64,000 nucleotides of DNA, taken from the NCBI RefSeq assembly GCF_000720425.1, contig NZ_JOAJ01000001.1, positions 1,860,001 through 1,924,000 on the forward strand, in the 5' to 3' direction. The notes beneath the pieces are model-generated. The model searched no databases and was not told the origin of the DNA. It was given only the letters and a program-made list of their open reading frames with translations. How positions within the stretch are numbered: position 1 is the first letter of the stretch; the number at the start of each line of letters is the position of its first letter. Positions 1 to 64,000 of this stretch are shown in pieces. Origin of the DNA: Nocardia rhamnosiphila NBRC 108938. GTDB taxonomy: Bacteria > Actinomycetota > Actinomycetes > Mycobacteriales > Mycobacteriaceae. The position numbers were made by a program, and so were the translations under genes.

Positions 1-604
1 CCGCGGTCACCTGGGGCAGGTTGGCGGTACGGGAATGGCAGATGGTGACCGTCGCGTTCTCCGCAAGCAGCAGCTGCGCCAGCGGTTTGCCGACGACGTT
101 CGACCGTCCCACGACGGCCACGTGCCGACCGGCCAGTTCGATGCCGTGATGTTTCAGCAACTCCACCACCGCTTCGGCGGTAGCGGGCGCGAACCCGGCC
201 GATCCGGCGGTGAGCAGTCCGAGCGACAGCGGGCTCACCCCGTCGACATCCTTGGTGGCCACGATCGCCGGGGACACCTCGTCGAGCGTCACGCCGGGGG
301 GCAGCGGCGTCTGCAGCATGATGGCGTCGGTCTCGGGGTCGGCGCTGCGCACGGCGAGTTCGGTGCGGAGGGTGTCGGCGGAGGCGTCCGCACCGAGATC
401 CACGGTATCGCAATCGATTCCGCGATTGGCGGCCGATTTCTTCAGCGAGTTCACGTACCAGGCACTGGCCGGATCGGCGTTGGCGACGACCAGCGCCAGC
501 CGCGGGGCGCGGCCCGCCTGCTCGGTCAGCGCCTGCGCCCGCGCGGTGGTATCGGCGTTGATGGCGGCAGCGAGGTCTTTCCCGGTCAGCGATGCGGTAT
601 CCAC
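1..604 (-). CDS. folD: Methylenetetrahydrofolate dehydrogenase/cyclohydrolase FolD, 3' end outside window
   Basis: Bifunctional cytosolic enzyme of one-carbon metabolism that interconverts 5,10-methylene-, 5,10-methenyl- and 10-formyl-tetrahydrofolate with NADP. About 201 residues are visible, the N-terminal two thirds. They include the substrate loop (LQTPLPPG), the DVDG motif, and the dinucleotide-binding segment GRSNVVGKPLAQLLL followed by ATVTICHSRT, all FolD signatures. The start is a GTG at 604 (VDTASLTGKDLAAAI), giving the normal family N-terminus. The gene runs off the left edge, so its C-terminus cannot be judged. It is divergent from the secreted YdcF gene. The 264 bases between 604 and 869 hold no other gene that I can support. 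Confidence 0.95.
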   Translation of the reverse strand, partial: MDTASLTGKDLAAAINADTTARAQALTEQAGRAPRLALVVANADPASAWYVNSLKKSAANRGIDCDTVDLGADASADTLRTELAVRSADPETDAIMLQTPLPPGVTLDEVSPAIVATKDVDGVSPLSLGLLTAGSAGFAPATAEAVVELLKHHGIELAGRHVAVVGRSNVVGKPLAQLLLAENATVTICHSRTANLPQVTA

Positions 605-868
605 GGATGTCCACCCTATCGGTTGGGGGCCGAGGGGACCCCACCCGCGGCCCCGCATACCGCCGGCTATTACTGTGTCGATGGCACCGATACGCCCCGC
701 AGAGCTGTAGCCAGGGGTTTCACGGGACATGTCCCCGATCGGACAGCCGCAAATACCGGGTTCCGGCCGACACCGGACCTATGGTGGGTTGCCACATGCC
801 GCACCCGAATTTCATCGAACGAATCATCTGCGAGAACCCCGCTCCACCCGTGGAAAGGTGTCGCCGTA

Positions 869-1747
869 GTGCACAGTCGAAGAGGTTTGCAGTATCTGGT
901 GGCGGCCGCGGCCGCCGCGACGAGTATCGCGCTCGCCGGGTTCGCCGGCGCGCCGGCCCAGGCCAGCCCTGAAACAGACGCCCTGTACAACTCTGCTCAG
1001 CGCCACTTCACCGACGGCGATTCCGTCGCCGGCCGGGCCGCGCTCCACGATTTGATCGGGCGGGATCCCACCGATGCGGAGGCGCTGTCCCTTCAGGCGA
1101 TCTGGTCTCATTACGCGGGCGATATCCCGGCCCTCAACGATGCCATGGGCCGCCTGCGTGCCGTCGACAGCACGATGGCCGCCGGCACCGACGGCGTCCT
1201 GCACGCGGTCGGCGCGGGTATCGCCACCCTCCCGAACCCGCTTCCGGCCCTGGTCGGGCCGCAGACCGGGATCGTGGTCTTCGGTTTCGGGCTGCTCCCC
1301 GACGGTTCGCCCCGCCCCGAACTCGTCGAACGCCTGCAGGCCGCCTGGCTGCAGGCCATCGCCTCGCCGTTCTCGCCGATCGTCGTCAGCGGCAACAATC
1401 CGAGCAACGGGATCACCGAGGCCCAGGCCATGGCCGGCTGGCTGATCCACCGGGGTATCCCGGCCGACCGGATCCATGTGGAGAACCGCGCCGGGTCGAC
1501 GGTCCAGAACGCGCTGTTCAGTGCCGATATTCTGCACAGTCTGGGCGCCCGGACCGCGGTGGCGGTGACCTCACCGAACCATATCCGGCGCGCGGTCGCC
1601 GATCTGTACGTCGCGGGAATTCCGGTGGTGGGCGCTACCACCTCGTTGAACCAGCTGGTCTCCCAGCTGCCCCCGCCCGGCAAACAGGCTCAGTACAGCA
1701 TCTACCTCGATGCGACGCGCACGTTCCAGCTCAGCACCAGCCGCTGA
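869..1747 (+). CDS. Secreted YdcF/DUF218-family protein
   Basis: 292 residues from a GTG start. The first ~34 residues form a signal peptide: VHSRRGLQ, an Ala-rich hydrophobic core, and an AQA cleavage site. A helical region of ~85 residues follows. Then comes a DUF218/YdcF-type domain, recognisable from the segment GIVVFGFGLLPDGSPRPEL, an Asn-rich SGNN turn, ITEAQAMAGWLIHRGIP, ENRAGSTVQNALFS and the late TSPNHIRR motif. YdcF-like proteins bind nucleotides or act on envelope lipids, but the substrate of this one is unknown. Longer upstream reading in the same frame is antisense to folD and was discarded because the signal peptide begins at 869. The gene ends at a strong hairpin shared with convergent galT. 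Confidence 0.8.
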   Translation: MHSRRGLQYLVAAAAAATSIALAGFAGAPAQASPETDALYNSAQRHFTDGDSVAGRAALHDLIGRDPTDAEALSLQAIWSHYAGDIPALNDAMGRLRAVDSTMAAGTDGVLHAVGAGIATLPNPLPALVGPQTGIVVFGFGLLPDGSPRPELVERLQAAWLQAIASPFSPIVVSGNNPSNGITEAQAMAGWLIHRGIPADRIHVENRAGSTVQNALFSADILHSLGARTAVAVTSPNHIRRAVADLYVAGIPVVGATTSLNQLVSQLPPPGKQAQYSIYLDATRTFQLSTSR

Positions 1748-1761
1748 CCCGTCGCATGAGC

Positions 1762-1794
1762 ACCGCCCCTCGGTTCGGCGAGCCGAGGGGCGGT
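1762..1794. terminator. Bidirectional hairpin terminator between the YdcF gene and galT
   Basis: Perfect 12-bp inverted repeat, ACCGCCCCTCGG at 1762-1773 and CCGAGGGGCGGT at 1783-1794, with a 9-nt loop. It sits 14 nt after one stop codon and 38 nt before the other in a convergent pair. There is no long U-tract, as is usual in GC-rich actinobacteria. Confidence 0.75.
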
Positions 1795-1832
1795 CTCCCG
1801 ATAGCCGCCTGGTCCGGCCGGGACCCGATCAC

Positions 1833-2954
1833 TCAGACCGACGCCACGGCCGCCCGGATCCGGGCAGCCGATACATCGGGCGGGATATCGGCGATGAACG
1901 CACCCATCGCCGATTCGGAACCGGCCAGGTACTTGATCTTGTCCGCGCCGCGCCGGATCGAGGTCAGCTGGAGATGCAGGCGGACTGTCTCACGGCCGGT
2001 GTGGACGGGCGCCTGATGCCACGCGGCGATATAGGGGGTCGGATCCTCGTAGAGAGCGTCGATCCCGCGTAGCAGCCGCAGGTACAGGGTGGCGAGTTCG
2101 TCCCGCTCCGCCTCATCGGTGGCCGCGAAGTCCGGGATGTGCCGGTGCGGGAGCAGATGTACCTCGATCGGCCACCGGGCCGCGAACGGAACGAACGCCG
2201 TCCACCGCTCCCCGGCCAGGACGACGCGTCCGCCCGCGCGTTCACCGTCCAGGATGCGCTGGAACAGATCCGGACCCAGTCGTCGCACGGAATCGAGCAC
2301 CCGGGCGGTCCGCGGCGTGACATAGGGGTAGGCGTAGATCTGGCCGTGGGGATGCGGCAGGGTGACGCCGATGGCTTCGCCGCGGTTCTCGAACGGGAAC
2401 ACCTGCTCGACCCCGGGCAGCGCGGACAGTTCGGCGGTGCGATCGGACCAGGCCTCGATCACCGTGCGGGCCCGGCCGGGGGTGAGATCGCCGAAGGACC
2501 CCTCGGGCGCCGGGCTGAAGCACACGACTTCGCAGCGTCCGACCGCCACGCGTTCCCGGTCGAACCCGAGGGCGGCCATATCGTCGGGTCCGGCCGGGAC
2601 CGGCGGGGTACCGGCCGGCGCGTTCGCCGGCGCGGGGCCGAAGGACGGGGATCGGTTCTCGAATACCGCGACGTCGTACTGATCGGGTATCTCCGACGGG
2701 TTGCCCGGGGTCTGCGGAGCGAGCGGGTCACGATCGGCCGGCGGTAGCACCACCCGGCTCTGCCGGGCCGCGGCGATGGAGATCCATTCGCCGGTGAGGA
2801 CGTCCTGGCGCATCACCGCGGTCGGCGGTCTGGGTTCGAGCCGGCGGGTGTCGATACGGCGTTCGGGTCCCAGGCGGGTGTCGGCGTCGTCGTAGTAGAT
2901 GAGATCCCGGCCGTCGGCCAGTTTCGCGGTGCGCTTCACGATGCGGCTGGGCAC
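1833..2954 (-). CDS. galT: Galactose-1-phosphate uridylyltransferase GalT
   Basis: Transfers UMP between UDP-glucose and galactose-1-phosphate (Leloir pathway, cytosol). 373 residues, a normal length. It shows the GalT histidine-triad active site HPHGQIYAY, preceded by FENRGEAIGVTLP. The C-terminal HIT-type half carries EVHLLPHRHIPDF and WHQAPVH. The start is taken as the GTG at 2954 (VPSRIVKRTAKL); no strong ribosome-binding site is visible, so a few residues of uncertainty remain. The frame stays open far upstream on this strand, but that stretch is antisense to the vWA and PurA-like genes. No galK or galE lies next to it in the window. Confidence 0.92.
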   Translation of the reverse strand: MPSRIVKRTAKLADGRDLIYYDDADTRLGPERRIDTRRLEPRPPTAVMRQDVLTGEWISIAAARQSRVVLPPADRDPLAPQTPGNPSEIPDQYDVAVFENRSPSFGPAPANAPAGTPPVPAGPDDMAALGFDRERVAVGRCEVVCFSPAPEGSFGDLTPGRARTVIEAWSDRTAELSALPGVEQVFPFENRGEAIGVTLPHPHGQIYAYPYVTPRTARVLDSVRRLGPDLFQRILDGERAGGRVVLAGERWTAFVPFAARWPIEVHLLPHRHIPDFAATDEAERDELATLYLRLLRGIDALYEDPTPYIAAWHQAPVHTGRETVRLHLQLTSIRRGADKIKYLAGSESAMGAFIADIPPDVSAARIRAAVASV

Positions 2955-3137
2955 CTGTTCACGATAACGAGCCGCGCGCAGCGACCGGCCGTCCGTGGTA
3001 TCGGCGGGTCGGACACGGTGGCGCGGCGCAGTGGGCAGAGGTTCACCGGCAAATCGGCTCCGTGGGGCCCTTGCCCGAAACGAGTGGCGCCGTGGTCGCG
3101 CCCCCTCGGAAAAGCCTGGACCCGTCGACACCGCCAC

Positions 3138-3160
3138 GTTATAGTCGTGAGGACTAAAAC
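3138..3160. promoter_or_regulatory. Inverted repeat upstream of the vWA gene (candidate operator)
   Basis: Arms GTTATAGTC (3138-3146) and GACTAAAAC (3152-3160) match at 8 of 9 positions around a 5-nt spacer. The core TAGTC/GACTA is perfect. The repeat sits 16 nt before the ATG of the vWA gene and just ahead of its ribosome-binding site, a place where a bound repressor would block transcription. The controlling protein is not shown by the sequence. The Nudix-type regulator at 6367 is a candidate by proximity only. Confidence 0.45.
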
Positions 3161-3176
3161 GTGAAGGAGCTTCGAG

Positions 3177-4115
3177 ATGGGTTACGGAAACTGGGACCAC
3201 AGCGCCTACCGGGCGGCCAAGGCCTACCGCACGCACCGGGGTATGGACGATTTCGGTTACACCGCGCAACTGCGCGAGCAGCCCTACGACACCTGGAAGG
3301 TCCACCCGGACCTGGATCCGTTCGGCGTACGGGCGCGCGAATGCCGGGATTCGGCCGACCACGGCAATTCGCTGCCGATCGCCGTACTGTTCGACGTCAC
3401 CGGGTCCATGGGGCAGGTACCGATGATCATGCAGGGCAAACTCGGAAAACTGCACGGCCTGCTGCGGGACAAGGGTTATGCCGACGATCCGCAGATCCTG
3501 TTCGGCGGCATCGGCGACGCCGATACCGACCGCGCCCCGCTCCAGGTGGGCCAGTTCGAATCCGACAACCGGATGGACGAACAGCTGCGGGCCGTCCTGC
3601 TCGAAGGCGGAGGCGGCGGCCAGAAATCCGAGAGTTACGAGCTGGCGGCGTACTTCATGGCCGAACACGTGGTGACCGATGCCTGGGAGAAGCGCGGCAA
3701 GAAGGGATACCTGTTCCTCATCGGCGACGAACTGAACAAACCCCGGCTGGCCGCCCGCCACATCCGGGCCGTGATCGGCGATCACCTCCGCACCGACATC
3801 ACGGTCGAGTCGATCTACCGCGAACTCGCGCAGCGCTGGCAGGTGCACTACATCCTGCCGAACCAGTCGTCCTACTACCACGATCCCGAGATCGCGGAGC
3901 ACTGGCGAGCGCTGTTGGGCCAGAACTTCCTGCGCCTCGACGACCCGGCGGCGGTCTGCGAATTGATCGCGCTGACGATCGGGCTGTCGGAGAACCGGGT
4001 GGACGTGCACACGGGGCTGGCCGATCTGCGCGATATCGGTTCGGCGGCCGAGGCCGAGGTGGTCGGCCGGGCGCTGCACGCGCAGCCGAAGGCATTGCCC
4101 GGCGGCAGCCACTGA
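3177..4115 (+). CDS. von Willebrand factor A-like protein
   Basis: 312 residues, no signal peptide, so cytosolic. The vWA core begins near residue 66 with IAVLFDVTGSMGQVP, a MIDAS-type DxTGS metal site. A second acidic strand, YLFLIGDELNKPR, lies near residue 185. The N-terminal ~60 residues (GYGNWDHSAYRAAKAYR onward) are rich in aromatic and charged residues and seem specific to this group. A Gly run (EGGGGGQKSE) sits in the middle. The ATG at 3177 has a good ribosome-binding site (GAAGGAGC). The next gene, a PurA-like protein, starts 31 nt downstream on the same strand, so the two are probably one operon. The function is unknown; vWA proteins usually bind a partner protein through the metal site. 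Confidence 0.8.
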   Translation: MGYGNWDHSAYRAAKAYRTHRGMDDFGYTAQLREQPYDTWKVHPDLDPFGVRARECRDSADHGNSLPIAVLFDVTGSMGQVPMIMQGKLGKLHGLLRDKGYADDPQILFGGIGDADTDRAPLQVGQFESDNRMDEQLRAVLLEGGGGGQKSESYELAAYFMAEHVVTDAWEKRGKKGYLFLIGDELNKPRLAARHIRAVIGDHLRTDITVESIYRELAQRWQVHYILPNQSSYYHDPEIAEHWRALLGQNFLRLDDPAAVCELIALTIGLSENRVDVHTGLADLRDIGSAAEAEVVGRALHAQPKALPGGSH

Positions 4116-4146
4116 ACGAAACGCACCGGATAGGAAGAGCGCGGAT

Positions 4147-5478
4147 ATGACGGACCGGACGCGGACCGGCCGGCATCTGATCGTGGTGGATCTCGGCTTC
4201 GGCGACGCCGGAAAAGGGGCGACCGTCGACTGGCTGTGCTCCCCCGAGGCGGCACTGGGCGTTTCGGCGGTGGTGCGATTCAACGGCGGCGCGCAGGCCG
4301 CGCACAATGTGGTCGCGGCCGGCCGGCACCACACCTTCGCCCAATTCGGCTCGGGAAGCTTCTCGGGGGTGCCGACGCTGCTCTCCGAGCACATGCTGGT
4401 GGAACCACTGGCGCTGGCCGCGGAAGCGGATCGGCTCGCCCGGCTGGGCGTGTCGGATCCACTGTCGCTGCTGTCCGTCGACGGGCGCGCCCTCCTCACC
4501 ACCCCCGTCCATATCGCGGCCAACCGGGCCCGTGAGGAGGCACGCGGCGCCGACCGGCACGGGTCGTGCGGGATGGGCATCGGGGAAACCGCGGCCTACG
4601 CACTGCGTCACGACGCGCCACGGGTCGCGGACTGCCTGCGGCCCGCGGTACTCCGGCGGAAACTGCGGGCGCTCACCGAGCACTACCGACCGCTGCTCGC
4701 CTCGAGCGCGCACCACCACGAACCGATCGAGCTCCTACTGGACGCGTATCGGGCTTTCGGTGCCGCGGTGCGGATCACCGGCCCCGGGGCACTGGCGCGG
4801 TTCGCGCGACACGGCCGCCTGGTGTTCGAGGGCGCGCAAGGGGTCCTATTGGACGAATGGCGAGGCTTCCATCCGTACACCACCTGGTCGACGGTCGAGC
4901 CACGCAACGCGCGCACCCTGCTGGCCGGTATCGGCGCCACCGCGGCCGTCCTCGGCGTGACCCGCTCCTATACGACCCGGCACGGTGCCGGTCCCTTTCC
5001 CACCGAGGAACCGGGGCTGCGGCACCGGGAACCGCACAACGGCACGGGTCGCTATCAGGGCGCCTTCCGGCAGGGCTCCCTCGATACGGTTCTGCTGCGA
5101 TATGCCGTAGCCGTCTGCGGCGGTGTCGACGGGCTCGTGGTCACCCATCTGGACAGGGTCGCCGGCGGAAAGGCGGCCACCGCCTACGCCACCGCGGACG
5201 GTATCCGGGACTCACTCGAGCCGGGCCCCTGGCAGGATCTGGGCCACCAGCGGGCGTTGACCGAGATCCTCGCGGCCGCCACCCCGCTGTACACCGACCT
5301 CCCCGCGGACGTCCCCGGTTGGTTGCACCATCACCTCGGCGTCCCGGTGGTGCTCACCGCGCACGGTCCGGGCCGTCGCGCCCGGCGGGCCACCGAATCG
5401 TTCGAGACACTGCTGCGCCGGAGTGAGCCGGGCGCCCGGCCCCCCACCGCTGCGCCGACGCCGGCGCGGACAGCGTGA
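4147..5478 (+). CDS. Divergent adenylosuccinate synthetase (PurA) paralogue
   Basis: 443 residues with the PurA fold signatures in order. These are a GTP loop DLGFGDAGKGATVDWL, FNGGAQAAH (the PurA FNGG..AGH element), GSCGMGIGETAAYA, FEGAQGVLLDEW, SYTTRHGAGPFPTE, and VTHLD in the place of the guanine-specificity TKLD. Housekeeping PurA has GDEGKGK in the first loop. Here the Glu and the last Lys are both Ala, so this is a paralogue rather than the purine-pathway enzyme and may use another acceptor. It follows the vWA gene by 31 nt, with AGGAAG upstream of the ATG. The C-terminal ~20 residues are Pro/Ala-rich. It probably ligates an amino acid or amine to a nucleotide, but that is inference. 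Confidence 0.82.
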   Translation: MTDRTRTGRHLIVVDLGFGDAGKGATVDWLCSPEAALGVSAVVRFNGGAQAAHNVVAAGRHHTFAQFGSGSFSGVPTLLSEHMLVEPLALAAEADRLARLGVSDPLSLLSVDGRALLTTPVHIAANRAREEARGADRHGSCGMGIGETAAYALRHDAPRVADCLRPAVLRRKLRALTEHYRPLLASSAHHHEPIELLLDAYRAFGAAVRITGPGALARFARHGRLVFEGAQGVLLDEWRGFHPYTTWSTVEPRNARTLLAGIGATAAVLGVTRSYTTRHGAGPFPTEEPGLRHREPHNGTGRYQGAFRQGSLDTVLLRYAVAVCGGVDGLVVTHLDRVAGGKAATAYATADGIRDSLEPGPWQDLGHQRALTEILAAATPLYTDLPADVPGWLHHHLGVPVVLTAHGPGRRARRATESFETLLRRSEPGARPPTAAPTPARTA

Positions 5479-5498
5479 TCGCACACCGCCGCGGGCGT

Positions 5499-6269
5499 TC
5501 AGCGCAGTATCGTGCCGCCGTCGATATTGATGACCTGCCCGTTGATCCAGGCACCGTCGTCGGAGAGCAGGAAGGCCACCGCCGCGGCGATATCCGCCGG
5601 TTCCCCCACCCGTGGACTGTGCATCCGGCCCAGAGCGGCCTTTTCCAGGTCCGGCCACTGGGGGGCGGATCGGATCGCCTCGGTCGCCGTGAAGCCCGGT
5701 GCCACGGCATTGCAGCGCACCCCTTCTCTGCCCCATCGTGTCGCCACATGGCGGGTCAGCGCGCCGATCCCTGCCTTGCTGGCCGCGTAGGCCGGCCTGG
5801 TCGGCTCGCCCTGGAAGGCCGCCGCCGAGGACATATTGACGATCGCTCCACCGCCTCGGCCGACCATCAGCGGGATGGCGTGCTTCATGGTGCTCAGATA
5901 GCCGCGCAGGCTCACCGTCATCACCCGGTCCCAGATCTCCAGGTCGATATCGACGACATCGGTGTCGTGGCGCAGCGTGCGCATATCCGCCCCGACATTG
6001 AACAGCGCGTCCACTCCGCCGAATCGGCGGATCGCCTGCTCGAACAGGCCGGCGACCGATACCGGATCGGCCAGGTCGAAGGCCACCGCGAGGGCGACGC
6101 CCCCGGCCGCGGCGATCTTCTCGGAGGTGCCCGCGGCATCGGTTTCGCGGAGGTCGCCGACGACGACACGCCAACCCTGAGCGCCGAGCCGGACGGCCGT
6201 CGCGGCGCCGAGCCCGGTGGCACCACCGGCCACCACAGCTACTTTTCCATCCGGTCCGGGTGCGCCCAT
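5499..6269 (-). CDS. SDR family NAD(P)-dependent oxidoreductase
   Basis: 256 residues, a classical short-chain dehydrogenase. It has the coenzyme motif GGATGLGAAT, an acidic DL pair after the second strand, catalytic Ser in NMSSAAAFQ, YAASKAG (YxxxK) and the C-terminal GQVINIDGGT. FNVGAD replaces the usual NNAG, a slightly unusual variant. The ATG at 6269 is preferred over an in-frame ATG at 6308, which has its ribosome-binding site too close. It is convergent with the PurA-like gene (20 nt apart) and divergent from the Nudix-type regulator, with which it shares an intergenic inverted repeat. The substrate is unknown. Confidence 0.85.
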   Translation of the reverse strand: MGAPGPDGKVAVVAGGATGLGAATAVRLGAQGWRVVVGDLRETDAAGTSEKIAAAGGVALAVAFDLADPVSVAGLFEQAIRRFGGVDALFNVGADMRTLRHDTDVVDIDLEIWDRVMTVSLRGYLSTMKHAIPLMVGRGGGAIVNMSSAAAFQGEPTRPAYAASKAGIGALTRHVATRWGREGVRCNAVAPGFTATEAIRSAPQWPDLEKAALGRMHSPRVGEPADIAAAVAFLLSDDGAWINGQVINIDGGTILR

Positions 6270-6304
6270 ATCCGCGTTCTCACTTCCCGATTCTCGAGAG
6301 AATA

Positions 6305-6326
6305 TCATTCTCCATTACAAGAATGA
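6305..6326. promoter_or_regulatory. Inverted repeat between the SDR and Nudix genes
   Basis: Perfect 7-bp arms TCATTCT (6305-6311) and AGAATGA (6320-6326) around an 8-nt AT-rich spacer. The site lies 36 nt upstream of the SDR start and 41 nt upstream of the Nudix-type gene, in the divergent promoter region. It may be the binding site of the adjacent regulator. Confidence 0.45.
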
Positions 6327-6366
6327 CAATACCCCACGGACGGGGCGTCGAGATGGATACGGCAGT

Positions 6367-7002
6367 ATGGGTGCTGTGGACCAATCGGCGGTATCGGTGG
6401 ATGTCGTGGCGTTGCGGTTCTGGGCCGACGACGCCGCGGCCACCTTCGGAATTGCGGCACGCCCGCACGAGCCCTTCACCGGGCACGTCGCGTTACCCGG
6501 TGTCCTGCTGGGGCGCGGCGAACGCCTCGCCGAGGCGGCGCGCCGGGCCGTGCACACCAAACTCGGTGTACCCGGCGGCGCCATCGGCCCGGTCGGTCAG
6601 CTGGTCACCTTCGACGAGCCCACTCGCGATCCCCGCGGCCCCACACTGTCGATCGTCATGTGGGCGGTGACCGCACAGCACGACGGCCCCGCGCAGTGGG
6701 CCTCGTTCGACGACGCCCCGGCACTGGCCTTCGATCACGACAGCATTGTGGCCGCGGCGCGCGGCCTGCTGTCGGGCCTGCTCTGGAAAGATCTGGCGCT
6801 GACCCGGGCCCTGCTGGGCGACGAGTTCCCGGCAACCCGTGCGGTCGACCTCACGACCTCCTTGCTCGGCGCCCGGCCCGATGCGGCGAACCTCAACCGC
6901 ACGCTCGCCGGTATACCGGGGCTGCACAAGACCGACGAGCGCCGCCGTACCAAGGCCACCGGCCGGCCGGCCGCCGTCTGGTCCTTCACCGCCGACCGGT
7001 AG
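6367..7002 (+). CDS. Nudix-domain protein with C-terminal winged helix, NrtR-like regulator
   Basis: 211 residues. The N-terminal ~130 residues follow the Nudix fold, but the catalytic box is degraded. In GERLAEAARRAVHTKLGV the REUxEExGU acidic residues needed for metal-dependent hydrolysis are missing. The C-terminal ~75 residues (FPATRAVDLTTSLLG, NRTLAGIPGLHKT, ending GRPAAVWSF) resemble the winged-helix segment of NrtR-family repressors, which sense ADP-ribose-type ligands. A regulatory role is therefore more likely than catalysis. It is divergent from the SDR over the repeat at 6305-6326. The PrmC-related gene follows 59 nt later. The start at 6367 gives the compact family N-terminus, though the ribosome-binding site is weak. 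Confidence 0.75.
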   Translation: MGAVDQSAVSVDVVALRFWADDAAATFGIAARPHEPFTGHVALPGVLLGRGERLAEAARRAVHTKLGVPGGAIGPVGQLVTFDEPTRDPRGPTLSIVMWAVTAQHDGPAQWASFDDAPALAFDHDSIVAAARGLLSGLLWKDLALTRALLGDEFPATRAVDLTTSLLGARPDAANLNRTLAGIPGLHKTDERRRTKATGRPAAVWSFTADR

Positions 7003-7061
7003 CCGGCCGCCGCACCGGTATTTCCGGTGCGCACGGCGTACGGAGCCGACAGACTGTGCCC

Positions 7062-7868
7062 ATGACCGCTTTCGACACCGCCGAGATCACCCGGCGGCTC
7101 CGCGCTGCCGGCTGCGTGTTCGCGGAGGAGGAAGCGCGGTTACTGAGCGAAGCCGCGACCTCGGACGAGGAACTGGCGGCCCTGCTGACCCGCCGGATCG
7201 CAGGCACTCCGCTGGAGCATCTGCTCGGCTGGGTGCAGTTCCGTGGCCTCCGGATCGGCGTCCGGGACGGGGTGTTCGTCCCGCGGCAACGCTCGGCCCT
7301 GCTCGTGGACGAGGCGCTCACGCTGGCCGCGGACCACCCGGTACGCACGGTGGTCGACCTGTGCTGCGGCTCGGGAGCCCTGGGCCTGGCCCTGCGCACC
7401 GGGCTCGGCCCGCGGCCGGTGGAATTGGTGGCCGCCGATATCGACCCCGTGGCGGTGGCCTGTGCCCGCGACAATCTCGCCGCGATCGGCGGCCGGGTCC
7501 ACCAGGGCGATCTCTTCGACGCGCTACCGGAAGAACTGCGCGGCCGGATCGATATCCTGCTCGCCAACACCCCGTATGTCCCGTCCGGCCTGATCGCGCG
7601 GCTGCCACCGGAGGCTCGCGAACACGAACCCCAGGCGGCCCTCGACGGCGGACCCGACGGTCTGACGCTGGCCCGGCGCACCGCGGCGGCGGCGGCCGGA
7701 TGGCTGGCACCGGGCGGGTCTCTGCTTATCGAGATAGGTATCGATCAGGTGCCGGCCGCCACGGATCTGCTCACCGCCGGTGGGCTCACCGCCCGGATCG
7801 TGCGCTCACCGGACCTCGACGCCACGGTGGCCGTGGGCAGGCGTCCAGCGGCTACTTCCGGCCGGTGA
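7062..7868 (+). CDS. PrmC/HemK-related N5-glutamine methyltransferase
   Basis: 268 residues. An N-terminal helical part carries the PrmC-type GTPLEHLLGWVQF. A class I SAM-binding domain follows with VDLCCGSGALGLAL (motif I) and AADIDPVAVACARDN. The substrate motif is ANTPYVP where PrmC proper has NPPY. The length and the NTPY variant match the PrmC-related group rather than the release-factor methyltransferase encoded beside prfA. It probably methylates a protein glutamine or a similar amide. The last 17 bases overlap the 3' end of the convergent SDR gene. Confidence 0.82.
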   Translation: MTAFDTAEITRRLRAAGCVFAEEEARLLSEAATSDEELAALLTRRIAGTPLEHLLGWVQFRGLRIGVRDGVFVPRQRSALLVDEALTLAADHPVRTVVDLCCGSGALGLALRTGLGPRPVELVAADIDPVAVACARDNLAAIGGRVHQGDLFDALPEELRGRIDILLANTPYVPSGLIARLPPEAREHEPQAALDGGPDGLTLARRTAAAAAGWLAPGGSLLIEIGIDQVPAATDLLTAGGLTARIVRSPDLDATVAVGRRPAATSGR

Positions 7869-8679
7869 ACTCGTCCATCGAGTGGTAGACGCCGACGGTG
7901 TTCAGGAACAGATCCCGTAGTTTGAGCGGCAGCACACCGGACAGCGCCTTGTTCAGGCGCGAGGTCCACGGCAGGATCACCAGCGGCGTGCCCTTCTTCA
8001 TCGCGGTCCAGGACGTATCGACGACCTTGTGCTGGTCGAGGATCGGGGTGAGCCAGAACCCCTTGGCGCCCGCGAACATTCCGGTATCGATATAGGTCGG
8101 GCATACGGTGGTGACCTTGACATGGTCGTGACCGGCCTGTTCGAGTTCGATCCGTACCGAATCCGACCAGCCCAGCGCCGCCCATTTCGATGCCGCGTAC
8201 ACACTCATCCGGGGGTTGTGCACCAGCCCGGCCGAGGAGGCGATGGTGAGTACCCGGGCCTCGGTGGTCCCGGCGACCATCGCCGGCAGGAATTCCAGGG
8301 TCACATACATCGGCGCCAGCGAATTGATCGCCATGGTCTTGTCGATATCGTTGCGGTCCTTCGTTTCCCAGAAGTAGGTGTTTCCGCGGACGATTCCGGC
8401 ATTGTTCACCAGGACATCGATATCACCGGCGTCGACCCGCACCGCGGCGGCGGCCGTGGCGACCGCGTCGCTGTCGGAGACGTCGACCGTGTAGGTGTGC
8501 ACGGTGCCACCGGCCGCGGTCAGTTCGGCGGCGGTCTCGCGCAGCGCGGTGTCGTTGATATCCCAGAGCATCACGGCGGCAGCACCCTCGCGCACCGCCC
8601 GGGCGGCGAAGAGTTTGCCCAAGCCCATGGCGGCCCCGGTGATCAGCACCTTCTTACCGGCCACCGTATCCAGTTTCAT
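7852..8679 (-). CDS. SDR family oxidoreductase, retinol-dehydrogenase type
   Basis: 275 residues. It has coenzyme motif TGAAMGLGK, LVNNAGIV, catalytic ASSAGLV and YAASKWA, and a C-terminal extension ending in a hydrophobic LPLKLRDLFLNTVGV segment. It is the second gene of an operon: gabD2 ends 42 nt upstream on the same strand. Pairing with an aldehyde dehydrogenase suggests alcohol-to-aldehyde-to-acid oxidation of one substrate, but this is inference. An AAGGA ribosome-binding site precedes the ATG at 8679. The 3' end overlaps the PrmC-related gene by 17 bp. Confidence 0.87.
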   Translation of the reverse strand: MKLDTVAGKKVLITGAAMGLGKLFAARAVREGAAAVMLWDINDTALRETAAELTAAGGTVHTYTVDVSDSDAVATAAAAVRVDAGDIDVLVNNAGIVRGNTYFWETKDRNDIDKTMAINSLAPMYVTLEFLPAMVAGTTEARVLTIASSAGLVHNPRMSVYAASKWAALGWSDSVRIELEQAGHDHVKVTTVCPTYIDTGMFAGAKGFWLTPILDQHKVVDTSWTAMKKGTPLVILPWTSRLNKALSGVLPLKLRDLFLNTVGVYHSMDEFTGRK

Positions 8680-8721
8680 CGCTTTCGGATCCTTGTCGTC
8701 GCAGTGAGCTGAGGAAGTGGC

Positions 8722-10293
8722 CTACTTCTGGCGCAGCGTCTTCATGACCCGGAAGTAGAGTGTCATGGTCTTCGCCCACATCGCCTCCGACATCCCCGGC
8801 AAGGGCGCGATCGGCAGCATCCGCTGCACCGCGATGGTCTGGGTGTCGACGTACTTCAGCAGCCCCTCCGGGCCGTGCCGCCGGCCGGTTCCGGAGATGC
8901 CCATCCCGCCCGACGGCGCGTCGGCGCTACCCCATGCGGCGATGAACCCTTCGTTCACGTTCACCGAGCCCGCGTTGATCCGCGCGGCGAATTCCCGGCC
9001 GCGGGCGGCGCTGCGGGTCCAGACGCTGGCATTGAGCCCGTAGGGGGTGTCGTTGGCCTGGGTCACGGCCTCGTCGTCGGTGGCCACCTTGTAGATCGAG
9101 ACGACCGGACCGAAGGTCTCCTCGCGGTAGACCGTCATCTCGGCGGTGACATCGGTGAGCACGGTGGGTTCGTAGAAGTACGGGCCCAGGTCGGGGCGGT
9201 GGACGCCGCCGGCGAGCACCGTCGCGCCCTTGGCGACGGCGTCGTCGACGTGGGCACGGACCGTATCGAGTTGCCGCGGGAAGGTCAGCGACCCCATATC
9301 GGTGGAGTAGTCCAGCGGCGAGCCCAGCTTCAACGCCTTGACCGCCGTGACGAATTCGTCCACGAAGCGATCGTGGACGGCCTCGTGGACATAGATGCGT
9401 TCCATGGATTCGCAGAGCTGACCGGCGGAGGCGAAACTGGCCCGGACCGCGGTGCGGGCGGCCGCGACGGGGTCGGCATCCGACAGCACCAGCAGCGGGT
9501 TCTTGCCACCCAGCTCGAGCGAGCAGCCGATGAGACGTTCACCGGCCTGGCGGCCGATGGTACGGCCGGTGGCGCTGGAACCGGTGTAGTCGACGTAGTC
9601 GGCCCGGTCGATCACCTCACCGCCGATCACCGAGCCGCGGCCCAGCACGATCTGCCAGAGGTCTTCCGGGAGCCCGGCGCGGACCGCCGCGTCCACCGCC
9701 CACAGCGCGGTGAGCGCGGTCTGGTTGTCCGGGCGGCCGACCACCGCGTTTCCCGCGACCAGGGCGGGTAGCGCGTCGGAGACGGCGAGCGCGAGAGGGT
9801 AGTTCCACGGCGAGATCACCGCGACCACGCCCTTGGCCCGCTGATGCACCTGCACATCGGTGAGTACCGGCAGCACACCGCGCGGATTGCGGCGCGCGAG
9901 CAGTTTGGGCGCGGTGGCGGCGTAGTACCGGGAATTGACGGCGACATCGCCTACCTCGTCGAAGGCGTGCGCCCGGGACTTACCCGTCTCGGTCTGGACG
10001 ATATCGAGGACGGTGTCCTGTTCGGCCAGCACCAGATCGTGGAAACGTCGCAGTACCGCGGCCCGCTCACGGACCGGGACCTGCGCCCACCGGCGCTGCG
10101 CGGTACGCGCGCGGTCGAACGCGGCCCCGATATCGGCGACCGAGGACTGCGGCAGTTCGGCGATCCGCTCCCCCGTGGCCGGCGCGTGCACCGTGACGGC
10201 CGGGGCGCCGCCGGCCGCGGCCCGCGCGAGCAGCGGTTTCACCAGATCCGGGGTCAGTGCGCCGGTGGCGGTGGGACGCTGGGCGGTCGTCAT
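8722..10293 (-). CDS. gabD2: Succinate-semialdehyde dehydrogenase GabD2-type
   Basis: 523 residues, aldehyde dehydrogenase superfamily, cytosolic. It oxidises succinic semialdehyde or a related aldehyde with NAD(P). Visible elements are the cofactor-binding ISPWNYPLALA, DYTGSSATGR, the general base Glu in LELGGKNPLL, the nucleophile Cys in SAGQLCESMERIYV, and EETFGPVVSIY. The PWNYP and GQLCES context fits the mycobacterial GabD2 type. A very good ribosome-binding site (AGGAGA) precedes the ATG. The gene is divergent from a TetR regulator, with a palindromic site between them, and followed by an SDR in the same operon. Confidence 0.88.
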   Translation of the reverse strand: MTTAQRPTATGALTPDLVKPLLARAAAGGAPAVTVHAPATGERIAELPQSSVADIGAAFDRARTAQRRWAQVPVRERAAVLRRFHDLVLAEQDTVLDIVQTETGKSRAHAFDEVGDVAVNSRYYAATAPKLLARRNPRGVLPVLTDVQVHQRAKGVVAVISPWNYPLALAVSDALPALVAGNAVVGRPDNQTALTALWAVDAAVRAGLPEDLWQIVLGRGSVIGGEVIDRADYVDYTGSSATGRTIGRQAGERLIGCSLELGGKNPLLVLSDADPVAAARTAVRASFASAGQLCESMERIYVHEAVHDRFVDEFVTAVKALKLGSPLDYSTDMGSLTFPRQLDTVRAHVDDAVAKGATVLAGGVHRPDLGPYFYEPTVLTDVTAEMTVYREETFGPVVSIYKVATDDEAVTQANDTPYGLNASVWTRSAARGREFAARINAGSVNVNEGFIAAWGSADAPSGGMGISGTGRRHGPEGLLKYVDTQTIAVQRMLPIAPLPGMSEAMWAKTMTLYFRVMKTLRQK

Positions 10294-10357
10294 GGTCGGC
10301 GTTCTCCTGGGCGTTCGCGCGCCGCGGCCGCAGAACCACAGCGGAAATGATTAATTG

Positions 10358-10369
10358 AACAGTGGTGTT
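10358..10369. promoter_or_regulatory. Short palindromic site in the gabD2/TetR divergent region
   Basis: AACA (10358-10361) and TGTT (10366-10369) flank GTGG, and more distant ATTA/TAAT half-sites frame them. The stretch is clearly more AT-rich than its surroundings and lies about 65 nt upstream of gabD2. It is a plausible operator for the divergent TetR protein and may overlap both promoters. Confidence 0.35.
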
Positions 10370-10473
10370 AGGGTAATCCTCGTGCCGTACGCCGTGTCAA
10401 GGGCTCCGTTCCGCGCAACAGTCCGGAACCACCGGAGGCTGTGGAATTTCACAGACCCGCCGGAGGCCGCGGC

Positions 10474-11181
10474 GTGAGCGCCTCGAACACCGACAGGACA
10501 CCGCGGCGCGGCCGGCCACCGCAGACGCCGGAACAGGCCGATCAGGTGCGCGCCCGGATCGTGCGAGCCACCGCCGAGGTGTTCACCCGCAACGGCTCCC
10601 GGGGGTCGAGCGTCGCGCAGATCATCGAGCAGGCGGGATTGTCGCGCCCGACCTTCTACCGCTATTTCGCCAATGCCACCGAACCGCTCAACGCGGTCCT
10701 CGATGTCTCCAACGCCGAACTCGTCGGCGGGATAGCGGCCGCCCTCGAGGCGTCCGGTGAGGGAGTGGATCTCGGGATCCGGCTCATCGACGCCTACCTC
10801 GACTGGGCGCGCGGGCACGGGCCCATGCTGCGGCCGCTGTTCGCCGAACTCCACGACCCGGGGTCACCGGTGTCGGAGTACCGCAACAACGCGCTGGACG
10901 GGATCCGCGCCATCGTCCGCACCAAGTTCACCGAGCTGGGCCGCCCGGTTCCCGCGCCCCTCGATCTCGACGCGGCGCTGCATGTGTGCGAATACGTGGT
11001 CTACCGGATATCGGCCGCCGCCGAACCGGGTAGTGAACCCGACCCGGACACCGTGGCCGCGGCGCGGCTGACCATGATCCGCGTGGTACTCGCCACCCTC
11101 GGCGACACCGGCGATCTGCACTACGCGATGAGCCTGCCCGGAATCTTCCCCGCTGCCCCGGGCGACACCCCCGGCAGCTGA
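10474..11181 (+). CDS. TetR/AcrR family transcriptional regulator
   Basis: 235 residues. A basic N-terminus (RRGRPPQTPEQ) leads into the TetR helix-turn-helix: RIVRATAEVFTRNGSRGSS, then IEQAGLSRPTFYRYF. The C-terminal ligand/dimer domain is helical. The GTG at 10474 is chosen because GGAGG lies 7 nt upstream. An in-frame GTG at 10441 has its Shine-Dalgarno only 2 nt away. The gene is divergent from gabD2 and the SDR, its most likely targets. Confidence 0.88.
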   Translation: MSASNTDRTPRRGRPPQTPEQADQVRARIVRATAEVFTRNGSRGSSVAQIIEQAGLSRPTFYRYFANATEPLNAVLDVSNAELVGGIAAALEASGEGVDLGIRLIDAYLDWARGHGPMLRPLFAELHDPGSPVSEYRNNALDGIRAIVRTKFTELGRPVPAPLDLDAALHVCEYVVYRISAAAEPGSEPDPDTVAAARLTMIRVVLATLGDTGDLHYAMSLPGIFPAAPGDTPGS

Positions 11182-11236
11182 CCGCGACGCCGGCACGCCG
11201 AGCGCCGCCACGAGGCAACGCGGCCGGTCGGCGAAG

Positions 11237-13168
11237 TCAGAGTTCCGGGCCGGGCACCGCGCTCACGTCGTCCGGACCGAGACCGCTGGCGCGCAGGACA
11301 TGCCGGTCGATCGCGGCGCGAATGGCCTCCTCGGTACCCAGAATGCGTACGTGCCGGCGGGCGCGGGTGATCGCGGTATAGAGAAGCTCGCGGGTGAGCA
11401 GACTCGAACCCGGTTCCGGCAGGACGATGGTCACCGCGTCGTATTGGCTGCCCTGACTTCGATGGATGGTCATGGCGAAGACCGTGACGACGGCGGGGAA
11501 CTGGGTGGGATGGACCAGGAACGGCTGGTCCCCGCGCTGCAACGCCACCCGCAGCGACCCGTCCGGGCGGCACACCACCACTCCGGTGTCCCCGTTGTAG
11601 ATCCGGGCCTCGTGGTCGTTGGCCGTCACCAGCAGAGGCTGGCCCGGATACCAGGTGCCGTACCGGTTCTCGGGGCCCGAACCCGCCGCCGCGGCCCATT
11701 CGGCGGCGGTGCGGTCCCACTGTTCCACTCCGTACGGGCCACGGCGGTGGGCGCACAGCAGCCGATGCGATTCGAAGGCGGCGAGCGCGGCCGCCGCGTC
11801 ACCCGCGCGGGCAGCGGTGGTGACCCGCTGCGCGGTGGTGACGACATCCGCTCGGACGGCAGCGATCTCGTCCGGACCGACCAGCTCGAGCATATCGCCG
11901 CCGGCCCGCAGCAATTCCAGCGCGGACTCGGTATCGCCGGCCCGGACGGCGACGGCGAGATCGGCGATCCGGCCGCCGAACCGGCGACCCCGGGTCAACC
12001 GGATGATGCCGCCGCGCAAGCGGTCCCGCTCCGTTTCGGTGAGCGCCTCGACATCGGGCGGGTCGGCGTCCTTGGTCCCGGCGTCCCGGGCCGCCGCGAG
12101 TTCGCCGCCGAGCACCTCCTCGAACGACGGGTCGGCGGTCCCGGGAAACGGAGCGGCCACCATATCGGCGAGCACCGCGCCCGCGTCCACCGAGGCGAGC
12201 TGATCCGGGTCGCCGGCCAGCACGAGCCGGGTATCGGGACGCAGCGCCGCGAGCAGCCTGCTCATCATGGTCAGCGAAACCATGGACGTCTCGTCCACGA
12301 CCACCACGTCGTAGGGCAGCCGATTGTGTTCGTGATACCGGAACCGGGTGGTACGGCCGCGTTGCCAGCCGAGCAGCCGGTGCAGGGTGGCGGCGGACAG
12401 CTCCGGCAGACCCAGGGCGGGTGCCTGCTCCCGGACGGCCTCCTGCAGCCGGGCGGCCGCCTTCCCGGTGGGCGCGGCCAGCGCGATCCGCGGTGGCGCG
12501 GCGCTCGCGGCGTGCTGTGCGACGAGCAACGCGAGGATCCGGGCGATGGTGTGCGTCTTGCCCGTACCGGGCCCACCGGCGACGACCGTGGTCCAGTGGG
12601 TGGCGGCGAGCGCGGCGGCGATGCGCTGCCGGTCCACGACACCGGCCGGTGGGCCGAACAACCGGTCCAGTTCGCGGCGCACCACCGCGGGGTCGGTGCT
12701 CGGATGGTCGGCGGCGCGGGCGGTGAGCACCCGGCGGATCATCTGCTCCTGCTGGTAGTACCGATCCAGATAGAGCAGCGGGCCCATACCCGCACGGGAC
12801 GGATCGGTGAGCCGCAGCGGACGCAGCGGCCCGGCCGGACCGCCCAGCACCAGCGGGCTCTCCCGTAATGCCTCGACAACTCGTGCCTCGTCGGGCCACG
12901 GCAGGTCCGCGGGCGCGACCAGCAGCTCCGCCCGTTCCTCGTCGGCGTCCACACCGATATCCCGCATCCGGGTGAGGTCCAGGCACACCGACCCCGACCG
13001 CACGGCGCGCACCACCAGCGCGGCCGCGAACAGGACCAGTTCCCGGTCTTCCCCGCCGAACCGGCCCAGCCGTTCGGCCACGTGCACATCGGCCGCCGAG
13101 AGCACCCCGGCCTCGTTGAACTCGCGCAGGATCCCGGTCCCCCGCTGCGCCACCCGGATGGGGATCAC
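11237..13168 (-). CDS. recD: Exodeoxyribonuclease V alpha subunit RecD
   Basis: 643 residues, SF1B helicase. It is the faster 5'-3' motor of RecBCD and acts at double-strand ends. It shows the Walker A loop VVAGGPGTGKTHTIAR, the DEAD-like VVVDETSM, LAGDPDQLASVDAGAVL, and the late helicase motifs AMTIHRSQGSQYD and LLYTAITRARR. The GTG start overlaps the recB stop codon (GTGA), so translation is coupled. It is the last gene of recC-recB-recD. The convergent TetR gene ends 56 nt away. Confidence 0.94.
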   Translation of the reverse strand: MIPIRVAQRGTGILREFNEAGVLSAADVHVAERLGRFGGEDRELVLFAAALVVRAVRSGSVCLDLTRMRDIGVDADEERAELLVAPADLPWPDEARVVEALRESPLVLGGPAGPLRPLRLTDPSRAGMGPLLYLDRYYQQEQMIRRVLTARAADHPSTDPAVVRRELDRLFGPPAGVVDRQRIAAALAATHWTTVVAGGPGTGKTHTIARILALLVAQHAASAAPPRIALAAPTGKAAARLQEAVREQAPALGLPELSAATLHRLLGWQRGRTTRFRYHEHNRLPYDVVVVDETSMVSLTMMSRLLAALRPDTRLVLAGDPDQLASVDAGAVLADMVAAPFPGTADPSFEEVLGGELAAARDAGTKDADPPDVEALTETERDRLRGGIIRLTRGRRFGGRIADLAVAVRAGDTESALELLRAGGDMLELVGPDEIAAVRADVVTTAQRVTTAARAGDAAAALAAFESHRLLCAHRRGPYGVEQWDRTAAEWAAAAGSGPENRYGTWYPGQPLLVTANDHEARIYNGDTGVVVCRPDGSLRVALQRGDQPFLVHPTQFPAVVTVFAMTIHRSQGSQYDAVTIVLPEPGSSLLTRELLYTAITRARRHVRILGTEEAIRAAIDRHVLRASGLGPDDVSAVPGPEL

Positions 13169-16100
13169 TCCGCACCTCCGGCGAGTAGGTCCGACAGGGC
13201 GACGATCAGGCCGGGCGGCGGTGTCCAGTCGAAAACTCCGGCGCCCTCGGGGGTTTCGGGCCCGATCATGCCGCGCACGAAGAGGTAGCGGGTACCGCCG
13301 AGGTGAACCGCGGGATCGTAACCGGACAGCCGCCAGCGCAGGTACCGGTGCAGCGCGACCGAGTACAGCAGCGCCTGCAGCGGATAGTGGGAGCGGACCA
13401 TCTCCGCGGCCATCCGGTCGCGGGTGTAATGAGCGACGGTGAGGTCGCCGGTGCCCAGCCGGTTCGTCTTGTAGTCGACGATGACGTAACGCTGGTCCGG
13501 GGTGCGCAGCACCGCGTCGATACTGCCGGTGAGATATCCGCGTAACGGTACGTCCTCGAGGGTGTCGAGTTCGTCGGCGTAGGCGTGGAAATCGTCGCCG
13601 GGGTCCAGGTGTGCGCGCACGGTGGCGGCGATGCGGCCCAGCGTGGCGGCCGCACCGGACGGGAGGTCACCGCCGGCGAGCGGCAGTTCGAATTCGAGCT
13701 CGCACAGTCGGTCCCGGCCGGGGATATCGGCGAGGGCGCCGAAACCGATCGGGGTGCGCAGGACCTCCACCAGGGCCGTGGTCAGCAGTTCGGGATCGGC
13801 GGTGGAGAGCATTTCACCGATCGCTTCGGCGCACCGCGCGCGTACCTCGGCGACCAGATCCGGGGCCTCGGTCTCGACATGCTCGAGCACTCCGTGCACC
13901 AGGGTGCCGAATTCGGCGCCGTAGGGCAGTTCGTTCATGAGCGAGGGTGCGCCGGGGCCGGGTTCGGGTGCCGCCGGCGCGGCCGGAGCCTCGGGTTCGT
14001 CGCCGACACCAGCGGCGTCCACCGGTTCGGACTCCGGGGCCGGCGGATGGGCGGCCGCGGTGAGTGCCGAATACGAGGTGCGCCGCCAGTGCTCGTCGAT
14101 CTCCCGGTCGAAAGCGGCGACGGCCACCGCACCGGACAGGGTATCGGCCGGCGGCCGATAGGCCGGTGGGTCGGCGGCGGGGTCGGCGGCGGTCACCGAG
14201 ATCGACTCACCCGCCCCGGCCGCCCAGGCCCGGAGCCGGTCGACCACCGCGGCGTCCTCGGCGACCGCGGCCCGCGCACTCGGCTGCGCCGCCCCGGGCG
14301 CCCGGCCGAACAGCAACCGGTGCAGCGGTGCGGCCGCGGTGCCGAACGAGGGCGCCCACCAGGCGACCACCTGGCAGCATGCCCTGGTCAGGGCCACATA
14401 GCACAGGCGCAGTTCCTCACCCGCGGATTCACTGTCGGCACGTTCCTTGCGGGCCGCGTACCCGGGGGCATCCGGCCCACCGATATCCAGCACCCGCGCG
14501 CCGTCCTCGTGCATCAGCAGGGTGGCGGGCTTGGGGTCGGCGGAACTGTCCCAGGCGAAAGGCAGGTACACGACCGGGAATTCGAGCCCCTTGCTGGCAT
14601 GGACGGTCGCGATCTGCACGGCCGCGATATCCCGGTCGAGCCGACGGCTGCGGCCCGGAACCGAGCCCGACGCGGGATCACGGACCCGGTCGGCCAGCCA
14701 TCGGGTGAGCGCGGTGAGACCGAGGCCCTCGGTCACCGAGATCTCGTCGAGCAGCTGGGCGAGATGCCGGATATCGGTCAGCCGGCGTTCGCCGTGTTCG
14801 ACAGCGAGCAACCGCGGTGCCAGCCGGGTCCCGGTGGCCAGTTCGTCGAACACGGCGGCGAAACCGGCCCGGGCGAACAGCCGGGCCGCGTCCCGCAGCT
14901 CGGCACTGACCCGCCCCACCAGGTCCGCTCCCCCGGTGTCGATCTCGGCGGCGGTATGCCCGAACAGCGGGGTGAGCGCGGCCAGCCGGACCCGGTCCGC
15001 TCGATGCGGCTGTTCCAGCGCGCGCAACACCCACAGCCAATCGGTGGCACTGCGGGTCGCGAAAATACTGCTACCGCCGGCCAGGACCACCGGAACCCCG
15101 GCACGTTCCAGCGCGGCCCGCACGACCTCGAGCTGCGTATGGGTGCGCACCAGCACCGCGATATCCCCGGGGCCCACCGCCCGTTCCCGGGCGCCGCCGG
15201 CCGGGTCGTCCGAGGCCGCCCGCCCCGCCCGGGTGCCCGGCGAATCCGTGAGGACCGTCCCGGATTCGAGAAGGGCGACGATATCGGCCGCCACATCGGC
15301 CGCGACCCGGGCCCGCTGCCGGTGGATGTTCGGGAACCCGGAAGCGCCGCGCGGGCCCGCGCCGGTCCGCGGCAGGCATCGCAATCGCATGGCTGTGGTC
15401 AACTCGGCGGGACCGTGCAACCGGCTCCACGGCTGGGTGGGCGTGACGGCGGGCACCACGATCTCGTCATGGCCCAATGCCGCGCCGCCCAGCAGATGTT
15501 CGAGCGCGGCGAGCAGTCCCGCGTCGCTGCGCCGGTTGGTGGTGAGTTCGCGGCGCGCGGTGGCATGGCCGACCGCATCCAGATAGCTCAGCACCTCGGC
15601 GCCTCGGAACGCGTAGATCGCCTGTTTCGGGTCGCCCACCAGGACCAGCGGGTTGTGGCCGTGGAAGGCCCGGCGCAGGATCTCCCACTGCAGCGGATCG
15701 GTGTCCTGGAATTCGTCGACGAGCACCACCTGGTAGCGGTCCCGGATACGCCGGCACGCGGCCGGACCGCGCGCCGGGTCGGCGAGGATATCGCGCAGTA
15801 ACACCAGCAGATCGTCGAAGTCCCGCAACCCTGCCAGTCGTTTCCGGCGTTCGGTTTCGGCACGGACCGCGGCCGCGAAGGCGACCCGCTGCGCCGACGC
15901 CTCGTCGGTATCGGGCGCGAGCCGGGCCTGCCGGTCGCGCACCGCGGCGAGCGCGAACCGCTGAGCCTGTTTCACCGAGAACGGCGCCGCGGTTCGCGCG
16001 AAGCGGCCCAGGTACAGATCGTCGACGACGGTGCGGATGAGGTCGTCGGCCTCCTCCACCAGGCGCGCACCGGGGTCGAGGTCACCGGCCAGGCCGAGTT

Positions 16101-16530
16101 CGGCCAGCATGCGCTGGCAGAAGCTGTGGGTCGTGGCGATGGCCCCGGCATCGAAATCCGAGAGCGCGGCGCGCAGCCGAGTGCGGCGCGCGGAAACCTC
16201 CTCCGGCTCCGCATCGGCCAGATGGCGGATCAATTCATCGGCGGCGGTCCGGGCCGCTTCGGGGTCGGCGAGCGCGGCGGCGACGGCGACGAACCGGTCG
16301 CGGGTGCGCATCCGCAGTTCCTGGGTCGCCGCGCGGCTGAAAGTGACCAGGAGCAGCCGGGAGATGTCCACACCGGCCTCGGCGACATAGCGGACGGCGA
16401 GCCCGACGATGGCGTAGGTCTTGCCGGTACCGGCACTCGCCTCGAGGACGGTGGTGCCGTGCGGCAGCGGGCCGCAGAGCTCGAACGCATTGCCCGGCTC
16501 GGCCGGCGGGGCGGGCGCGGTCGTGGTCAC
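13165..16530 (-). CDS. recB: Exodeoxyribonuclease V beta subunit RecB
   Basis: 1121 residues, a UvrD-like helicase with a C-terminal nuclease. The N-terminal Walker A motif is VLEASAGTGKTYAI. Other motifs are LLVTFSRAATQELR, VLVDEFQDTDPLQW, VGDPKQAIYAFRG and ATVHASKGLEFPVVYLP. The RecB-family nuclease motif near residue 1010 is YVIVDYKTNRLG, with the catalytic Asp and Lys present. The length is normal for actinobacterial RecB. The GTG start at 16530 lies 37 nt after recC, and the stop overlaps recD. Acts in recombinational repair of DNA ends. Confidence 0.95.
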   Translation of the reverse strand: MTTTAPAPPAEPGNAFELCGPLPHGTTVLEASAGTGKTYAIVGLAVRYVAEAGVDISRLLLVTFSRAATQELRMRTRDRFVAVAAALADPEAARTAADELIRHLADAEPEEVSARRTRLRAALSDFDAGAIATTHSFCQRMLAELGLAGDLDPGARLVEEADDLIRTVVDDLYLGRFARTAAPFSVKQAQRFALAAVRDRQARLAPDTDEASAQRVAFAAAVRAETERRKRLAGLRDFDDLLVLLRDILADPARGPAACRRIRDRYQVVLVDEFQDTDPLQWEILRRAFHGHNPLVLVGDPKQAIYAFRGAEVLSYLDAVGHATARRELTTNRRSDAGLLAALEHLLGGAALGHDEIVVPAVTPTQPWSRLHGPAELTTAMRLRCLPRTGAGPRGASGFPNIHRQRARVAADVAADIVALLESGTVLTDSPGTRAGRAASDDPAGGARERAVGPGDIAVLVRTHTQLEVVRAALERAGVPVVLAGGSSIFATRSATDWLWVLRALEQPHRADRVRLAALTPLFGHTAAEIDTGGADLVGRVSAELRDAARLFARAGFAAVFDELATGTRLAPRLLAVEHGERRLTDIRHLAQLLDEISVTEGLGLTALTRWLADRVRDPASGSVPGRSRRLDRDIAAVQIATVHASKGLEFPVVYLPFAWDSSADPKPATLLMHEDGARVLDIGGPDAPGYAARKERADSESAGEELRLCYVALTRACCQVVAWWAPSFGTAAAPLHRLLFGRAPGAAQPSARAAVAEDAAVVDRLRAWAAGAGESISVTAADPAADPPAYRPPADTLSGAVAVAAFDREIDEHWRRTSYSALTAAAHPPAPESEPVDAAGVGDEPEAPAAPAAPEPGPGAPSLMNELPYGAEFGTLVHGVLEHVETEAPDLVAEVRARCAEAIGEMLSTADPELLTTALVEVLRTPIGFGALADIPGRDRLCELEFELPLAGGDLPSGAAATLGRIAATVRAHLDPGDDFHAYADELDTLEDVPLRGYLTGSIDAVLRTPDQRYVIVDYKTNRLGTGDLTVAHYTRDRMAAEMVRSHYPLQALLYSVALHRYLRWRLSGYDPAVHLGGTRYLFVRGMIGPETPEGAGVFDWTPPPGLIVALSDLLAGGAE

Positions 16531-16567
16531 AGCTGCTCGCTTTCACGGCTCCGGGCGGCTCCGGCGG

Positions 16568-19500
16568 TCACGGCGCCCCCTGCTGTTCGGCGCGCAGCAG
16601 CGGCACCCACAGGCGGCGGGCGATCGACCCGAAACGAGTGCTCTCGATCGGTTCCCCGGCCGGTGCGGGGGCGGTGGTGAGGTCGCGTAGGTCGGGTGCC
16701 GGACCCCAGACGTACCGCATATTCCGGTCGGTGTGCTCGGCGAAATCCCTGGTCTTGTCCCCGCCGCCGAACTCGCGGTCGGCGGCGGCGATCGCCTCCT
16801 CCGGGGGCAGCCGCCGGTACCGCGCCTCGGCGTAGGCCGCGGTCGTGGCCGTGGAGATGGGCAGCGGTTCGGTGAGACCGGCATCGCGCAGTGCGACCAG
16901 GGTGCGCAGCATCGTCGTCGCCTCGGCCGCACCGGGCGCGGTGAGTTCGGCCCGCCAGGCCGGGGTGGGAAAGCGGCCGCGGCCGGTGACCGCCGCCCGC
17001 CACGACCGTTCGTCGGTGACCGCCAGCGCCAGCAGCGACACCCACGCCGCGAGCCGGTGTTTGGGCGCGACCCGCGAATAGGTGGTGCGCACCAGCAGTT
17101 CCCCGCGCACCTCGGCGACCGTTCCGGTGAGGCGGCGCCCGTCGCCCAGGTCGAACGAGATATCGATATCGCGCGGCGGTTGGCTGTAATCGGGAGCGGC
17201 GGCCCGGACCAGGGTTTCGACGGTGCGTTCCACATCGTTCAGTACGGCGCGGCCGAGTTCGGCGGGCGGCAGGATCCCACGCCGCCATTCCGCGGCCCGC
17301 AGTTCGGCCGGGTCGGCGCCGGCCAGACGCGCGGCGAGCATCCGCTCACCCAGCGCCCAGGTATCGAGTCCGCCGAACTCGATGGGCAGCCGGTCGGCGA
17401 TATCGTCGTCCTGGTCGGGGACCCGCACACCGAGCCGCTGCCACAGGAAACCGCGCACGGGATGTTCCAGGAACGAGATCAGTTCCGCCAGTCCGATCTC
17501 GGTGGTCTCGGTACCGGGCAGGGTGCGGGTGAGCAGTTCCGGTGGCGGGGTGGGTGCCGCACCCGCCGCCCGGGCGCCCGCGAAGGCGACGCTGTCGAAA
17601 CTGAACGGCCGTCCGGCGACGAAATTGCGCGGATCATGGGCCTGTAGCGGATGACGGGTGAGCACCTCGGCCATTCCGGCGGCACCGACATGGGCACGCA
17701 GCACATCGAGGAGTTCGGCGACCGGCACGGCGGGCGGCCGGTAGGCGCCGGTGACGGGATCAGCGCCGGTGTGCACGACCACCAGGGTGTCGCGGGCGGC
17801 GGTGATCGCGTCCAGCAGCAGCTGCCGGTCTTCGGAGCGCGGATCGCGTTCGCCCAGAAGCGGTTCGCGGGCCGGGACCTCGTCACCGTCGATGCCCGCA
17901 CCGCGCGGGAAGATCTCGTCGTCCACGCCCAGCAGCACCACCACCCGGTGCGGCACCGATCGCATCGGGGACAGGCCGCACACGGTGAGCTCACCGGTGC
18001 GGAAGTTCGACCGGCTCGGGGCGGAGGCGAGGCGCTCCCGCAGCAGACCCGTGAGATCGGCCAGCCGCAGCTCGACAGCACCGGCGTGGGCGGTGGCGGC
18101 CGTCAGCTCCCGGCGCGCCTCGGTACGGATCCACGCCTGCGACTCCGGCACATCGGTCAACAGATCCAGGGCCCGGTCCAGCACCGCGGTCCACTGCGCC
18201 GCCGGTCCGGGCCCCTGCAGATCTCGCAGCACCGAGGCGAGCCGGTCGACGTATTCGGCGAACCGGCCGGCCAGATCGATATCGTTGCTGTCCACATCGT
18301 CGAGCGGCAGCACCCGGTCCAGCCAGCTTCCGGAGGTCTCGTCCGCGGTGACCCCGAGCAGGATCCGGTCCACCGCCGCGTTCACCGTGTTCTGCTCGAA
18401 ATCGCCGAGACCGAAGGCCTGCCGCTGCCGCCGGCCGATACCCCACCGGGCGCCGGCCTCGACCGCCCATTCCCGCAGCCGCTCGATATCGTCGTCGTCG
18501 AAACCGCAGGCGCGGCGCACCGGTTCACCGGCGGCCAGGTCCAGTACCTCGGTGATGGTAACCCGGCTGCGGGCCAGTTCCAGCAGTGTCGCCACCACGC
18601 CGAGCAGCGGGTTGGTGACCGCCCGGCCGCGGTCGGCGAGACGCACCCGCAATCGATGGCCCGGATGGCCGGAATCGGCACGGGTTTCCGGGCCCGCCGG
18701 ACCGGGATGCCCGAACGCGGCGCGCAGCAGCGGGGCGAATGTCTCGACCTCCGGGCACATGATCAGCACCTCGCGGGGTTCGAGCGTCGGATCGGCGGCG
18801 AAGAGGCCGAGCAGGCGCTCCCGGAGTACTTCCACCTGCCGGACCGGGCCGTGGCACGCGTGCACCTGCACGCTGCCGTCCGCCCCGGCGGTTCCGGGCG
18901 CGGGCGGCCAGCGGTCGTCACGGAGGTGCCGCTGAACCTGTTCGAGCAGGGTCGCGGGCGGCTCGTCCCGGCCGGCGGCGTCGTCCGCGTGCGCGGCCGG
19001 GGCACCGGCTCGGACCTGTGCGCCCGCCGGACCCGGATACCGCACGTCGGTGGCGGCCGCGGGCAGGCGCAGCTGGAGTTCCCGGATGTCCCGGCCCAGG
19101 CCCGCCAGCAGCGGGTGCCGGACCCGGGTGACCGAATCGTCGCGCGCCCGTTGCGGTTGTGGATCCGTGCCGGCCAGCGCGTCCCACATGGCCGGGCTGG
19201 GATGTGCCAGCCACAGATGTAGCTCGCGGTGCTCGGCCACCGCGGTGAGCACCGCGAGGTGCGCGGCGGGCAGCCGGGGCGCGCCGAAGACCGACAGACG
19301 CGGCGGGAGATCCACCGCCCCCGGATCGGCGCGCAGTCGCGCGCAGGTGGTGTGCAGCCGTTCGGCGGGATCGGGCGCGCCGACCGCCTCGCGCAGCCGC
19401 CGCCACAGGGCCGGCTGCCAGCTCAGATCGTCGGGCAGTGGCCGGCCGGTGCCGTCGGTATCGTCGCCGCGCGACCATTCGGTGATCAGGGTCGGTCGCT

Positions 19501-19999
19501 GGACGGTGTAGCTCTCGAACAGCGCGGCCAGCCGGGCGGCGGTCGCGTACCGACGGCCGCGCCGGTGCTCGGGGCCCGCGGTGGACGCGGCCTCGGCTTC
19601 GGCCGGCACCGGGTCGCCGGCGTCCAGTCCGAGATGGCGGGCCAGTACGGCGCACCACGGTTCCCGCACCGATTCGTCGATCACCCGCAGCAGCGTCCAT
19701 ACCACCCGGTCGGACGACCACGGGTCCTCGTGTGGACCGAAACCGCTGATCGTGGCCGATATCTCCTCGACCAGCGCGGCCGGGGCGGGGAACCGGATAT
19801 TGGCCGCGACACCGTCACCGGAAGCCGCCGAGGCCCCCAGCACACCCGAGAGTTGCTGCGTCAGCCAGCGTTCCACGCCCTTGGCGGGCACCGCGACCAC
19901 CTCGGCGGCGAACGGATCCGACAGTGGCTCGGTGAGCAGCCCGGCCAGCGCGGCGACCAGCGTATCCGCGCGTTCGGCACGGTGGATGTGCAGCGCCAT
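16568..19999 (-). CDS. recC: Exodeoxyribonuclease V gamma subunit RecC
   Basis: 1143 residues. RecC is the scaffold and Chi-scanning subunit of RecBCD and resembles an inactivated helicase-nuclease. The N-terminus ALHIHRAERADTLVAALAGLL is the RecC signature. Internal recognisable pieces are VQVHACHGPVRQVEVLRERLL, EVLIMCPEVETFAPLL and FCR-like turns such as RVVVLLGVDDEIFPR. The ATG at 19999 is preferred over one at 20029 because GGAAGG precedes it and the family N-terminus begins there. It is first in the recC-recB-recD operon, and an inverted repeat at 20057-20085 lies in its probable promoter region. Confidence 0.93.
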   Translation of the reverse strand: MALHIHRAERADTLVAALAGLLTEPLSDPFAAEVVAVPAKGVERWLTQQLSGVLGASAASGDGVAANIRFPAPAALVEEISATISGFGPHEDPWSSDRVVWTLLRVIDESVREPWCAVLARHLGLDAGDPVPAEAEAASTAGPEHRRGRRYATAARLAALFESYTVQRPTLITEWSRGDDTDGTGRPLPDDLSWQPALWRRLREAVGAPDPAERLHTTCARLRADPGAVDLPPRLSVFGAPRLPAAHLAVLTAVAEHRELHLWLAHPSPAMWDALAGTDPQPQRARDDSVTRVRHPLLAGLGRDIRELQLRLPAAATDVRYPGPAGAQVRAGAPAAHADDAAGRDEPPATLLEQVQRHLRDDRWPPAPGTAGADGSVQVHACHGPVRQVEVLRERLLGLFAADPTLEPREVLIMCPEVETFAPLLRAAFGHPGPAGPETRADSGHPGHRLRVRLADRGRAVTNPLLGVVATLLELARSRVTITEVLDLAAGEPVRRACGFDDDDIERLREWAVEAGARWGIGRRQRQAFGLGDFEQNTVNAAVDRILLGVTADETSGSWLDRVLPLDDVDSNDIDLAGRFAEYVDRLASVLRDLQGPGPAAQWTAVLDRALDLLTDVPESQAWIRTEARRELTAATAHAGAVELRLADLTGLLRERLASAPSRSNFRTGELTVCGLSPMRSVPHRVVVLLGVDDEIFPRGAGIDGDEVPAREPLLGERDPRSEDRQLLLDAITAARDTLVVVHTGADPVTGAYRPPAVPVAELLDVLRAHVGAAGMAEVLTRHPLQAHDPRNFVAGRPFSFDSVAFAGARAAGAAPTPPPELLTRTLPGTETTEIGLAELISFLEHPVRGFLWQRLGVRVPDQDDDIADRLPIEFGGLDTWALGERMLAARLAGADPAELRAAEWRRGILPPAELGRAVLNDVERTVETLVRAAAPDYSQPPRDIDISFDLGDGRRLTGTVAEVRGELLVRTTYSRVAPKHRLAAWVSLLALAVTDERSWRAAVTGRGRFPTPAWRAELTAPGAAEATTMLRTLVALRDAGLTEPLPISTATTAAYAEARYRRLPPEEAIAAADREFGGGDKTRDFAEHTDRNMRYVWGPAPDLRDLTTAPAPAGEPIESTRFGSIARRLWVPLLRAEQQGAP

Positions 20000-20323
20000 C
20001 TCCGCCCTTCCGCTCGGTCCGATCACCATCCTTCGTCACGTCCGCACTCCTCGGGAGGGCGTATCGTCCACCCGTTTATACGCCCGCCGTCCGACACCGC
20101 TCGCCAAGACCCCACGACGGAGCGGACAACCCCGGGACAGGGGATCATCCCCCGAATGTCCCTAGCGCCAACAGCTTTTACCGGATATCGACACCCGGCG
20201 CACAGTGATTTAGCGCACATGAGTCACCGACACGCGGTCGTATGGCCGCGATCTCGGGGACGCGCTGTGTCACAGTGCAACCCCGGGAGGAACGGTTACC
20301 GCACGAAAGGCTGGTTCGCCTCG
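20000..20323. other. Divergent intergenic region upstream of recC
   Basis: 324 bases between recC and the small protein at 20324. The only distinct structure is an 8-bp perfect inverted repeat, GGGCGTAT at 20057-20064 and ATACGCCC at 20078-20085 with a 13-nt spacer, about 58 nt upstream of recC. No gene, tRNA or recognisable riboswitch was found. The part near 20160-20320 should carry the promoter and leader of the small gene. Confidence 0.5.
20057..20085. promoter_or_regulatory. Inverted repeat upstream of recC
   Basis: GGGCGTAT and ATACGCCC are perfect 8-bp arms around 13 nt that include the TTTATA-like tract. It could be an operator overlapping the recCBD promoter or an RNA hairpin in its leader. 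It does not fit the mycobacterial LexA box pattern as I know it. Confidence 0.35.
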
Positions 20324-20533
20324 ATGAAAGCGCTGGTTGTGCCCCTGATACCGAAGGACGGATTCACCGTCCGCCGGTCCGGTGACCGGTGGGAGCTCGT
20401 CAACTCCCGGCACTACGGACGCACGGTCGTACTGCACTCGTGGCCGCGCGAGGAACATACCGAAGCATTCGAGCACTGCTATCGCCTCAACGGCCGCGCC
20501 GCCGCCCTGAAGGCCACCGCGCGGGTCCGCTAG
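20324..20533 (+). CDS. Small conserved-looking protein of 69 residues
   Basis: Unrecognised. The sequence begins MKALVVPLIPKDGFTVRR and contains GDRWELVNSRHYGRTVVLHSW, then an acidic-aromatic helix and a basic tail (KATARVR). It has no signal peptide or membrane segment. The ATG at 20324 has AAAGG about 13 nt upstream. Codon use matches neighbouring genes. It lies between recC (divergent) and a secreted hydrolase (same strand, 58 nt downstream), with no obvious functional link to either. Confidence 0.6.
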   Translation: MKALVVPLIPKDGFTVRRSGDRWELVNSRHYGRTVVLHSWPREEHTEAFEHCYRLNGRAAALKATARVR

Positions 20534-20591
20534 CGGTCCGGGAAGCGGGTCCGCCGGCGGTCCGGGGAAAACGTGCGCGCAGAGCGCCGAT

Positions 20592-21488
20592 ATGACAAGG
20601 TGTTTCCTCGTGCGTTACCCCCTGCTCACCGGTGCGGCTCCCCGCGTGGCCGCACCCGCCACTGTCCTGGCCGCCGCGGCGATTCTGTTCGCCGGTGTGC
20701 CCGCCGGCCTGCCCTCGGCCGATGCCGTACCGCACGCCCATACCCAGGGTTGCGCGAACGGCTTCGACTGCGATCTGGCCGCCCGTATCGAATCCGTGAA
20801 CGCGTATCTGGACTCCCGCCCCGGCGTGACCGGCTACGTCGTCCGTGACCGCCAAACCGGCGCGGTCTACGCCAGCCCGCATGCCGAGGACATGGTGTTC
20901 ACGGCGTCCACCATCAAACTGGCCATCGCCTCGGATCTGCTCAACCGTGCCCGGGTCGGGGCCATCGCCCTGCCGCCGGAGGATCGGCAGCTCATGGAGC
21001 AGATGATGTCCACCTCCAACGACCAGGCCACCGACATCTTGTGGACCAAGCATTCCGGTCTCGACGGCCAGGCATTCAACAATGCCTTTCGCGCCAACGG
21101 TATGACCAGCCTCCGGCCCGAGCCGACGCCCAACGGGCGCCCGAACTGGGGTTTCCAGAAGACCACCGCGGCCGATCTGGACCGGCTCATGTCCAATGTG
21201 CTGGACCGGATGCACCCCGACGATCGCGGCTACCTGACCGATCTGATGCGCCGCGTCGATTCCAACCAGCACTGGGGTGTGTGGGGCGCCGGCCCGGCCA
21301 TGCGGCCGGGCCTGAAGAACGGATGGTCGGAGGAGCAGGGCGGCTGGGTGGTGAACTCGGTCGGTTTCGCCGGACCGGGTGAGCGCTACACGCTCGCGAT
21401 CATGACCGCGATGAACGGTGAGGGCGGCTACCAGGAAGGCGCCGAAACCGATACGACGATCGCGGAAAAACTGCTGGCCGGACGCTGA
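20592..21488 (+). CDS. Secreted class-A beta-lactamase-like serine hydrolase
   Basis: 298 residues from ATG 20592. A GTG at 20610 with AAGG nearby is an equally good start. A signal peptide with a long Ala-rich core ends near PSADA. The beta-lactamase/D-Ala-D-Ala peptidase fold motifs are present: SxxK as STIK in VFTASTIKLAIA, the second motif as TSND, and the third as KNGW in place of KTG. The last difference suggests a peptidase or esterase-like role rather than true beta-lactamase activity. A 36-nt perfect hairpin follows and closes the unit. Confidence 0.8.
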   Translation: MTRCFLVRYPLLTGAAPRVAAPATVLAAAAILFAGVPAGLPSADAVPHAHTQGCANGFDCDLAARIESVNAYLDSRPGVTGYVVRDRQTGAVYASPHAEDMVFTASTIKLAIASDLLNRARVGAIALPPEDRQLMEQMMSTSNDQATDILWTKHSGLDGQAFNNAFRANGMTSLRPEPTPNGRPNWGFQKTTAADLDRLMSNVLDRMHPDDRGYLTDLMRRVDSNQHWGVWGAGPAMRPGLKNGWSEEQGGWVVNSVGFAGPGERYTLAIMTAMNGEGGYQEGAETDTTIAEKLLAGR

Positions 21489-21504
21489 TCACCGCGACCG
21501 GCGC

Positions 21505-21540
21505 ACTCCGGGCCCCCGTTGCGCAACGGGGGCCCGGAGT
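21505..21540. terminator. Long hairpin terminator between convergent genes
   Basis: A perfectly self-complementary 36-nt palindrome (15 or more base pairs once a small loop is allowed), centred at 21522/21523. It lies between the serine hydrolase stop (21488) and the P450 stop (21559), so it can serve both strands. Confidence 0.85.
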
Positions 21541-21558
21541 CGTTTCGCAGGCGATGTC

Positions 21559-23043
21559 TCAGTTGAGCCGCCGCAACCGCATCGGGGCGTCGTCGCGCGG
21601 GAACGGGATGGTGGTGAAGCCCCACGGCATCCGATAGGTGTCCGGGAAGCTCCACTCGTAATCGCGGACGAGCGCCGAGATGATCGTCTTGACCTCGAAG
21701 GTGCCGAAGTGCATCCCGATGCACTTGTGCGAACCGGCACCGAACGGCATCCAGGCCAGCCGGTGCGATTTGTCCTCGCGCCGCTCCTCGGAGAACCGTA
21801 ACGGATCGAAGACCTCGGGGTCGGTCCACAACTCCTCGAGCAGATGGTTCACCTGGTAGCCGAGGTCCACCGGAGTACCGGCGGGAATGTAGTGACCGAG
21901 GATCTCGGTATCGCGGACCGCGCGGCGCACCATACCGGGGACCGGCGGCATGAGACGCAGGCTTTCCTTCACCACCAGATCCAGCGTGCGCAAGGTGTCC
22001 AGATCGGCGATCGTCGGAGACTGGTTGTCCAGATCCAGCGCCCGCACCTCCGCACGCACCTGCTGCTGCCATTCCGGGTGTTTGCCCAGGTAGTAGGCCA
22101 CGGCCGTGGCGGTGGTCGTGGTCGTATCGTGGGCGGCCATGATCAGGAAGATCATATGGTTGACCACATCGGCGTCACTGAATACCGAGCCGTCCTCGGC
22201 GCGCGCGTGACATAGCCCCGAGAAGAAATCCGGGGCATCGCTGCGCCTTTTCTCCGGCACCATCGCGGTGAAGTACTCCTCGAGTACGGCGCGGCCGCGC
22301 AACCCCGCGCGCCATTTCCCACCGGGCACACTGTGGCGCATCAGGGCCAGCCCGGCGTGGGTGCAGGCGACGAAGGCGTCGGTGAGATCCTTGCGCCGGT
22401 CACCGACCTCGACCGCCATGAAGGTCTCCCCCGCGATATCGAGGGCCAGTTCCTTGATCGCCGGGAACAACCGCACGGTCCGGCTCGCATCCCTGCCCTC
22501 CGGCACCCAGCGGCCGATACTGGCGCGTACCACCGGGGTGAGCTCGGCGAGATGGGCCTCCAGCCGTTCCCGGGTGAACGCCTGCTGCATGATCCGGCGA
22601 TGGAACATGTGCTCATCGAATTCGAGCAGTAGCAGCCCGCGGCGGAAGAAGGGCCCGATGAAGTAGTCCCAGCCCTGCCCGAAATCGCGCCGGCGCCGGC
22701 CGACCACCTCGTCGATGGCTTCGGGCCCGGCGGCGAACACCCGGTCCATCCCCATGGAACTGTTGATGTTCACCGGCCCGAAGCGGCGGTATTTGTCCAG
22801 CAGTTCGGCCGGACCCCAGCGCATGTAGTGGAAAGTGCGCCCCAGATACGGCAGGCCCGCGTCGCCACGTACGGCCACCGTGTCGCTACCGCGGGGCGGA
22901 GTGGCCAGCGTCCGCTGCCGATCCGGCACCTTCAACAGCAGCCGGTCGACCACACTTCGGTGCGGGATCTCGATGAGCGCCGAATTCTCGGTATCGGTGC
23001 GCGCTCGCGCACGATGCGCGGCGACACGGTCGACGGTGACCAT
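21559..23043 (-). CDS. Cytochrome P450
   Basis: 494 residues, heme monooxygenase. The heme-binding Cys lies in FGAGSHKCIGMHFG near the C-terminus. The K-helix ExxR is KESLRLMPPVPGMVRR, and the I-helix oxygen-activation site is MAAHDTTTT. There is no signal peptide and no fused reductase. The ATG at 23043 has a near-ideal Shine-Dalgarno (AGGAGG, 7 nt away). Longer upstream reading in frame was rejected for that reason. It is divergent from ndh, and no ferredoxin gene is adjacent. The overall pattern (long N-terminus, CIGMHFG) resembles membrane-lipid or terpenoid-acting P450s, but the substrate cannot be inferred. Confidence 0.92.
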   Translation of the reverse strand: MVTVDRVAAHRARARTDTENSALIEIPHRSVVDRLLLKVPDRQRTLATPPRGSDTVAVRGDAGLPYLGRTFHYMRWGPAELLDKYRRFGPVNINSSMGMDRVFAAGPEAIDEVVGRRRRDFGQGWDYFIGPFFRRGLLLLEFDEHMFHRRIMQQAFTRERLEAHLAELTPVVRASIGRWVPEGRDASRTVRLFPAIKELALDIAGETFMAVEVGDRRKDLTDAFVACTHAGLALMRHSVPGGKWRAGLRGRAVLEEYFTAMVPEKRRSDAPDFFSGLCHARAEDGSVFSDADVVNHMIFLIMAAHDTTTTTATAVAYYLGKHPEWQQQVRAEVRALDLDNQSPTIADLDTLRTLDLVVKESLRLMPPVPGMVRRAVRDTEILGHYIPAGTPVDLGYQVNHLLEELWTDPEVFDPLRFSEERREDKSHRLAWMPFGAGSHKCIGMHFGTFEVKTIISALVRDYEWSFPDTYRMPWGFTTIPFPRDDAPMRLRRLN

Positions 23044-23296
23044 GGCGAAACCTCCTGAGAGACAGCACCCATCGTATTGTCTTTGTTGCAACGGCTCAGC
23101 CCAATCCACCGAATCGGTATCATCCGGCCTCCCGCCGAGACCCCAGCGCAATGGCTATCGTGGTGAGTTGCCGCACCACCGCGAGTGAACAACGGGCGTC
23201 TGACTGTGTCGTACCCGGGTACTGCTACTACCGTGTGCGTTGTCAGCAATTGATCACCAGGGCAGCACCGGGCCCCACCGCCGGCGAGGAGCGACC

Positions 23297-23332
23297 ATGA
23301 GCACGCAACCTGTCATGAGCACGCAACCTGTT
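23297..23332 (+). repeat. Tandem 18-bp duplication at the ndh start codon
   Basis: ATGAGCACGCAACCTGTC at 23297-23314 is followed directly by an 18-bp copy at 23315-23332 that differs only in the last base. The protein therefore begins MSTQPVMSTQPV, with two in-frame ATG starts. Confidence 0.9.
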
Positions 23333-24793
23333 GGGAACGGCCGGCGCCGCGTCGTCGTCATCGGATCGGGTTTCGGCGGCCTGTTCGGCACCAAGCATCT
23401 CAAACGTGCCGATGTCGAGGTCACCCTCATCTCCAAGACCACCACCCACCTGTTCCAGCCGCTGCTCTACCAGGTCGCGACCGGCATCCTGTCGGTCGGC
23501 GAGATCGCGCCGGCGACCCGGCTCGTGCTGCGCAAACAGAAGAACGCCCGGGTGCTGCTGGGTGAGGTCACCGAGATCGACCTGGAGAAACGCACCGTCA
23601 CCTCGGTGCTGCTCGGCGAATCGACGGTGACCCCCTATGACAGCCTCATCGTGGCCACCGGGGCGCAGCAGTCGTATTTCGGCAACGACCAGTTCGCCAC
23701 CTTCGCGCCGGGTATGAAAACCATCGACGACGCTCTGGAACTGCGCGGCCGCATCCTCGGCTCGTTCGAACAGGCCGAGGTGGCACAGACCCAGGAGGAG
23801 CGCGACCGGCTGCTCACGTTCGTGGTGGTGGGCGCCGGACCGACCGGGGTCGAACTGGCCGGGCAGATCGCCGAACTCGCCGACCGTACGCTGGAGGGCA
23901 CCTTCCACAACATCGATCCTCGCGACGCCCGGGTGATCCTGGTCGAGGGCGCGGGCGCGGTGCTGGGCCCGATGGGACCGAAACTCGGCGGCAAGGCGCA
24001 GCGGCGCCTGGAATCCATGGGCGTGGAGATCCAATTGAACGCCCTGGTCACCGATGTGGACGCGCACGGGGTCACGGTGAAGGACTCCGATGGCACCAGC
24101 CGCCGCATCGAATCGGCGTGCAAGGTCTGGTCGGCCGGGGTGCAGGCCAGTCCGCTGGGCAAGATGATCGCCGACCAGTCCGATGGTACCGAGGTCGACC
24201 GGGCCGGGCGGGTCGTGGTGGAACCCGACCTCACCGTCAAGGGGCATCCGAACGTCTTCGTCGTCGGCGACCTGATGTCGGTACCGGGCGTTCCGGGCCA
24301 GGCCCAGGGCGCGATCCAGGGCGCCACCTACGCCGCGAAACAGATCAAGGCGGAGCTGGCGGGTAAGCAGACAGCGCCGGAACGCAGGCCGTTCTCCTAT
24401 TTCAACAAGGGCAGCATGGCGACGATCTCGCGCTTCAGCGCGGTCTGCCAGGTGGGCAAACTGGAATTCGGCGGGTTCATCGCCTGGCTGGCCTGGCTGG
24501 GCCTGCACCTGTACTACCTGGTCGGCTACCGCAGCCGGATCACCACGATCTTTCAGTGGTTCGTCACCTTCCTCGGCCGCACTCGCGGCCAGATGGCAGC
24601 GACCGAGCAGTGGATCTTCGCCCGCCTGGCCCTGGAGGCGGTGTACGGCGACAGCGAAGAGGGCGAGGAGATCGTGCGCGGCGCGGCGGGTCGCCGGCCC
24701 CCGGCGCCCTCCCCCGGCACTCCGGCCGTCACCGCCGAATCCGTCGACACCGGCACGCCCGAGAAACCGGGTGGCGATCGTAAAGTCGGCTGA
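23297..24793 (+). CDS. ndh: Type II NADH dehydrogenase Ndh
   Basis: 498 residues. Non-proton-pumping NADH:menaquinone oxidoreductase on the inner face of the membrane. The FAD-binding motif is VVVIGSGFGGLFGTKHL, and the NADH-binding motif is VVVGAGPTGVELAGQIAEL. FVVGDLMSVPG and QGAIQGATYAA complete the flavoprotein core. A C-terminal amphipathic/hydrophobic anchor, GFIAWLAWLGLHLYYLVGY, is present. The last ~40 residues are Pro/Gly-rich. The first ATG at 23297 has GAGGAG 5 nt upstream, and a second in-frame ATG at 23315 arises from an 18-bp duplication. Divergent from the P450. Confidence 0.95.
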   Translation: MSTQPVMSTQPVGNGRRRVVVIGSGFGGLFGTKHLKRADVEVTLISKTTTHLFQPLLYQVATGILSVGEIAPATRLVLRKQKNARVLLGEVTEIDLEKRTVTSVLLGESTVTPYDSLIVATGAQQSYFGNDQFATFAPGMKTIDDALELRGRILGSFEQAEVAQTQEERDRLLTFVVVGAGPTGVELAGQIAELADRTLEGTFHNIDPRDARVILVEGAGAVLGPMGPKLGGKAQRRLESMGVEIQLNALVTDVDAHGVTVKDSDGTSRRIESACKVWSAGVQASPLGKMIADQSDGTEVDRAGRVVVEPDLTVKGHPNVFVVGDLMSVPGVPGQAQGAIQGATYAAKQIKAELAGKQTAPERRPFSYFNKGSMATISRFSAVCQVGKLEFGGFIAWLAWLGLHLYYLVGYRSRITTIFQWFVTFLGRTRGQMAATEQWIFARLALEAVYGDSEEGEEIVRGAAGRRPPAPSPGTPAVTAESVDTGTPEKPGGDRKVG

Positions 24794-24834
24794 CCGGGCT
24801 CACCTCCCCGATTCGGCGCCCCCTCGGAGCTAAC

Positions 24835-24850
24835 ATCTGGCAATCCAGAT
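24835..24850. promoter_or_regulatory. Palindromic element ahead of the first tandem secreted paralogue
   Basis: Perfect arms ATCTGG (24835-24840) and CCAGAT (24845-24850) around CAAT. The core CTGGCAA starts exactly 35 nt before the ATG. The second paralogue carries the same CTGGCAA core exactly 35 nt before its own ATG (25881), although the right arm is degraded there. The conserved distance suggests a shared promoter or leader element. Confidence 0.45.
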
Positions 24851-24871
24851 GATCTCCGCAGAGAGGCGCCT

Positions 24872-25747
24872 ATGGGTAAGCACAGGGCAACCGTTCGTTC
24901 CCGGCGTGCCGCCGGATCGGTCGTCGCGGCGGGAGCAGTCCCGCTCATCGCGACACTGATCGGCGCCGGGACAGCCCACGCCGATGTTCATCCCGCTCCG
25001 CTCGCCCCACCCGCCGTTCCCGCGGTACTACCGGCGCCACCCCCGCTGCCCGCGCTGCCCCCCGGCCTGCTTCCGCCCGCACCCGATCCGGCCGTGAATC
25101 CGCTCGGCGCGGCCGCCGGCGCGGTCCGGGAGGCCACCCGGTCGGTGACCGATGCCGTCACCGCGGCTACCACCCGGTTCATCCATCCGGCCCCCGGGGC
25201 ACCGCTGCTGCCCGCGGCCCCGATCCCGGCGGCGATTCCCGGGATCCGGCCCGTGGACGACAATCCGGCACCCGCAGTGACACCGCCCACCGCCGGCCCG
25301 GCCACACCGATCGATACTGCGCCCGGCACTTTGCGGGTCGGCGATCTGGAGATGAGCCTGCCGTTCGATACACGGGAGCTGAATGCCGGTGCCGATCGGA
25401 CCCAGGAGCAGCTGACGGCCTTCCTGGACTCGTCCGGTATCGAGCGCAGCCGGGCGGACCGGGTCGCCGCCCAGGCCATGAGCTCCGGCCTGATCGGCGC
25501 CGGGATCGGCGCCGCGGTCGCGGCACCGGTGGCCATTCCGTTCGCGATGCTCGGTGCCGCCGCGGGATTCGTGGTCGGGCTGCCCTTCCTCCCCACCGGA
25601 CTCGTCGTCGGACCGGTTCTCGGCGCCACCCTCGCCTATGGAGTGGTCACGGCGCCGGCCGTGATCGCCGGCGCGGCGCTCGGCGCCGCATTCGGGGCGA
25701 CCGACGGTTTCACCACGCAGCCGTTCGGCCCGCTGCCCCCGCTGTAA
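24872..25747 (+). CDS. Secreted Pro/Ala-rich protein with Gly-rich hydrophobic C-terminus, paralogue 1
   Basis: 291 residues. Signal peptide MGKHRATVRSRRAAG plus a hydrophobic core, cleavage near AHA. A Pro/Ala-rich low-complexity region follows (residues ~38-150). A conserved block comes next: PGTLRVGDLEM, then LTAFLDSSGIERSRADRVAAQ (~181-201). The C-terminus is a long glycine-zipper-like hydrophobic stretch (IGAGIGAAVAAP, GAAAGFVVGLPF, GAALGAAFGATDG) that could insert in or line a membrane. The architecture matches the nocardial secreted proteins sometimes annotated as insoluble-domain proteins. No enzymatic motif is present. Two paralogues lie at 25916 and 44210. Confidence 0.78.
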   Translation: MGKHRATVRSRRAAGSVVAAGAVPLIATLIGAGTAHADVHPAPLAPPAVPAVLPAPPPLPALPPGLLPPAPDPAVNPLGAAAGAVREATRSVTDAVTAATTRFIHPAPGAPLLPAAPIPAAIPGIRPVDDNPAPAVTPPTAGPATPIDTAPGTLRVGDLEMSLPFDTRELNAGADRTQEQLTAFLDSSGIERSRADRVAAQAMSSGLIGAGIGAAVAAPVAIPFAMLGAAAGFVVGLPFLPTGLVVGPVLGATLAYGVVTAPAVIAGAALGAAFGATDGFTTQPFGPLPPL

Positions 25748-25915
25748 TCGAGCACCCACGGAGAGCTCGTCGGCGAACCACCGGACAACCATTACCCACC
25801 ACCTGGAAAACCGGCACTACCTGTGTTGTAAGGCGGCTGAACGGACCGAACCCATCCGCGCCGCGCTCCGGAACGAATGTCTGGCAAACCGACAAATTCC
25901 CGGAGAAAGGCGACC

Positions 25916-26803
25916 ATGGGTAAGCACAGGGCAACCGGTCCGTCCCGGCGTGCTGCAGGCTCGGTCGTCGCGGCGGGCGCGATCCCGCTCATCGCGACAC
26001 TGATCGGCGCCGGCACCGCCAATGCCGAGGCACTCCCCACTCCACCCGCGTCATCCCCGATCCCCGCCGCGCTGCCGGCGCTGCCCCCGGCCCCGATCGC
26101 CACGGTGGACCCGTTCGGCGCGGCCACCGATGCCGTGCAGGAGGCGGCGCGGGTCGCGGTCCGGTCGGCCACCGATACGCTCACCGCGGCCACGGCTCCG
26201 TTCACCCACGCCGCGCCCGCGACTCCCGCGGTCCTGCGGCCGGCCGTGATCGCGGACCCGGTTGCCCCGATGCCCGCCCTCGCGACGCGGCCGGTGCCGA
26301 ATCACGCCTATCTCGCACCGCAGGGTGAACTGCACGCCCCCATGCCGGTCGCGCCGGTCGCGCCGATCGAAGCGCCGCCGGGCAAACTGCGGATCGGGAA
26401 CGTCGAAATGGACGCGCCGTTCGATGTGCGCGACATCAATACCGGCGCCGCGCAGACCGAGGCACAGCTGGCCACCTTCCTGGACTCGGTCGGTGTCGAA
26501 CGCAGCCGCTCGGACAAGATCGCCGCGCAGACTCTGGGCTCGGCCGCCATCGGCGCCTCGGTGGCCAATACGCTGGCCTCCCCTCTCGCCGGCACCTCGG
26601 CCATGGTCGGCGCGGTCGCCGGCTTCATCTCCGGGATCCCGTTCCTGCCGATCGGGCTCGTCATCGGGCCGGTCCTGGGCGCGGCCATCGGTTACGCGGT
26701 GATCGCGGCGCCGGCGGCCGCCGTCGGCGCAGCCATCGGCGGAGCGGTCGGCGCGGCGGACGGTTTCGCCGCCACCCCGTACGGCACCTCGCCGGCGCAG
26801 TGA
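25916..26803 (+). CDS. Secreted Pro/Ala-rich protein with Gly-rich hydrophobic C-terminus, paralogue 2
   Basis: 295 residues, a tandem duplicate of the preceding gene. The first 35 residues (MGKHRATGPSRRAAG, then the hydrophobic core) are almost identical, and the DNA is strongly conserved there. The Pro/Ala-rich middle has diverged. The block PGKLRIGNVEM, then LATFLDSVGVERSRSDKIAAQ, and the glycine-zipper-like C-terminus are kept. The ATG at 25916 matches the paralogue start and has GGAGAAAGG upstream. An in-frame ATG at 25877 is too early. It ends at a bidirectional hairpin. The function is unknown; the family is probably an envelope or secreted component. Confidence 0.8.
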   Translation: MGKHRATGPSRRAAGSVVAAGAIPLIATLIGAGTANAEALPTPPASSPIPAALPALPPAPIATVDPFGAATDAVQEAARVAVRSATDTLTAATAPFTHAAPATPAVLRPAVIADPVAPMPALATRPVPNHAYLAPQGELHAPMPVAPVAPIEAPPGKLRIGNVEMDAPFDVRDINTGAAQTEAQLATFLDSVGVERSRSDKIAAQTLGSAAIGASVANTLASPLAGTSAMVGAVAGFISGIPFLPIGLVIGPVLGAAIGYAVIAAPAAAVGAAIGGAVGAADGFAATPYGTSPAQ

Positions 26804-26805
26804 TC

Positions 26806-26846
26806 GAGGGTGGCCGGCGGTCCACCGGCCGCCGGCCACCACCCTC
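26806..26846. terminator. Bidirectional hairpin between paralogue 2 and the MFS gene
   Basis: GAGGGTGGCCGGCGG (26806-26820) pairs with the 18-nt arm ending CCACCACCCTC (26829-26846), leaving a 3-nt bulge and an 8-nt loop. It touches the stop codon of the convergent MFS gene and starts 3 nt after that of the secreted paralogue. Confidence 0.7.
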
Positions 26847-28344
26847 AACGGTCGTCGTCCGGCGAACCGGCCGGGCAGTCACCCCGGCCCACCACAAAGG
26901 CGATCGCCCCCATCAGCAACAGCACGCCGGCGCCGGCCGCGATGGACGCGTGCGCACCGGTGACGAACGATTCCCGCGCCGCGGCCAGCAGTCCGGAATC
27001 GGCCGCGTACCGCTGGATCGTCTCCCCGAGGGTCGGCGCGAACTCACCCCCGGCGCGGAAGACCAGCGCTGCCAGCGAGCCCAGCAGGGCCAGACCCAAT
27101 GCATTACCGAGTTCGAAACTGGTTTCGGAGATGCCGACCGCCGAACCGGCCCGTTCCGGCGGGACCGAGGCCACCGCCACCTCCGAGACCAGCGTGAACA
27201 CAATGCCGTAGCCGATACCGGCGATCGCCGACCCGGCCACATACCAGCCCGCGCCGCCGTCGGCGCCGATACCGAGCACCAGCAGGTTGCCGACCGCGGC
27301 CGTCACCAGCGCCGTGACGAACGCCCACCGCACGCCGAGCAGCCGGGCCACCGCCGATCCGCTCACCGAGAAGATGAACACGGTGATCGCCATGGGGATC
27401 CCGAGCACGGCCGCCTGCAGGGGGTCGCGCCCGGTCACCGACTGCAACCAGATACTGCTCAGATAGCTGAGCCCGGCCAGCGACATCATCGCGGCGGTAC
27501 TCGACCCGATGGCGACCGAGAACCGGGCGCGGGTGAACAGCGACAGATCGACCAGTGGATGTGCAAGTCGCCGCTGCCGGCGTACGAACAGGGTCAGCAC
27601 GGCCGCGCCGAGGAACGCGCTGATGAGGGCCTCGACATCGGGCCCGTGCTCGGCAATGTGCTTCACCGCGTACACCGCGGGCAGGATCCCGCCGATGGAC
27701 AGTGCCACGCTGGGCAGATCGAGCGGTCCCAGCGCGGCGGCCCGGTGCTCGGGCAGCAGCAGCGGCGCGAACGCGAGCAGCACCAGCAGGACCGGCACAT
27801 TGATCAGGAACACCGACCCCCACGAGAAGTGGTGCAACAGGACGCCGCCGATGATCGGCCCGACGGCCGAGCCCCCTGCGAAGAACGCTGTCCAGATCCC
27901 GATCGCTCGCGAACGTTGCCGCTGGTCCGGGAAGAGGTCGGAGATGAGCGCCAGACTCGACGGGAGCAGGGTGGCCCCGCCGATCCCCATCAGCGCGCGG
28001 GCCGCGATGAGCACCGCCGCACTGGGCGCGAAGGCCGCGATCGCCGAGGCGGCGCCGAACACGGTGGCGCCCGCGAGCAGCACGGTGCGGCGGCCGATCC
28101 GGTCGCCCAGATTGCCCATGGTGATCAGCAGACCGGCGATGAGAAACCCGTAGATATCGAGGATCCACAACTGCTGGGCGGCGGTCGGATCGAGATCGGC
28201 GGTGAGAGTGGGCAACGCCAGGAACAACACCGACATATCCATGGACACCAGCAGCACCGGCAGCAGGAGTACGGCCAGACCGAACCAGGCACGCCGCCCG
28301 CCGCTCGTATCCGGTGCGGCCCGTGCCGCCTCCACGTTCGTCAT
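26845..28344 (-). CDS. MFS transporter, DHA2 (14-segment) drug-exporter type
   Basis: 499 residues of hydrophobic segments consistent with 14 membrane helices. The DHA2-type early motif MDMSVLFLALPTL sits in helix 1. GNLGDRIGRRTVLLAG is the MFS motif A between helices 2 and 3, and ARALMGIGGATLLPSSLALI contains antiporter motif C-like glycines. This group exports drugs or small amphiphiles by proton antiport. The ATG at 28344 has AAGGA nearby. It is convergent with the secreted paralogue and divergent from the lycopene-cyclase-like gene. No dedicated regulator is adjacent. Confidence 0.9.
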   Translation of the reverse strand: MTNVEAARAAPDTSGGRRAWFGLAVLLLPVLLVSMDMSVLFLALPTLTADLDPTAAQQLWILDIYGFLIAGLLITMGNLGDRIGRRTVLLAGATVFGAASAIAAFAPSAAVLIAARALMGIGGATLLPSSLALISDLFPDQRQRSRAIGIWTAFFAGGSAVGPIIGGVLLHHFSWGSVFLINVPVLLVLLAFAPLLLPEHRAAALGPLDLPSVALSIGGILPAVYAVKHIAEHGPDVEALISAFLGAAVLTLFVRRQRRLAHPLVDLSLFTRARFSVAIGSSTAAMMSLAGLSYLSSIWLQSVTGRDPLQAAVLGIPMAITVFIFSVSGSAVARLLGVRWAFVTALVTAAVGNLLVLGIGADGGAGWYVAGSAIAGIGYGIVFTLVSEVAVASVPPERAGSAVGISETSFELGNALGLALLGSLAALVFRAGGEFAPTLGETIQRYAADSGLLAAARESFVTGAHASIAAGAGVLLLMGAIAFVVGRGDCPAGSPDDDR

Positions 28345-28484
28345 CCATTGTCCTTCCGGGTCGTCGGTTCACCCAGTCGTAACACGCGTGACCGCGGCGG
28401 CTGTTCCTGGCCACGGCGGCGAGCGGCGACGATCACCACCACCCCGGCGGGCACGGCGCGCGGCGGCCGTGTTTCGATCCGACG

Positions 28485-29591
28485 ATGAGCGCCGATATCG
28501 CCATCTGCGGGCTCGGGCCGGCCGGGCGCGCGCTCGCCCACCGCTGTCTGGCCCGCGGGATGACCGTGCTCGTCGTGGACCCGAATCCGCGGCGGGTCTG
28601 GCGGGCGACTTATGGCGCCTGGTCCGACGAACTCCCCGACTGGCTCGACGGCTCCGTCGTCGCGGCCACCGTCGCACGACCCCGGGCGCACGGCCTGCGC
28701 GATCACACCATCTCGCGTGCGTATTCCGTACTGGATACCGCCCTGCTCCAGCAGTCCCTCGATCTCACCGGCGCCACGGTGGTGCCGGGGCGGGCGGTGG
28801 CACTCGACCGGCGCACGGTGACGCTCGACAGTGGCCGGGTCCTGCGCGCCGACCGGGTCGTCGACGCGCGCGGGTTACGGCGTCGTCCGGGCCGGGCCGA
28901 GCAGACCGCCTACGGCCTGAAACTGGCCCGCGATACCGCGTCGGAGCCCGCACTGTTCATGGACTGGCGACCGGACAACGGTGCCGCGCCGGGCGCTACC
29001 CCCTCGTTTCTCTACGCGGTACCGCTGGGTGCCGACGCCGTGCTGTACGAGGAAACCTGCCTGGTGGGCGCACCCGCCCTCACTCAGGAGGAACTCGCGC
29101 GACGCCTGCACCGCCGGCTGCGGGCCCGGCATATCGCGACCGCGGGTGACGAACCGGTCGAGCGGGTGCGCTTCCCGGTCGCCGGCGGCAGGCCCGGCGC
29201 CGGCCGCTTCGGCGCGGCGGGCGGGTATCTGCATCCCGCCACCGGCTACAGCGTCGCGGCCGCGCTGACGGCGGCCGAGTCCGTCGCCGCCGGCGGCTCG
29301 GGATGGACCACCGCGGCGCGCGCGGTCCACCGGCTCCGGCAGGCCGGGCTGCGGTCGTTGCTGGCGCTGCCGCCGACCGAGATCCCGCGTTTCTTCGACG
29401 CATTCTTCGATCTCGATATCGAACTGCAACGCGCCTATCTCTCGCGGCGCGACGATCCGATCGGCATGCTCACCGCCATGTCCGGGCTCTTTTTCGGGCT
29501 TCCGGGCCCCGTGCGGACCCGGCTCGCGGCGGCGACACTCGGACTGCGACCGATCTCGCCCCGGGGGTCCGGGTCGGTCATCATGGAGTGA
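28485..29591 (+). CDS. Lycopene cyclase family flavoprotein (CrtL/CrtY type)
   Basis: 368 residues. The N-terminal dinucleotide motif is IAICGLGPAGRALAHRC. The CrtL-type family motifs ATYGAWSDELPDWL, SRAYSVLDTALLQQSL, VVDARGLRRRPG, FLYAVPLGADAVLYEETCL and LHPATGYSVAAAL all occur in the usual order. Lycopene cyclases convert linear to cyclic (beta-ring) carotenoids without net redox change. No phytoene synthase or desaturase is adjacent, so the enzyme may serve a carotenoid pathway encoded elsewhere. Its stop codon overlaps the Ku start (TGATG). Confidence 0.85.
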   Translation: MSADIAICGLGPAGRALAHRCLARGMTVLVVDPNPRRVWRATYGAWSDELPDWLDGSVVAATVARPRAHGLRDHTISRAYSVLDTALLQQSLDLTGATVVPGRAVALDRRTVTLDSGRVLRADRVVDARGLRRRPGRAEQTAYGLKLARDTASEPALFMDWRPDNGAAPGATPSFLYAVPLGADAVLYEETCLVGAPALTQEELARRLHRRLRARHIATAGDEPVERVRFPVAGGRPGAGRFGAAGGYLHPATGYSVAAALTAAESVAAGGSGWTTAARAVHRLRQAGLRSLLALPPTEIPRFFDAFFDLDIELQRAYLSRRDDPIGMLTAMSGLFFGLPGPVRTRLAAATLGLRPISPRGSGSVIME

Positions 29592-30502
29592 TGCGGTCAA
29601 TCTGGAAAGGCTCGATCGCGTTCGGGCTGGTGAATGTCCCCGTGAAGGTCTACACCGCCACAGAGGACCACGACATCAAATTCCATCAGGTCCACGCCAA
29701 AGACGGCGGACGGATCAAATACGACCGCGTCTGCACGATATGCGGGAAATCGGTCGCATTCGCCGATATCGATAAACAATACGAATCACCGGAGGGTGAG
29801 AAAGTCGTCCTCACCGACGACGATTTCGCCAAACTGCCGGTGGCCGAGAAACACGAGATCCCGGTTCTGCAATTCGTCCCGTCCGATCAGATCGATCCGA
29901 TCCTCTACGACAAGACCTACTATCTGGAACCGGATTCGAATACCCCCAAGGCCTACGTGCTGCTCGCCGCCACCCTCGAACGTATCGACCGCACCGCGCT
30001 CGTGCATTTCACGCTGCGCCAGAAGACCAGGCTCGCGGCCATGCGGGTACGGGACGGCATGCTGGTGCTGCAGACCCTGCTGTGGCCCGACGAGGTACGC
30101 GCGGTCTCCTTCGAATCGCTGGAGGAAGCCGGCACACCCCGGCCCCAGGAGATCAAGATGGCCGAGACACTGGTCGAGTCGATGTCCGACGATTTCGACC
30201 CCGACCAGTACACCGACGAATACCAGGTCGAATTGCAGCGCCTGCTGGACGAGGCCGTCGCCAGCGGTGACGGGAAGGCTCCCGAACGCCCCGAGACGGC
30301 CGCCGCGGAGTCCGATGCCGAGGTGGTCGATCTGGTGGCCGCGTTGCAGCGCAGTCTGGAGGCCAGCGGCGCGGGCGGGGACACGGAATCCGCGGCCCCG
30401 AAGAAGGCCCGGAAGTCGCAGCCCAGGAAAGCGCAACCGCGCAAAACCGCGGAGCCGAAGACCCGGAAGACCGCACAGAAGAGAACCCGCAAGGGCGCGT
30501 GA
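29591..30502 (+). CDS. ku: Ku protein, non-homologous end joining
   Basis: 303 residues. Bacterial Ku forms a homodimeric ring that loads on double-strand ends and recruits LigD. The N-terminus MRSIWKGSIAFGLVNVPV is the Ku signature. YDRVCTICGK, AEKHEIPVLQFV and DGMLVLQTLLWPDEVR are further family blocks. The C-terminal ~45 residues are Lys/Arg/Pro-rich (PKKARKSQPRKAQPRKT), the DNA-binding tail of longer actinobacterial Ku proteins. The ATG overlaps the lycopene-cyclase stop by one base, implying translational coupling. No LigD gene is found in this window. Confidence 0.96.
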   Translation: MRSIWKGSIAFGLVNVPVKVYTATEDHDIKFHQVHAKDGGRIKYDRVCTICGKSVAFADIDKQYESPEGEKVVLTDDDFAKLPVAEKHEIPVLQFVPSDQIDPILYDKTYYLEPDSNTPKAYVLLAATLERIDRTALVHFTLRQKTRLAAMRVRDGMLVLQTLLWPDEVRAVSFESLEEAGTPRPQEIKMAETLVESMSDDFDPDQYTDEYQVELQRLLDEAVASGDGKAPERPETAAAESDAEVVDLVAALQRSLEASGAGGDTESAAPKKARKSQPRKAQPRKTAEPKTRKTAQKRTRKGA

Positions 30503-30508
30503 CCCGGA

Positions 30509-31009
30509 TCAGACCGCCTGGATGAACCAGTCGAGGCGGTGGCCCTCGGGGCCCACGCTGGTGTGGTGGTAGTGGAATCCGAGCCGGTGGGCCAGCGCCA
30601 TCGCCGCGCTGTTGTCCGGATCTATCCGCAGTACCGCCTCGTCTGCCAGATCGTGCCGGGCCAGATATCGGCACGCCAGCACGACGCTGCGGCCGGCGAC
30701 CCCCCGCCCCCGCCACGGCGCGTAGATGCCGAAGGCGATATCGGCCTGACGTTTCGCCAGGAATTCCTGTTCCACCGCCAGGTCCAGGGTCCCCGCCAGC
30801 GCATGGGTCAGCGCGTCCACCACGCCGAAGGTCTTGCACGGGCCATCCTGCGCCCACTGGTCGGCGCAGCGTTCGAAATCGGCCACGACATTCGGGGTTC
30901 CGGGGCCCGGGGCGCGACGCATCGATTCCCGGTCCTGAGCCGCCAGATGCGCGGCGGCATCGGCCACCTCGATCGGCCGTAGCCCGATCACCCCATCCGA
31001 TATCAGCAC
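30509..31009 (-). CDS. GNAT family N-acetyltransferase
   Basis: About 166 residues from a GTG at 31009; the start is uncertain because no good ribosome-binding site is visible. The GNAT core shows IGLRPIEVADAAAHLAAQD, then IAFGIYAPWRGRGVAGRSV, where the R/QxxGxG acetyl-CoA loop appears as RGRGVAG. It ends with LRIDPDNSAAMALAHRLGF, the classical GNAT C-terminal motif. The acceptor is unknown. It is convergent with Ku, 6 nt away, and divergent from the universal stress protein. Confidence 0.82.
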   Translation of the reverse strand: MLISDGVIGLRPIEVADAAAHLAAQDRESMRRAPGPGTPNVVADFERCADQWAQDGPCKTFGVVDALTHALAGTLDLAVEQEFLAKRQADIAFGIYAPWRGRGVAGRSVVLACRYLARHDLADEAVLRIDPDNSAAMALAHRLGFHYHHTSVGPEGHRLDWFIQAV

Positions 31010-31171
31010 GCGATCATGATCTGCACATCCCGCCGCGTTCGACAAGCCTTCGCCACGGCGCGCCGCGAACGAAAACCCAGGTGGCGCATATTGTGACGCG
31101 AGCATATTCCGTTTCGCCGGACACGCCCGGCGGATATCGCCGCGGTTGTCCGCCGGAGGGATACTCGGCCT

Positions 31172-32077
31172 ATGACCGCACACGAAGACGATCCACACCG
31201 GCTCGTATCCGCTGCCGTCGTAGTGGGTGTGGACGGTACTCCCGACGCACATTCGGCCATCCGCTGGGGAGCGGCGGTCGCGGCGCGGCGCAGCCGTCGC
31301 CTGGTCCTCGCCTACGCGATGAATTCGACCCCCGCCAAGACCTGGCTGGTTGCCTACCAGCCCATGGTCGACGAAGCCGTGCAGATGCTGAGAACCCACG
31401 GTGAGCAGGCGCTGGCGACCGGAACGCAGGTGGCCCGGGAGGCAGCGCCGCGGGTGCAGGTCGACACTCTACTCTCGGAGCACAGCCCGGCGAAGATGCT
31501 GATCGAACTCTCCGAATCCGCACATATGGTGGTTCTCGGCTCCCGGCGCGGTGGCGCGGTCTCCCATCTGGGCTCGACAATTCTGGCGGTCGCCGCGCAC
31601 GGCAGCGGCACGATCGTCGCGGTCCGCGAGGACGGGGACGAGATCACCGGCGGACCGGTGGTCGTCGGTGTCGATGGCAGCCCGGTCAGTGACACCGCGG
31701 TCGCCGCCGCCTTCGCCGAGGCCGCCGAACGCGAAACCGATCTGGTCGCCGTCCACACCTGGAGCGACCTGACCTTCACCGAATTCGCGAGCACCGGTTT
31801 GATCGAGATACCGGCAGAGGATCTGCAGACCGCCGAACAGGCGGTGCTTGCCGAACGGCTGGCGGGCTGGCAGCAGCGCTATCCGGAGGTCACTGTGCGG
31901 CGCGAGGTGTACCCCTCCACACCGGCACAGCATCTGCGTGAATGGTCCGAGCGCGCGCAACTCGTCGTGGTCGGCAGCCGGGGGCGTGGCGGATTCCGCG
32001 GACTGCTGCTCGGCTCGACCAGCCAGTCGCTCATCCAGCACTCCGCGTGCCCGGTCATGATCACCCGGCCGGCCTGA
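31172..32077 (+). CDS. Universal stress protein, tandem USP domains
   Basis: 301 residues made of two USP domains (about 12-150 and 160-300). Each starts with the ATP-binding strand VVVGVDGTPDA or VVVGVDGSPVS. The second ends with the canonical nucleotide loop GSRGRGGFRGLLLGSTSQSL, and the first with the related VVLGSRRGGAVSHLGS. This is the tandem type abundant in mycobacteria and nocardiae, linked to hypoxia and stress survival. A DosR box was looked for upstream and not seen. Confidence 0.92.
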   Translation: MTAHEDDPHRLVSAAVVVGVDGTPDAHSAIRWGAAVAARRSRRLVLAYAMNSTPAKTWLVAYQPMVDEAVQMLRTHGEQALATGTQVAREAAPRVQVDTLLSEHSPAKMLIELSESAHMVVLGSRRGGAVSHLGSTILAVAAHGSGTIVAVREDGDEITGGPVVVGVDGSPVSDTAVAAAFAEAAERETDLVAVHTWSDLTFTEFASTGLIEIPAEDLQTAEQAVLAERLAGWQQRYPEVTVRREVYPSTPAQHLREWSERAQLVVVGSRGRGGFRGLLLGSTSQSLIQHSACPVMITRPA

Positions 32078-32104
32078 CGCGACATCGCCGGCCGGGGCGA
32101 GCGG

Positions 32105-33016
32105 TCAGCCGGCCAGCTCCGACAGCAGTGCGCGCGTGCGACCTGCCTCCGCCCCGCCGGCGAAGACCGAGGCGACGAATTCGGTGGCTCCCGCGTCGAA
32201 GACATCCCGGATACGGGCCGCCACCTGCTCCTCGGATCCGATGATCGCCAGATCCGCCGGCCCGGCCGCGCCTTCCCGGTCCATCATCGCTCGATACGAC
32301 GGCAGGGTGCCGTACATCGCGAAGGTGGTGGCCGCCCGTTCCCGGGCGCCGTCGACATCATCGGTCACCAGCACGGGAAGCGAGCAGACGATACGCGCCG
32401 GCGGCCGGCCCGCGTCGGCGGCGGCGGCGCCGATCGTCGGCGCGATATGGTCGCGAATGGTGGCCGGGCCGGTCATCCACAGCACGGTGCCGTCGGCGCG
32501 ACGGCCCGCCAGCCGCAGCATCTGGGTACCGAGCGCGGCGAGCAGTACGGGAATCCGGCCCTCGTCCGGGATCCCGAGTTCCAGATTGCCGCTCAGCGTT
32601 TCGCCCTTGTACGACACCGGTCGGCGTTCCAGCAGCGGGCCCAGCACGGCGAGGTATTCGCGCATATGACGAGCCGGCCGCTCGAACCCGTACCCGTACA
32701 TGTTCTCGATGACCACCTGGTGCGACAGGCCGATACCGAGGGTGAGCCGGTCCGGGCCGACCGCGAGCGCCGTGGTCCGCGCCTGCTGGGCCAGCGCCCC
32801 GGGATGGCGCGGGTAGCTGGGCACCACCGCGGTACCGAGTTCGATATCGGGCACCTGACTACCCGCGACCGCCAGCGCGGTGAGCGCGTCCACGCCGAAG
32901 ATATGTGAGAGCCACGCCGAAGCGAACCCCTCCTCGGCGACCCGGCGGAGATCGTCGGCGAGCAGGCGCAGCGCGTCGGCTCCGGACCGTTCACTGAGCA
33001 GAATGCCGATACGCAC
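32105..33016 (-). CDS. LLM-class F420-dependent oxidoreductase (MSMEG_4879-like)
   Basis: 303 residues, luciferase-like TIM-barrel. The pattern IELGTAVVPSYPRHPGALAQQA, then LGIGLSHQVVIENMYGYGF and ARHMREYLAVLGPLL, matches the F420-binding MSMEG_4879-type family closely. It probably uses reduced F420 for a hydride-transfer reaction in the cytosol; the substrate is unknown. It is convergent with the universal stress protein and divergent from the MEST-like hydrolase. Confidence 0.87.
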   Translation of the reverse strand: MRIGILLSERSGADALRLLADDLRRVAEEGFASAWLSHIFGVDALTALAVAGSQVPDIELGTAVVPSYPRHPGALAQQARTTALAVGPDRLTLGIGLSHQVVIENMYGYGFERPARHMREYLAVLGPLLERRPVSYKGETLSGNLELGIPDEGRIPVLLAALGTQMLRLAGRRADGTVLWMTGPATIRDHIAPTIGAAAADAGRPPARIVCSLPVLVTDDVDGARERAATTFAMYGTLPSYRAMMDREGAAGPADLAIIGSEEQVAARIRDVFDAGATEFVASVFAGGAEAGRTRALLSELAG

Positions 33017-33182
33017 GGTGTGCCTCCTCGTCGAGTGATCGGATCGGATCTCCGGCCGAGCCGGCGGCTCCTCCGGGCGTCGAGCCTACCTCTGTATCCC
33101 GCGGATTCCGCGCGTCGCGATGTCGCGCCGACGCGCCCGCGACATACTCGACCGGCGCCCCGCGGCGGGGCATGCTGGGACT

Positions 33183-34073
33183 ATGGACGAGTTTGCGAGC
33201 TGGCGGTCGAGCGGAGCGCGTTTCACCCATCGCGGACACCAGATCTTCTGGCGCGCGGGCGGTACCGGATCGTCCGGGACCCTACTGTGCCTACACGGTT
33301 TTCCCACCGCCTCCTGGGATTGGCACGCCCTGTGGCCGGAGCTGTGCGAGCAGTTCGAACGGGTCCTCGCTCCGGACCTGATCGGTTTCGGCTGGTCGGC
33401 CAAACCCCAGCACTACGACTATACGATCGCTGATCAGGCCGACCTGGCCGAACAGCTGCTCCGGGAACAAGGGGTGCAGGGGTTCCACATCCTGGCCCAC
33501 GACTACGGCGACACGGTGGCCCAGGAAATGCTGGCCCGGGATGCCGAACGCCGGGCGGCCGGCGACCGGTCCCTGGTGATCGAATCGGTCTGTCTGCTCA
33601 ACGGTGGCCTCTTCCCCGAAGCCCATCGGCCGCGGCCCATCCAGAACCTGCTCGCGAGCCCGCTGGGACCGTTGGTCGGCCGGTTCGGCAACGAGAAAAC
33701 CTTCGCCCACAGCCTGGGCGCGGTGTTCGCCGCCGAGTCGCGGCCGGACGACGAGCAGATGCACCAGTTCTGGATGCTGTGGTGCAGTAAGCACGGCAAG
33801 CGCAACGGCCACAAACTCATGGGTTATATGGCCGAGCGGCGCGCCCATCGGCAGCGCTGGGTCGGTGCGCTGATCCGCCCGCAGGTGCCGGTCCGGCTGA
33901 TCGACGGACTGCGCGACCCGGTGTCCGGCGTGCGCATGGTGCGCCGGTACCGCCAGGTGGTTGCCGAGCCCGATGTGGTGGAACTGCCCGACGTCGGGCA
34001 TTACCCGCAGCTCGAGGCGCCGACCGAGACGCTGCGCGCCTTCCGCGAGTTCCTCGCGTCCCGCGTCGGGTAG
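33183..34073 (+). CDS. MEST-like alpha/beta hydrolase
   Basis: 296 residues. The nucleophile elbow is LAHDYGDTVAQEMLAR, with Asp or the following residues in the place of Ser, as in the epoxide hydrolase/haloalkane dehalogenase branch. CLLNGGLFPEAHRPRPIQ, RRWVGALIRPQVPV and a late GHYPQLEAP (His) closely resemble vertebrate mesoderm-specific transcript (MEST/PEG1). The oxyanion region is LCLHGFPTASWDW. The ATG at 33183 directly opens the domain. The enzyme class of MEST-like proteins is not settled, so no substrate is proposed. Divergent from the F420-type oxidoreductase. Confidence 0.87.
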   Translation: MDEFASWRSSGARFTHRGHQIFWRAGGTGSSGTLLCLHGFPTASWDWHALWPELCEQFERVLAPDLIGFGWSAKPQHYDYTIADQADLAEQLLREQGVQGFHILAHDYGDTVAQEMLARDAERRAAGDRSLVIESVCLLNGGLFPEAHRPRPIQNLLASPLGPLVGRFGNEKTFAHSLGAVFAAESRPDDEQMHQFWMLWCSKHGKRNGHKLMGYMAERRAHRQRWVGALIRPQVPVRLIDGLRDPVSGVRMVRRYRQVVAEPDVVELPDVGHYPQLEAPTETLRAFREFLASRVG

Positions 34074-34328
34074 CGCCCGGGCTCTCCACCCGGAGCGGCC
34101 CGCTCGGCAGCTGATACCTCGGCGCGATTCGGGAGCAGGTGAATCGAAAAGCGTGCGCCGCAACCGGTCACCGGCGTGGTACCGGGCAGGGCAGCGCCGA
34201 GGAAGGTACCCGGCCGGCGGCCGGCGAATGATAGCGTCGCCTCCGCGCCCCACCGGCGCTCCCGACTCCGCTGTCAGCCGCTCCGGGTCGTCCGGCCCGC
34301 GGTGCCGAATCGATGAGGTGCCCCCGAA

Positions 34329-35240
34329 TTGCTCGAGACGGACTCCGTTTCCGAACCCGATCAGCACACCCAGGGTGTGCCGGAGCGGATCACCACGCGG
34401 GAGGGCCGGCGGCTGCACGCCATGGTCCTGCCCGGTCCGCCGGAGACGACAGCGCCCACCGTCGTCTTCGAGGCGGGTGCCGCGGCGACCCGGTCGTCGT
34501 GGGGTCTCGTGCAGCCCGCGGTCGGCCGGTTCGCCCGGGCCGTGGTCTACGACCGGGCCGGGCTGGGTCGCAGCCCGGCCGACCCCGCCGGCCGCGCCCT
34601 GGACCGGATCGCCGGCGATCTGGTGGAGGTCCTCGATCACTTCGGACCCGGCCCGTTCGTCCTGGTCGGGCACAGTGCCGGTGGTGTCATCGCCCGGCTC
34701 GCCGCGTCTCGCCGCCCGGCACGGATCAGCGGACTCGTTCTGGTCGACCCCACCGACGAGGCGGCCGAACTGCTGTTCAGCGCGGCCATCCGCCGGGTGG
34801 AACGCATCACCCTGACGGTGCACGGCGCCCTCGCGCGCCTCGGGTTGCTCGGGTTGATGTACCGCTCGATGCTGAACGCGGTCCCCGCGGACGTCCGGCG
34901 CGATATGGAACGGGAGGCATTCGCCCCGGGTATCGTCCGCACGCAGTCGGTCCAGGCCCGCACCTTCCTCGACGACCTCGCCACCTGGCGCGACGATCCG
35001 CCCGAACTCGGCGCCATCCCGGTGACGGTGATCTCGGGCGGCCGTGCCGGGGACGGGATGACCACCCGGATCCGTGCCGCGGCGAACGCCGCCCACGCCC
35101 ACCGGGCCGCGGTATCGCCTGCCGGTCGCCATGTCCTCGCGCCGGCCTCCGGCCACTACGTCCCGATCACCGAACCCGAACTGGTGGTCGAGGAGATTCG
35201 GCGCATCGCCGGGAACCGATCGATTCCCGCCCGGCCCTGA
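34329..35240 (+). CDS. Alpha/beta hydrolase
   Basis: About 303 residues. The nucleophile elbow is LVGHSAGGVIARLAA (GxSxG), the acid lies in the VVYDRAGLGRSPADP region, and the catalytic His is in SGHYVPITEPELVVEEI. There is no signal peptide. The start is uncertain: TTG 34329 gives a short hydrophilic leader, and the GTG at 34377 is an alternative. It is convergent with the second LLM gene, with 3 nt between the stops. The 255 bases upstream (34074-34328) hold no gene I can support. The substrate is unknown. Confidence 0.82.
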   Translation: MLETDSVSEPDQHTQGVPERITTREGRRLHAMVLPGPPETTAPTVVFEAGAAATRSSWGLVQPAVGRFARAVVYDRAGLGRSPADPAGRALDRIAGDLVEVLDHFGPGPFVLVGHSAGGVIARLAASRRPARISGLVLVDPTDEAAELLFSAAIRRVERITLTVHGALARLGLLGLMYRSMLNAVPADVRRDMEREAFAPGIVRTQSVQARTFLDDLATWRDDPPELGAIPVTVISGGRAGDGMTTRIRAAANAAHAHRAAVSPAGRHVLAPASGHYVPITEPELVVEEIRRIAGNRSIPARP

Positions 35241-35243
35241 CAC

Positions 35244-36212
35244 TCAACCGGCGATGATCCGCGCCAGCTCGGCATCGGAGGCGGCCAGCGCGGCGCGGTC
35301 GTAGGTGGAGGTGGTCGCCAACAGTTCCTCGGCGCCCGTCCGGTCGGCGAGCTGCTCGATCCGGCGCCGCACCGTCTGCGGTGTACCCGCGACCGCACGC
35401 CGCACCGCCGCCTCGACGCGGCGCCGCGTCTGGTCGGTCCACGACGCGCTCTCGCCGACCGGCTCCAAGGGCGGGAATACGCCGGTGGACCGGGACCGCG
35501 CCATCGCCCAGGCCTCGGGCAGGACGAGTGCGCGGGCCTGCTCATCGGTTTCGGCGACGGTGACCTCCAGCGCGATCGTCACCCGCGGACGTTCGGCCCG
35601 CGGACTCGGCCGGAATTCCCGGCGGTAACCGGCCAGAGCCGCAGCCGATTCCGGGCTGTCCAGCAGCGGACCGCCGAGCACCGCCGGCAGCCCCAGCCGC
35701 GCGGCCACCGCCAATCCCTGTCCGGTGGCCAGCACGAACATGGGGATCGACCGGTCGCTCACCGGATGCGCGGTGACCGGACCGGTGCCGTCGAGATAGT
35801 CGCGTAGTTCGGCCAGGTCGGCGGTGAACCGGTCGGGTGCGCTCTCGTCCTGCCGCATGGCCCGGCGCACCGGGGCGGTGAACGCCGGCGAGCGGCCCAG
35901 GCCGAGATCGATACGGCCCGGGAACAGCGCCTCCAGCATGAGGAACTGCTCCGCCACGACCAGTGGCTGATGATGCGGCAGCATTACGCCGCCGGATCCG
36001 ATCCGGATCGTCGATGTCCGGGAACCCAGCGCCGCCAGCAGGACCGGCGGCGACCCGGAGGCGATCCCGGGCACGGCGTGGTGCTCGGCCACCCAGAAGC
36101 GCCGATATCCCGACTTCTCGGCCGCCACAGCTCGTTCGACGGTATGGGACAACGCGGCCGATTCGGGTTCCCCCACCCGGGTCCGCGACCGATCCAGCAA
36201 CGACAATTCCAC
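35244..36212 (-). CDS. LLM-class flavin-dependent oxidoreductase (MsnO8-like)
   Basis: 322 residues, luciferase-like barrel. The motifs FWVAEHHAVPGIASGSPPVLLAA (first part), IRIGSGGVMLPHHQPLVVAEQF and FPGRIDLGLGRSP are typical of FMN-using MsnO8/YhbW-type members. It starts at a GTG (36212) that lies inside one arm of a perfect inverted repeat and has no visible ribosome-binding site, so the message may be leaderless. Divergent from lsr2. Confidence 0.87.
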   Translation of the reverse strand: MELSLLDRSRTRVGEPESAALSHTVERAVAAEKSGYRRFWVAEHHAVPGIASGSPPVLLAALGSRTSTIRIGSGGVMLPHHQPLVVAEQFLMLEALFPGRIDLGLGRSPAFTAPVRRAMRQDESAPDRFTADLAELRDYLDGTGPVTAHPVSDRSIPMFVLATGQGLAVAARLGLPAVLGGPLLDSPESAAALAGYRREFRPSPRAERPRVTIALEVTVAETDEQARALVLPEAWAMARSRSTGVFPPLEPVGESASWTDQTRRRVEAAVRRAVAGTPQTVRRRIEQLADRTGAEELLATTSTYDRAALAASDAELARIIAG

Positions 36213-36222
36213 GTCTGTGGAA
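36207..36222. promoter_or_regulatory. Inverted repeat covering the start codon of the LLM gene
   Basis: TTCCAC (36207-36212) and GTGGAA (36217-36222) are perfect 6-bp arms around GTCT. The GTG start codon of the LLM oxidoreductase is part of the first arm. The repeat could be an operator or an RNA hairpin that hides the start. Confidence 0.35.
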
Positions 36223-36341
36223 CACCGGAGTCGTCCCTGGTCTTCCGGTTCGCCGGAACGGACTCCGCTGCCGGGTTCCGGGCGGGCAGGCCCCTATGGC
36301 TACCATTGTCCGGATAGTTTGCCCACTGTTCGGAGGACTGC

Positions 36342-36674
36342 ATGGCGCGCAAGGTGATCGTCGAGCTGGTCGACGACTACGACGGAACTTCCATCGCCGA
36401 GGAAACTGTCACGCTCGCTCTGGACGGTGTCACCTACGAGATCGACCTGTCGGCGGACAATGCCGAAAAGCTGCGCGACACAATCGGTTCCTGGTCTGCG
36501 CATGCGCGCCGGGTCGGCGGCCGGGCGAAGAGTAAACAGCGGCCGCAGGCCGCGGGCAACAATGCCCGGACCCAGACGATTCGCGAATGGGCCCGCAAGA
36601 ACGGGCTGGAAGTGTCGAGCCGGGGTCGGATCTCGGCGGAGATCGCCGAGGCATATCAGAAGGCGAACCCGTAA
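36342..36674 (+). CDS. lsr2: Lsr2-family nucleoid-associated protein
   Basis: 110 residues, a full-length Lsr2. An N-terminal dimer/oligomer domain (MARKVIVELVDDYDGTSI) includes the YEIDLSADNAEKLR strand-helix. A basic linker follows. The C-terminal DNA-binding domain is IREWARKNGLEVSSRGRISAEI, with the AT-hook-like RGR at 94-96 that reads the minor groove. Lsr2 silences AT-rich and acquired DNA. Nocardiae usually carry more than one copy, so this may be a paralogue of the main gene. GGAGG precedes the ATG. Confidence 0.95.
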   Translation: MARKVIVELVDDYDGTSIAEETVTLALDGVTYEIDLSADNAEKLRDTIGSWSAHARRVGGRAKSKQRPQAAGNNARTQTIREWARKNGLEVSSRGRISAEIAEAYQKANP

Positions 36675-36761
36675 CCCGTCACCGTCTCGGGCGATCCGGC
36701 TTCGGTGCCGCGGATAGCGGTTCGCGGTTGGCCCCCGGGGCCGCGTTCAAGACCGCGGTCG

Positions 36762-37637
36762 TCAAGTCTTCGATGGTGTCATCACGACGGTCAGGCCGTC
36801 GAGCAGCCGTTCCAGTCCGAACGCGAACAGTGATTCCAGGTCGACCTCGGTGGTCGGTTCCGTGAGCTGGGTGATCAACGGCCGGTCGACGGCGAGCCGG
36901 GCGACGCCCCATTGTTTGCTCGTCATTCCGGTGTCCATTTCGGCGCGGGCTTCACTTTCGATATTCATCGCTGTGCCCCGCACATAGTTGACCACGGTGG
37001 CATAGACGTGGAGCCGAGTGGAGGAATCCAGTTCCAGGCCGTCGAAGGCGCGTAGCGTCCACAGTCCGTAGGCGATCATTGCCGGCAGGGTGGCCGGGCG
37101 GGTGATGGATACCAGCGGCGGCACCCACGGATGACGCTGGTAGACACCCCATTGCAGTTGCGCGGCCACGCGCAGATGTGCACGCCACCCCGGGGCCGGT
37201 TCGGGGTAGTCGATCTCGGCGAACGCGGCATCCGCGAGCAGTTGGGTGAGTTCGGCGTCGGCGTCGAGGTGGCGGCGCAGCGCCATCGTCGCGACGCCGA
37301 GTTCGGCGGCCACTGCCCGCAGGGACAATGCGGCCAGACCGCGGCTGTCGGCGATCTGCATCGCCGCGCGCACGATCCGCTCACGTTCGAGCCCCGCGGT
37401 GGTTCGCGAGGGCAGCCGACGCGTAGCGACCACGGCACCGACGCGGGAGGCGGATTCGATGGTGCCCGAGTGTTTGAGCGCGGCCAGGGCTTTGGTGGCT
37501 GTGGCGATGGCGACGCCCCATTCGCGCGCGATGGCCCTGGTGGTGGGAACCCGGTCGCCCGGCCGCAGCTCTTCTGCGGCGATGCGCCGCTCGATCTCGG
37601 CGACGATGCGGAGGTAGGGCGGTCGGGGATCGGTCAC
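36762..37637 (-). CDS. Transcriptional regulator with GntR-type and TetR-type DNA-binding domains
   Basis: 291 residues with two DNA-binding units. Residues ~7-60 form a GntR winged helix (YLRIVAEIERRIAAEELRPG, then IAREWGVAIATATKAL). Residues ~82-130 form a TetR helix-turn-helix (IVRAAMQIADSRGLAALSL, then AELGVATMALRRHLD). A TetR-type C-terminal domain follows. The fusion is a known arrangement in actinobacteria. The GTG at 37637 lies 4 nt after the carotenoid oxygenase stop, so the two genes form one operon. It may control carotenoid cleavage. Confidence 0.85.
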   Translation of the reverse strand: MTDPRPPYLRIVAEIERRIAAEELRPGDRVPTTRAIAREWGVAIATATKALAALKHSGTIESASRVGAVVATRRLPSRTTAGLERERIVRAAMQIADSRGLAALSLRAVAAELGVATMALRRHLDADAELTQLLADAAFAEIDYPEPAPGWRAHLRVAAQLQWGVYQRHPWVPPLVSITRPATLPAMIAYGLWTLRAFDGLELDSSTRLHVYATVVNYVRGTAMNIESEARAEMDTGMTSKQWGVARLAVDRPLITQLTEPTTEVDLESLFAFGLERLLDGLTVVMTPSKT

Positions 37638-37641
37638 ACCA

Positions 37642-38916
37642 TCATGCTGGCATGGGTCGGTGGTCGGGCAACCAGTTGCCGTGCAGGCCCAGTGGTACGC
37701 GGGCGGGCAGATGGATACGCGCGACGGGTTCACCGGTGAAGTCCTGAGCGGCCAGCACGACCAGATCGGCGGCGTTGCGGCGCGGATCGTGTACGTAGGT
37801 GAGTAGATATCCCTCGTCTTCGCCCGGCCCGATGGCCACGAACACCGCCTCGCCCACCGCTTCTGCTGCCCCGAACGCGTGCACCTCCGCGATACCCCGC
37901 TGAAAATCGTGTTTGACCAGCGCGTTGGTGAAGGCCTCGTCCGAAGCCGCGCCCTCGGGTGCGAACGGTATCCCGTACAGTGCCGTCGCGGCGGAGTAGC
38001 CGTAGCGGTGCGGGCGTGCGGCGTAGGCGTCGTTGATGCGGGGAAAGTCCTGCGGCCGGTCATCGATGCGTTGTTGCTGGACCGTGCCGGTGGTGATGGT
38101 CCAACGATCCAGCACCGGCCGGATCGCACCGGGATCGGCGGGATCGAACGGCCCTTGCGCGGTGACCAGGTCCACGACGACCGAATCACCGTCGTCGTAG
38201 GCATTGAGCGTATGACTGACATGCACAGGGTCGATTTCGTGCCAGCGCACCTCACCACCCGTCCGCGGCATCACGCCCACACGTGTGGGGTGCCCCGGCA
38301 GCCATCGGCACTCGAATCCGTCGAAACCCAGTGGAGTATCCCAGAGCACTACGTGGTCGCCGGTGAGCGCGAAATCGTGCAGAAATGGGGTCCGTGTCAT
38401 AGCAATCGGCATGGCGCGAACCACCGCTCCCGCGGTATCGGTCACGATGTACTGCACGAACTCACGGCCGGGCATATAGGACAGGGAATGCAACTCCCCC
38501 GTGTGTGGGTCGTGTTTGGAATGCGCGCCCGCGGTGAACCCCTCCGCCGTCGCTCCCAGCTCGCAAAATCCTACGGTGTTCAGCTCGTCGTCCAACAAGG
38601 CCGGCGGCAGGCCGCCCTCCGCCATGGCGAATGCCTGCCCCGCATGCCCGATCACATGCACCATGGGCGCGAACCCCGGCACACGCACGAAACGGTTGCG
38701 ATACCACTCGGCCCGCCCGTCGCGCAGCCGCACGCCGTGCACCATGCCCGGACCCATCCCCCAGACATGGGTGCCCGGGTCTTCTACTCCCATCGGATTC
38801 GGACCGTTGCGCACGTACCGGCCACCGAGTTCGGCCGGGATACGCCCGGTCACCGGCAAATCGTAAGCCGTGACCTCTACCTCTACAGGCGCGAAATGAC
38901 CTTCCAGATACCTCAT
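37642..38916 (-). CDS. Carotenoid cleavage oxygenase (RPE65/CCD family)
   Basis: 424 residues. A beta-propeller non-heme iron dioxygenase that cleaves carotenoid or apocarotenoid double bonds. The N-terminus GGRYVRNGPNPMG is a family hallmark. Four iron-binding His candidates are visible: AHSKHDPHTGELHSLSY, FLHDFALTGDHVVLW, VHVSHTLNAYDDG and the C-terminal GLHGNWLP. It is slightly shorter than typical members (about 480), but all blade motifs seem present. The ATG at 38916 is used; the frame is open further upstream without support. It is cotranscribed with a GntR-TetR regulator. A lycopene-cyclase-like gene lies 9 kb away. Confidence 0.9.
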   Translation of the reverse strand: MRYLEGHFAPVEVEVTAYDLPVTGRIPAELGGRYVRNGPNPMGVEDPGTHVWGMGPGMVHGVRLRDGRAEWYRNRFVRVPGFAPMVHVIGHAGQAFAMAEGGLPPALLDDELNTVGFCELGATAEGFTAGAHSKHDPHTGELHSLSYMPGREFVQYIVTDTAGAVVRAMPIAMTRTPFLHDFALTGDHVVLWDTPLGFDGFECRWLPGHPTRVGVMPRTGGEVRWHEIDPVHVSHTLNAYDDGDSVVVDLVTAQGPFDPADPGAIRPVLDRWTITTGTVQQQRIDDRPQDFPRINDAYAARPHRYGYSAATALYGIPFAPEGAASDEAFTNALVKHDFQRGIAEVHAFGAAEAVGEAVFVAIGPGEDEGYLLTYVHDPRRNAADLVVLAAQDFTGEPVARIHLPARVPLGLHGNWLPDHRPMPA

Positions 38917-39159
38917 GAGAAACACCGTAGGAACCGATACCGCAAAGGCGTTCTCGCACGACACCAAAACAGCGCTGTGTACTAGTGCAGGCCTCGCGCT
39001 CGTTGCCCAGGAGATCGGTGGCGCTGTCGGTCGCCTGGGCATGTGGCAGCGCGATGGTTGCCTGCCCGCATAGCCCGGTCGAGCGGCGCCCGGTTTTCGG
39101 AAGAGGCCTATACCGTGGTCGGTGATCACCGATCTCATCCTGAAAGGTCGTGCGCCGTC

Positions 39160-39576
39160 ATGCCGCGGGCAGTAACCCTCATCCGATCGAATGCGTTGTC
39201 CGACGTGGCCGAATACGCATACGCCGCCACAGCTCCCGCCGATTCACGCCTGATCTTCCTCGCCGGCGCCTGCCCGCTGAACCCTGACGGCACCACCGCA
39301 GCGATCGGCGACTACGCCGGCCAAGCCGCCAAAGCCGTCGAAAACATGCGGACCGCCCTCGACGAGGCAGGCGCCTCGCTCGAGGATGTGATCAGCACCC
39401 GGGTCCTCGTGGCGTCGGCGGCGCAGGCAGACCTCGTCTCGGCCTGGGAGGTCGTGCGAGATGCCTTCGGAGCACACGATGTTCCGAGCACCCTGCTCGG
39501 CGTGACCGTCCTCGGCTACGACGACCAACTCGTCGAGATCGAGGCCGTCGCCGCGGTCCGCGATACCGAGGACTGA
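39160..39576 (+). CDS. RidA/YjgF family protein
   Basis: 138 residues. The RidA fold is shown by LIFLAGACPLNPDGTTAAIGDYAGQAAKAVENM, here the first half, then DVISTRVLVAS and a C-terminal VEIEAVAAVRD. RidA proteins hydrolyse reactive enamine/imine intermediates from PLP enzymes. The Arg of the canonical active site appears in STRVLVAS. The ATG at 39160 gives the standard N-terminus. It is monocistronic. The 247 bases after it (39577-39823) hold only short unconvincing reading frames. Confidence 0.87.
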   Translation: MPRAVTLIRSNALSDVAEYAYAATAPADSRLIFLAGACPLNPDGTTAAIGDYAGQAAKAVENMRTALDEAGASLEDVISTRVLVASAAQADLVSAWEVVRDAFGAHDVPSTLLGVTVLGYDDQLVEIEAVAAVRDTED

Positions 39577-39823
39577 GCGGCCGCTGCAGTCCCGAGGGCG
39601 GCGCCGAGCGATGCGGCCGGGCAGTGAAATGGTGTTTTCCTACGCACGGCCGGCGCTGCCCGACTTCATGGACGCCTGGTACGCCGACACGGTGACCTAC
39701 GGCCGGCCGTACACGACACGCACCGATTTCCCCGGATGGCCCACGTCGTCACGGTTGCGGGCCGACGAACAATGTGTGGCCGGTCACGTCGACGAGCGCA
39801 CGGCTTCCGGGGAGCCGATTGCT

Positions 39824-40462
39824 CTACTGCGCGGTTTCGTGGCTGTGGTGCACCGAGCGGGTGTTGGTTGTCCGGCTCCGTCTCAGAGCGAACAACGCTG
39901 CCGCTGCCTGCTCGGCGAGCGCGGGCGCGTGGTCGGGGATCTGCCGGCCGACACTCAGATATCGCTTGATGATGGCGTAGGGCAGGTCGACTACCGCGAG
40001 GAGTGCCCGGTCGGCCGCGTCCGGAGCGGTATCGCCGCTCTTCTCGATCAGGGCACTCAGGGCGTCGTGGAGCGCGGTGTCGGCTCGCGCGGTGTCCCTG
40101 CGCGCCTGCTCGCTCCAGTTCTGCTCATCCAGCTCTTTTGCTCCGGCGAGCAGTACGCGCGCTTCGCGGGGGTTGCGCCGCGCCCACTCGAGGCTCGCGC
40201 GGGCACTGCGGCGGATCGCCTCCTGCGGTTCTCCGAGACTCAGCGCGGCGAACAGTTCGTCGTGGAATCCCCGTAGCGCGCGTGACCACAGTGCGGCCAG
40301 TAATGCGGGGCGATCCGGGAAGCGGTGATACACCGACCCGCTCGGTGCGCCGGCGGCTTTGGCGACCCCCGACATGGTGACAGCGGCCGGTCCGCCTCCG
40401 GCCAGGAGTTCTGCGGCGGCGTCCAGGAGCCGGTCGACATCGTGCCTCGGTGGCCTTCCCAT
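39824..40462 (-). CDS. TetR/AcrR family transcriptional regulator
   Basis: 212 residues. The TetR helix-turn-helix is LLDAAAELLAGGGPAAVTMSG, here listed up to the turn, followed by AGAPSGSVYHRFPDRPALL. The ligand domain contains a Cys-free helical core and a Ser/His-rich tail. It is divergent from an SRPBCC-family gene across a region with three CTCTAA half-sites (40478-40510), which probably form its operator. Autoregulation and control of the SRPBCC gene are likely. Confidence 0.9.
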   Translation of the reverse strand: MGRPPRHDVDRLLDAAAELLAGGGPAAVTMSGVAKAAGAPSGSVYHRFPDRPALLAALWSRALRGFHDELFAALSLGEPQEAIRRSARASLEWARRNPREARVLLAGAKELDEQNWSEQARRDTARADTALHDALSALIEKSGDTAPDAADRALLAVVDLPYAIIKRYLSVGRQIPDHAPALAEQAAAALFALRRSRTTNTRSVHHSHETAQ

Positions 40463-40477
40463 GTAGTAGAGGATATG

Positions 40478-40510
40478 CTCTAATTCGTTTTAGAGTTGCC
40501 TCTCTAAAAC
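40478..40510. promoter_or_regulatory. Triple half-site operator for the adjacent TetR protein
   Basis: CTCTAA (40478-40483), TTAGAG (40490-40495) and CTCTAA (40502-40507) alternate in orientation at 12-nt spacing. The last two belong to a longer perfect repeat, GTTTTAGAG/CTCTAAAAC (40487-40495 and 40502-40510). The cluster begins 16 nt upstream of the TetR start. Confidence 0.6.
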
Positions 40511-40625
40511 TTCGGCGGCCGGAAGCCGACTGCCCGAACCGGGCTCCCCCGGTCGATCTCCCGCGCCCCGGCCCCGCGCGTCGGCGGGCCGCTACGCCGT
40601 GCCGACCCGAAACCAGGAGATAAAT

Positions 40626-41174
40626 ATGGCTGTCGTCAACATCCACCGACGTCACCTGCCTGTACCGGTGAGCGCGGTCGGCGCACTGGTGGACAGCCTC
40701 GCCGACGAGGACGACGCACTCTGGCCGGTGCACTGCTGGCCGGCGATGCGGCTCGACCGCCCGCTCGAAGCGGGCGCGGTCGGTGGGCACGGCCCTATCC
40801 GGTACACGGTGGAGCACTACATCCCCGGCCACTGGGTGCGCTTCCGCTTCACCGGACCCCGCGGCTTCGACGGCTTCCACGAATTCACCGTCCACCCCAC
40901 TCCCGGCGGCACTGATCTGATTCACCTGCTCGCCATGAATGCTCGAGGTCGGGCGCGACTGACATGGCCCCTGGCCTACCGGTGGCTGCACGACGCCCTC
41001 CTGGAAGATTGCCTGGATCGTGCAGAACACGCCCTCACCGGCTCCGTTGCCCACCCCGCCCGATGGGCCCGCCGTGTCCGCCTACTGCGCCGGATCGCCA
41101 CCGTGACGGCCGCTCACACCAGACCGTCACCGGTGATACCGGGACCCGCGCCGAGCGAATCAGATCACAGATAG
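40626..41174 (+). CDS. SRPBCC-superfamily protein
   Basis: 182 residues. The pattern of an N-terminal strand-helix (VNIHRRHLPVPVSAVGALVDSL), a dry beta-sheet with HYIPGHWVRFRFTGPRGFDG and FHEFTVHPTPGGTDLIHLL, and a long C-terminal helix (WLHDALLEDCLDRAEHAL) fits the START/Bet v1-like SRPBCC fold, which binds hydrophobic ligands. The C-terminus is basic and Pro-rich. A good ribosome-binding site (AGGAGA) precedes the ATG at 40626. Divergent from a TetR regulator that probably controls it. Confidence 0.75.
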   Translation: MAVVNIHRRHLPVPVSAVGALVDSLADEDDALWPVHCWPAMRLDRPLEAGAVGGHGPIRYTVEHYIPGHWVRFRFTGPRGFDGFHEFTVHPTPGGTDLIHLLAMNARGRARLTWPLAYRWLHDALLEDCLDRAEHALTGSVAHPARWARRVRLLRRIATVTAAHTRPSPVIPGPAPSESDHR

Positions 41175-41328
41175 GTAACGAACCCGCCTCCGTCGACGAC
41201 GGACCGATCGGTATGCCGAGACCGTGGCGGGGGCCGCGCGCTGTTCGGCACCGGTCGGGATCCGCGTGACCGGCACCGGCCGGTCACCTCGACCCTGTGC
41301 TCACCCGGACGAAAGGCCCTGCTCCGCG

Positions 41329-42402
41329 ATGCGAACCCGATTGTCTCCGGCGCCGGTGGACGCCCTGAACCGCCGCGCCCTCTGGCTGATCACCGCCGCG
41401 TTCGCGGTCATCGCCCAAACTCTCTTCCTGATCGGCGGCAGCACCGCGCCCGCCCGGGCCGCCTTCGATCCCGCCGGAGCGGATTTCTGGGTCGACTCGA
41501 GTATGGGCCCGATCAAATCGCGGGTGTTCCGCGCCGCCGACGGCAATACCTCCCGGGTGGTCTACGCGCTGGATGGGATGCGCGCCCGCGAAGATCTCAG
41601 CGGCTGGGAGATCGATACCGATATCGCCCGGGAATTCACCAAATGGAATATCAACGTGGTGATGCCGGTCGGTGGACAGTCCAGTTTCTATACCGACTGG
41701 AATGCGCCGAGTTCCTTTCTCGGTGTAGCACCCGGCTCTGGTTCGGCCGCCGGATCGGCCTCCGGTTCGTCGTCGGGCTCCGGCGGGTTGCAGGCGCTGT
41801 CGGGCGGCCCCGGCAAGTCCTACACCTATAAATGGGAAACCTTCCTGACCCGTGAACTGCCCGCCGCACTGCGCGACCGGCTCGGTTTCGCCACCCAGCG
41901 CAACGGCGTGTTCGGTCTGTCGATGGGTGGCAGCGCCGCCCTGACCCTGGCCGGCGACCATCCCGGCCAGTTCAGTTTCGCCGGCTCCTACTCCGGCTAC
42001 CTGAACATCTCCGCACCCGGGATGCGGGAGGCGATCCGGGTCGCCATGATCGACGCCGGCGGCTACAACGTGGACTCGATGGCCGCGCCCTGGGATCCGA
42101 AATGGCTCCGGATCGACCCGTTCGTGGCCGCACCCCGCCTCGTCGCGAACAACACCCGGCTCTGGGTGTCGGCGGCGAGCGGCCTGCCCACCGCGACCGA
42201 CAGCCCGAGCATCACCACGGTGAACGGGATGGGCCTCGAGGCGCTGGCGCTGGTGAATACGCGCGCCTTCCAGATCAGGATGGCGACCCTGGGCGCACAG
42301 AACGTGCACTACGACTTCCCCGCCTACGGTATCCACGCGTGGAACAACTGGGCCGACCAAGCCCTGCGGATGCTTCCCGATCTCTCCGCGAATATCGGCT
42401 GA
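41329..42402 (+). CDS. Antigen-85-type mycolyltransferase with a Gly/Ser-rich insertion
   Basis: 357 residues, secreted. The signal peptide core is LWLITAAFAVIAQTLFLIGG, cleaved near ARA. The alpha/beta hydrolase domain has VVYALDGMRAREDLSGWEI, the hallmark NINVVMPVGGQSSFYTDW, YKWETFLTRELP, nucleophile Ser198 in FGLSMGGSAAL, and a late GIHAWNNW with the catalytic His. These are the family features of enzymes that transfer mycolates to trehalose or arabinogalactan outside the membrane. Between YTDW and YKWETFL, residues ~128-163 form a Gly/Ser/Ala-rich linker. This is longer than the short disulfide loop of Ag85A/B. Confidence 0.9.
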   Translation: MRTRLSPAPVDALNRRALWLITAAFAVIAQTLFLIGGSTAPARAAFDPAGADFWVDSSMGPIKSRVFRAADGNTSRVVYALDGMRAREDLSGWEIDTDIAREFTKWNINVVMPVGGQSSFYTDWNAPSSFLGVAPGSGSAAGSASGSSSGSGGLQALSGGPGKSYTYKWETFLTRELPAALRDRLGFATQRNGVFGLSMGGSAALTLAGDHPGQFSFAGSYSGYLNISAPGMREAIRVAMIDAGGYNVDSMAAPWDPKWLRIDPFVAAPRLVANNTRLWVSAASGLPTATDSPSITTVNGMGLEALALVNTRAFQIRMATLGAQNVHYDFPAYGIHAWNNWADQALRMLPDLSANIG

Positions 42403-42519
42403 CGGCGATGCCGATACGCGAAATCGCCCGGCCGAGCACACAATCGGCGGTGCCCCGGGTCCGGCCGTCCCCGCTCGCGGACCCTGCGGACGCCCGGAAA
42501 ATCGGTAGAGTGAGCCGTC

Positions 42520-43584
42520 GTGAGTGCTGACGATACGGCCGTTTCCGAAACTCGGCAATCTCCTTCCGCACCGGGACCGGGACTGCCGCTGGGATATCGG
42601 TACCGCCCCCGCGACCACTACGTCGTCGGCCGGGAGAAGATCCGTGAATTCGCCCGCGCGGTCCAGGATCATCATCCGGTCCACTGGTCCGAGGACGCCG
42701 GCGCGGAGTACGGATACGGCGGCCTCATCGCACCGTTGACATTCTTCTCGGTGCCGGGGTTTCTCGCCCAATCGGAGATGTTCGCCTCCGTGATGACCGG
42801 CTACGACCTGAGCCAGATCATGCAGACCGATCAGGTGGTCCGCTACTACCGGCCGATCCGCCACACCGATGCGCTGTTCTTCGAGGTGCGCCTGGAATCG
42901 TTCCGCCGGGCATTCGGCGGCGATTTGATGGGATTCCGAACGCTGGTCACCGACCGTCACGACGAACCGGTGCTCGTCTCGCACACCAGCATCGTGGGCC
43001 GCACCGGCGTCGAGTCGAACCTCGCCGATATCGGCGCGGGGGTTCTCATGCACGGTTTCCGGCCGGGCGATACGGAAAGCGCCCGGCCCGCACCGCCCCC
43101 GGTGACCGGTGACCTGTGGGAGGAGCTGGCCGTCGACGCGATACCGGCCGCACCGGTGAGCCGTTACACCCGGGCGTTCGAAACCGTAGCCGTCGGTACC
43201 GAACTCCCACCCCGGGCCGTGCGGCTGACCGCGGGTGATCTGGTGAACTACGCCGGCGTATCCGGCGATCCGAATCCGATCCATTGGAGTGGCGAGGTCG
43301 CCGGGCTGGCGGAGCTGGAGTCCCCCGTCGCGCACGGCATGCTGACCATCGGTATCGGCGCCGGATTCGTCACCTCCTGGCTCGGCGATCCGGGCGCGGT
43401 CCGGGAATATGCCGTACGCCTCACCAGTCCGGTGCACGTCACCGAGGAGGGGGCCGAGGTCGAATACTCCGGCCGGGTGAAGGCGGTGGATCCGGCACAG
43501 CGGACCGCGACCGTCGCACTCACCGCCCGGCACGGCGGCCGCCGGATCTTCGGGCGCGCGACCGCGGTGGTCCGGCTCCGCTGA
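42520..43584 (+). CDS. Double-hotdog (MaoC/HadAB-type) acyl dehydratase
   Basis: 354 residues with two hotdog domains. The N-terminal half (residues ~25-180) is of the FAS1-type dehydratase kind without an obvious catalytic dyad: REKIREFARAVQDHHPVHW, YGGLIAPLTFF. The C-terminal half is MaoC-like with the active-site motif SGDPNPIHW and AHGMLTIGIGAGF. The fused HadA-HadB layout suggests a 3-hydroxyacyl-CoA/ACP dehydratase or an (R)-specific hydratase in fatty or mycolic acid metabolism. It starts at GTG 42520. It is downstream of the antigen-85 gene by 117 nt. Confidence 0.88.
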   Translation: MSADDTAVSETRQSPSAPGPGLPLGYRYRPRDHYVVGREKIREFARAVQDHHPVHWSEDAGAEYGYGGLIAPLTFFSVPGFLAQSEMFASVMTGYDLSQIMQTDQVVRYYRPIRHTDALFFEVRLESFRRAFGGDLMGFRTLVTDRHDEPVLVSHTSIVGRTGVESNLADIGAGVLMHGFRPGDTESARPAPPPVTGDLWEELAVDAIPAAPVSRYTRAFETVAVGTELPPRAVRLTAGDLVNYAGVSGDPNPIHWSGEVAGLAELESPVAHGMLTIGIGAGFVTSWLGDPGAVREYAVRLTSPVHVTEEGAEVEYSGRVKAVDPAQRTATVALTARHGGRRIFGRATAVVRLR

Positions 43585-43651
43585 GACGGGTCCGGCGGCC
43601 GTCGCCTCGGAGGCGCCGACCGGCGTGCGGCCACCCCGGCGGGACGAGTTG

Positions 43652-43671
43652 ACCTCGAGTCGACTCGAGGT
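43652..43671. promoter_or_regulatory. Perfect 20-bp palindrome upstream of a SnoaL-like gene
   Basis: ACCTCGAGTCGACTCGAGGT is fully self-complementary and ends 14 nt before the ATG at 43686. It could be an operator or a transcript hairpin near the ribosome-binding site (GAGG at about 43675). No regulator is adjacent. Confidence 0.5.
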
Positions 43672-43685
43672 TCGAGGATTGTGCC

Positions 43686-44129
43686 ATGAGCACGAACGAA
43701 ATACCCGCCGTCGCGGATTCCGGGACCGACCACACCGCCGATATCGCGGCGATCAAGCAGCTGATCAAGGATGTCGAAACCGGTTACAACACCAACGACG
43801 CCGAACTCATGGTCAGCGGTTTCCTTGCCGACGCCGCTGCCGGCAATGCCGTGGGCACGGTGATCACCGGCCGTGCGGCACTGCTGGAGGCCGCCCGTGC
43901 CGGACTGTCCGGGTTCCTGAAGGACGAGTACGTCGAGTACGAAGTCACCGATATCGTCTTCCTGCGCCCCGATATCGCGATCGCCCACAAGGCCGCCCGC
44001 GCGCGCACCGCCGACGGTGTCCTCCTCGACCGGGATCCGGCGATGGTCGCGCTCTATGTCCTGGTCGCGGAGCAGGGACGCTGGTGGGTGGCCGCCCGGC
44101 ACAACACACCGGTGCCCGCGGCGGGCTGA
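43686..44129 (+). CDS. SgcJ/EcaC-type SnoaL-like protein
   Basis: 147 residues, NTF2-like fold. Features are AAIKQLIKDVETGYNTNDAE, then VITGRAALLEAARAG, FLRPDIAIAHKAARA and a terminal WWVAARHNTPV, all typical of the SgcJ/EcaC group. These proteins bind or transform small ligands, often beside polyketide or redox genes. There is no signal peptide. A perfect palindrome precedes the gene. It is convergent with the third secreted paralogue. A second SnoaL-like protein occurs at 60511. Confidence 0.82.
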   Translation: MSTNEIPAVADSGTDHTADIAAIKQLIKDVETGYNTNDAELMVSGFLADAAAGNAVGTVITGRAALLEAARAGLSGFLKDEYVEYEVTDIVFLRPDIAIAHKAARARTADGVLLDRDPAMVALYVLVAEQGRWWVAARHNTPVPAAG

Positions 44130-44209
44130 CGAACCGGGCGGCGCGCAACCCCGGCACGATATCGGCGAGGCACCCACCGGCATCCGGGCGACTTCGAACC
44201 GAGCGCCGT

Positions 44210-45127
44210 TCAGCCGGCTACCGGTGTGCCCGCGGCCGGTTCCGGGTGGCCCGCCTCCGGCGCGGTGGCGAGCGCTTCCGGCGCGGGACCGAGCGCCCGG
44301 GGCGGCGCGCTCAGCGCCGCGGCCGCCCCGATTCCCGCCCCGATGCCCGCCCCGATCCCGGCGAGCGGCGCGGCCATGAGGGCGAAACCGTAGGCGGCGC
44401 CCAGCGGTGCCGCGGCGAGTCCGATCGGCGCGAACGGCGCTCCGATGGCCAGCCCCATCGCTCCGCCCACACCTGCGCCGATGAGGGCGAACGGGCTCGC
44501 GAAAGCCGCTCCGGCGGCCGCGCCGATCGCTGCGGCACCGAGGGTCTGCCCGGCGACCCGGTCGGATCTGGTGCGTTCCATACCGACCGAATCGAGGAAG
44601 GTGGCCAGGTTCGCTTCGGCCGACGCCGAGCCGTCGTTGATCTGGATGGCCTGTTCCCGGGGCAGCCATTCGGGGGAGTCGACCTGAACATCGCCGAAAC
44701 GCAAGGCGCCGGGCGGGGGCGCGATCGGGGGCACGGGCGCGACAGGTGCCGGCGCGTGCAGGGCGTCCACCGGCGCCAGATAGTCGCTCGCGGGGGCCGG
44801 CCGCGCCCACTGCAGCGAGGACAGGACGTCGTCGGGAATCCGGACGCCCTGGTACGGACGCACATTCGGCGCTTCGGCGCCGGGCCACTGCGCGGAGTCG
44901 GCCGGCTGCCCTGTCGCTCCGGTGCCGGCGGTGGGATCGGCCGGGCTCGCGTCGTCCGCGACCGGGGCGAGGTGCCCGCTCGAATCGGCCGGGCGGTAAT
45001 GGTCCGCTTCGGCGCCGGCGCTGCCGGTTCCCACCAGGGTGAGCACGACGGGAACGGCACCCGCCACCACCATGGACCCCATCCGGGTTCGACGCGGACT
45101 GACTGCTCTGTGCTTGCCGGTGCCCAT
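44210..45127 (-). CDS. Secreted Pro/Ala-rich protein with Gly-rich hydrophobic C-terminus, paralogue 3
   Basis: 305 residues, a more distant member of the family at 24872 and 25916. It starts MGTGKHRAVSPRRTRMGS, then a signal-peptide core cleaved near AGA. The middle is Ala/Pro/Asp-rich. The shared block is PGALRFGDVQV, then LATFLDSVGMERTRSDRVAGQ. The glycine-zipper-like tail (IGAGVGGAMGLAIGAPF, GIGAGIGAGIGAAA) is followed by an extra ~30-residue Pro/Ala tail. It lacks the CTGGCAA upstream element seen at the other two copies. The function is unknown. Confidence 0.78.
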   Translation of the reverse strand: MGTGKHRAVSPRRTRMGSMVVAGAVPVVLTLVGTGSAGAEADHYRPADSSGHLAPVADDASPADPTAGTGATGQPADSAQWPGAEAPNVRPYQGVRIPDDVLSSLQWARPAPASDYLAPVDALHAPAPVAPVPPIAPPPGALRFGDVQVDSPEWLPREQAIQINDGSASAEANLATFLDSVGMERTRSDRVAGQTLGAAAIGAAAGAAFASPFALIGAGVGGAMGLAIGAPFAPIGLAAAPLGAAYGFALMAAPLAGIGAGIGAGIGAAAALSAPPRALGPAPEALATAPEAGHPEPAAGTPVAG

Positions 45128-45578
45128 CTATCACCTTCCGCCTGAAAGAGATGCTGTCATTTCACATTCGGATCCGTGCATCGATTCGGATGGGTCCGAG
45201 TTCGGCGCCGGGCGGGCCGGTTTCCGGTGGCCACGGGTGGTCGCGTCCACCGCACGGCGCATCCGGACGAGCGTACGAACGCGTACCGGACGGTCACGAG
45301 CGTTCCGCCCCACCCTCGACGGCCGGGTTCGCGAGCGCCCGTGTCGCACCCGATACGACCGCGGCCCCGCGGTTTACTTACATTGCGCACCAAGTCTTTT
45401 CAACCCACCAGGCACCCACCGACCCGAAGTGGGCCCACTCGCCTACCGACCGGTATCCGCACCGCCACAAGCATGTTACTGTCCAGTAAGTCACAGCATG
45501 ACGCAGATCATAACGAGGCGCGGCGGTGACCCAGCACTCGGAGAAGGGTTCCGGGGCGGACAGCATGGAGAGTTATCG
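45128..45578. other. Divergent intergenic region between paralogue 3 and the lipase
   Basis: 451 bases without a supported gene. The right part (45370-45510) is visibly less GC-rich and should hold the lipase promoter. A TTACTG/CAGTAA palindrome lies at 45476-45489. An in-frame ATG at 45498 could extend the lipase, but the signal peptide argues for 45579. Confidence 0.5.
45476..45489. promoter_or_regulatory. TTACTG-TC-CAGTAA palindrome upstream of the lipase
   Basis: Perfect 6-bp arms with a 2-nt centre, about 90 nt upstream of the lipase ATG. The form is typical of a TetR-family operator, but no TetR gene is adjacent. Confidence 0.45.
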
Positions 45579-46916
45579 ATGTTCGGAGAACGACGGCGTT
45601 TCCGGCCCGGACTGCGCGGGTGGACCGGCCGTGTCACCGCGGCGGCGGTGGCCGTGGCCTGTCTCACCGCGGTAGCTGCGGTGGCGACCGATCGACCGGA
45701 GGCCGCGGCGGCGCCCGAGGGGTTCTACACCCCGCCCGAGCAGATCCCGGCCGAGCCCGGCACGGTCATCCGGACCCAGCCGATGTCCCTGCTGGCCACC
45801 CTTCCCTCGGATCAGGGGTGGCCGGGCAAGGCCGAACACCTCATGTACACCACCCGGCTGCAGGACGGCTCACCGGTCGCGGTCACCGGAACCTACATCG
45901 ACGCCGCGGGCCCGTGGCTGGGCGCGGGGCCGCGGCCGACCGTGGTGATCGGGCCCGGCACCTCGGGCCAGGGTGACCGGTGCGCCATGTCGAAGGCCTT
46001 CTCGACCGGTATCACCATCACCACCGATCCGTCGCCGTCGCTGTCGGCGAATCAGGAACTCCCCTCCTCGGCGGTGTGGAGCCGCCTGGGCGCCCGCGTC
46101 CTGGTGACCGACTACATCGGGCTGGGCACCCCGGGAATCCACACCTACGCGAACCGGATCGAGGAGGCACACGCCGTTCTCGACGGCGCGCGGGCGGCCA
46201 ACAACCTGGCCGGGACCGGCCCCGAGACCCCGCTGGTGTTCTGGGGCTATTCCCAGGGCGGCGGCGCGGTCGCGGCGGCCGCGGAGATGCAGCCCGCCTA
46301 CGCACCGGAACTGAACCTCAAAGGAACGTGGGCCGGTGGCCCGGTGGCCGACCTCGCCGCGATCCTCGAACGGATCGACGGGGCCCTGATCGGCGGCGCG
46401 ATCGGCTTCGCCATCAACGGGCTGCTCGCGCGGTACCCCGACCTGGAGAAGGCGGTCGACCGGGTGACCACCCAGAACGGCCGGGACACCCTGGCGGCGC
46501 TGAGCGATGCCTGTATCGGCGACGTCATGACCCACTACCCGTTCCTGAAGACCAGTTCGCTGACCAACGACGGCCGACCGCTCAGCGCCCACCTGCAAGC
46601 CATTCCGGAGGCGGCCCCGGCGCTGGCCGAGCTCCGGGTGGGCACCCTCACCCCGGCCTCGCCGGTGCTGGTCACCAGCGGCCGCAACGACGACACCGTG
46701 CCCTACGACCAGGCCCGACAACTCGCCGACGACTGGTGCGCCAAGGGCGCGACGATCACCTTCCGGACCAACGAGCTGCCGCCGCTGCTGCCCGGGACCA
46801 CCATCCCGAACCATTTCGGCCCGGAGATGATCGACGGCTTCGGTCCCGACAATGCGATCACCTACCTCCTGGATCGCCTGGCCGGCATTCCGATCTCCGG
46901 GTGCACCATGAACTGA
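45579..46916 (+). CDS. Secreted lipase of the fungal/actinobacterial LIP family
   Basis: 445 residues. The signal peptide MFGERRRFRPGLRGW plus the core VTAAAVAVACLTAVAAVA is cleaved near AAA. The mature part has the LIP-family start FYTPPEQIPAEPGTVIR, nucleophile Ser in FWGYSQGGGAVAAAAE, an acid within TSGRNDDTVPYDQ and a His in TIPNHFGPEM. Four Cys could form disulfides. Members hydrolyse triglycerides or esters outside the cell. The ATG at 45579 has GGAG 8 nt upstream. Divergent from paralogue 3. Confidence 0.88.
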   Translation: MFGERRRFRPGLRGWTGRVTAAAVAVACLTAVAAVATDRPEAAAAPEGFYTPPEQIPAEPGTVIRTQPMSLLATLPSDQGWPGKAEHLMYTTRLQDGSPVAVTGTYIDAAGPWLGAGPRPTVVIGPGTSGQGDRCAMSKAFSTGITITTDPSPSLSANQELPSSAVWSRLGARVLVTDYIGLGTPGIHTYANRIEEAHAVLDGARAANNLAGTGPETPLVFWGYSQGGGAVAAAAEMQPAYAPELNLKGTWAGGPVADLAAILERIDGALIGGAIGFAINGLLARYPDLEKAVDRVTTQNGRDTLAALSDACIGDVMTHYPFLKTSSLTNDGRPLSAHLQAIPEAAPALAELRVGTLTPASPVLVTSGRNDDTVPYDQARQLADDWCAKGATITFRTNELPPLLPGTTIPNHFGPEMIDGFGPDNAITYLLDRLAGIPISGCTMN

Positions 46917-46932
46917 CGGCCGGTCGACACGG

Positions 46933-47232
46933 TCACTCCGGCAGCTCGAGCATCCGCCGGGTGAGCTGGATCAGCGTGGCCCGCAGGGTGTCGTCGTCGA
47001 GATCGGTGACCAGCGGATCGACCACCGAGCCGGCGATGGCCGCCGACAGCACCGCGGCCGAGACCCGCGCCAGATCGTCGTCTGGTCTTCGATCGACCCC
47101 GCCCTTCATTCCGCGCGCTGGACGACTCCCCGCAGCACGGTATCGCGCACATGAATCTGCGAGGCGCGCGGTCCGAGGCCGCATCCAGGCCAACTGAATA
47201 CGGAACTCGTCACCGAAACGATCGAGCGCATT
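46933..47232 (-). pseudogene. Remnant of a TetR-family regulator (C-terminal part, frameshifted)
   Basis: In one frame the segment reads GDEFRIQLAWMRPRTARLADS. The continuation RDTVLRGVVQRAE lies in another frame. The first frame resumes with RPDDDLARVSAAVLSAAIAG and VDPLVTDLDDDTLRATLIQ. Together they look like the ligand domain of a TetR regulator broken by at least one indel and with no helix-turn-helix upstream. It is antisense to nothing essential and lies between the lipase and the enoyl-CoA hydratase. Confidence 0.55.
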
Positions 47233-47241
47233 GGTGTTGAC

Positions 47242-47334
47242 CTGCGGGATCATCCGGCCGGGGTACGCACCGCACCATTCGTCGATATGCCAGTCGTTGT
47301 AGGCGCGCAGTACCGCCAGGCCGAGACCCTTGTC
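47242..47334 (-). pseudogene. Fragment of an amidohydrolase-2 family gene
   Basis: About 31 codons read GLGLAVLRAYNDWHIDEW then CGAYPGRMIP. This matches the metal-dependent amidohydrolase segment RAYNDW..DEW....PGR.IP. Nothing before or after it in any frame continues the protein, so it is an isolated gene fragment joined to the TetR remnant. Confidence 0.5.
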
Positions 47335-47434
47335 CTGGCCGTGCGGAGGCCTCGCCCGTGACCGCACGGATCTGTGGGGGATGCACCGGCAGGTGCCTGG
47401 CCGAGGTGGTGGGCCCCTGTTCCGGGATGCCCTG

Positions 47435-47460
47435 ACCGCGTCCGCTGCGCCGGACGCGGT
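47435..47460 (-). terminator. Hairpin terminator after the enoyl-CoA hydratase
   Basis: Perfect 10-bp arms ACCGCGTCCG (47435-47444) and CGGACGCGGT (47451-47460) around 6 nt, 2 nt beyond the stop codon of the minus-strand gene. Confidence 0.75.
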
Positions 47461-47462
47461 AT

Positions 47463-48275
47463 CTAGGCGGAGGGAGCGCCGAGATCGGTGAACGAGCCGC
47501 CGCGCCCGGCCCCGGCGGTGAATCGCTCGACACCCGAGGCCGCCTCGGCCAGGGAGATGACTCCGTGCTCCCATTCGTTGGCGATCGCCTCCTGCTCGCC
47601 CAACCCCTCCTGCTGCAGCAGCGAGAGCCGGTCGTGCCGCTGACAGGTCTGCGGGAAACGCGCGATCTCGGCGGCGAGCGCTTCGGCGGCCTGCCGTTCC
47701 TCCCCGACCGGGACGACACGGTCGGCCAGACCCATCGCGTGCGCCTCGGCCGCGGCCACGGGCCGCCCGGTGAGCACCATGTCCATCGCCCGCCCGGTAC
47801 CGATCAGCCGCGGCAGCCGCACCGTACCGCCGTCGATGAGCGGCACCCCCCAGCGCCGGCAGAAGACACCGAACACCGCGTCCTCGGCAGCCACCCGCAG
47901 ATCACACCAGATCGCCAGTTCCAGCCCACCGGCCACGGCGTGACCGGCGACCGCGGCGATCACCGGTTTGCTCAACTGCATGCGGGTCGGGCCCATGGGC
48001 CCGCGGCCCTTCGCCGACAGCGGATTCGCCCGGTCGGTCCCGACGGCCTTGAGATCGGCTCCGGCGCAGAAGTTCCCGCCCTCGCCCCACAGCACCGCCA
48101 CCGCCGCCGAATCGTCGTTCTCGAAGGCGGTGAACGCGTCGTAGAGGGCGGTACCGGTGGGTCCGTCGACCGAGTTACGGGCCTGCGGCCGGGACAGGAC
48201 GATGGTGAACACCGGTCCGTCCCTTTCGATTCGCACGGGTGCGCCGGTCATGGTTGTCGCTTCATTGGCGGTCAC
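47463..48275 (-). CDS. Enoyl-CoA hydratase/isomerase (crotonase) family protein
   Basis: 270 residues. The crotonase oxyanion hole and CoA site appear in GEGGNFCAGADLKAVG and AVAGHAVAGGLELAIWCDLRVA. FGVFCRRWGVPLIDGGTVRLPRLIG carries the two acidic positions only partly, so it may be a hydratase with altered specificity. The start is GTG 48275 or ATG 48251; neither has a clear ribosome-binding site. It ends at a strong hairpin. The PucR gene upstream on the same strand is separated by 168 bp containing another hairpin, so the two are probably not cotranscribed. Confidence 0.88.
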   Translation of the reverse strand: MTANEATTMTGAPVRIERDGPVFTIVLSRPQARNSVDGPTGTALYDAFTAFENDDSAAVAVLWGEGGNFCAGADLKAVGTDRANPLSAKGRGPMGPTRMQLSKPVIAAVAGHAVAGGLELAIWCDLRVAAEDAVFGVFCRRWGVPLIDGGTVRLPRLIGTGRAMDMVLTGRPVAAAEAHAMGLADRVVPVGEERQAAEALAAEIARFPQTCQRHDRLSLLQQEGLGEQEAIANEWEHGVISLAEAASGVERFTAGAGRGGSFTDLGAPSA

Positions 48276-48366
48276 CGCTCGAGCCTATGACCTCTGGCGT
48301 GCTCCCGGGCCGTTCCACACCGATCGGGTCCCCATTCCGTCCGCACGTGCTCGACGCGCCGCGGGA

Positions 48367-48392
48367 CCACATCCGCGGTACCGCGGATGTGG
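48367..48392 (-). terminator. 26-nt perfect palindrome downstream of the PucR gene
   Basis: Arms CCACATCCGCGG (48367-48378) and CCGCGGATGTGG (48381-48392) flank TA. It lies 50 nt past the PucR stop and 92 nt before the hydratase start, fitting a terminator for PucR. Its exact symmetry also allows a protein-binding role. Confidence 0.55.
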
Positions 48393-48442
48393 AGGGAGTT
48401 CGGTGTTGTTCCGCTATGCGACGGCCGACCGGGGACGCTCGG

Positions 48443-49666
48443 TCATCGCACCACGGTGCCGGATCCGGGGAAACGGTCCCGGCCGCCGGTGGACTCGGCG
48501 CCGAGCAGGCCGAATGCTTCGAGCGCCAGATACAGTTCGGCCGATTGGCGGGGATCGGTGGTGTCGCGGCCGGTGAGGTCACGGATCTTGCGCAGCCGAT
48601 AGCGCACCGTATTGCGATGACAGTGCATGATTTCGGCGACGGCCGCGGCCGAACCGCCGCATCGGTACCAGGATTCGAGCGCACCGATCAGATCGTCCCG
48701 CTCGGCGACCGGAAGATCGAGCAGCGGGCCGAGGATCTGCGCTGCGGCCCGTCGCCCGGCCTCGGGCACGGCGACGAGAAGATGGGCGACCGGTTCGTCG
48801 CCGAAGCGGACCGTGGCGGCCGACCCCGGCCGCACCGACCGGGACGCCAGACGTGCCTCGGTCAGCGCCGCCGTGATGGCATGCGGTGTGGTGAAGGCGG
48901 CGCTGAGACCCACCCGGTCGGTGACGCTCGCCGAGATCGTGGCCGTGGCGCGGTCGAACGCTTCCGGGGAGGCCGCGGACAGCAACCCGATATAGGCATC
49001 GATCTGGGCATCCCAGACCGACCGGATGCCGATATCACGCAGCGCCGCGGTGAGTCTCCCCGGCAGCGGCGCGGTGGGTTCGGTATCGATGGCGACCACC
49101 GCGAACGCACCGCGTTCCGGGAGTCCGAGGGTGCGCAGGACGTCGAGGACACGGGCGGGGTTGCCGGAATGGTCGTCGAACAGGGTCCGGACCAGCCGGC
49201 TCTGGATCTGCGCGTCGGTATGCGCGAGCAGCACTTCGGTTTCCCGGTAGGCCTCGACGGCCGCGTCGGAGTACAGGTCGACGAGCTCCCACAGTCGCGT
49301 CGCCAGCTCGTGCAGCCGGGCATCCCCTGGACCGGCCGACCAGTTGGTCAGTTCCTCCCAGATGAGCCGGCCGCCCAGCCGGTAGGCGTGCAACAGGCTC
49401 GCGACCGGAATCCCCTGTTCGGCTTTGAGGCGTCCGGCGTCGCGGGCCGGTTGTAGCCGCAACGGGCCGGTTCCGGCGAGCGCCCCGATCACCGCGGTCA
49501 GGTTTTCCAGACAGGTGCGGTACAGCTGATCCGCGGTCAGCAGCCCGGACTCCCCGTAGGACGGGTCGGCCGCCGCGATCCGGCCGACCAGAACATCGGT
49601 CAGCGCTTCGACGGAATCGGCGAGCGCGGCGGCCAAGGGTGCCGCCGGCGGCGCGGGCGTACTCAT
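48443..49666 (-). CDS. PucR/CdaR-type transcriptional regulator
   Basis: 407 residues. The N-terminal ~150 residues are a helical sensor domain (LLTADQLYRTCLENLTAVIG, AYRLGGRLIWEEL). The middle is a GGDEF-like CdaR domain. The C-terminal PucR helix-turn-helix is EIMHCHRNTVRYRLRKIRDL. Such regulators typically activate a divergent catabolic gene on binding its substrate. Here it faces an aldehyde dehydrogenase, with a TTTGTGC/GCACAAA repeat between them. Confidence 0.9.
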   Translation of the reverse strand: MSTPAPPAAPLAAALADSVEALTDVLVGRIAAADPSYGESGLLTADQLYRTCLENLTAVIGALAGTGPLRLQPARDAGRLKAEQGIPVASLLHAYRLGGRLIWEELTNWSAGPGDARLHELATRLWELVDLYSDAAVEAYRETEVLLAHTDAQIQSRLVRTLFDDHSGNPARVLDVLRTLGLPERGAFAVVAIDTEPTAPLPGRLTAALRDIGIRSVWDAQIDAYIGLLSAASPEAFDRATATISASVTDRVGLSAAFTTPHAITAALTEARLASRSVRPGSAATVRFGDEPVAHLLVAVPEAGRRAAAQILGPLLDLPVAERDDLIGALESWYRCGGSAAAVAEIMHCHRNTVRYRLRKIRDLTGRDTTDPRQSAELYLALEAFGLLGAESTGGRDRFPGSGTVVR

Positions 49667-49711
49667 ACCGGAACAGTCTAGTCACCCGAGCGTGACCCGC
49701 ACCACGCTTGA

Positions 49712-49729
49712 TTTGTGCCCGTGCACAAA
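49712..49729. promoter_or_regulatory. Candidate PucR operator between the PucR and aldehyde dehydrogenase genes
   Basis: Perfect 7-bp arms TTTGTGC (49712-49718) and GCACAAA (49723-49729) around CCGT. It lies 45 nt upstream of the PucR start and about 105 nt upstream of the preferred dehydrogenase start. Confidence 0.6.
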
Positions 49730-49834
49730 GACGAGCCGCGGATGACGCAACGCCGACACATTTCCTTCGGGCACCGGCACAGCCACACTGTTCAGTACTC
49801 GGATCACCGGATCTCAGCTACGGAGTGTGCCCAC

Positions 49835-51550
49835 GTGCAGTCAGAACAGGCCGTCGCGGCCGATACGGTCATCGATACCGCCCTCGCCGAACTCGCCACG
49901 GGCGAACAGAAATGGTCCCGCCTGCCGCTGGCGGGACGGCGGGCCCTCCTCGACCGGATGCGCACGCTCACCGGCCGGCACGCCCGTGAATGGGTCGAGG
50001 CCGCGGTCCGGATCAAAGGACTCGTTCCCGCGTCCCCGCTGGTGGGCGAGGAATGGCTGTCGGGACCCTATGTCTTCGCGACGAGCCTCACCGCGGTGTC
50101 ACGGACCCTCGAATCGCTGGAGCGCGGCGTGAGCCCGCTCGCGAACGCGACGTTCGGCAGCGCCGGCGGCCGGGTGACCGTACGCGCGCTCCCCGCGGGG
50201 CTCTACGACGAACTCCTGCTCAGCGGTTTCCGGGCCGAGGTGTGGCTGCAGCGGGGCGTCGACGTGGCCACCGCCCGGGCCGGCGCGGGCCTCGCCCAGC
50301 TCGACCCCGCCCGCACCCACGGCATCGGCGCCGTGCTGGGCGCGGGGAACATCACCTCGATCGCACCGCTGGACACGATCTACGAACTCATCGCGCACAA
50401 CCGCGTGGTGGCGCTGAAACTGAACCCGGTCACCGATCCGCTGCTGCCGGTATTCGAGAAGATCTTCGCGCCGCTGATCGAGCTCGGCGTGGTTCGGGTG
50501 CTCACCGGCGGCCCCGATGTCGGCGGGCAATTGGTGACCCATGAGCGGGTCGCCCACGTCCACATGACCGGCAGCGCCGCGACGCACGACGCCATCGTGT
50601 GGGGCACGGGGCCGGAGGCGGCGGAACGGAAGAAGGCCGGCACCCCGCTGCTGGACAAGCCCATCACCAGCGAGCTCGGCGGAGTGTCCCCGACGATCGT
50701 GCTGCCCGGCGAATGGAGTTCCGCAGACCTGGAATTCCAGGCCGAACACATTGCTACCCAGCGCCTGCACAACGGCGGCTACAACTGTGTGGCCACGCAG
50801 GCGGTGATCGTATCCGCGGACTGGCCGCAGAAGGACGCCTTCCTGGCCGCCCTCACCGCGGCCGTCGATCGGGCGCCGAACCGCCACGCCTACTACCCGG
50901 GTAGCGACCACCGGGTCGCCGGGGCACGCACCAGCTATCCCGACGCTCGCCGGCTCGGCCGCCGGGGCGAGCGGCTCCTGGTGGCCGGGCTGGATCCGGA
51001 CACGGACGAAACGCTGTTCACCTCGGAGTACTTCGCGCCTGTCCTCGGCATCGTGGAACTGCCCGGCAGCGGGGCCGCCTTCGCCCGCGCCGCGGTGGAT
51101 ACGGCCAATGAGAAGTTCACCGGCACCCTCGGCGTGAACATCGTGGCGCACCCGGGCACCGTCGACGCGCTCGGCACGGAATTCGACACGATGATCGAGC
51201 GGCTGCGGTACGGCACCGTCGCCGTGAACGCGTGGACCGCGGTCGGCTATCTGACTCCCACCGCGAGCTGGGGTGCCTACCCGGGTCATACCCTCGACGA
51301 TGTACAGAGCGGGATCGGCGTGGTGCACAACGCGTGGTTGATCGATGGGATCGAGCGCACTGTGGTGCGGGGTCCGTTCCGGCCCGCGCCGCGGTCGGTG
51401 CTACACGGCGAGTGGTCGCTGACCCCCAAACCACCGTGGTTCGTCTCCAACCGGACCGCCGCGCGGACCGGGCGACTGCTCACCGACTTCGCCGCCGATC
51501 CGCGCTGGTCACGCCTGCCCGCGATTTTCGCCTCCGCACTGCGCGGTTGA
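49835..51550 (+). CDS. Aldehyde dehydrogenase family protein
   Basis: 571 residues from GTG 49835, which has GGAG 9 nt upstream. An ATG at 49742 would add 31 residues. The ALDH core shows GAVLGAGNITSIAPLDTIYEL (cofactor entry, first part), VHMTGSAATHD, a Glu in TSELGGVSPTIVL, the nucleophile Cys in NGGYNCVATQAVIV and a late TLGVNIVAHPG. The long N-terminus and unusual cofactor loop separate it from GabD-type enzymes. The substrate is unknown. The divergent PucR regulator probably controls it. A strong hairpin follows the stop. Confidence 0.87.
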   Translation: MQSEQAVAADTVIDTALAELATGEQKWSRLPLAGRRALLDRMRTLTGRHAREWVEAAVRIKGLVPASPLVGEEWLSGPYVFATSLTAVSRTLESLERGVSPLANATFGSAGGRVTVRALPAGLYDELLLSGFRAEVWLQRGVDVATARAGAGLAQLDPARTHGIGAVLGAGNITSIAPLDTIYELIAHNRVVALKLNPVTDPLLPVFEKIFAPLIELGVVRVLTGGPDVGGQLVTHERVAHVHMTGSAATHDAIVWGTGPEAAERKKAGTPLLDKPITSELGGVSPTIVLPGEWSSADLEFQAEHIATQRLHNGGYNCVATQAVIVSADWPQKDAFLAALTAAVDRAPNRHAYYPGSDHRVAGARTSYPDARRLGRRGERLLVAGLDPDTDETLFTSEYFAPVLGIVELPGSGAAFARAAVDTANEKFTGTLGVNIVAHPGTVDALGTEFDTMIERLRYGTVAVNAWTAVGYLTPTASWGAYPGHTLDDVQSGIGVVHNAWLIDGIERTVVRGPFRPAPRSVLHGEWSLTPKPPWFVSNRTAARTGRLLTDFAADPRWSRLPAIFASALRG

Positions 51551-51560
51551 TCGCTCCCGG

Positions 51561-51597
51561 GCGACCCGCGCCGCGGATGCGCCGCGGCACGGGTCGC
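51561..51597. terminator. Hairpin terminator after the aldehyde dehydrogenase
   Basis: 16-nt arms, GCGACCCGCGCCGCGG (51561-51576) and CCGCGGCACGGGTCGC (51582-51597), pair with one internal mismatch around a 5-nt loop, 10 nt after the stop. The convergent small gene ends at 51636. Confidence 0.8.
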
Positions 51598-51635
51598 CGT
51601 ACGGGGTCCGGCGCTGCGTCCGGGCCGCCCGGACA

Positions 51636-51977
51636 TCAGGCGGCGAGACCCGTCCACTGCGTAACGGTGTAGGGACGCGCGCCCGCGGTGCCGTTCCAGC
51701 GGCTGATGATCATGGTCAGGTGCGAGGGTGCCGCTGAACCCGGGTGGATGTAACCCCCGTAGAGCGTGGGCAGGCGCGGGATGCCCCCATGCGAAGAGAA
51801 CGCCGAACCGTCGACCCAGAGATAACCCCAGCTTCCGTCGTGGCTGCGGCGATACGGGATACACAGATCGCCGGATCCGAGACCGAGAACGCTCGCGGAA
51901 TCGGCGGGTAGGTCGCACAGCGGAGTGCCTTGCTGGGGTAATCGGTCGGCCATCGGCATCACCGCGAGGGTACCCAC
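51636..51977 (-). CDS. Hypothetical protein of about 113 residues
   Basis: Not recognised. It is rich in Gly, Ser and aromatic residues (SHDGSWGYLWVDGSAFSSHG, GGYIHPGSAAPSHLTMIISRW), suggesting a compact beta-sheet domain. Two Cys (PLCDLP and GDLCIPYR) could pair. The start is uncertain among GTG 51977, ATG 51959 and ATG 51953. No signal peptide is evident. It lies downstream of the MarR gene on the same strand, 16 nt away, so it may be its operon partner. Confidence 0.5.
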   Translation of the reverse strand: MGTLAVMPMADRLPQQGTPLCDLPADSASVLGLGSGDLCIPYRRSHDGSWGYLWVDGSAFSSHGGIPRLPTLYGGYIHPGSAAPSHLTMIISRWNGTAGARPYTVTQWTGLAA

Positions 51978-51993
51978 GGATCGGAGCAGGTCG

Positions 51994-52551
51994 TCAGATC
52001 AGTCGGCCCAGCCACCCGGCGGCGTCGAGCCGGAACGCCACCGGCGGCGTCAGGGCACGGAGATCGTCCTCCATGGCACGGATTCGATCTTCTCCGCGCT
52101 CACGCGCCCAGTTCCCACGCAGTTGCTGGAAGATCTCGGCCGAGCGGGCCAGCGCGTCGTAGCCCCGCGTGGTGAGCCGGACGATGCGCCGCCGGGTATC
52201 GGCCGGGTCTTCCGCTCGTTCGGCGTACCCGAGAGCGACCAGCCGGTCGACTGTTTTGCCGGCGGCCTGTTTGGAAATTCCCAGGCGACGGCCGATATCG
52301 CTGGCCGAGGTCTCGCCGGCACCGATCGCCTGCATGGCGAAACCGTGGGCAGGCCGCATATTCGGATGCCCCTGTCGGGCCAGTTCGGCGTGCAATTCGT
52401 CGATCAGCGTCCGGAATCCGGCGAACAGCAGGAGTGCGAGTTCGTAACCCGCGCGCGGCGGGCCGTCCGCTCCCGAGCTCTCCGGCGCACTCTTGGCATA
52501 ACCGTCAACCTGGTTTACCATCTGCTTGTAATCGTCAACCATGTTGTCCAT
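51994..52551 (-). CDS. MarR-family transcriptional regulator
   Basis: 185 residues from ATG 52551; ATGs at 52542 and 52521 are also in frame. The winged helix-turn-helix is ASDIGRRLGISKQAAGKTVDRL, here in two halves around GISKQ, followed by the wing YAERAEDPADTRRRIVRLT with the Asp-Arg MarR signature. It is divergent from an AhpD-like gene, with start codons only 12 nt apart. Two palindromic sites lie inside its first 16 codons. It probably represses both genes. Confidence 0.87.
   Translation of the reverse strand: MDNMVDDYKQMVNQVDGYAKSAPESSGADGPPRAGYELALLLFAGFRTLIDELHAELARQGHPNMRPAHGFAMQAIGAGETSASDIGRRLGISKQAAGKTVDRLVALGYAERAEDPADTRRRIVRLTTRGYDALARSAEIFQQLRGNWARERGEDRIRAMEDDLRALTPPVAFRLDAAGWLGRLI
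52504..52548. promoter_or_regulatory. Two operator-like sites inside the 5' end of marR
   Basis: GTCAACCTGGTTTAC at 52504-52518 and GTCAACCATGTTGTC at 52534-52548 are imperfect palindromes. Their CGTCAACC half-sites repeat exactly 30 bp apart, three helical turns. They overlap the N-terminal codons of the MarR gene and lie just upstream of the divergent AhpD-like gene. Confidence 0.5.
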
Positions 52552-52563
52552 CTTAGGAGAGAC

Positions 52564-53070
52564 ATGTTCCGCGCCCACACCCTGGAGACCGCTCCGCACG
52601 CCGCCCGACAGGCGATGCGGGCCCTGCAGAGCAATACCGGCACGATCCCCGACGCGGTCCGCCGACTGGCCGAATCCCCCGAACTGCTCAACGGATTCCT
52701 CGCCATGAGCGCCGCTTTCGAACGCTGCACCCTGGATCCACTGGCCCGGGAGGTCGTCATCATGACCGTCGCCGTACGCAACGACTGTCATGTGTGCATC
52801 GCCATGCACACCGGCAAACTCCGCAAACTCGGCGCGGCCCCGGAGATCGTCACCGCACTGCGTGCGGCCGCACCGCTTCCCGACGCGCGCCTCGAGGCGA
52901 TCCGGATATTCACCCTCGATGTCCTCGCGGCCGCGGGCGGCGTGGACGAGGACGCCCTCGCCGCCCTCCGGACGCAGGGGTACACCGAACGCAACGCATT
53001 GGAAGTCGTGTTCGGAATCGGCACCTACACGATGTCGACACTGGCCAACCGCCTCATACGCGCCGAATGA
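52564..53070 (+). CDS. AhpD-like/carboxymuconolactone decarboxylase family protein
   Basis: 168 residues, all-helical AhpD fold. The redox motif is CHVC in VAVRNDCHVCIAMHTGKL, with the His five residues after the second Cys, as in alkylhydroperoxidases. LDPLAREVVIMTVA is the other family block. It probably reduces peroxides with a thiol partner, in the cytosol. The ATG at 52564 has TAGGAGAG directly upstream. Divergent from a MarR regulator, consistent with oxidant-responsive control. Confidence 0.9.
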   Translation: MFRAHTLETAPHAARQAMRALQSNTGTIPDAVRRLAESPELLNGFLAMSAAFERCTLDPLAREVVIMTVAVRNDCHVCIAMHTGKLRKLGAAPEIVTALRAAAPLPDARLEAIRIFTLDVLAAAGGVDEDALAALRTQGYTERNALEVVFGIGTYTMSTLANRLIRAE

Positions 53071-53135
53071 CCGCCGGTCTCCCGGCGCTGACCGAGCACC
53101 GCCGGGAGACACTCGCCGCATCCGTCGACGTGTCG

Positions 53136-53711
53136 TTATGCGCCCCCTCGCGGGGAAATGGGAGTGAGCGCTCGCCGGACCAATTCGAGCCACCGGAGCC
53201 GGTCCTGCTCCGGGGCCGTATCGGCGGGCGCGGTGGCCAACAGCAGGACCACATCGTCGGTGGTGATATCGGGGTAGAGCGAGCCGTCCCGATGCGCCGC
53301 CGCGACCAGTCGCTCCACCCCGAGACGACCGCGATCCCGGATCTCCCCGAGGGCATCCTCGGCCAGCGCGGCGACCGCGAACCGGAACAGCCGCTCCTGT
53401 TTCATATCGAGCACCACACTCCGCAGCAGGGCCAGCAACTCGTCGATGGCCGGCCCGGCACCGGTCTCGACCCGGGCCGACGCCGCGTCCAGCGATCGGG
53501 CGATCGCCTCGGCGAGATCGGCCACCGCGCCGTCGATCAGATCCTTCTTGGACGGAAAGTGCCGATAGAGCGTGCCCACCGCAATCCCCGCGGCGGCGGC
53601 GATCTCGTCCATACCGATCCCGGGCCCGCACTCGACCACCAGCGCCCGCGTCGCCGCGACGATCGCCTCGCGGTTGCGCAACGCATCCGCGCGCCTGCCC
53701 TTGCCGGCCAT
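53136..53711 (-). CDS. TetR/AcrR family transcriptional regulator
   Basis: 191 residues. The helix-turn-helix is AIVAATRALVVECGPGIGMD, then AAAAGIAVGTLYRHFPSKKDLI. The start at 53711 has GGGAG about 9 nt upstream. Longer reading to 53759 would include the operator region. It is divergent from an SDR gene across two near-perfect operator sites (53743-53782). It probably represses the SDR and itself. Confidence 0.9.
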   Translation of the reverse strand: MAGKGRRADALRNREAIVAATRALVVECGPGIGMDEIAAAAGIAVGTLYRHFPSKKDLIDGAVADLAEAIARSLDAASARVETGAGPAIDELLALLRSVVLDMKQERLFRFAVAALAEDALGEIRDRGRLGVERLVAAAHRDGSLYPDITTDDVVLLLATAPADTAPEQDRLRWLELVRRALTPISPRGGA

Positions 53712-53742
53712 TCGCACCAGCTCCCTTCGCCTTGCCGACAAC

Positions 53743-53782
53743 ATGAACGAATGGTTCACTTTTATGTGAACGACTCGTTCAT
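53743..53782. promoter_or_regulatory. Tandem TetR operator between the TetR and SDR genes
   Basis: Two sites, TGAACGAATGGTTCA (53744-53758) and TGAACGACTCGTTCA (53767-53781), lie 23 bp apart. The whole 40-bp region is itself an inverted repeat with 17-nt arms matching at 15 positions. The second site is a perfect 7-bp palindrome around one base. Confidence 0.75.
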
Positions 53783-53796
53783 CTTAGAAGGGAGCC

Positions 53797-54705
53797 ATGA
53801 CCATGTGGACCGAAGCCGATATCCCCGATCTGAGCGGCCGGACCGCCGTAATCACCGGAGCCAATACCGGACTCGGATTCGAAACCGCCCGCGCACTGGC
53901 CGAGCACGGCGCCACCGTCGTCCTGGCCTGCCGCGATACCGACCGCGCCGCCGCGGCCGCCGACCGGATCGCGGCGAGGACACCGGACGCCCGGGTCGAT
54001 ACCGTGCCACTCGATCTGGCGTCCCTCCGGTCGGTCCGGACGGCGGCCGAGTTGATCGGCGACCGCTACGTCCACCTCGACCTGCTGATCAACAATGCGG
54101 GTGTGACCGGCTTGACCGGCGTGACCGAGGACGGATTCGAGGCACAGTTCGGCATCAACCACCTCGGCCATTTCGCGCTGACCGGACTACTGTTCGACCG
54201 CCTCGTCGCGGCGCCGGCCGCGCGCGTGGTGACCGTCAGCAGTATCGGCCACCGATTCGGCCGGATCGACCCGGCCGACCCGGCCGCGCCGGGCGGAAAC
54301 GCCTACGGCAAATCGAAACTGGCGAATCTGCTGTTCACCTACGAACTGGCCCGGCGCCTCACCGGCACCCGGGCAAGCGCTCTGGCCGCCCATCCCGGCG
54401 GGGCGAGCACCGAGGTGTTCCGTTACTCCCCCGCCGCGTTCCGGCTGCCGAACCTCGCCATCGCCCGCCTCTTCGGCCGCACCCCCGCCATGGGCGCGCT
54501 GCCGACGCTGCGCGCGGCCACCGATCCGCTGGCCGCAAGCGGCGACTACTACGGCCCCGCCGGGCTCTTCGAGATCCGCGGCCATCCCGATCAGGTGCGG
54601 TCCAGCGCCCATTCACACGACCGTCGCCGGCAGGAACGCCTCTGGTCGGCCTCCGAAGAACTGACCGGTGTGCGGTTCGCTGTGAGCGGAACCGCCGGTA
54701 GCTGA
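53797..54705 (+). CDS. SDR family oxidoreductase, RDH/WW-domain-oxidoreductase type
   Basis: 302 residues. The coenzyme motif is ITGANTGLGFETARAL, the NADP-favouring CRDTDRA follows strand 2, then INNAGV, FGINHLGHFAL, SSIGHRFG with the catalytic Ser, and YGKSKLANLLF (YxxxK). The pattern CRD and NHLGHF marks the retinol-dehydrogenase-like branch. The ATG at 53797 has AAGGGAG upstream. Divergent from and probably repressed by the neighbouring TetR protein. The substrate is unknown. Confidence 0.9.
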   Translation: MTMWTEADIPDLSGRTAVITGANTGLGFETARALAEHGATVVLACRDTDRAAAAADRIAARTPDARVDTVPLDLASLRSVRTAAELIGDRYVHLDLLINNAGVTGLTGVTEDGFEAQFGINHLGHFALTGLLFDRLVAAPAARVVTVSSIGHRFGRIDPADPAAPGGNAYGKSKLANLLFTYELARRLTGTRASALAAHPGGASTEVFRYSPAAFRLPNLAIARLFGRTPAMGALPTLRAATDPLAASGDYYGPAGLFEIRGHPDQVRSSAHSHDRRRQERLWSASEELTGVRFAVSGTAGS

Positions 54706-54712
54706 AACGGCG

Positions 54713-54733
54713 TAATCTTGTAATCAAGTAATC
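54713..54733. repeat. Three TAATC repeats at 8-bp intervals
   Basis: TAATC occurs at 54713, 54721 and 54729, each followed by a CTTG- or CAAG-like tail. The cluster lies 23 nt upstream of the ATG at 54756 and includes a CTTG-TAAT-CAAG palindrome. It may be an operator array or overlap the promoter. Confidence 0.5.
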
Positions 54734-54755
54734 CTTGTAGCTGAGAAGGTGCACC

Positions 54756-55355
54756 ATGGGACATGGACATCGAGGGCGCGGATTCGGCCGGCCCGGCGGC
54801 TGGCAGCAGGCCGACCTACCGGACGCGGCGGACGCCACGGACTGGTTCGCGGGGCGGCTACCCGGCGACTGGTTCACCGGCAGTCCCGCCATCGAGATAG
54901 ACCGGGACGAGATCGTGGTGGTCGGCGAACTCCCCCTGCCGGACACTACCGCGGCCGATACGACGGCCGGCGGGGACGAGACCACCCGCACGGTTCCGGA
55001 GGCGACGAAACAGGGGGCGGTGGCACGCTTCCGGGAAACCACCCGGCCCGCGCGGATGCAGATCGCCGACGAGGCCCAGCAGCGCTACGGCCGCAGTGTG
55101 GCCTGGGGCGTCTCGGTCGACGGTGAGCGGATTCTGTTCACCCATCTGGCGGTACCGGTGATGACGCGCCTGCGCCAGCCGGAACGCAAGGTTCTCGATA
55201 CGCTCGTCGATGCCGGCGTCGCACGATCCCGGGCCGACGCGCTGGCCTGGACGGTGAAACTGGCGGGCGAGCACACACAGAGCTGGCTGGAGGAATTGCG
55301 CACCGCCATGCGCAAGGTCGAAGACCTCCGCACGGAAGGCCCGCAGGGGCTCTGA
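54756..55355 (+). CDS. Unrecognised conserved-looking cytosolic protein
   Basis: 199 residues. The N-terminus is Gly/Arg/His-rich (MGHGHRGRGFGRPGG). Segment 28-55 has a Trp-containing WFAGRLPGDWFTG motif. A variable Thr/Asp-rich linker follows. The C-terminal half (ARFRETTRPARMQIADEAQ, VMTRLRQPERKVLDTLVDAG, ARSRADALAWTVKLAGEH) ends in amphipathic helices. The last part resembles ribbon-helix or helix-turn DNA-associated small domains found in actinobacteria, but I cannot name the family. It has AGAAGG upstream of the ATG and is preceded by an 8-bp-spaced repeat. A strong terminator follows. Confidence 0.7.
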   Translation: MGHGHRGRGFGRPGGWQQADLPDAADATDWFAGRLPGDWFTGSPAIEIDRDEIVVVGELPLPDTTAADTTAGGDETTRTVPEATKQGAVARFRETTRPARMQIADEAQQRYGRSVAWGVSVDGERILFTHLAVPVMTRLRQPERKVLDTLVDAGVARSRADALAWTVKLAGEHTQSWLEELRTAMRKVEDLRTEGPQGL

Positions 55356-55400
55356 GCACGGTCGGCCGGCCGCGTTCCGGTCACGGCCACGATCGGCCGC

Positions 55401-55432
55401 ATCCGGTGGCGCCGCGCCCGGCGCCACCGGAT
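55401..55432. terminator. Bidirectional hairpin terminator
   Basis: Perfect 14-bp arms ATCCGGTGGCGCCG (55401-55414) and CGGCGCCACCGGAT (55419-55432) around CGCC, between two convergent genes ending at 55355 and 55460. Confidence 0.85.
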
Positions 55433-55459
55433 CGCGCACCGGCGGGCGACGCGGGCCGA

Positions 55460-56864
<1,405 letters not shown>

Positions 56865-58106
56865 ATGGACCGACTCAACAGACGGGATGCGTTGAAAGCG
56901 GGCGGGGTGCTGGGCGCGTTCGGCGCACTCGCCATCGCGACCCCGGCCAGAGCGCAACCGTGGACATGGTCGCCGCAGGGGTCGGTGGCGGGCAGCGGCG
57001 CGGGTGTCGACCCGCTCGGCGTCTGGGACCCCGAAGCCGATGAGCTGGTCGCCTCCCTGCTCGACCGCGGTGCGGTACCCGCCGTCAACGATCTGCTGCG
57101 CACCTGGACCCGCAACGGTCAGCCGTTACCCGCCGGGCTACCTCCGGACCTGCGGGACTTCATGGAATACGCACGGCAGCTCCCCCAGTGGACCGATCCC
57201 GGCAAACTGGCCACCGCTGTGGACTTCAACAAGAAACGCGGTCTCTACCTCGGCGTGTTGTACGGCCTCGCCAGCGGCATGATGAGCACGGTCATCCCCA
57301 AGGAGGCGCGCTCGGTCTATTACTCCAAGGGCGGCCACGACCTCAAGGACCGGATCTCCAAAACCGCCAAACTCGGTTACGACATCGGCAGCGGCAACGC
57401 CTACGGCCCGGACGGGCAGATGGTCGTCACCTGCGTCAAAACGCGGCTGGTGCATGCCGCGGTGCGACATCTGCTGCCCCAGTCGCCGCACTGGGTGAAC
57501 TCGGCCGACGAGGACATCCCGATCAGCCAGAACGACATCATGGTCACCTGGCACAGCCTGCCCACCACCGTGATGCGTCACCTCACGGCATGGAAGGTGC
57601 CGATCCCCGTCCACGAATCGGACGCCTTCCTGCATTCCTGGCAGGTCGCCGCGCATCTGCTCGGCGTCCGCGACGAGTACATCCCTAATTCGTGGGATCA
57701 GGCGAACTCCCAGGCCGCGCAGGTCCTGGATCCGATCCTCGCGCCGACCCCGGAGGGCGTGAAACTGGCCGACCGGCTGCTGCGGCTGGGCACAAACCTC
57801 GACCTCGCCATTCTGAGCAAGGGGGTCCTCGGCTCTTTCACGCGTTTCCTGCTCGGCGACAAGATCGCCGACGAGCTGGCCATCGCCCGTGAACCGGTTT
57901 GGGATCCGCTGCTGCGGTTCAGCTGGGGCCCGTTCATCGCGGTCCGGGAAGGCATACTCACCGTCGCCCCGCCGACGCAGGAGGCGTACTGGCTGTTCGA
58001 CGAGTTCCTGCGCCAGTTCGCCCTGTGGTATCTGGCCGAACTCCGGATGCCGATCAGTATCGAGCTCCCGATGATGAACCGGGATATGAGCCAACCACCG
58101 CGCTGA
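56865..58106 (+). CDS. lcp: Latex clearing protein (rubber oxygenase), DUF2236 family
   Basis: 413 residues. Extracellular heme-b oxygenase that cleaves cis-1,4-polyisoprene to oligo-isoprenoid aldehydes and ketones. The N-terminus MDRLNRRDALKAGGVLGAFG is a twin-arginine signal peptide, cleaved near ARA (residue 30). The DUF2236 core shows VKTRLVHAAVRHLLPQSPHW (Arg194, His197, Arg201) and QNDIMVTWHSLPTTVMRHL (His230). These are the conserved Arg and heme-ligand His regions of Lcp. The length equals known Lcp proteins. GAGGAG precedes the ATG. It is preceded by a long regulatory region and followed by a hairpin and a cutinase. Confidence 0.88.
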   Translation: MDRLNRRDALKAGGVLGAFGALAIATPARAQPWTWSPQGSVAGSGAGVDPLGVWDPEADELVASLLDRGAVPAVNDLLRTWTRNGQPLPAGLPPDLRDFMEYARQLPQWTDPGKLATAVDFNKKRGLYLGVLYGLASGMMSTVIPKEARSVYYSKGGHDLKDRISKTAKLGYDIGSGNAYGPDGQMVVTCVKTRLVHAAVRHLLPQSPHWVNSADEDIPISQNDIMVTWHSLPTTVMRHLTAWKVPIPVHESDAFLHSWQVAAHLLGVRDEYIPNSWDQANSQAAQVLDPILAPTPEGVKLADRLLRLGTNLDLAILSKGVLGSFTRFLLGDKIADELAIAREPVWDPLLRFSWGPFIAVREGILTVAPPTQEAYWLFDEFLRQFALWYLAELRMPISIELPMMNRDMSQPPR

Positions 58107-58123
58107 CCCGGCAGCCCGGTCGA

Positions 58124-58150
58124 GCCCGCACGGACCCTCTCCGTGCGGGC
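58124..58150 (+). terminator. Hairpin terminator after lcp
   Basis: Perfect 11-bp arms GCCCGCACGGA (58124-58134) and TCCGTGCGGGC (58140-58150) around CCCTC, 17 nt past the stop. Confidence 0.85.
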
Positions 58151-58281
58151 GAGCGGGCGTGTACGCCACCCCGGCATCCACCCCTGGACCCGAGCCGGAC
58201 TCATCTCACGGGAGTTCCGCCGACGCGGCCTCCCGCCTCACTCGATCAGCTACACCCTCGGTGTGACCGGATGGAGCAGTC

Positions 58282-59196
58282 GTGCCCACACGATGGAAAT
58301 CAGGCGTCGCCGCCTGCGTGTTCGCGCTCGTAGCCGCAGTTGTCCAGGCCGGCGGAACCCCGTCGGCGGCGGCCACACCCACCCCGTGCCCCGATCTGTA
58401 CGTCGTGGCGATCCCCGGAACCTGGGAGACCTCCGATACCGAGCCCGGCACCGGCATGCTGGCGGCGACGGTCGACCGGCTGCCGGGAAATGTGGCGGTC
58501 GACTATGTCACCTACGCCGCGACGGCCTTCCCCTGGGAGGGAGAGGTATACGGCCGCTCCAAGCAGGAGGCCACCGATCGAGCGCGCGATATGGTCGCGG
58601 CCGCGGCCCGGGCCTGCCCGGCGACACGTATCGCGATCCTCGGTTACAGCCAGGGCGCGCACGCGGCCGGTGATCTCGCTGCCGAGATCGGTGCCGGGTC
58701 CGCCACCGCGCCGGCGGAACGAATCGCACTGGTGGGTCTGATCGCCGACCCCCGGCGTTCGCCCGCGGACACCCTCATCGGCCCGGCGGTGCCCGGCGCC
58801 GGAGCGGTCGGGGCGCGGCCGGGCGGTTTCGGTGCACTCGGTCCGCGCACGTACACTTTCTGTGTCGACGGCGATCTGTACTGCGCGATGCCCGACGGCG
58901 ATATCGCCGGGCGCCTGGCCGGACTGGTGGTCCAGATGTCGAATCCCGATCCGGCCGATATCGGCAGTTATCAGCGGCAGGTGGCCGCACTGTTGGGCGA
59001 CGCGCTGGCCGCGGGCGGTCTCGGCCTGCTGGCCGAGGAGTTCGATGCCTCCGCCTACGAGCAGCGCCGGAAACAGATCGACGATTTCCTGAAATCCGGT
59101 GCGCACCAGAGCTATCCCGCCTATGTCGTCGACCCCGCGGGCGCGACCGCCCTGACCTGGCTGCGGCAGCGCCTGATCGAGGCGACGAACTACTGA
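58282..59196 (+). CDS. Secreted cutinase-family hydrolase
   Basis: 304 residues from GTG 58282 (GGAG 5 nt upstream). The signal peptide [21 protein letters not shown] is cleaved near AAA. The cutinase domain has [17 protein letters not shown], nucleophile Ser in [15 protein letters not shown], Cys-bearing [17 protein letters not shown] with the catalytic Asp region, and a His late (GAHQSYP). A C-terminal ~70-residue extension lies beyond the minimal cutinase. Actinobacterial members are esterases or phospholipases acting on lipids outside the cell. The 3' end overlaps peptide deformylase by 7 nt, in convergent orientation. Confidence 0.88.
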
Positions 59197-59762
59197 GCAC
59201 CGGCGGCGCGGTCCGGCGCGCCGGGAAGCCGGCTGTTGCCGGGCACGGTCCACCGCCGGTCCTTGATCATCCTGCGGGCCGCCCGCCGATTCCGGCCGAT
59301 CAGCCGGTCCAGGTACAGGGTTCCCGCGAGATGGTCGGTCTCGTGTTGCAGACAGCGGGCCAGGTATCCGGTGCCGGTGACCGTGACGGGTGCTCCCGTC
59401 ATATCCACGCCCGTCACCTCGGCCCGGTGCGCCCGGCCGGTGGGAAACCATTCCTCCGGAACGGAAAGGCACCCTTCGAGATCGTCCTCCGGGTGGGGCA
59501 TGGTCTCCGGCAGCTCGGAGGTTCGCAGCACCGGATTCACCACGTGGCCGCGGTAGCGGGTCCCGGAATCGGTGAGGTCGTAGACGAACACCGCGCGCGG
59601 GTCGCCGATCTGGTTGGCCGCCAATCCGGCACCGGCGGCGGCGGTGTTGGTATCGAACAGGTCGGCGACGAAGGCGGCGAGCTCGTCGTCGAACACGGTC
59701 ACCGGAACCGCGGGAGTGGTGAGCCGCGGGTCGCCGGCGATGAGGATGGGTCGCACAGTCAT
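59190..59762 (-). CDS. def: Peptide deformylase
   Basis: 190 residues. Removes the formyl group from the N-terminal Met of new proteins, in the cytosol. All three metal-enzyme motifs are present: [10 protein letters not shown] (motif 1), [10 protein letters not shown] with the metal-binding Cys (motif 2) and [15 protein letters not shown] with HExxH (motif 3). The ATG at 59762 opens the domain ([14 protein letters not shown]). A C-terminal ~25-residue extension is present. Divergent from a PadR regulator over a 12-bp palindrome. Confidence 0.95.
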
Positions 59763-59781
59763 GCGGGCAGACTACTCAAAT

Positions 59782-59793
59782 ACGAGTACTCGT
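59782..59793. promoter_or_regulatory. 12-bp palindrome between def and the PadR gene
   Basis: ACGAGTACTCGT is perfectly symmetric, with further TACTC/GAGTA half-sites to the left. It lies 20 nt upstream of def and 15 nt upstream of the PadR start. A PadR autoregulatory operator is likely. Confidence 0.5.
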
Positions 59794-59807
59794 GTCAGAC
59801 TGGTTCG

Positions 59808-60344
59808 GTGAACGAGACCCGCTTGTTCGTCCTGGCCGCCCTGGCCCGGCGCGGACCGATGCACGGCCACCAATTGCGCCGGGACGCCCGCCTGGATCGG
59901 GCCGACCTGTGGTCGCGCGTCAAACCCGGCTCGCTGTACGGCGCATTGCACCGGATGGAGAGCGAGGGCCTGGTCCGCCCGTTGCGTACCGAACAGCAGG
60001 GCGCGCTTCCCGCGCGCACCATCTACGAGATCACCGACGAAGGCCTGCGGGAATTGCGTGCGTTACGCGACGAAGCCTTCACCGAGGTCGATATCCGGCC
60101 CGATCCGGTCGATCTCGCGCTGGCCGTCGGCGACGACCTCGATCCGGAGTTGCTGCGTGGCTACCTCGAGGACCGGATCGCCGCGCTCCGTGCGATCGGC
60201 TCGCGGATGGAGCATCAGCTCGACCGCCGCTGGCCCGACCAGAGCGCCGCCGACGATCTCATCGCCGAACACGCTCGCCTGCGGATACGGACCGAGATCG
60301 AATGGCACGAAAAGGTGCTGGCCGGTATCGGCAAGCCCGGCTGA
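59808..60344 (+). CDS. PadR-family transcriptional regulator
   Basis: 178 residues. The N-terminal PadR winged helix is LFVLAALARRGPMHGHQLRR, then KPGSLYGALHRMESEGLV and the wing ARTIYEITDEGLRELRAL. The C-terminal Vir-like helical dimer domain (LLRGYLEDRIAALRAIGSR) follows. It starts at GTG 59808, directly at the domain. Divergent from def, with an operator-like palindrome between them. Its target is unknown; it may regulate itself and a transporter elsewhere. Confidence 0.9.
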   Translation: MNETRLFVLAALARRGPMHGHQLRRDARLDRADLWSRVKPGSLYGALHRMESEGLVRPLRTEQQGALPARTIYEITDEGLRELRALRDEAFTEVDIRPDPVDLALAVGDDLDPELLRGYLEDRIAALRAIGSRMEHQLDRRWPDQSAADDLIAEHARLRIRTEIEWHEKVLAGIGKPG

Positions 60345-60510
60345 TCGGTGCGGATACCGACCACGACGCCCAGGCCCCACGCTCTTCCCGTCGGTTACCC
60401 CGGATCAGCGGTCCGGGAGGCAGGTCGCCCGGCGGTGGGCGGCCCCGACAGCCCATCGTGTGGGTCGCCCGAACACCAGATGTGGAACGCGGCAGCGTAG
60501 CGTGCGGCGA

Positions 60511-60957
60511 GTGAGTTCTCGCGCGCATGCCCCGGCCATCGCCCGCCCCACGGCCGGGATCTCCGATGTCGACACGGCCACGACCGGCGAGATCGAAGCC
60601 CTGTTCCGCACACTGGAATCCGCGTTGGAGGCCAAAGACGCAGCAGCCTTCGACCAGCCGTTCACCGAAGACATCGTCTTCATCACGCCGGCGGGCGCGA
60701 TCTACCGCGGCTGGGAAGAACTGCACGGCTACCATCGCGAACGCCTCGGTGACAGCCCGGACGCGCGAGCCCACTTCGAGATACTCGCCCTACGCCTCCT
60801 CACACCCGAACACGCAGTCGTCAACGTCGAGCAAACACTGCACACCCCGGAGTTCTCCGTCACCAACAGGGGCACCTGGGTCCTGCTCGAGCGCAACGGG
60901 ACATGGTGGGCATGTTCGGTGCACAACACCAACGTTGCCGGAACGGTCGAGGTCTGA
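60511..60957 (+). CDS. SnoaL-like (DUF4440/SgcJ) protein
   Basis: 148 residues, NTF2-like fold. Key blocks are TGEIEALFRTLESALEAKDA, FTEDIVFITPAGAIYRGWEEL, AVVNVEQTLHTPEFSV and TWVLLERNGTWWACSVHNTNV. The last is the typical end of the DUF4440 group. The start at GTG 60511 is tentative. It follows the PadR gene by 166 bp. It has no signal peptide, and the ligand is unknown. Confidence 0.8.
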   Translation: MSSRAHAPAIARPTAGISDVDTATTGEIEALFRTLESALEAKDAAAFDQPFTEDIVFITPAGAIYRGWEELHGYHRERLGDSPDARAHFEILALRLLTPEHAVVNVEQTLHTPEFSVTNRGTWVLLERNGTWWACSVHNTNVAGTVEV

Positions 60958-61186
60958 TCGGCCACCTCCCCACCACCGCCTGAGCAGGTCGAAGGCACGG
61001 CGACAAAGATTCCGGCCTCAGTCGCCTCGGATACGGGCGTGGAGGTGCCTATCGTGTCGGCCGCCGTCGTGCACGGCGGTGCTGCGCTTGGTGCCCTCCG
61101 AGAGATAACCGGACTCGGTGGCGACCCGGCACGAGGCATGGTTGCGTGTCGAATGCTCCGGTTCCAGGCGGTAGAAGCAGCGCGGA

Positions 61187-61966
61187 TCATGGACATGCTA
61201 TGCGCTGACAGAGTTCATCGTGGCCGAACAGCGGTCCGGCGGCGGTCGCGGCCGGAGTGCGGCCGAGGGCTCGGAACAGCGACCAGATGGTGACCTGAGT
61301 CGCGGTCAGCACCGGTGCCCCGGCGGCCTCCGCGAGAGCCGCGGTGAGATGGTCGGTGTGCAACGCGGTTTCGGGCAGCAACACAACCTCGGCCGCCGGA
61401 TGTGCGGCTCGGGTCACCAAGTCGATGATGCGGTCGTCTCCCCAGCGGGCCAGGTCGTGGTCGGTGCGGGCATTCGCGTCGACGCGGTGCACGACTGTCG
61501 CGTCCGCCTCACCGAGGTGGTTGATGAACTTGTCGGTGAAATGCGAGGGATAGACCGACGCCACACCGACCCGGGTGGCTCCGAGATGGCGGACCGCATC
61601 CTGGAAGCCGCGCAGTGTGGTCGTGCCGCGACATCGAGCGACTCGGGCGAGGGTGGTGAGTTGGCGGGTGTGGTCGTGGGCGCTGCGCAGGAAGCCGGCA
61701 GAGGTGACCGCGAGAGCGACGGCGTCGAACCGGCCCGCGGAACCATCCAGCGCGCTCGCGAGCAACGCCGGATCGCCCAGCCCGGCCGCCGCGGCCGCCA
61801 GATGATCATCGGACATGTCCGCCAGGCCGGCGGCCACGCCGGGTGGCCACCGCAGATCCACTACATCCAGTCTCGCCGGCGGTGTCACCCGCCCCAACAG
61901 CCGCTGAAAGTCCTCGATGTCGGCATTCGCCGTGGGGAAGAGCGCACCGAAACGCAACGTCGCCAT
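61187..61966 (-). CDS. Arylmalonate decarboxylase/maleate isomerase-like protein without the catalytic Cys pair
   Basis: 259 residues, aspartate/glutamate-racemase-like double domain. The N-terminus LRFGALFPTANADIEDFQRLL and the middle VGVASVYPSHFTDKFINHL match the AMDase/maleate isomerase family. In active members a Cys lies in the first domain (here VALAVTSAGFL) and in the second (here VVLLPETALHT). Both are replaced, so the usual racemase-type chemistry should be impaired. The start is ATG 61966 or GTG 61969. Divergent from the truncated phosphotransferase. Confidence 0.75.
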   Translation of the reverse strand: MATLRFGALFPTANADIEDFQRLLGRVTPPARLDVVDLRWPPGVAAGLADMSDDHLAAAAAGLGDPALLASALDGSAGRFDAVALAVTSAGFLRSAHDHTRQLTTLARVARCRGTTTLRGFQDAVRHLGATRVGVASVYPSHFTDKFINHLGEADATVVHRVDANARTDHDLARWGDDRIIDLVTRAAHPAAEVVLLPETALHTDHLTAALAEAAGAPVLTATQVTIWSLFRALGRTPAATAAGPLFGHDELCQRIACP

Positions 61967-62059
61967 CACCCCACGGTCGCACACCCGGATCGGCGGGCGC
62001 TGGACCCCCGCCCGCCTCCATTCCGAGGGCGACACCACCTGTCTTCCCCGCATGACCAG

Positions 62060-62512
62060 GTGACAGCAGCGGGATCTACGGCCGACGATGTCCTGGTGAC
62101 CGACTCATCCGACGGCCGCGCCGGTATCGACGTGTGCTTGGTCGAACAGCTCATCGCGACACGGTTCCCACAGTGGAGCCGGCTCCCGGTCACTCCGGTC
62201 GCACACGACGGCCACGACAACCGCACCTACCGTTTGGGCGAAGAACTGACCGTACGCCTGCCGACCGCCGCACCCTACGCGTCAGGCATCACCAAGGAGA
62301 GCAGGTGGCTGCCGGCGCTGGGGCCCGCGCTGCCCCTGCGGATTCCGGTAGTACCGGCCGACGGCGCACCGGGCTCGGGCTATCCGTTCCCGTGGTCGGT
62401 GCGCCGCTGGATTCCCGGGGACACTTGGAAAACGCTTCTCACCCTCGCTCACGACCCCGTCGATCAGCGAGCACGGGCATTGATCGACGACATCCTCGCC
62501 GAGGAAACCTGA
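62060..62512 (+). pseudogene. Aminoglycoside phosphotransferase-family gene with a large internal deletion
   Basis: The frame is open for ~150 codons but encodes only the two ends of an APH-type kinase. The N-terminal half has IDVCLVEQLIATRFPQW, TPVAHDGHDNRTYRLGEEL and FPWSVRRWIPGDTW. It then jumps directly to a C-terminal-like KTLLTLAHDPVDQRARALI, DDILAEET. About 150-170 residues are missing, including the Brenner HGDxxxxN loop and the metal-binding Asp. The reading frame is kept across the junction, so an unusual short protein could still be made. No catalysis is expected. Confidence 0.7.
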
Positions 62513-62630
62513 GCGTCCGGAAAGGGAACAGTCATGGACGGAATCCGGCCTCCGGAAAACCTGTTGGCCGGCCACGGCGAACGCTGCTATCTTTCCGGAA
62601 GCCGTGCAGGAGAACGAGGAGGTGGTACCC

Positions 62631-62684
62631 GTGAACACAGTATCGACATGGGTGCTCCCCTCCGGGGTCACGGTCGGGCGATAG
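62631..62684 (+). CDS. Possible 17-residue leader peptide
   Basis: A GTG at 62631 with a strong Shine-Dalgarno (GAGGAGGT, 7 nt away) opens 17 codons, VNTVSTWVLPSGVTVGR, then TAG. It ends 45 nt before the alpha/beta hydrolase. The match to a ribosome-binding site is better than that of many long genes here, but no homologue is known to me and chance cannot be excluded. Confidence 0.3.
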   Translation: MNTVSTWVLPSGVTVGR

Positions 62685-62729
62685 GTCGTCCGGGAGCGCC
62701 GCGCGAAAGCACTCCCGAAAGGCACGACA

Positions 62730-63461
62730 ATGCAATTCACTTCCGAACAACGCCTCGACGACGGCGTCCTCGAACGCGAATTCACGCTGGGCGAGATCCC
62801 CGGCATCCTGTGGACGCCCGGATCCGCGACCGGACCGGCGCCGCTGATCCTGGTCGGCCACCCCGGCGGATTGCGCATGATGCATCCCCGACTGGTGGGC
62901 CGGGCCAGGCACGCCGCGGCGGAGGGTTACGCCGCGGCCACCATCGAACTCCCCGGGAGCGGTGACCGGCCTCGTTCCGCCGCCGCCGAGCAGGCCCGCG
63001 CCGACCTTCGCCGGGCGCTGGAAGCCGGCGAGGCGGTCGGCGACGAGATCGTCGACCGGCTCGTTCTCCCGCTGGTCGAAAGAGCGGTCCCGGAATGGCA
63101 GGCAGCCCTGGATGCCCTCCTTTCGCTGCCCGAGATCGGCGGCCCGGTCGGGTACTCGGGAGGGGTGATCTCCATCGGTGTCCGGCTGGCGGCGGTCGAG
63201 CCGCGTATCTCGGCCGCTCTGCTGTTCGCCGGGAGTTTCGTGCCCCGCAGCATCCTCGAGGAGGCCCGGCAGGTCACCATTCCGCTGCAGGTCCTGCTGC
63301 AGTGGGACGACGAACACAACGACCGGCAACAGGCCCTGGACCTGTTCGACGCGTTCGGCTCCACAGAGAAGACGCTGCACGCCAATATGGGCGGGCACAC
63401 CGGCGTCCCACAGTTCGAGGGGGACGCCGGGAACCGGTTCTTCGCCCGGCACCTGAAGTGA
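62730..63461 (+). CDS. Alpha/beta hydrolase, dienelactone-hydrolase-like
   Basis: 243 residues, cytosolic. The oxyanion region is LILVGHPGGLRMMHP, the nucleophile Ser is in GPVGYSGGVISIGVRL, the Asp in LLQWDDEHNDRQQALD, and the His in NMGGHTGVPQFEGD. The layout resembles dienelactone-hydrolase/acyl-peptide hydrolase small members. AAAGG precedes the ATG at 62730. It is monocistronic or led by the possible leader peptide at 62631. The substrate is unknown. Confidence 0.85.
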   Translation: MQFTSEQRLDDGVLEREFTLGEIPGILWTPGSATGPAPLILVGHPGGLRMMHPRLVGRARHAAAEGYAAATIELPGSGDRPRSAAAEQARADLRRALEAGEAVGDEIVDRLVLPLVERAVPEWQAALDALLSLPEIGGPVGYSGGVISIGVRLAAVEPRISAALLFAGSFVPRSILEEARQVTIPLQVLLQWDDEHNDRQQALDLFDAFGSTEKTLHANMGGHTGVPQFEGDAGNRFFARHLK

Positions 63462-63757
63462 CGCCGGCTCCCCGGGCCGGCAGCAGACGATAGCAGCTGT
63501 CGGCCGGGAGGCCCCTCACCGAGAACAGGTCCAGCCTGCCTCGACGGCGGTGACCGGCAGTTGAACAACCATCCCGGCCGGCGCTCGGACCACCAACGCT
63601 CCGATCAGCCGAACCTCCACGGCCGGACCCCACCGACGACGGCAGCTCCCGGCACCGCTGTTCGGTGTCGCCGATATCCGGCATGGGACCATATCGGTGG
63701 CGCCGCGGGATACGGTCCGGGCCCGATGCGGATGTGCGACAAGCGGAGTGGGCAGAG

Positions 63758-64000
63758 ATGGTCGAAACTATGGTCGTGGTCGAACGGGGAGACAGGCTCG
63801 GCGAGAAATACCGGCGCCGCATCACCGAGGTGTACGTGCGCGCCTTCGCCGAAGATTTCATCGCGTTCTCGCGCGACACCGATAAGTTGGCCGACGCGTT
63901 CGAGCACATGCTGCTGCTCGAACGGTTCTACATCGCGCTCGTCGACGGCGAGCCCGCCGGCCTCGCCTCACTCACCGAGGGTGACCAGACGCTGTTCGCG
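63758..64000 (+). CDS. Probable GNAT-type acetyltransferase, 3' end outside window
   Basis: 81 codons are visible from ATG 63758 (GGAG upstream). They begin MVETMVVVERGDRLGEKYRR. The segment AFEHMLLLERFYIALVDGEP followed by AGLASLTEGDQ looks like the central strands of a GNAT acetyltransferase, where the protein's own activity is tuned by V-D-G-E-P-A-G. The acetyl-CoA loop would lie beyond the edge, so the assignment is tentative. The 296 bases before it (63462-63757) contain no supported gene. Confidence 0.6.
   Translation, partial: MVETMVVVERGDRLGEKYRRRITEVYVRAFAEDFIAFSRDTDKLADAFEHMLLLERFYIALVDGEPAGLASLTEGDQTLFA

Follow-up and report, generated by a model that had tools for sequence, protein, structure and literature searches.

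A probable mobile operon pairing a vWA protein with a PurA-fold ligase under an NrtR-type repressor in actinobacteria, with relatives in phages

Regulators of the NrtR family join a Nudix domain to an NrtR-type winged helix and bind palindromic operators. In the available part of PMC6800001, ADP-ribose is given as the usual ligand of the family and the Mycobacterium smegmatis member is described as lacking hydrolase activity; according to the available part of PMC4666351, NrtR-family proteins may respond to NAD or L-arabinose, the latter being the ligand of BtAraR. A Nudix-HTH regulator adjoins a vWA protein in the Nudix-TF-regulated ADP-ribosylglycohydrolase/vWA-chaperone systems (Iyer et al. 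2022, PMC9503650), and in the portion of that paper available to us vWA proteins so placed in ADP-ribose conflict systems are interpreted as chaperones that bind peptides. The MoxR-vWA ternary conflict systems (Kaur et al. 2020, PMC7159879), as set out in the accessible text, likewise use a vWA protein as a metal-dependent peptide binder within a small multi-gene system, and jumbo-phage vWA and DnaJ genes appear in PMC7824862, whose available text has no mention of adenylosuccinate.

The locus described here lies in a 64,000-nucleotide stretch of Nocardia rhamnosiphila NBRC 108938, the whole of which we call the window, and comprises as one unit a vWA gene (3177-4115, 312 aa), a PurA-like gene (4147-5478, 443 aa) and an NrtR-like Nudix gene (6367-7002, 211 aa), all on the plus strand. 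An earlier note on this DNA had described the vWA gene preceded by an inverted repeat, the PurA-like gene 31 nt later and a Nudix protein with a broken catalytic box and a winged helix, and these observations were confirmed. The regulator shares the Nudix domain, palindromic operator, degenerate Nudix box and, probably, the winged helix of the NrtR family, whereas its target is other than NAD synthesis. Compared with the systems of Iyer et al., as far as the text at hand describes them, a PurA-like ligase stands in place of the ADP-ribosylglycohydrolase or phosphatase, neither of which was found among the six window-region genes scanned with Pfam; the terms adenylosuccinate, PurA and DnaJ do not occur in the main text of PMC9503650. 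The same six genes included no MoxR ATPase, and adenylosuccinate does not occur in the text of PMC7159879.

Gene neighbourhoods were compared in the best 80 of 371 actinobacterial vWA relatives from a species-genome scan, gene counts in bacterial loci resting on tblastn and de novo gene calling being rough (antisense false genes). The PurA-like gene accompanied the vWA gene in all 80 loci and an NrtR/Nudix gene was present in 77, the other three (L035, L047 and L054; L numbers denote individual loci) ending at a contig edge. An NrtR-type gene also stood beside the operon in 17 of 17 further stretches (16 from a search of the order and one Nocardia locus with a split vWA gene), placed downstream on the same strand, convergently or as the first gene, and it sometimes lies apart from the PurA-like gene, about 2 kb on in L043. 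The proposal of the earlier note that vWA, PurA-like and Nudix genes and the repeat belong together was therefore borne out, while the PrmC-related methyltransferase that it had included was rejected as part of the operon, being found in 2 of the 80 relatives. GalT was likewise rejected (3/80), as was the SDR oxidoreductase gene on the minus strand between the PurA-like and Nudix genes (5499-6308), which has a close match only in L034 (N. fusca), again between the PurA-like gene and the regulator, with weak matches to other SDRs in L072, L074 and L099 and no close match in N. carnea (L036). Lying in between, the SDR gene may detach regulator from operon, and autoregulation may have been lost at this locus. 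By eye, a further inverted repeat, GAGAAT-ATC-ATTCTC (6290-6306), is found near the SDR start and before the Nudix gene; it is unlike the NrtR operator and is perhaps a site for another regulator. An accidental grouping is true of the SDR, GalT and PrmC-related genes, the SDR and PrmC-related ones being local, but is refuted for the vWA, PurA-like and Nudix genes and the operator by their conservation in the 80 relatives, leaving it a negligible chance as an account of the locus.

The operator is the inverted repeat GTTATAGTC-GTGAG-GACTAAAAC (3138-3160, no strand), located 16 nt before the vWA start codon, and differs in its form, TTTTAGTC-N5-GACTAAAA, from the mycobacterial NrtR site GTTTTCGA-N7-TCGAAAAC given in the available part of PMC6800001. 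By eye, a -10-like hexamer (TATAGT) falls within its left arm, suggesting that a bound repressor would cover the promoter. Taken alone, the repeat in the window is statistically unremarkable (2 matches at no more than 2 mismatches against 6.2 expected). When the 200 nt ahead of the first operon gene were scored for TTT[TG]AGTC-N5-GACT[AC]AAA with at least 13 of the 16 bases matching, 76 of the 80 relatives carried the repeat there, against 0/80 before the PurA-like gene and 3/1600 dinucleotide shuffles, the pattern having been derived from the loci in which it was then counted and both controls having used the same pattern. The recurrence that the earlier note had proposed to check is thus present. 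The four misses (L072, L102, L103 and L105) carry repeats further upstream, TTTTAGTCTTCTAGTCTAAAA in L072 and TAAGAGTCGTCTAGACTCAAA in the other three, and are still counted as misses. In the genome of the window the 21-nt site occurs at one exact place and at one with 3 mismatches (2 and 1 matches in the backward control), a scarcity which indicates that the regulator is probably local. Nocardia loci with a pseudokinase gene (described below) or its remnant (L069, L071-L076, L081-L086, L088, L090, L091, L095, L100 and L112) have an additional, weaker repeat some 47 bp ahead of the operator, which suggests cooperative binding. The loci L139-L149 form a second actinobacterial group, headed by a different NrtR gene, and TCTC[AG]-N-[CT]GAG repeats precede that gene in 10 of 11 loci against 7/1100 shuffles, this pattern too having been derived from the same loci.

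In 37 of the 80 actinobacterial relatives another gene, missed by the earlier note, comes first in the operon and encodes a fusion of a J-domain with a dead protein kinase. The operator precedes this pseudokinase gene in 33 of the 37 loci and the vWA gene in all of those that lack it (43/43), and it therefore marks the operon start. The pseudokinase gene is also missing from the locus described here, where the operator now abuts the vWA gene. Among 68 pseudokinase sequences (65 distinct) none has the HRD aspartate of active kinases, while the HPD tripeptide of the J-domain is present in 62, the misses (L019, L020, L024, L030, L032 and L117) including several partial matches. A search of the genome of the window returned weak generic kinase matches at most (best E 3.2e-4), so the gene looks lost rather than moved. 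In L072 (N. acidivorans), counted among the 37, a 37-residue match to the pseudokinase C-terminus lies between operator and vWA gene and is possibly a remnant, like a gene being lost. The label 'adenylate cyclase' on the pseudokinase in Lentzea, Saccharothrix and Umezawaea looks unfounded.

The vWA protein has a DxSxS-type metal motif and the vWA/MIDAS fold, its MIDAS-type residues D73-x-T75-x-S77 lying in the motif DVTGS (residues 73-77; 3393-3407, plus strand), of which D73, G76 and S77 are invariant in 15 diverse sequences. The family is large (5054 matches in one search, 7999 candidates scored), and in the annotated records examined the vWA protein is called hypothetical and its partner adenylosuccinate synthetase. 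One Nocardia vWA gene (L152, genome G598, near 5000-5900) is split into overlapping matches to residues 1-152 and 149-301 and may be broken.

The Nudix box of the regulator, GVLLGRGERLAEAARRAVHTKLG (6499-6567, plus strand), lacks the catalytic glutamates and is similarly degenerate in actinobacterial relatives, whereas of L139-L149 the two NrtR proteins checked, those of L143 and L147, have an intact box. The winged helix of the window regulator scored 21.5 bits against PF21906, below the cut-off of 27 bits, and the NrtR proteins of three other loci with the operon genes scored 44.6-81 bits. The predicted recognition-helix residues, NLNR in the window (6889-6900, plus strand), vary with the operator: where its fourth and eighteenth bases are T/A the regulator has NLNR in 58 of 59 loci, and where they are G/C it has NLGR in 12 of 13, as does the single G/A locus, a covariation that follows clades and may reflect a single event. 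On these comparisons the putative pairing of repressor and operator is well supported. By analogy with the usual answer in the family, ADP-ribose would be the ligand; the nucleotide-sensing system supposed by the earlier note is likewise a candidate reading. The closest solved relative of the regulator, BtAraR (5bs6, E 1.3e-6), counts against a reading in terms of NAD.

The PurA-like protein matches the PurA family (PF00709; Adenylsucc_synt, 206 bits) and is 29-30% identical to the two canonical PurA proteins with which it was aligned. It was compared with E. coli PurA in an alignment of 187 sequences (179 distinct; removing duplicates changes nothing of substance). In the E. coli enzyme the catalytic residues are Asp13, the P-loop Lys16, His41 and Gln224, and the substrate contacts are T129 and R143 for the IMP 5'-phosphate, R303 and R305 of the TTGRxR loop for aspartate and K331 and D333 for guanine. 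All four catalytic residues, together with T239, are invariant in 187 of 187 sequences, Asp13 and Lys16 lying in the window in the P-loop GDAGKG (4201-4218, plus strand); other positions have changed, N38 to Gln in 185, V273 to His in all 187 and S240 to Trp in 145. Most substrate contacts are altered as well. The T129 position is Cys in 157 sequences, Val in 25 and Thr in 5, and is Cys in the window; the R143 position is not Arg in the 173 sequences shown of 187 and is His in the window; and at the guanine contact K331 no sequence keeps the lysine, 145 having His and 34 Cys. The aspartate loop is replaced mostly by [YWF]QG-x-[FWLI], the R303 column being missing in all 187 sequences and the R305 column never Arg, with an Arg one place on in 186, the placement of this gap being uncertain.

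These data bear on the alternative that the locus encodes a second adenylosuccinate synthetase supplying extra AMP under stress, with the vWA gene as a passenger. The PurA fold, the invariant catalytic Asp, Lys, His and Gln, the retention of D333 in 186 of 187 sequences and the name adenylosuccinate synthetase that the gene bears in records of phages and plasmids speak for such an enzyme, but a normal purA is already present in the genome, the contacts T129, R143, R303, R305 and K331 have given way to other residues in almost every member of the family, and the constant company of vWA and PurA-like genes in the 80 bacterial loci and their correlated divergence in phages do not fit a passenger; we consider this explanation quite improbable. 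The window protein also falls far below the NCBIfam cut-offs, with 161.5 bits against 402 for the PurA equivalog and 23 bits against 300 for PurZ, the aminoadenine synthase (NF038379). Since the residues of the chemistry are kept and those for the IMP phosphate, aspartate and one guanine contact are replaced, the protein is probably not an adenylosuccinate synthetase, a predicted loss of function to be read beside the retention of D333 (186/187), of T129 in 5 sequences and of one loop arginine. The label '2-aminooxy adenylosuccinate synthetase' given to the gene in some phage records looks unfounded.

The vWA gene is patchily distributed, occurring in 91 of 148 Nocardia genomes, 23 of 150 in the order and 2 of 396 in the phylum (own genome included), as well as on 21 plasmid records, and the Nocardia loci have, by eye, at least three different sets of flanking genes, which fits a mobile accessory module. 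In four of six proteobacterial plasmid loci (L116, L120, L122 and L134) the NrtR gene is divergent from the pseudokinase gene, and it was not seen in the other two, L117 and L135. One of them, L134, gave no PurA-like match by tblastn, so the trio of pseudokinase, vWA and PurA-like proteins is not always complete and a fixed three-protein machine is not required; the dispensability of the pseudokinase in bacteria also counts against such a machine. Spread of this kind would suit a bacterial anti-phage defence switched on by NAD breakdown, whose genes phages then captured. A PADLOC scan of seven proteins, however, gave no hit other than kinase similarity, and the vWA gene occurs in 207 of 50,697 phage records, of which 188 belong to Mycobacterium phages, regarded as virulent and an unusual home for a defence system (10 others are Rhizobium phages, 6 Vibrio phages and 3 others); defence is in our judgement unlikely.

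In four annotated phages the vWA gene is followed, directly or after one other gene, by a gene annotated as adenylosuccinate synthetase, and in two of them a kinase gene precedes the vWA gene. A wider viral scan (best 80 of 389 vWA relatives), merged with the first and freed of 6 duplicates, gave 80 loci, some from near-identical phages, in which the vWA gene was called in 76, the PurA-like gene in 75, the pseudokinase in 56 and the Nudix gene in 3. The association of vWA/PurA-like pairs with a Nudix regulator put forward in the earlier note accordingly holds in bacteria but not in phages, which carry the trio mostly without it, and the regulator appears to be mainly a bacterial addition. Divergence of the vWA and PurA-like proteins is correlated in phages (short fragments left out), a correlation that the relatedness of the loci inflates. 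PHROGs lists the three trio families separately, the vWA one as unknown, and no description of the trio was found in the open PubMed Central literature, subscription papers lying outside the search.

Three viral loci (L030, L032 and L169) combine the trio with an NrtR gene and one NAMPT-like family, confirmed as NAPRTase in L030 and in the L169 record; L030 carries in addition a cytidylyltransferase-like gene, possibly for an NMN adenylyltransferase, and in L026 a NADAR gene stands directly before the trio. These NAMPT, cytidylyltransferase-like and NADAR neighbours strengthen the case for ADP-ribose as the putative ligand. For comparison, NARP2 is a phage NAD+ reconstitution pathway with Nampt and an NMN adenylyltransferase. 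The NAMPT homologue of the three loci resembles a feature of such pathways (NARP1, PMC12774641, and NARP2); neither Nampt nor NMN adenylyltransferase was among the six window-region genes scanned. PF04095 was found in 5 of 50 trio-bearing virus records and not in the other 45, the count covering 50 of the 65 records first tried; a general link of the trio to NAD salvage in phages is weak on this count, which also weighs against the NAD reading. The largest viral neighbour cluster besides the trio (267 aa, directly after the PurA-like gene) occurs in 10 of the 80 loci. Pfam and PHROGs scans of 130 viral neighbours took one protein per cluster, listed the 25 commonest families and are no measure of conservation. 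In L118, a Rhizobium phage with the vWA/PurA-like pair, a ComF-like phosphoribosyltransferase lies 3-5 kb upstream (stretch 4005-6269), together with a hydrolase annotated as dehalogenase-like and an annotated NMN adenylyltransferase/Nudix gene.

The viral loci raise the possibility that the trio began as a phage helper function, for takeover or for counter-defence against NAD-depleting immunity, which bacteria acquired and put under a repressor. Its presence in many viral contigs, mostly without a regulator, the three loci with NrtR and NAMPT genes and the NADAR locus would agree with this, but the low count of PF04095 and the restriction of the commonest neighbour family to 10 of 80 viral loci would not, and we regard such an origin as conceivable though doubtful.

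We favour the reading that the locus is a compact mobile operon in which a vWA adaptor and a PurA-fold ligase are, on balance probably, controlled by a dedicated, NAD/ADP-ribose-responsive NrtR-type repressor. Sequence comparison shows that the genes and the operator belong together, that operator and regulator are linked, that the kinase and Nudix domains have lost catalytic residues and that the PurA-like site is altered. As to which ligand acts, what reaction is catalysed and what the adaptors do, we infer the following scheme. At rest, an NrtR dimer on the inverted repeat over the promoter would keep the operon off. Upon NAD breakdown, ADP-ribose, or else a similar ligand derived from NAD or of the sugar-nucleotide kind, would bind in the dead Nudix pocket and release the repressor. 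The PurA-like enzyme would then, with an NTP, phosphorylate an oxygen of the carbonyl type and couple a nucleophile, acting on substrates other than IMP and aspartate, while the vWA protein, by metal-dependent peptide binding, would present or remodel a protein partner, helped where present by the J-domain pseudokinase, which would recruit Hsp70 through its HPD motif. Given the chaperone role, by peptide binding, assigned elsewhere to a vWA protein beside a Nudix regulator, and the Hsp70 that a J-domain would add, we take the trio for an adaptor-assisted ligase whose target would be a protein or a protein-bound nucleotide.

In its full form the proposal, which we put forward tentatively as a real possibility, is that bacteria and phages share a module in which an NAD/ADP-ribose-sensing repressor governs a ligase of the PurA fold that acts on a new pair of substrates, and a MIDAS adaptor and an Hsp70-recruiting J-domain pseudokinase deliver it to protein clients, the whole answering NAD-depleting conflict by a new modification of proteins or nucleotides. 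We rate it as new as a system, each of its folds being already known. If true, it would give the PurA fold a further, new activity, with a J-domain pseudokinase as partner, and would extend NrtR-type control to a new target linked with NAD stress where phage and host meet.
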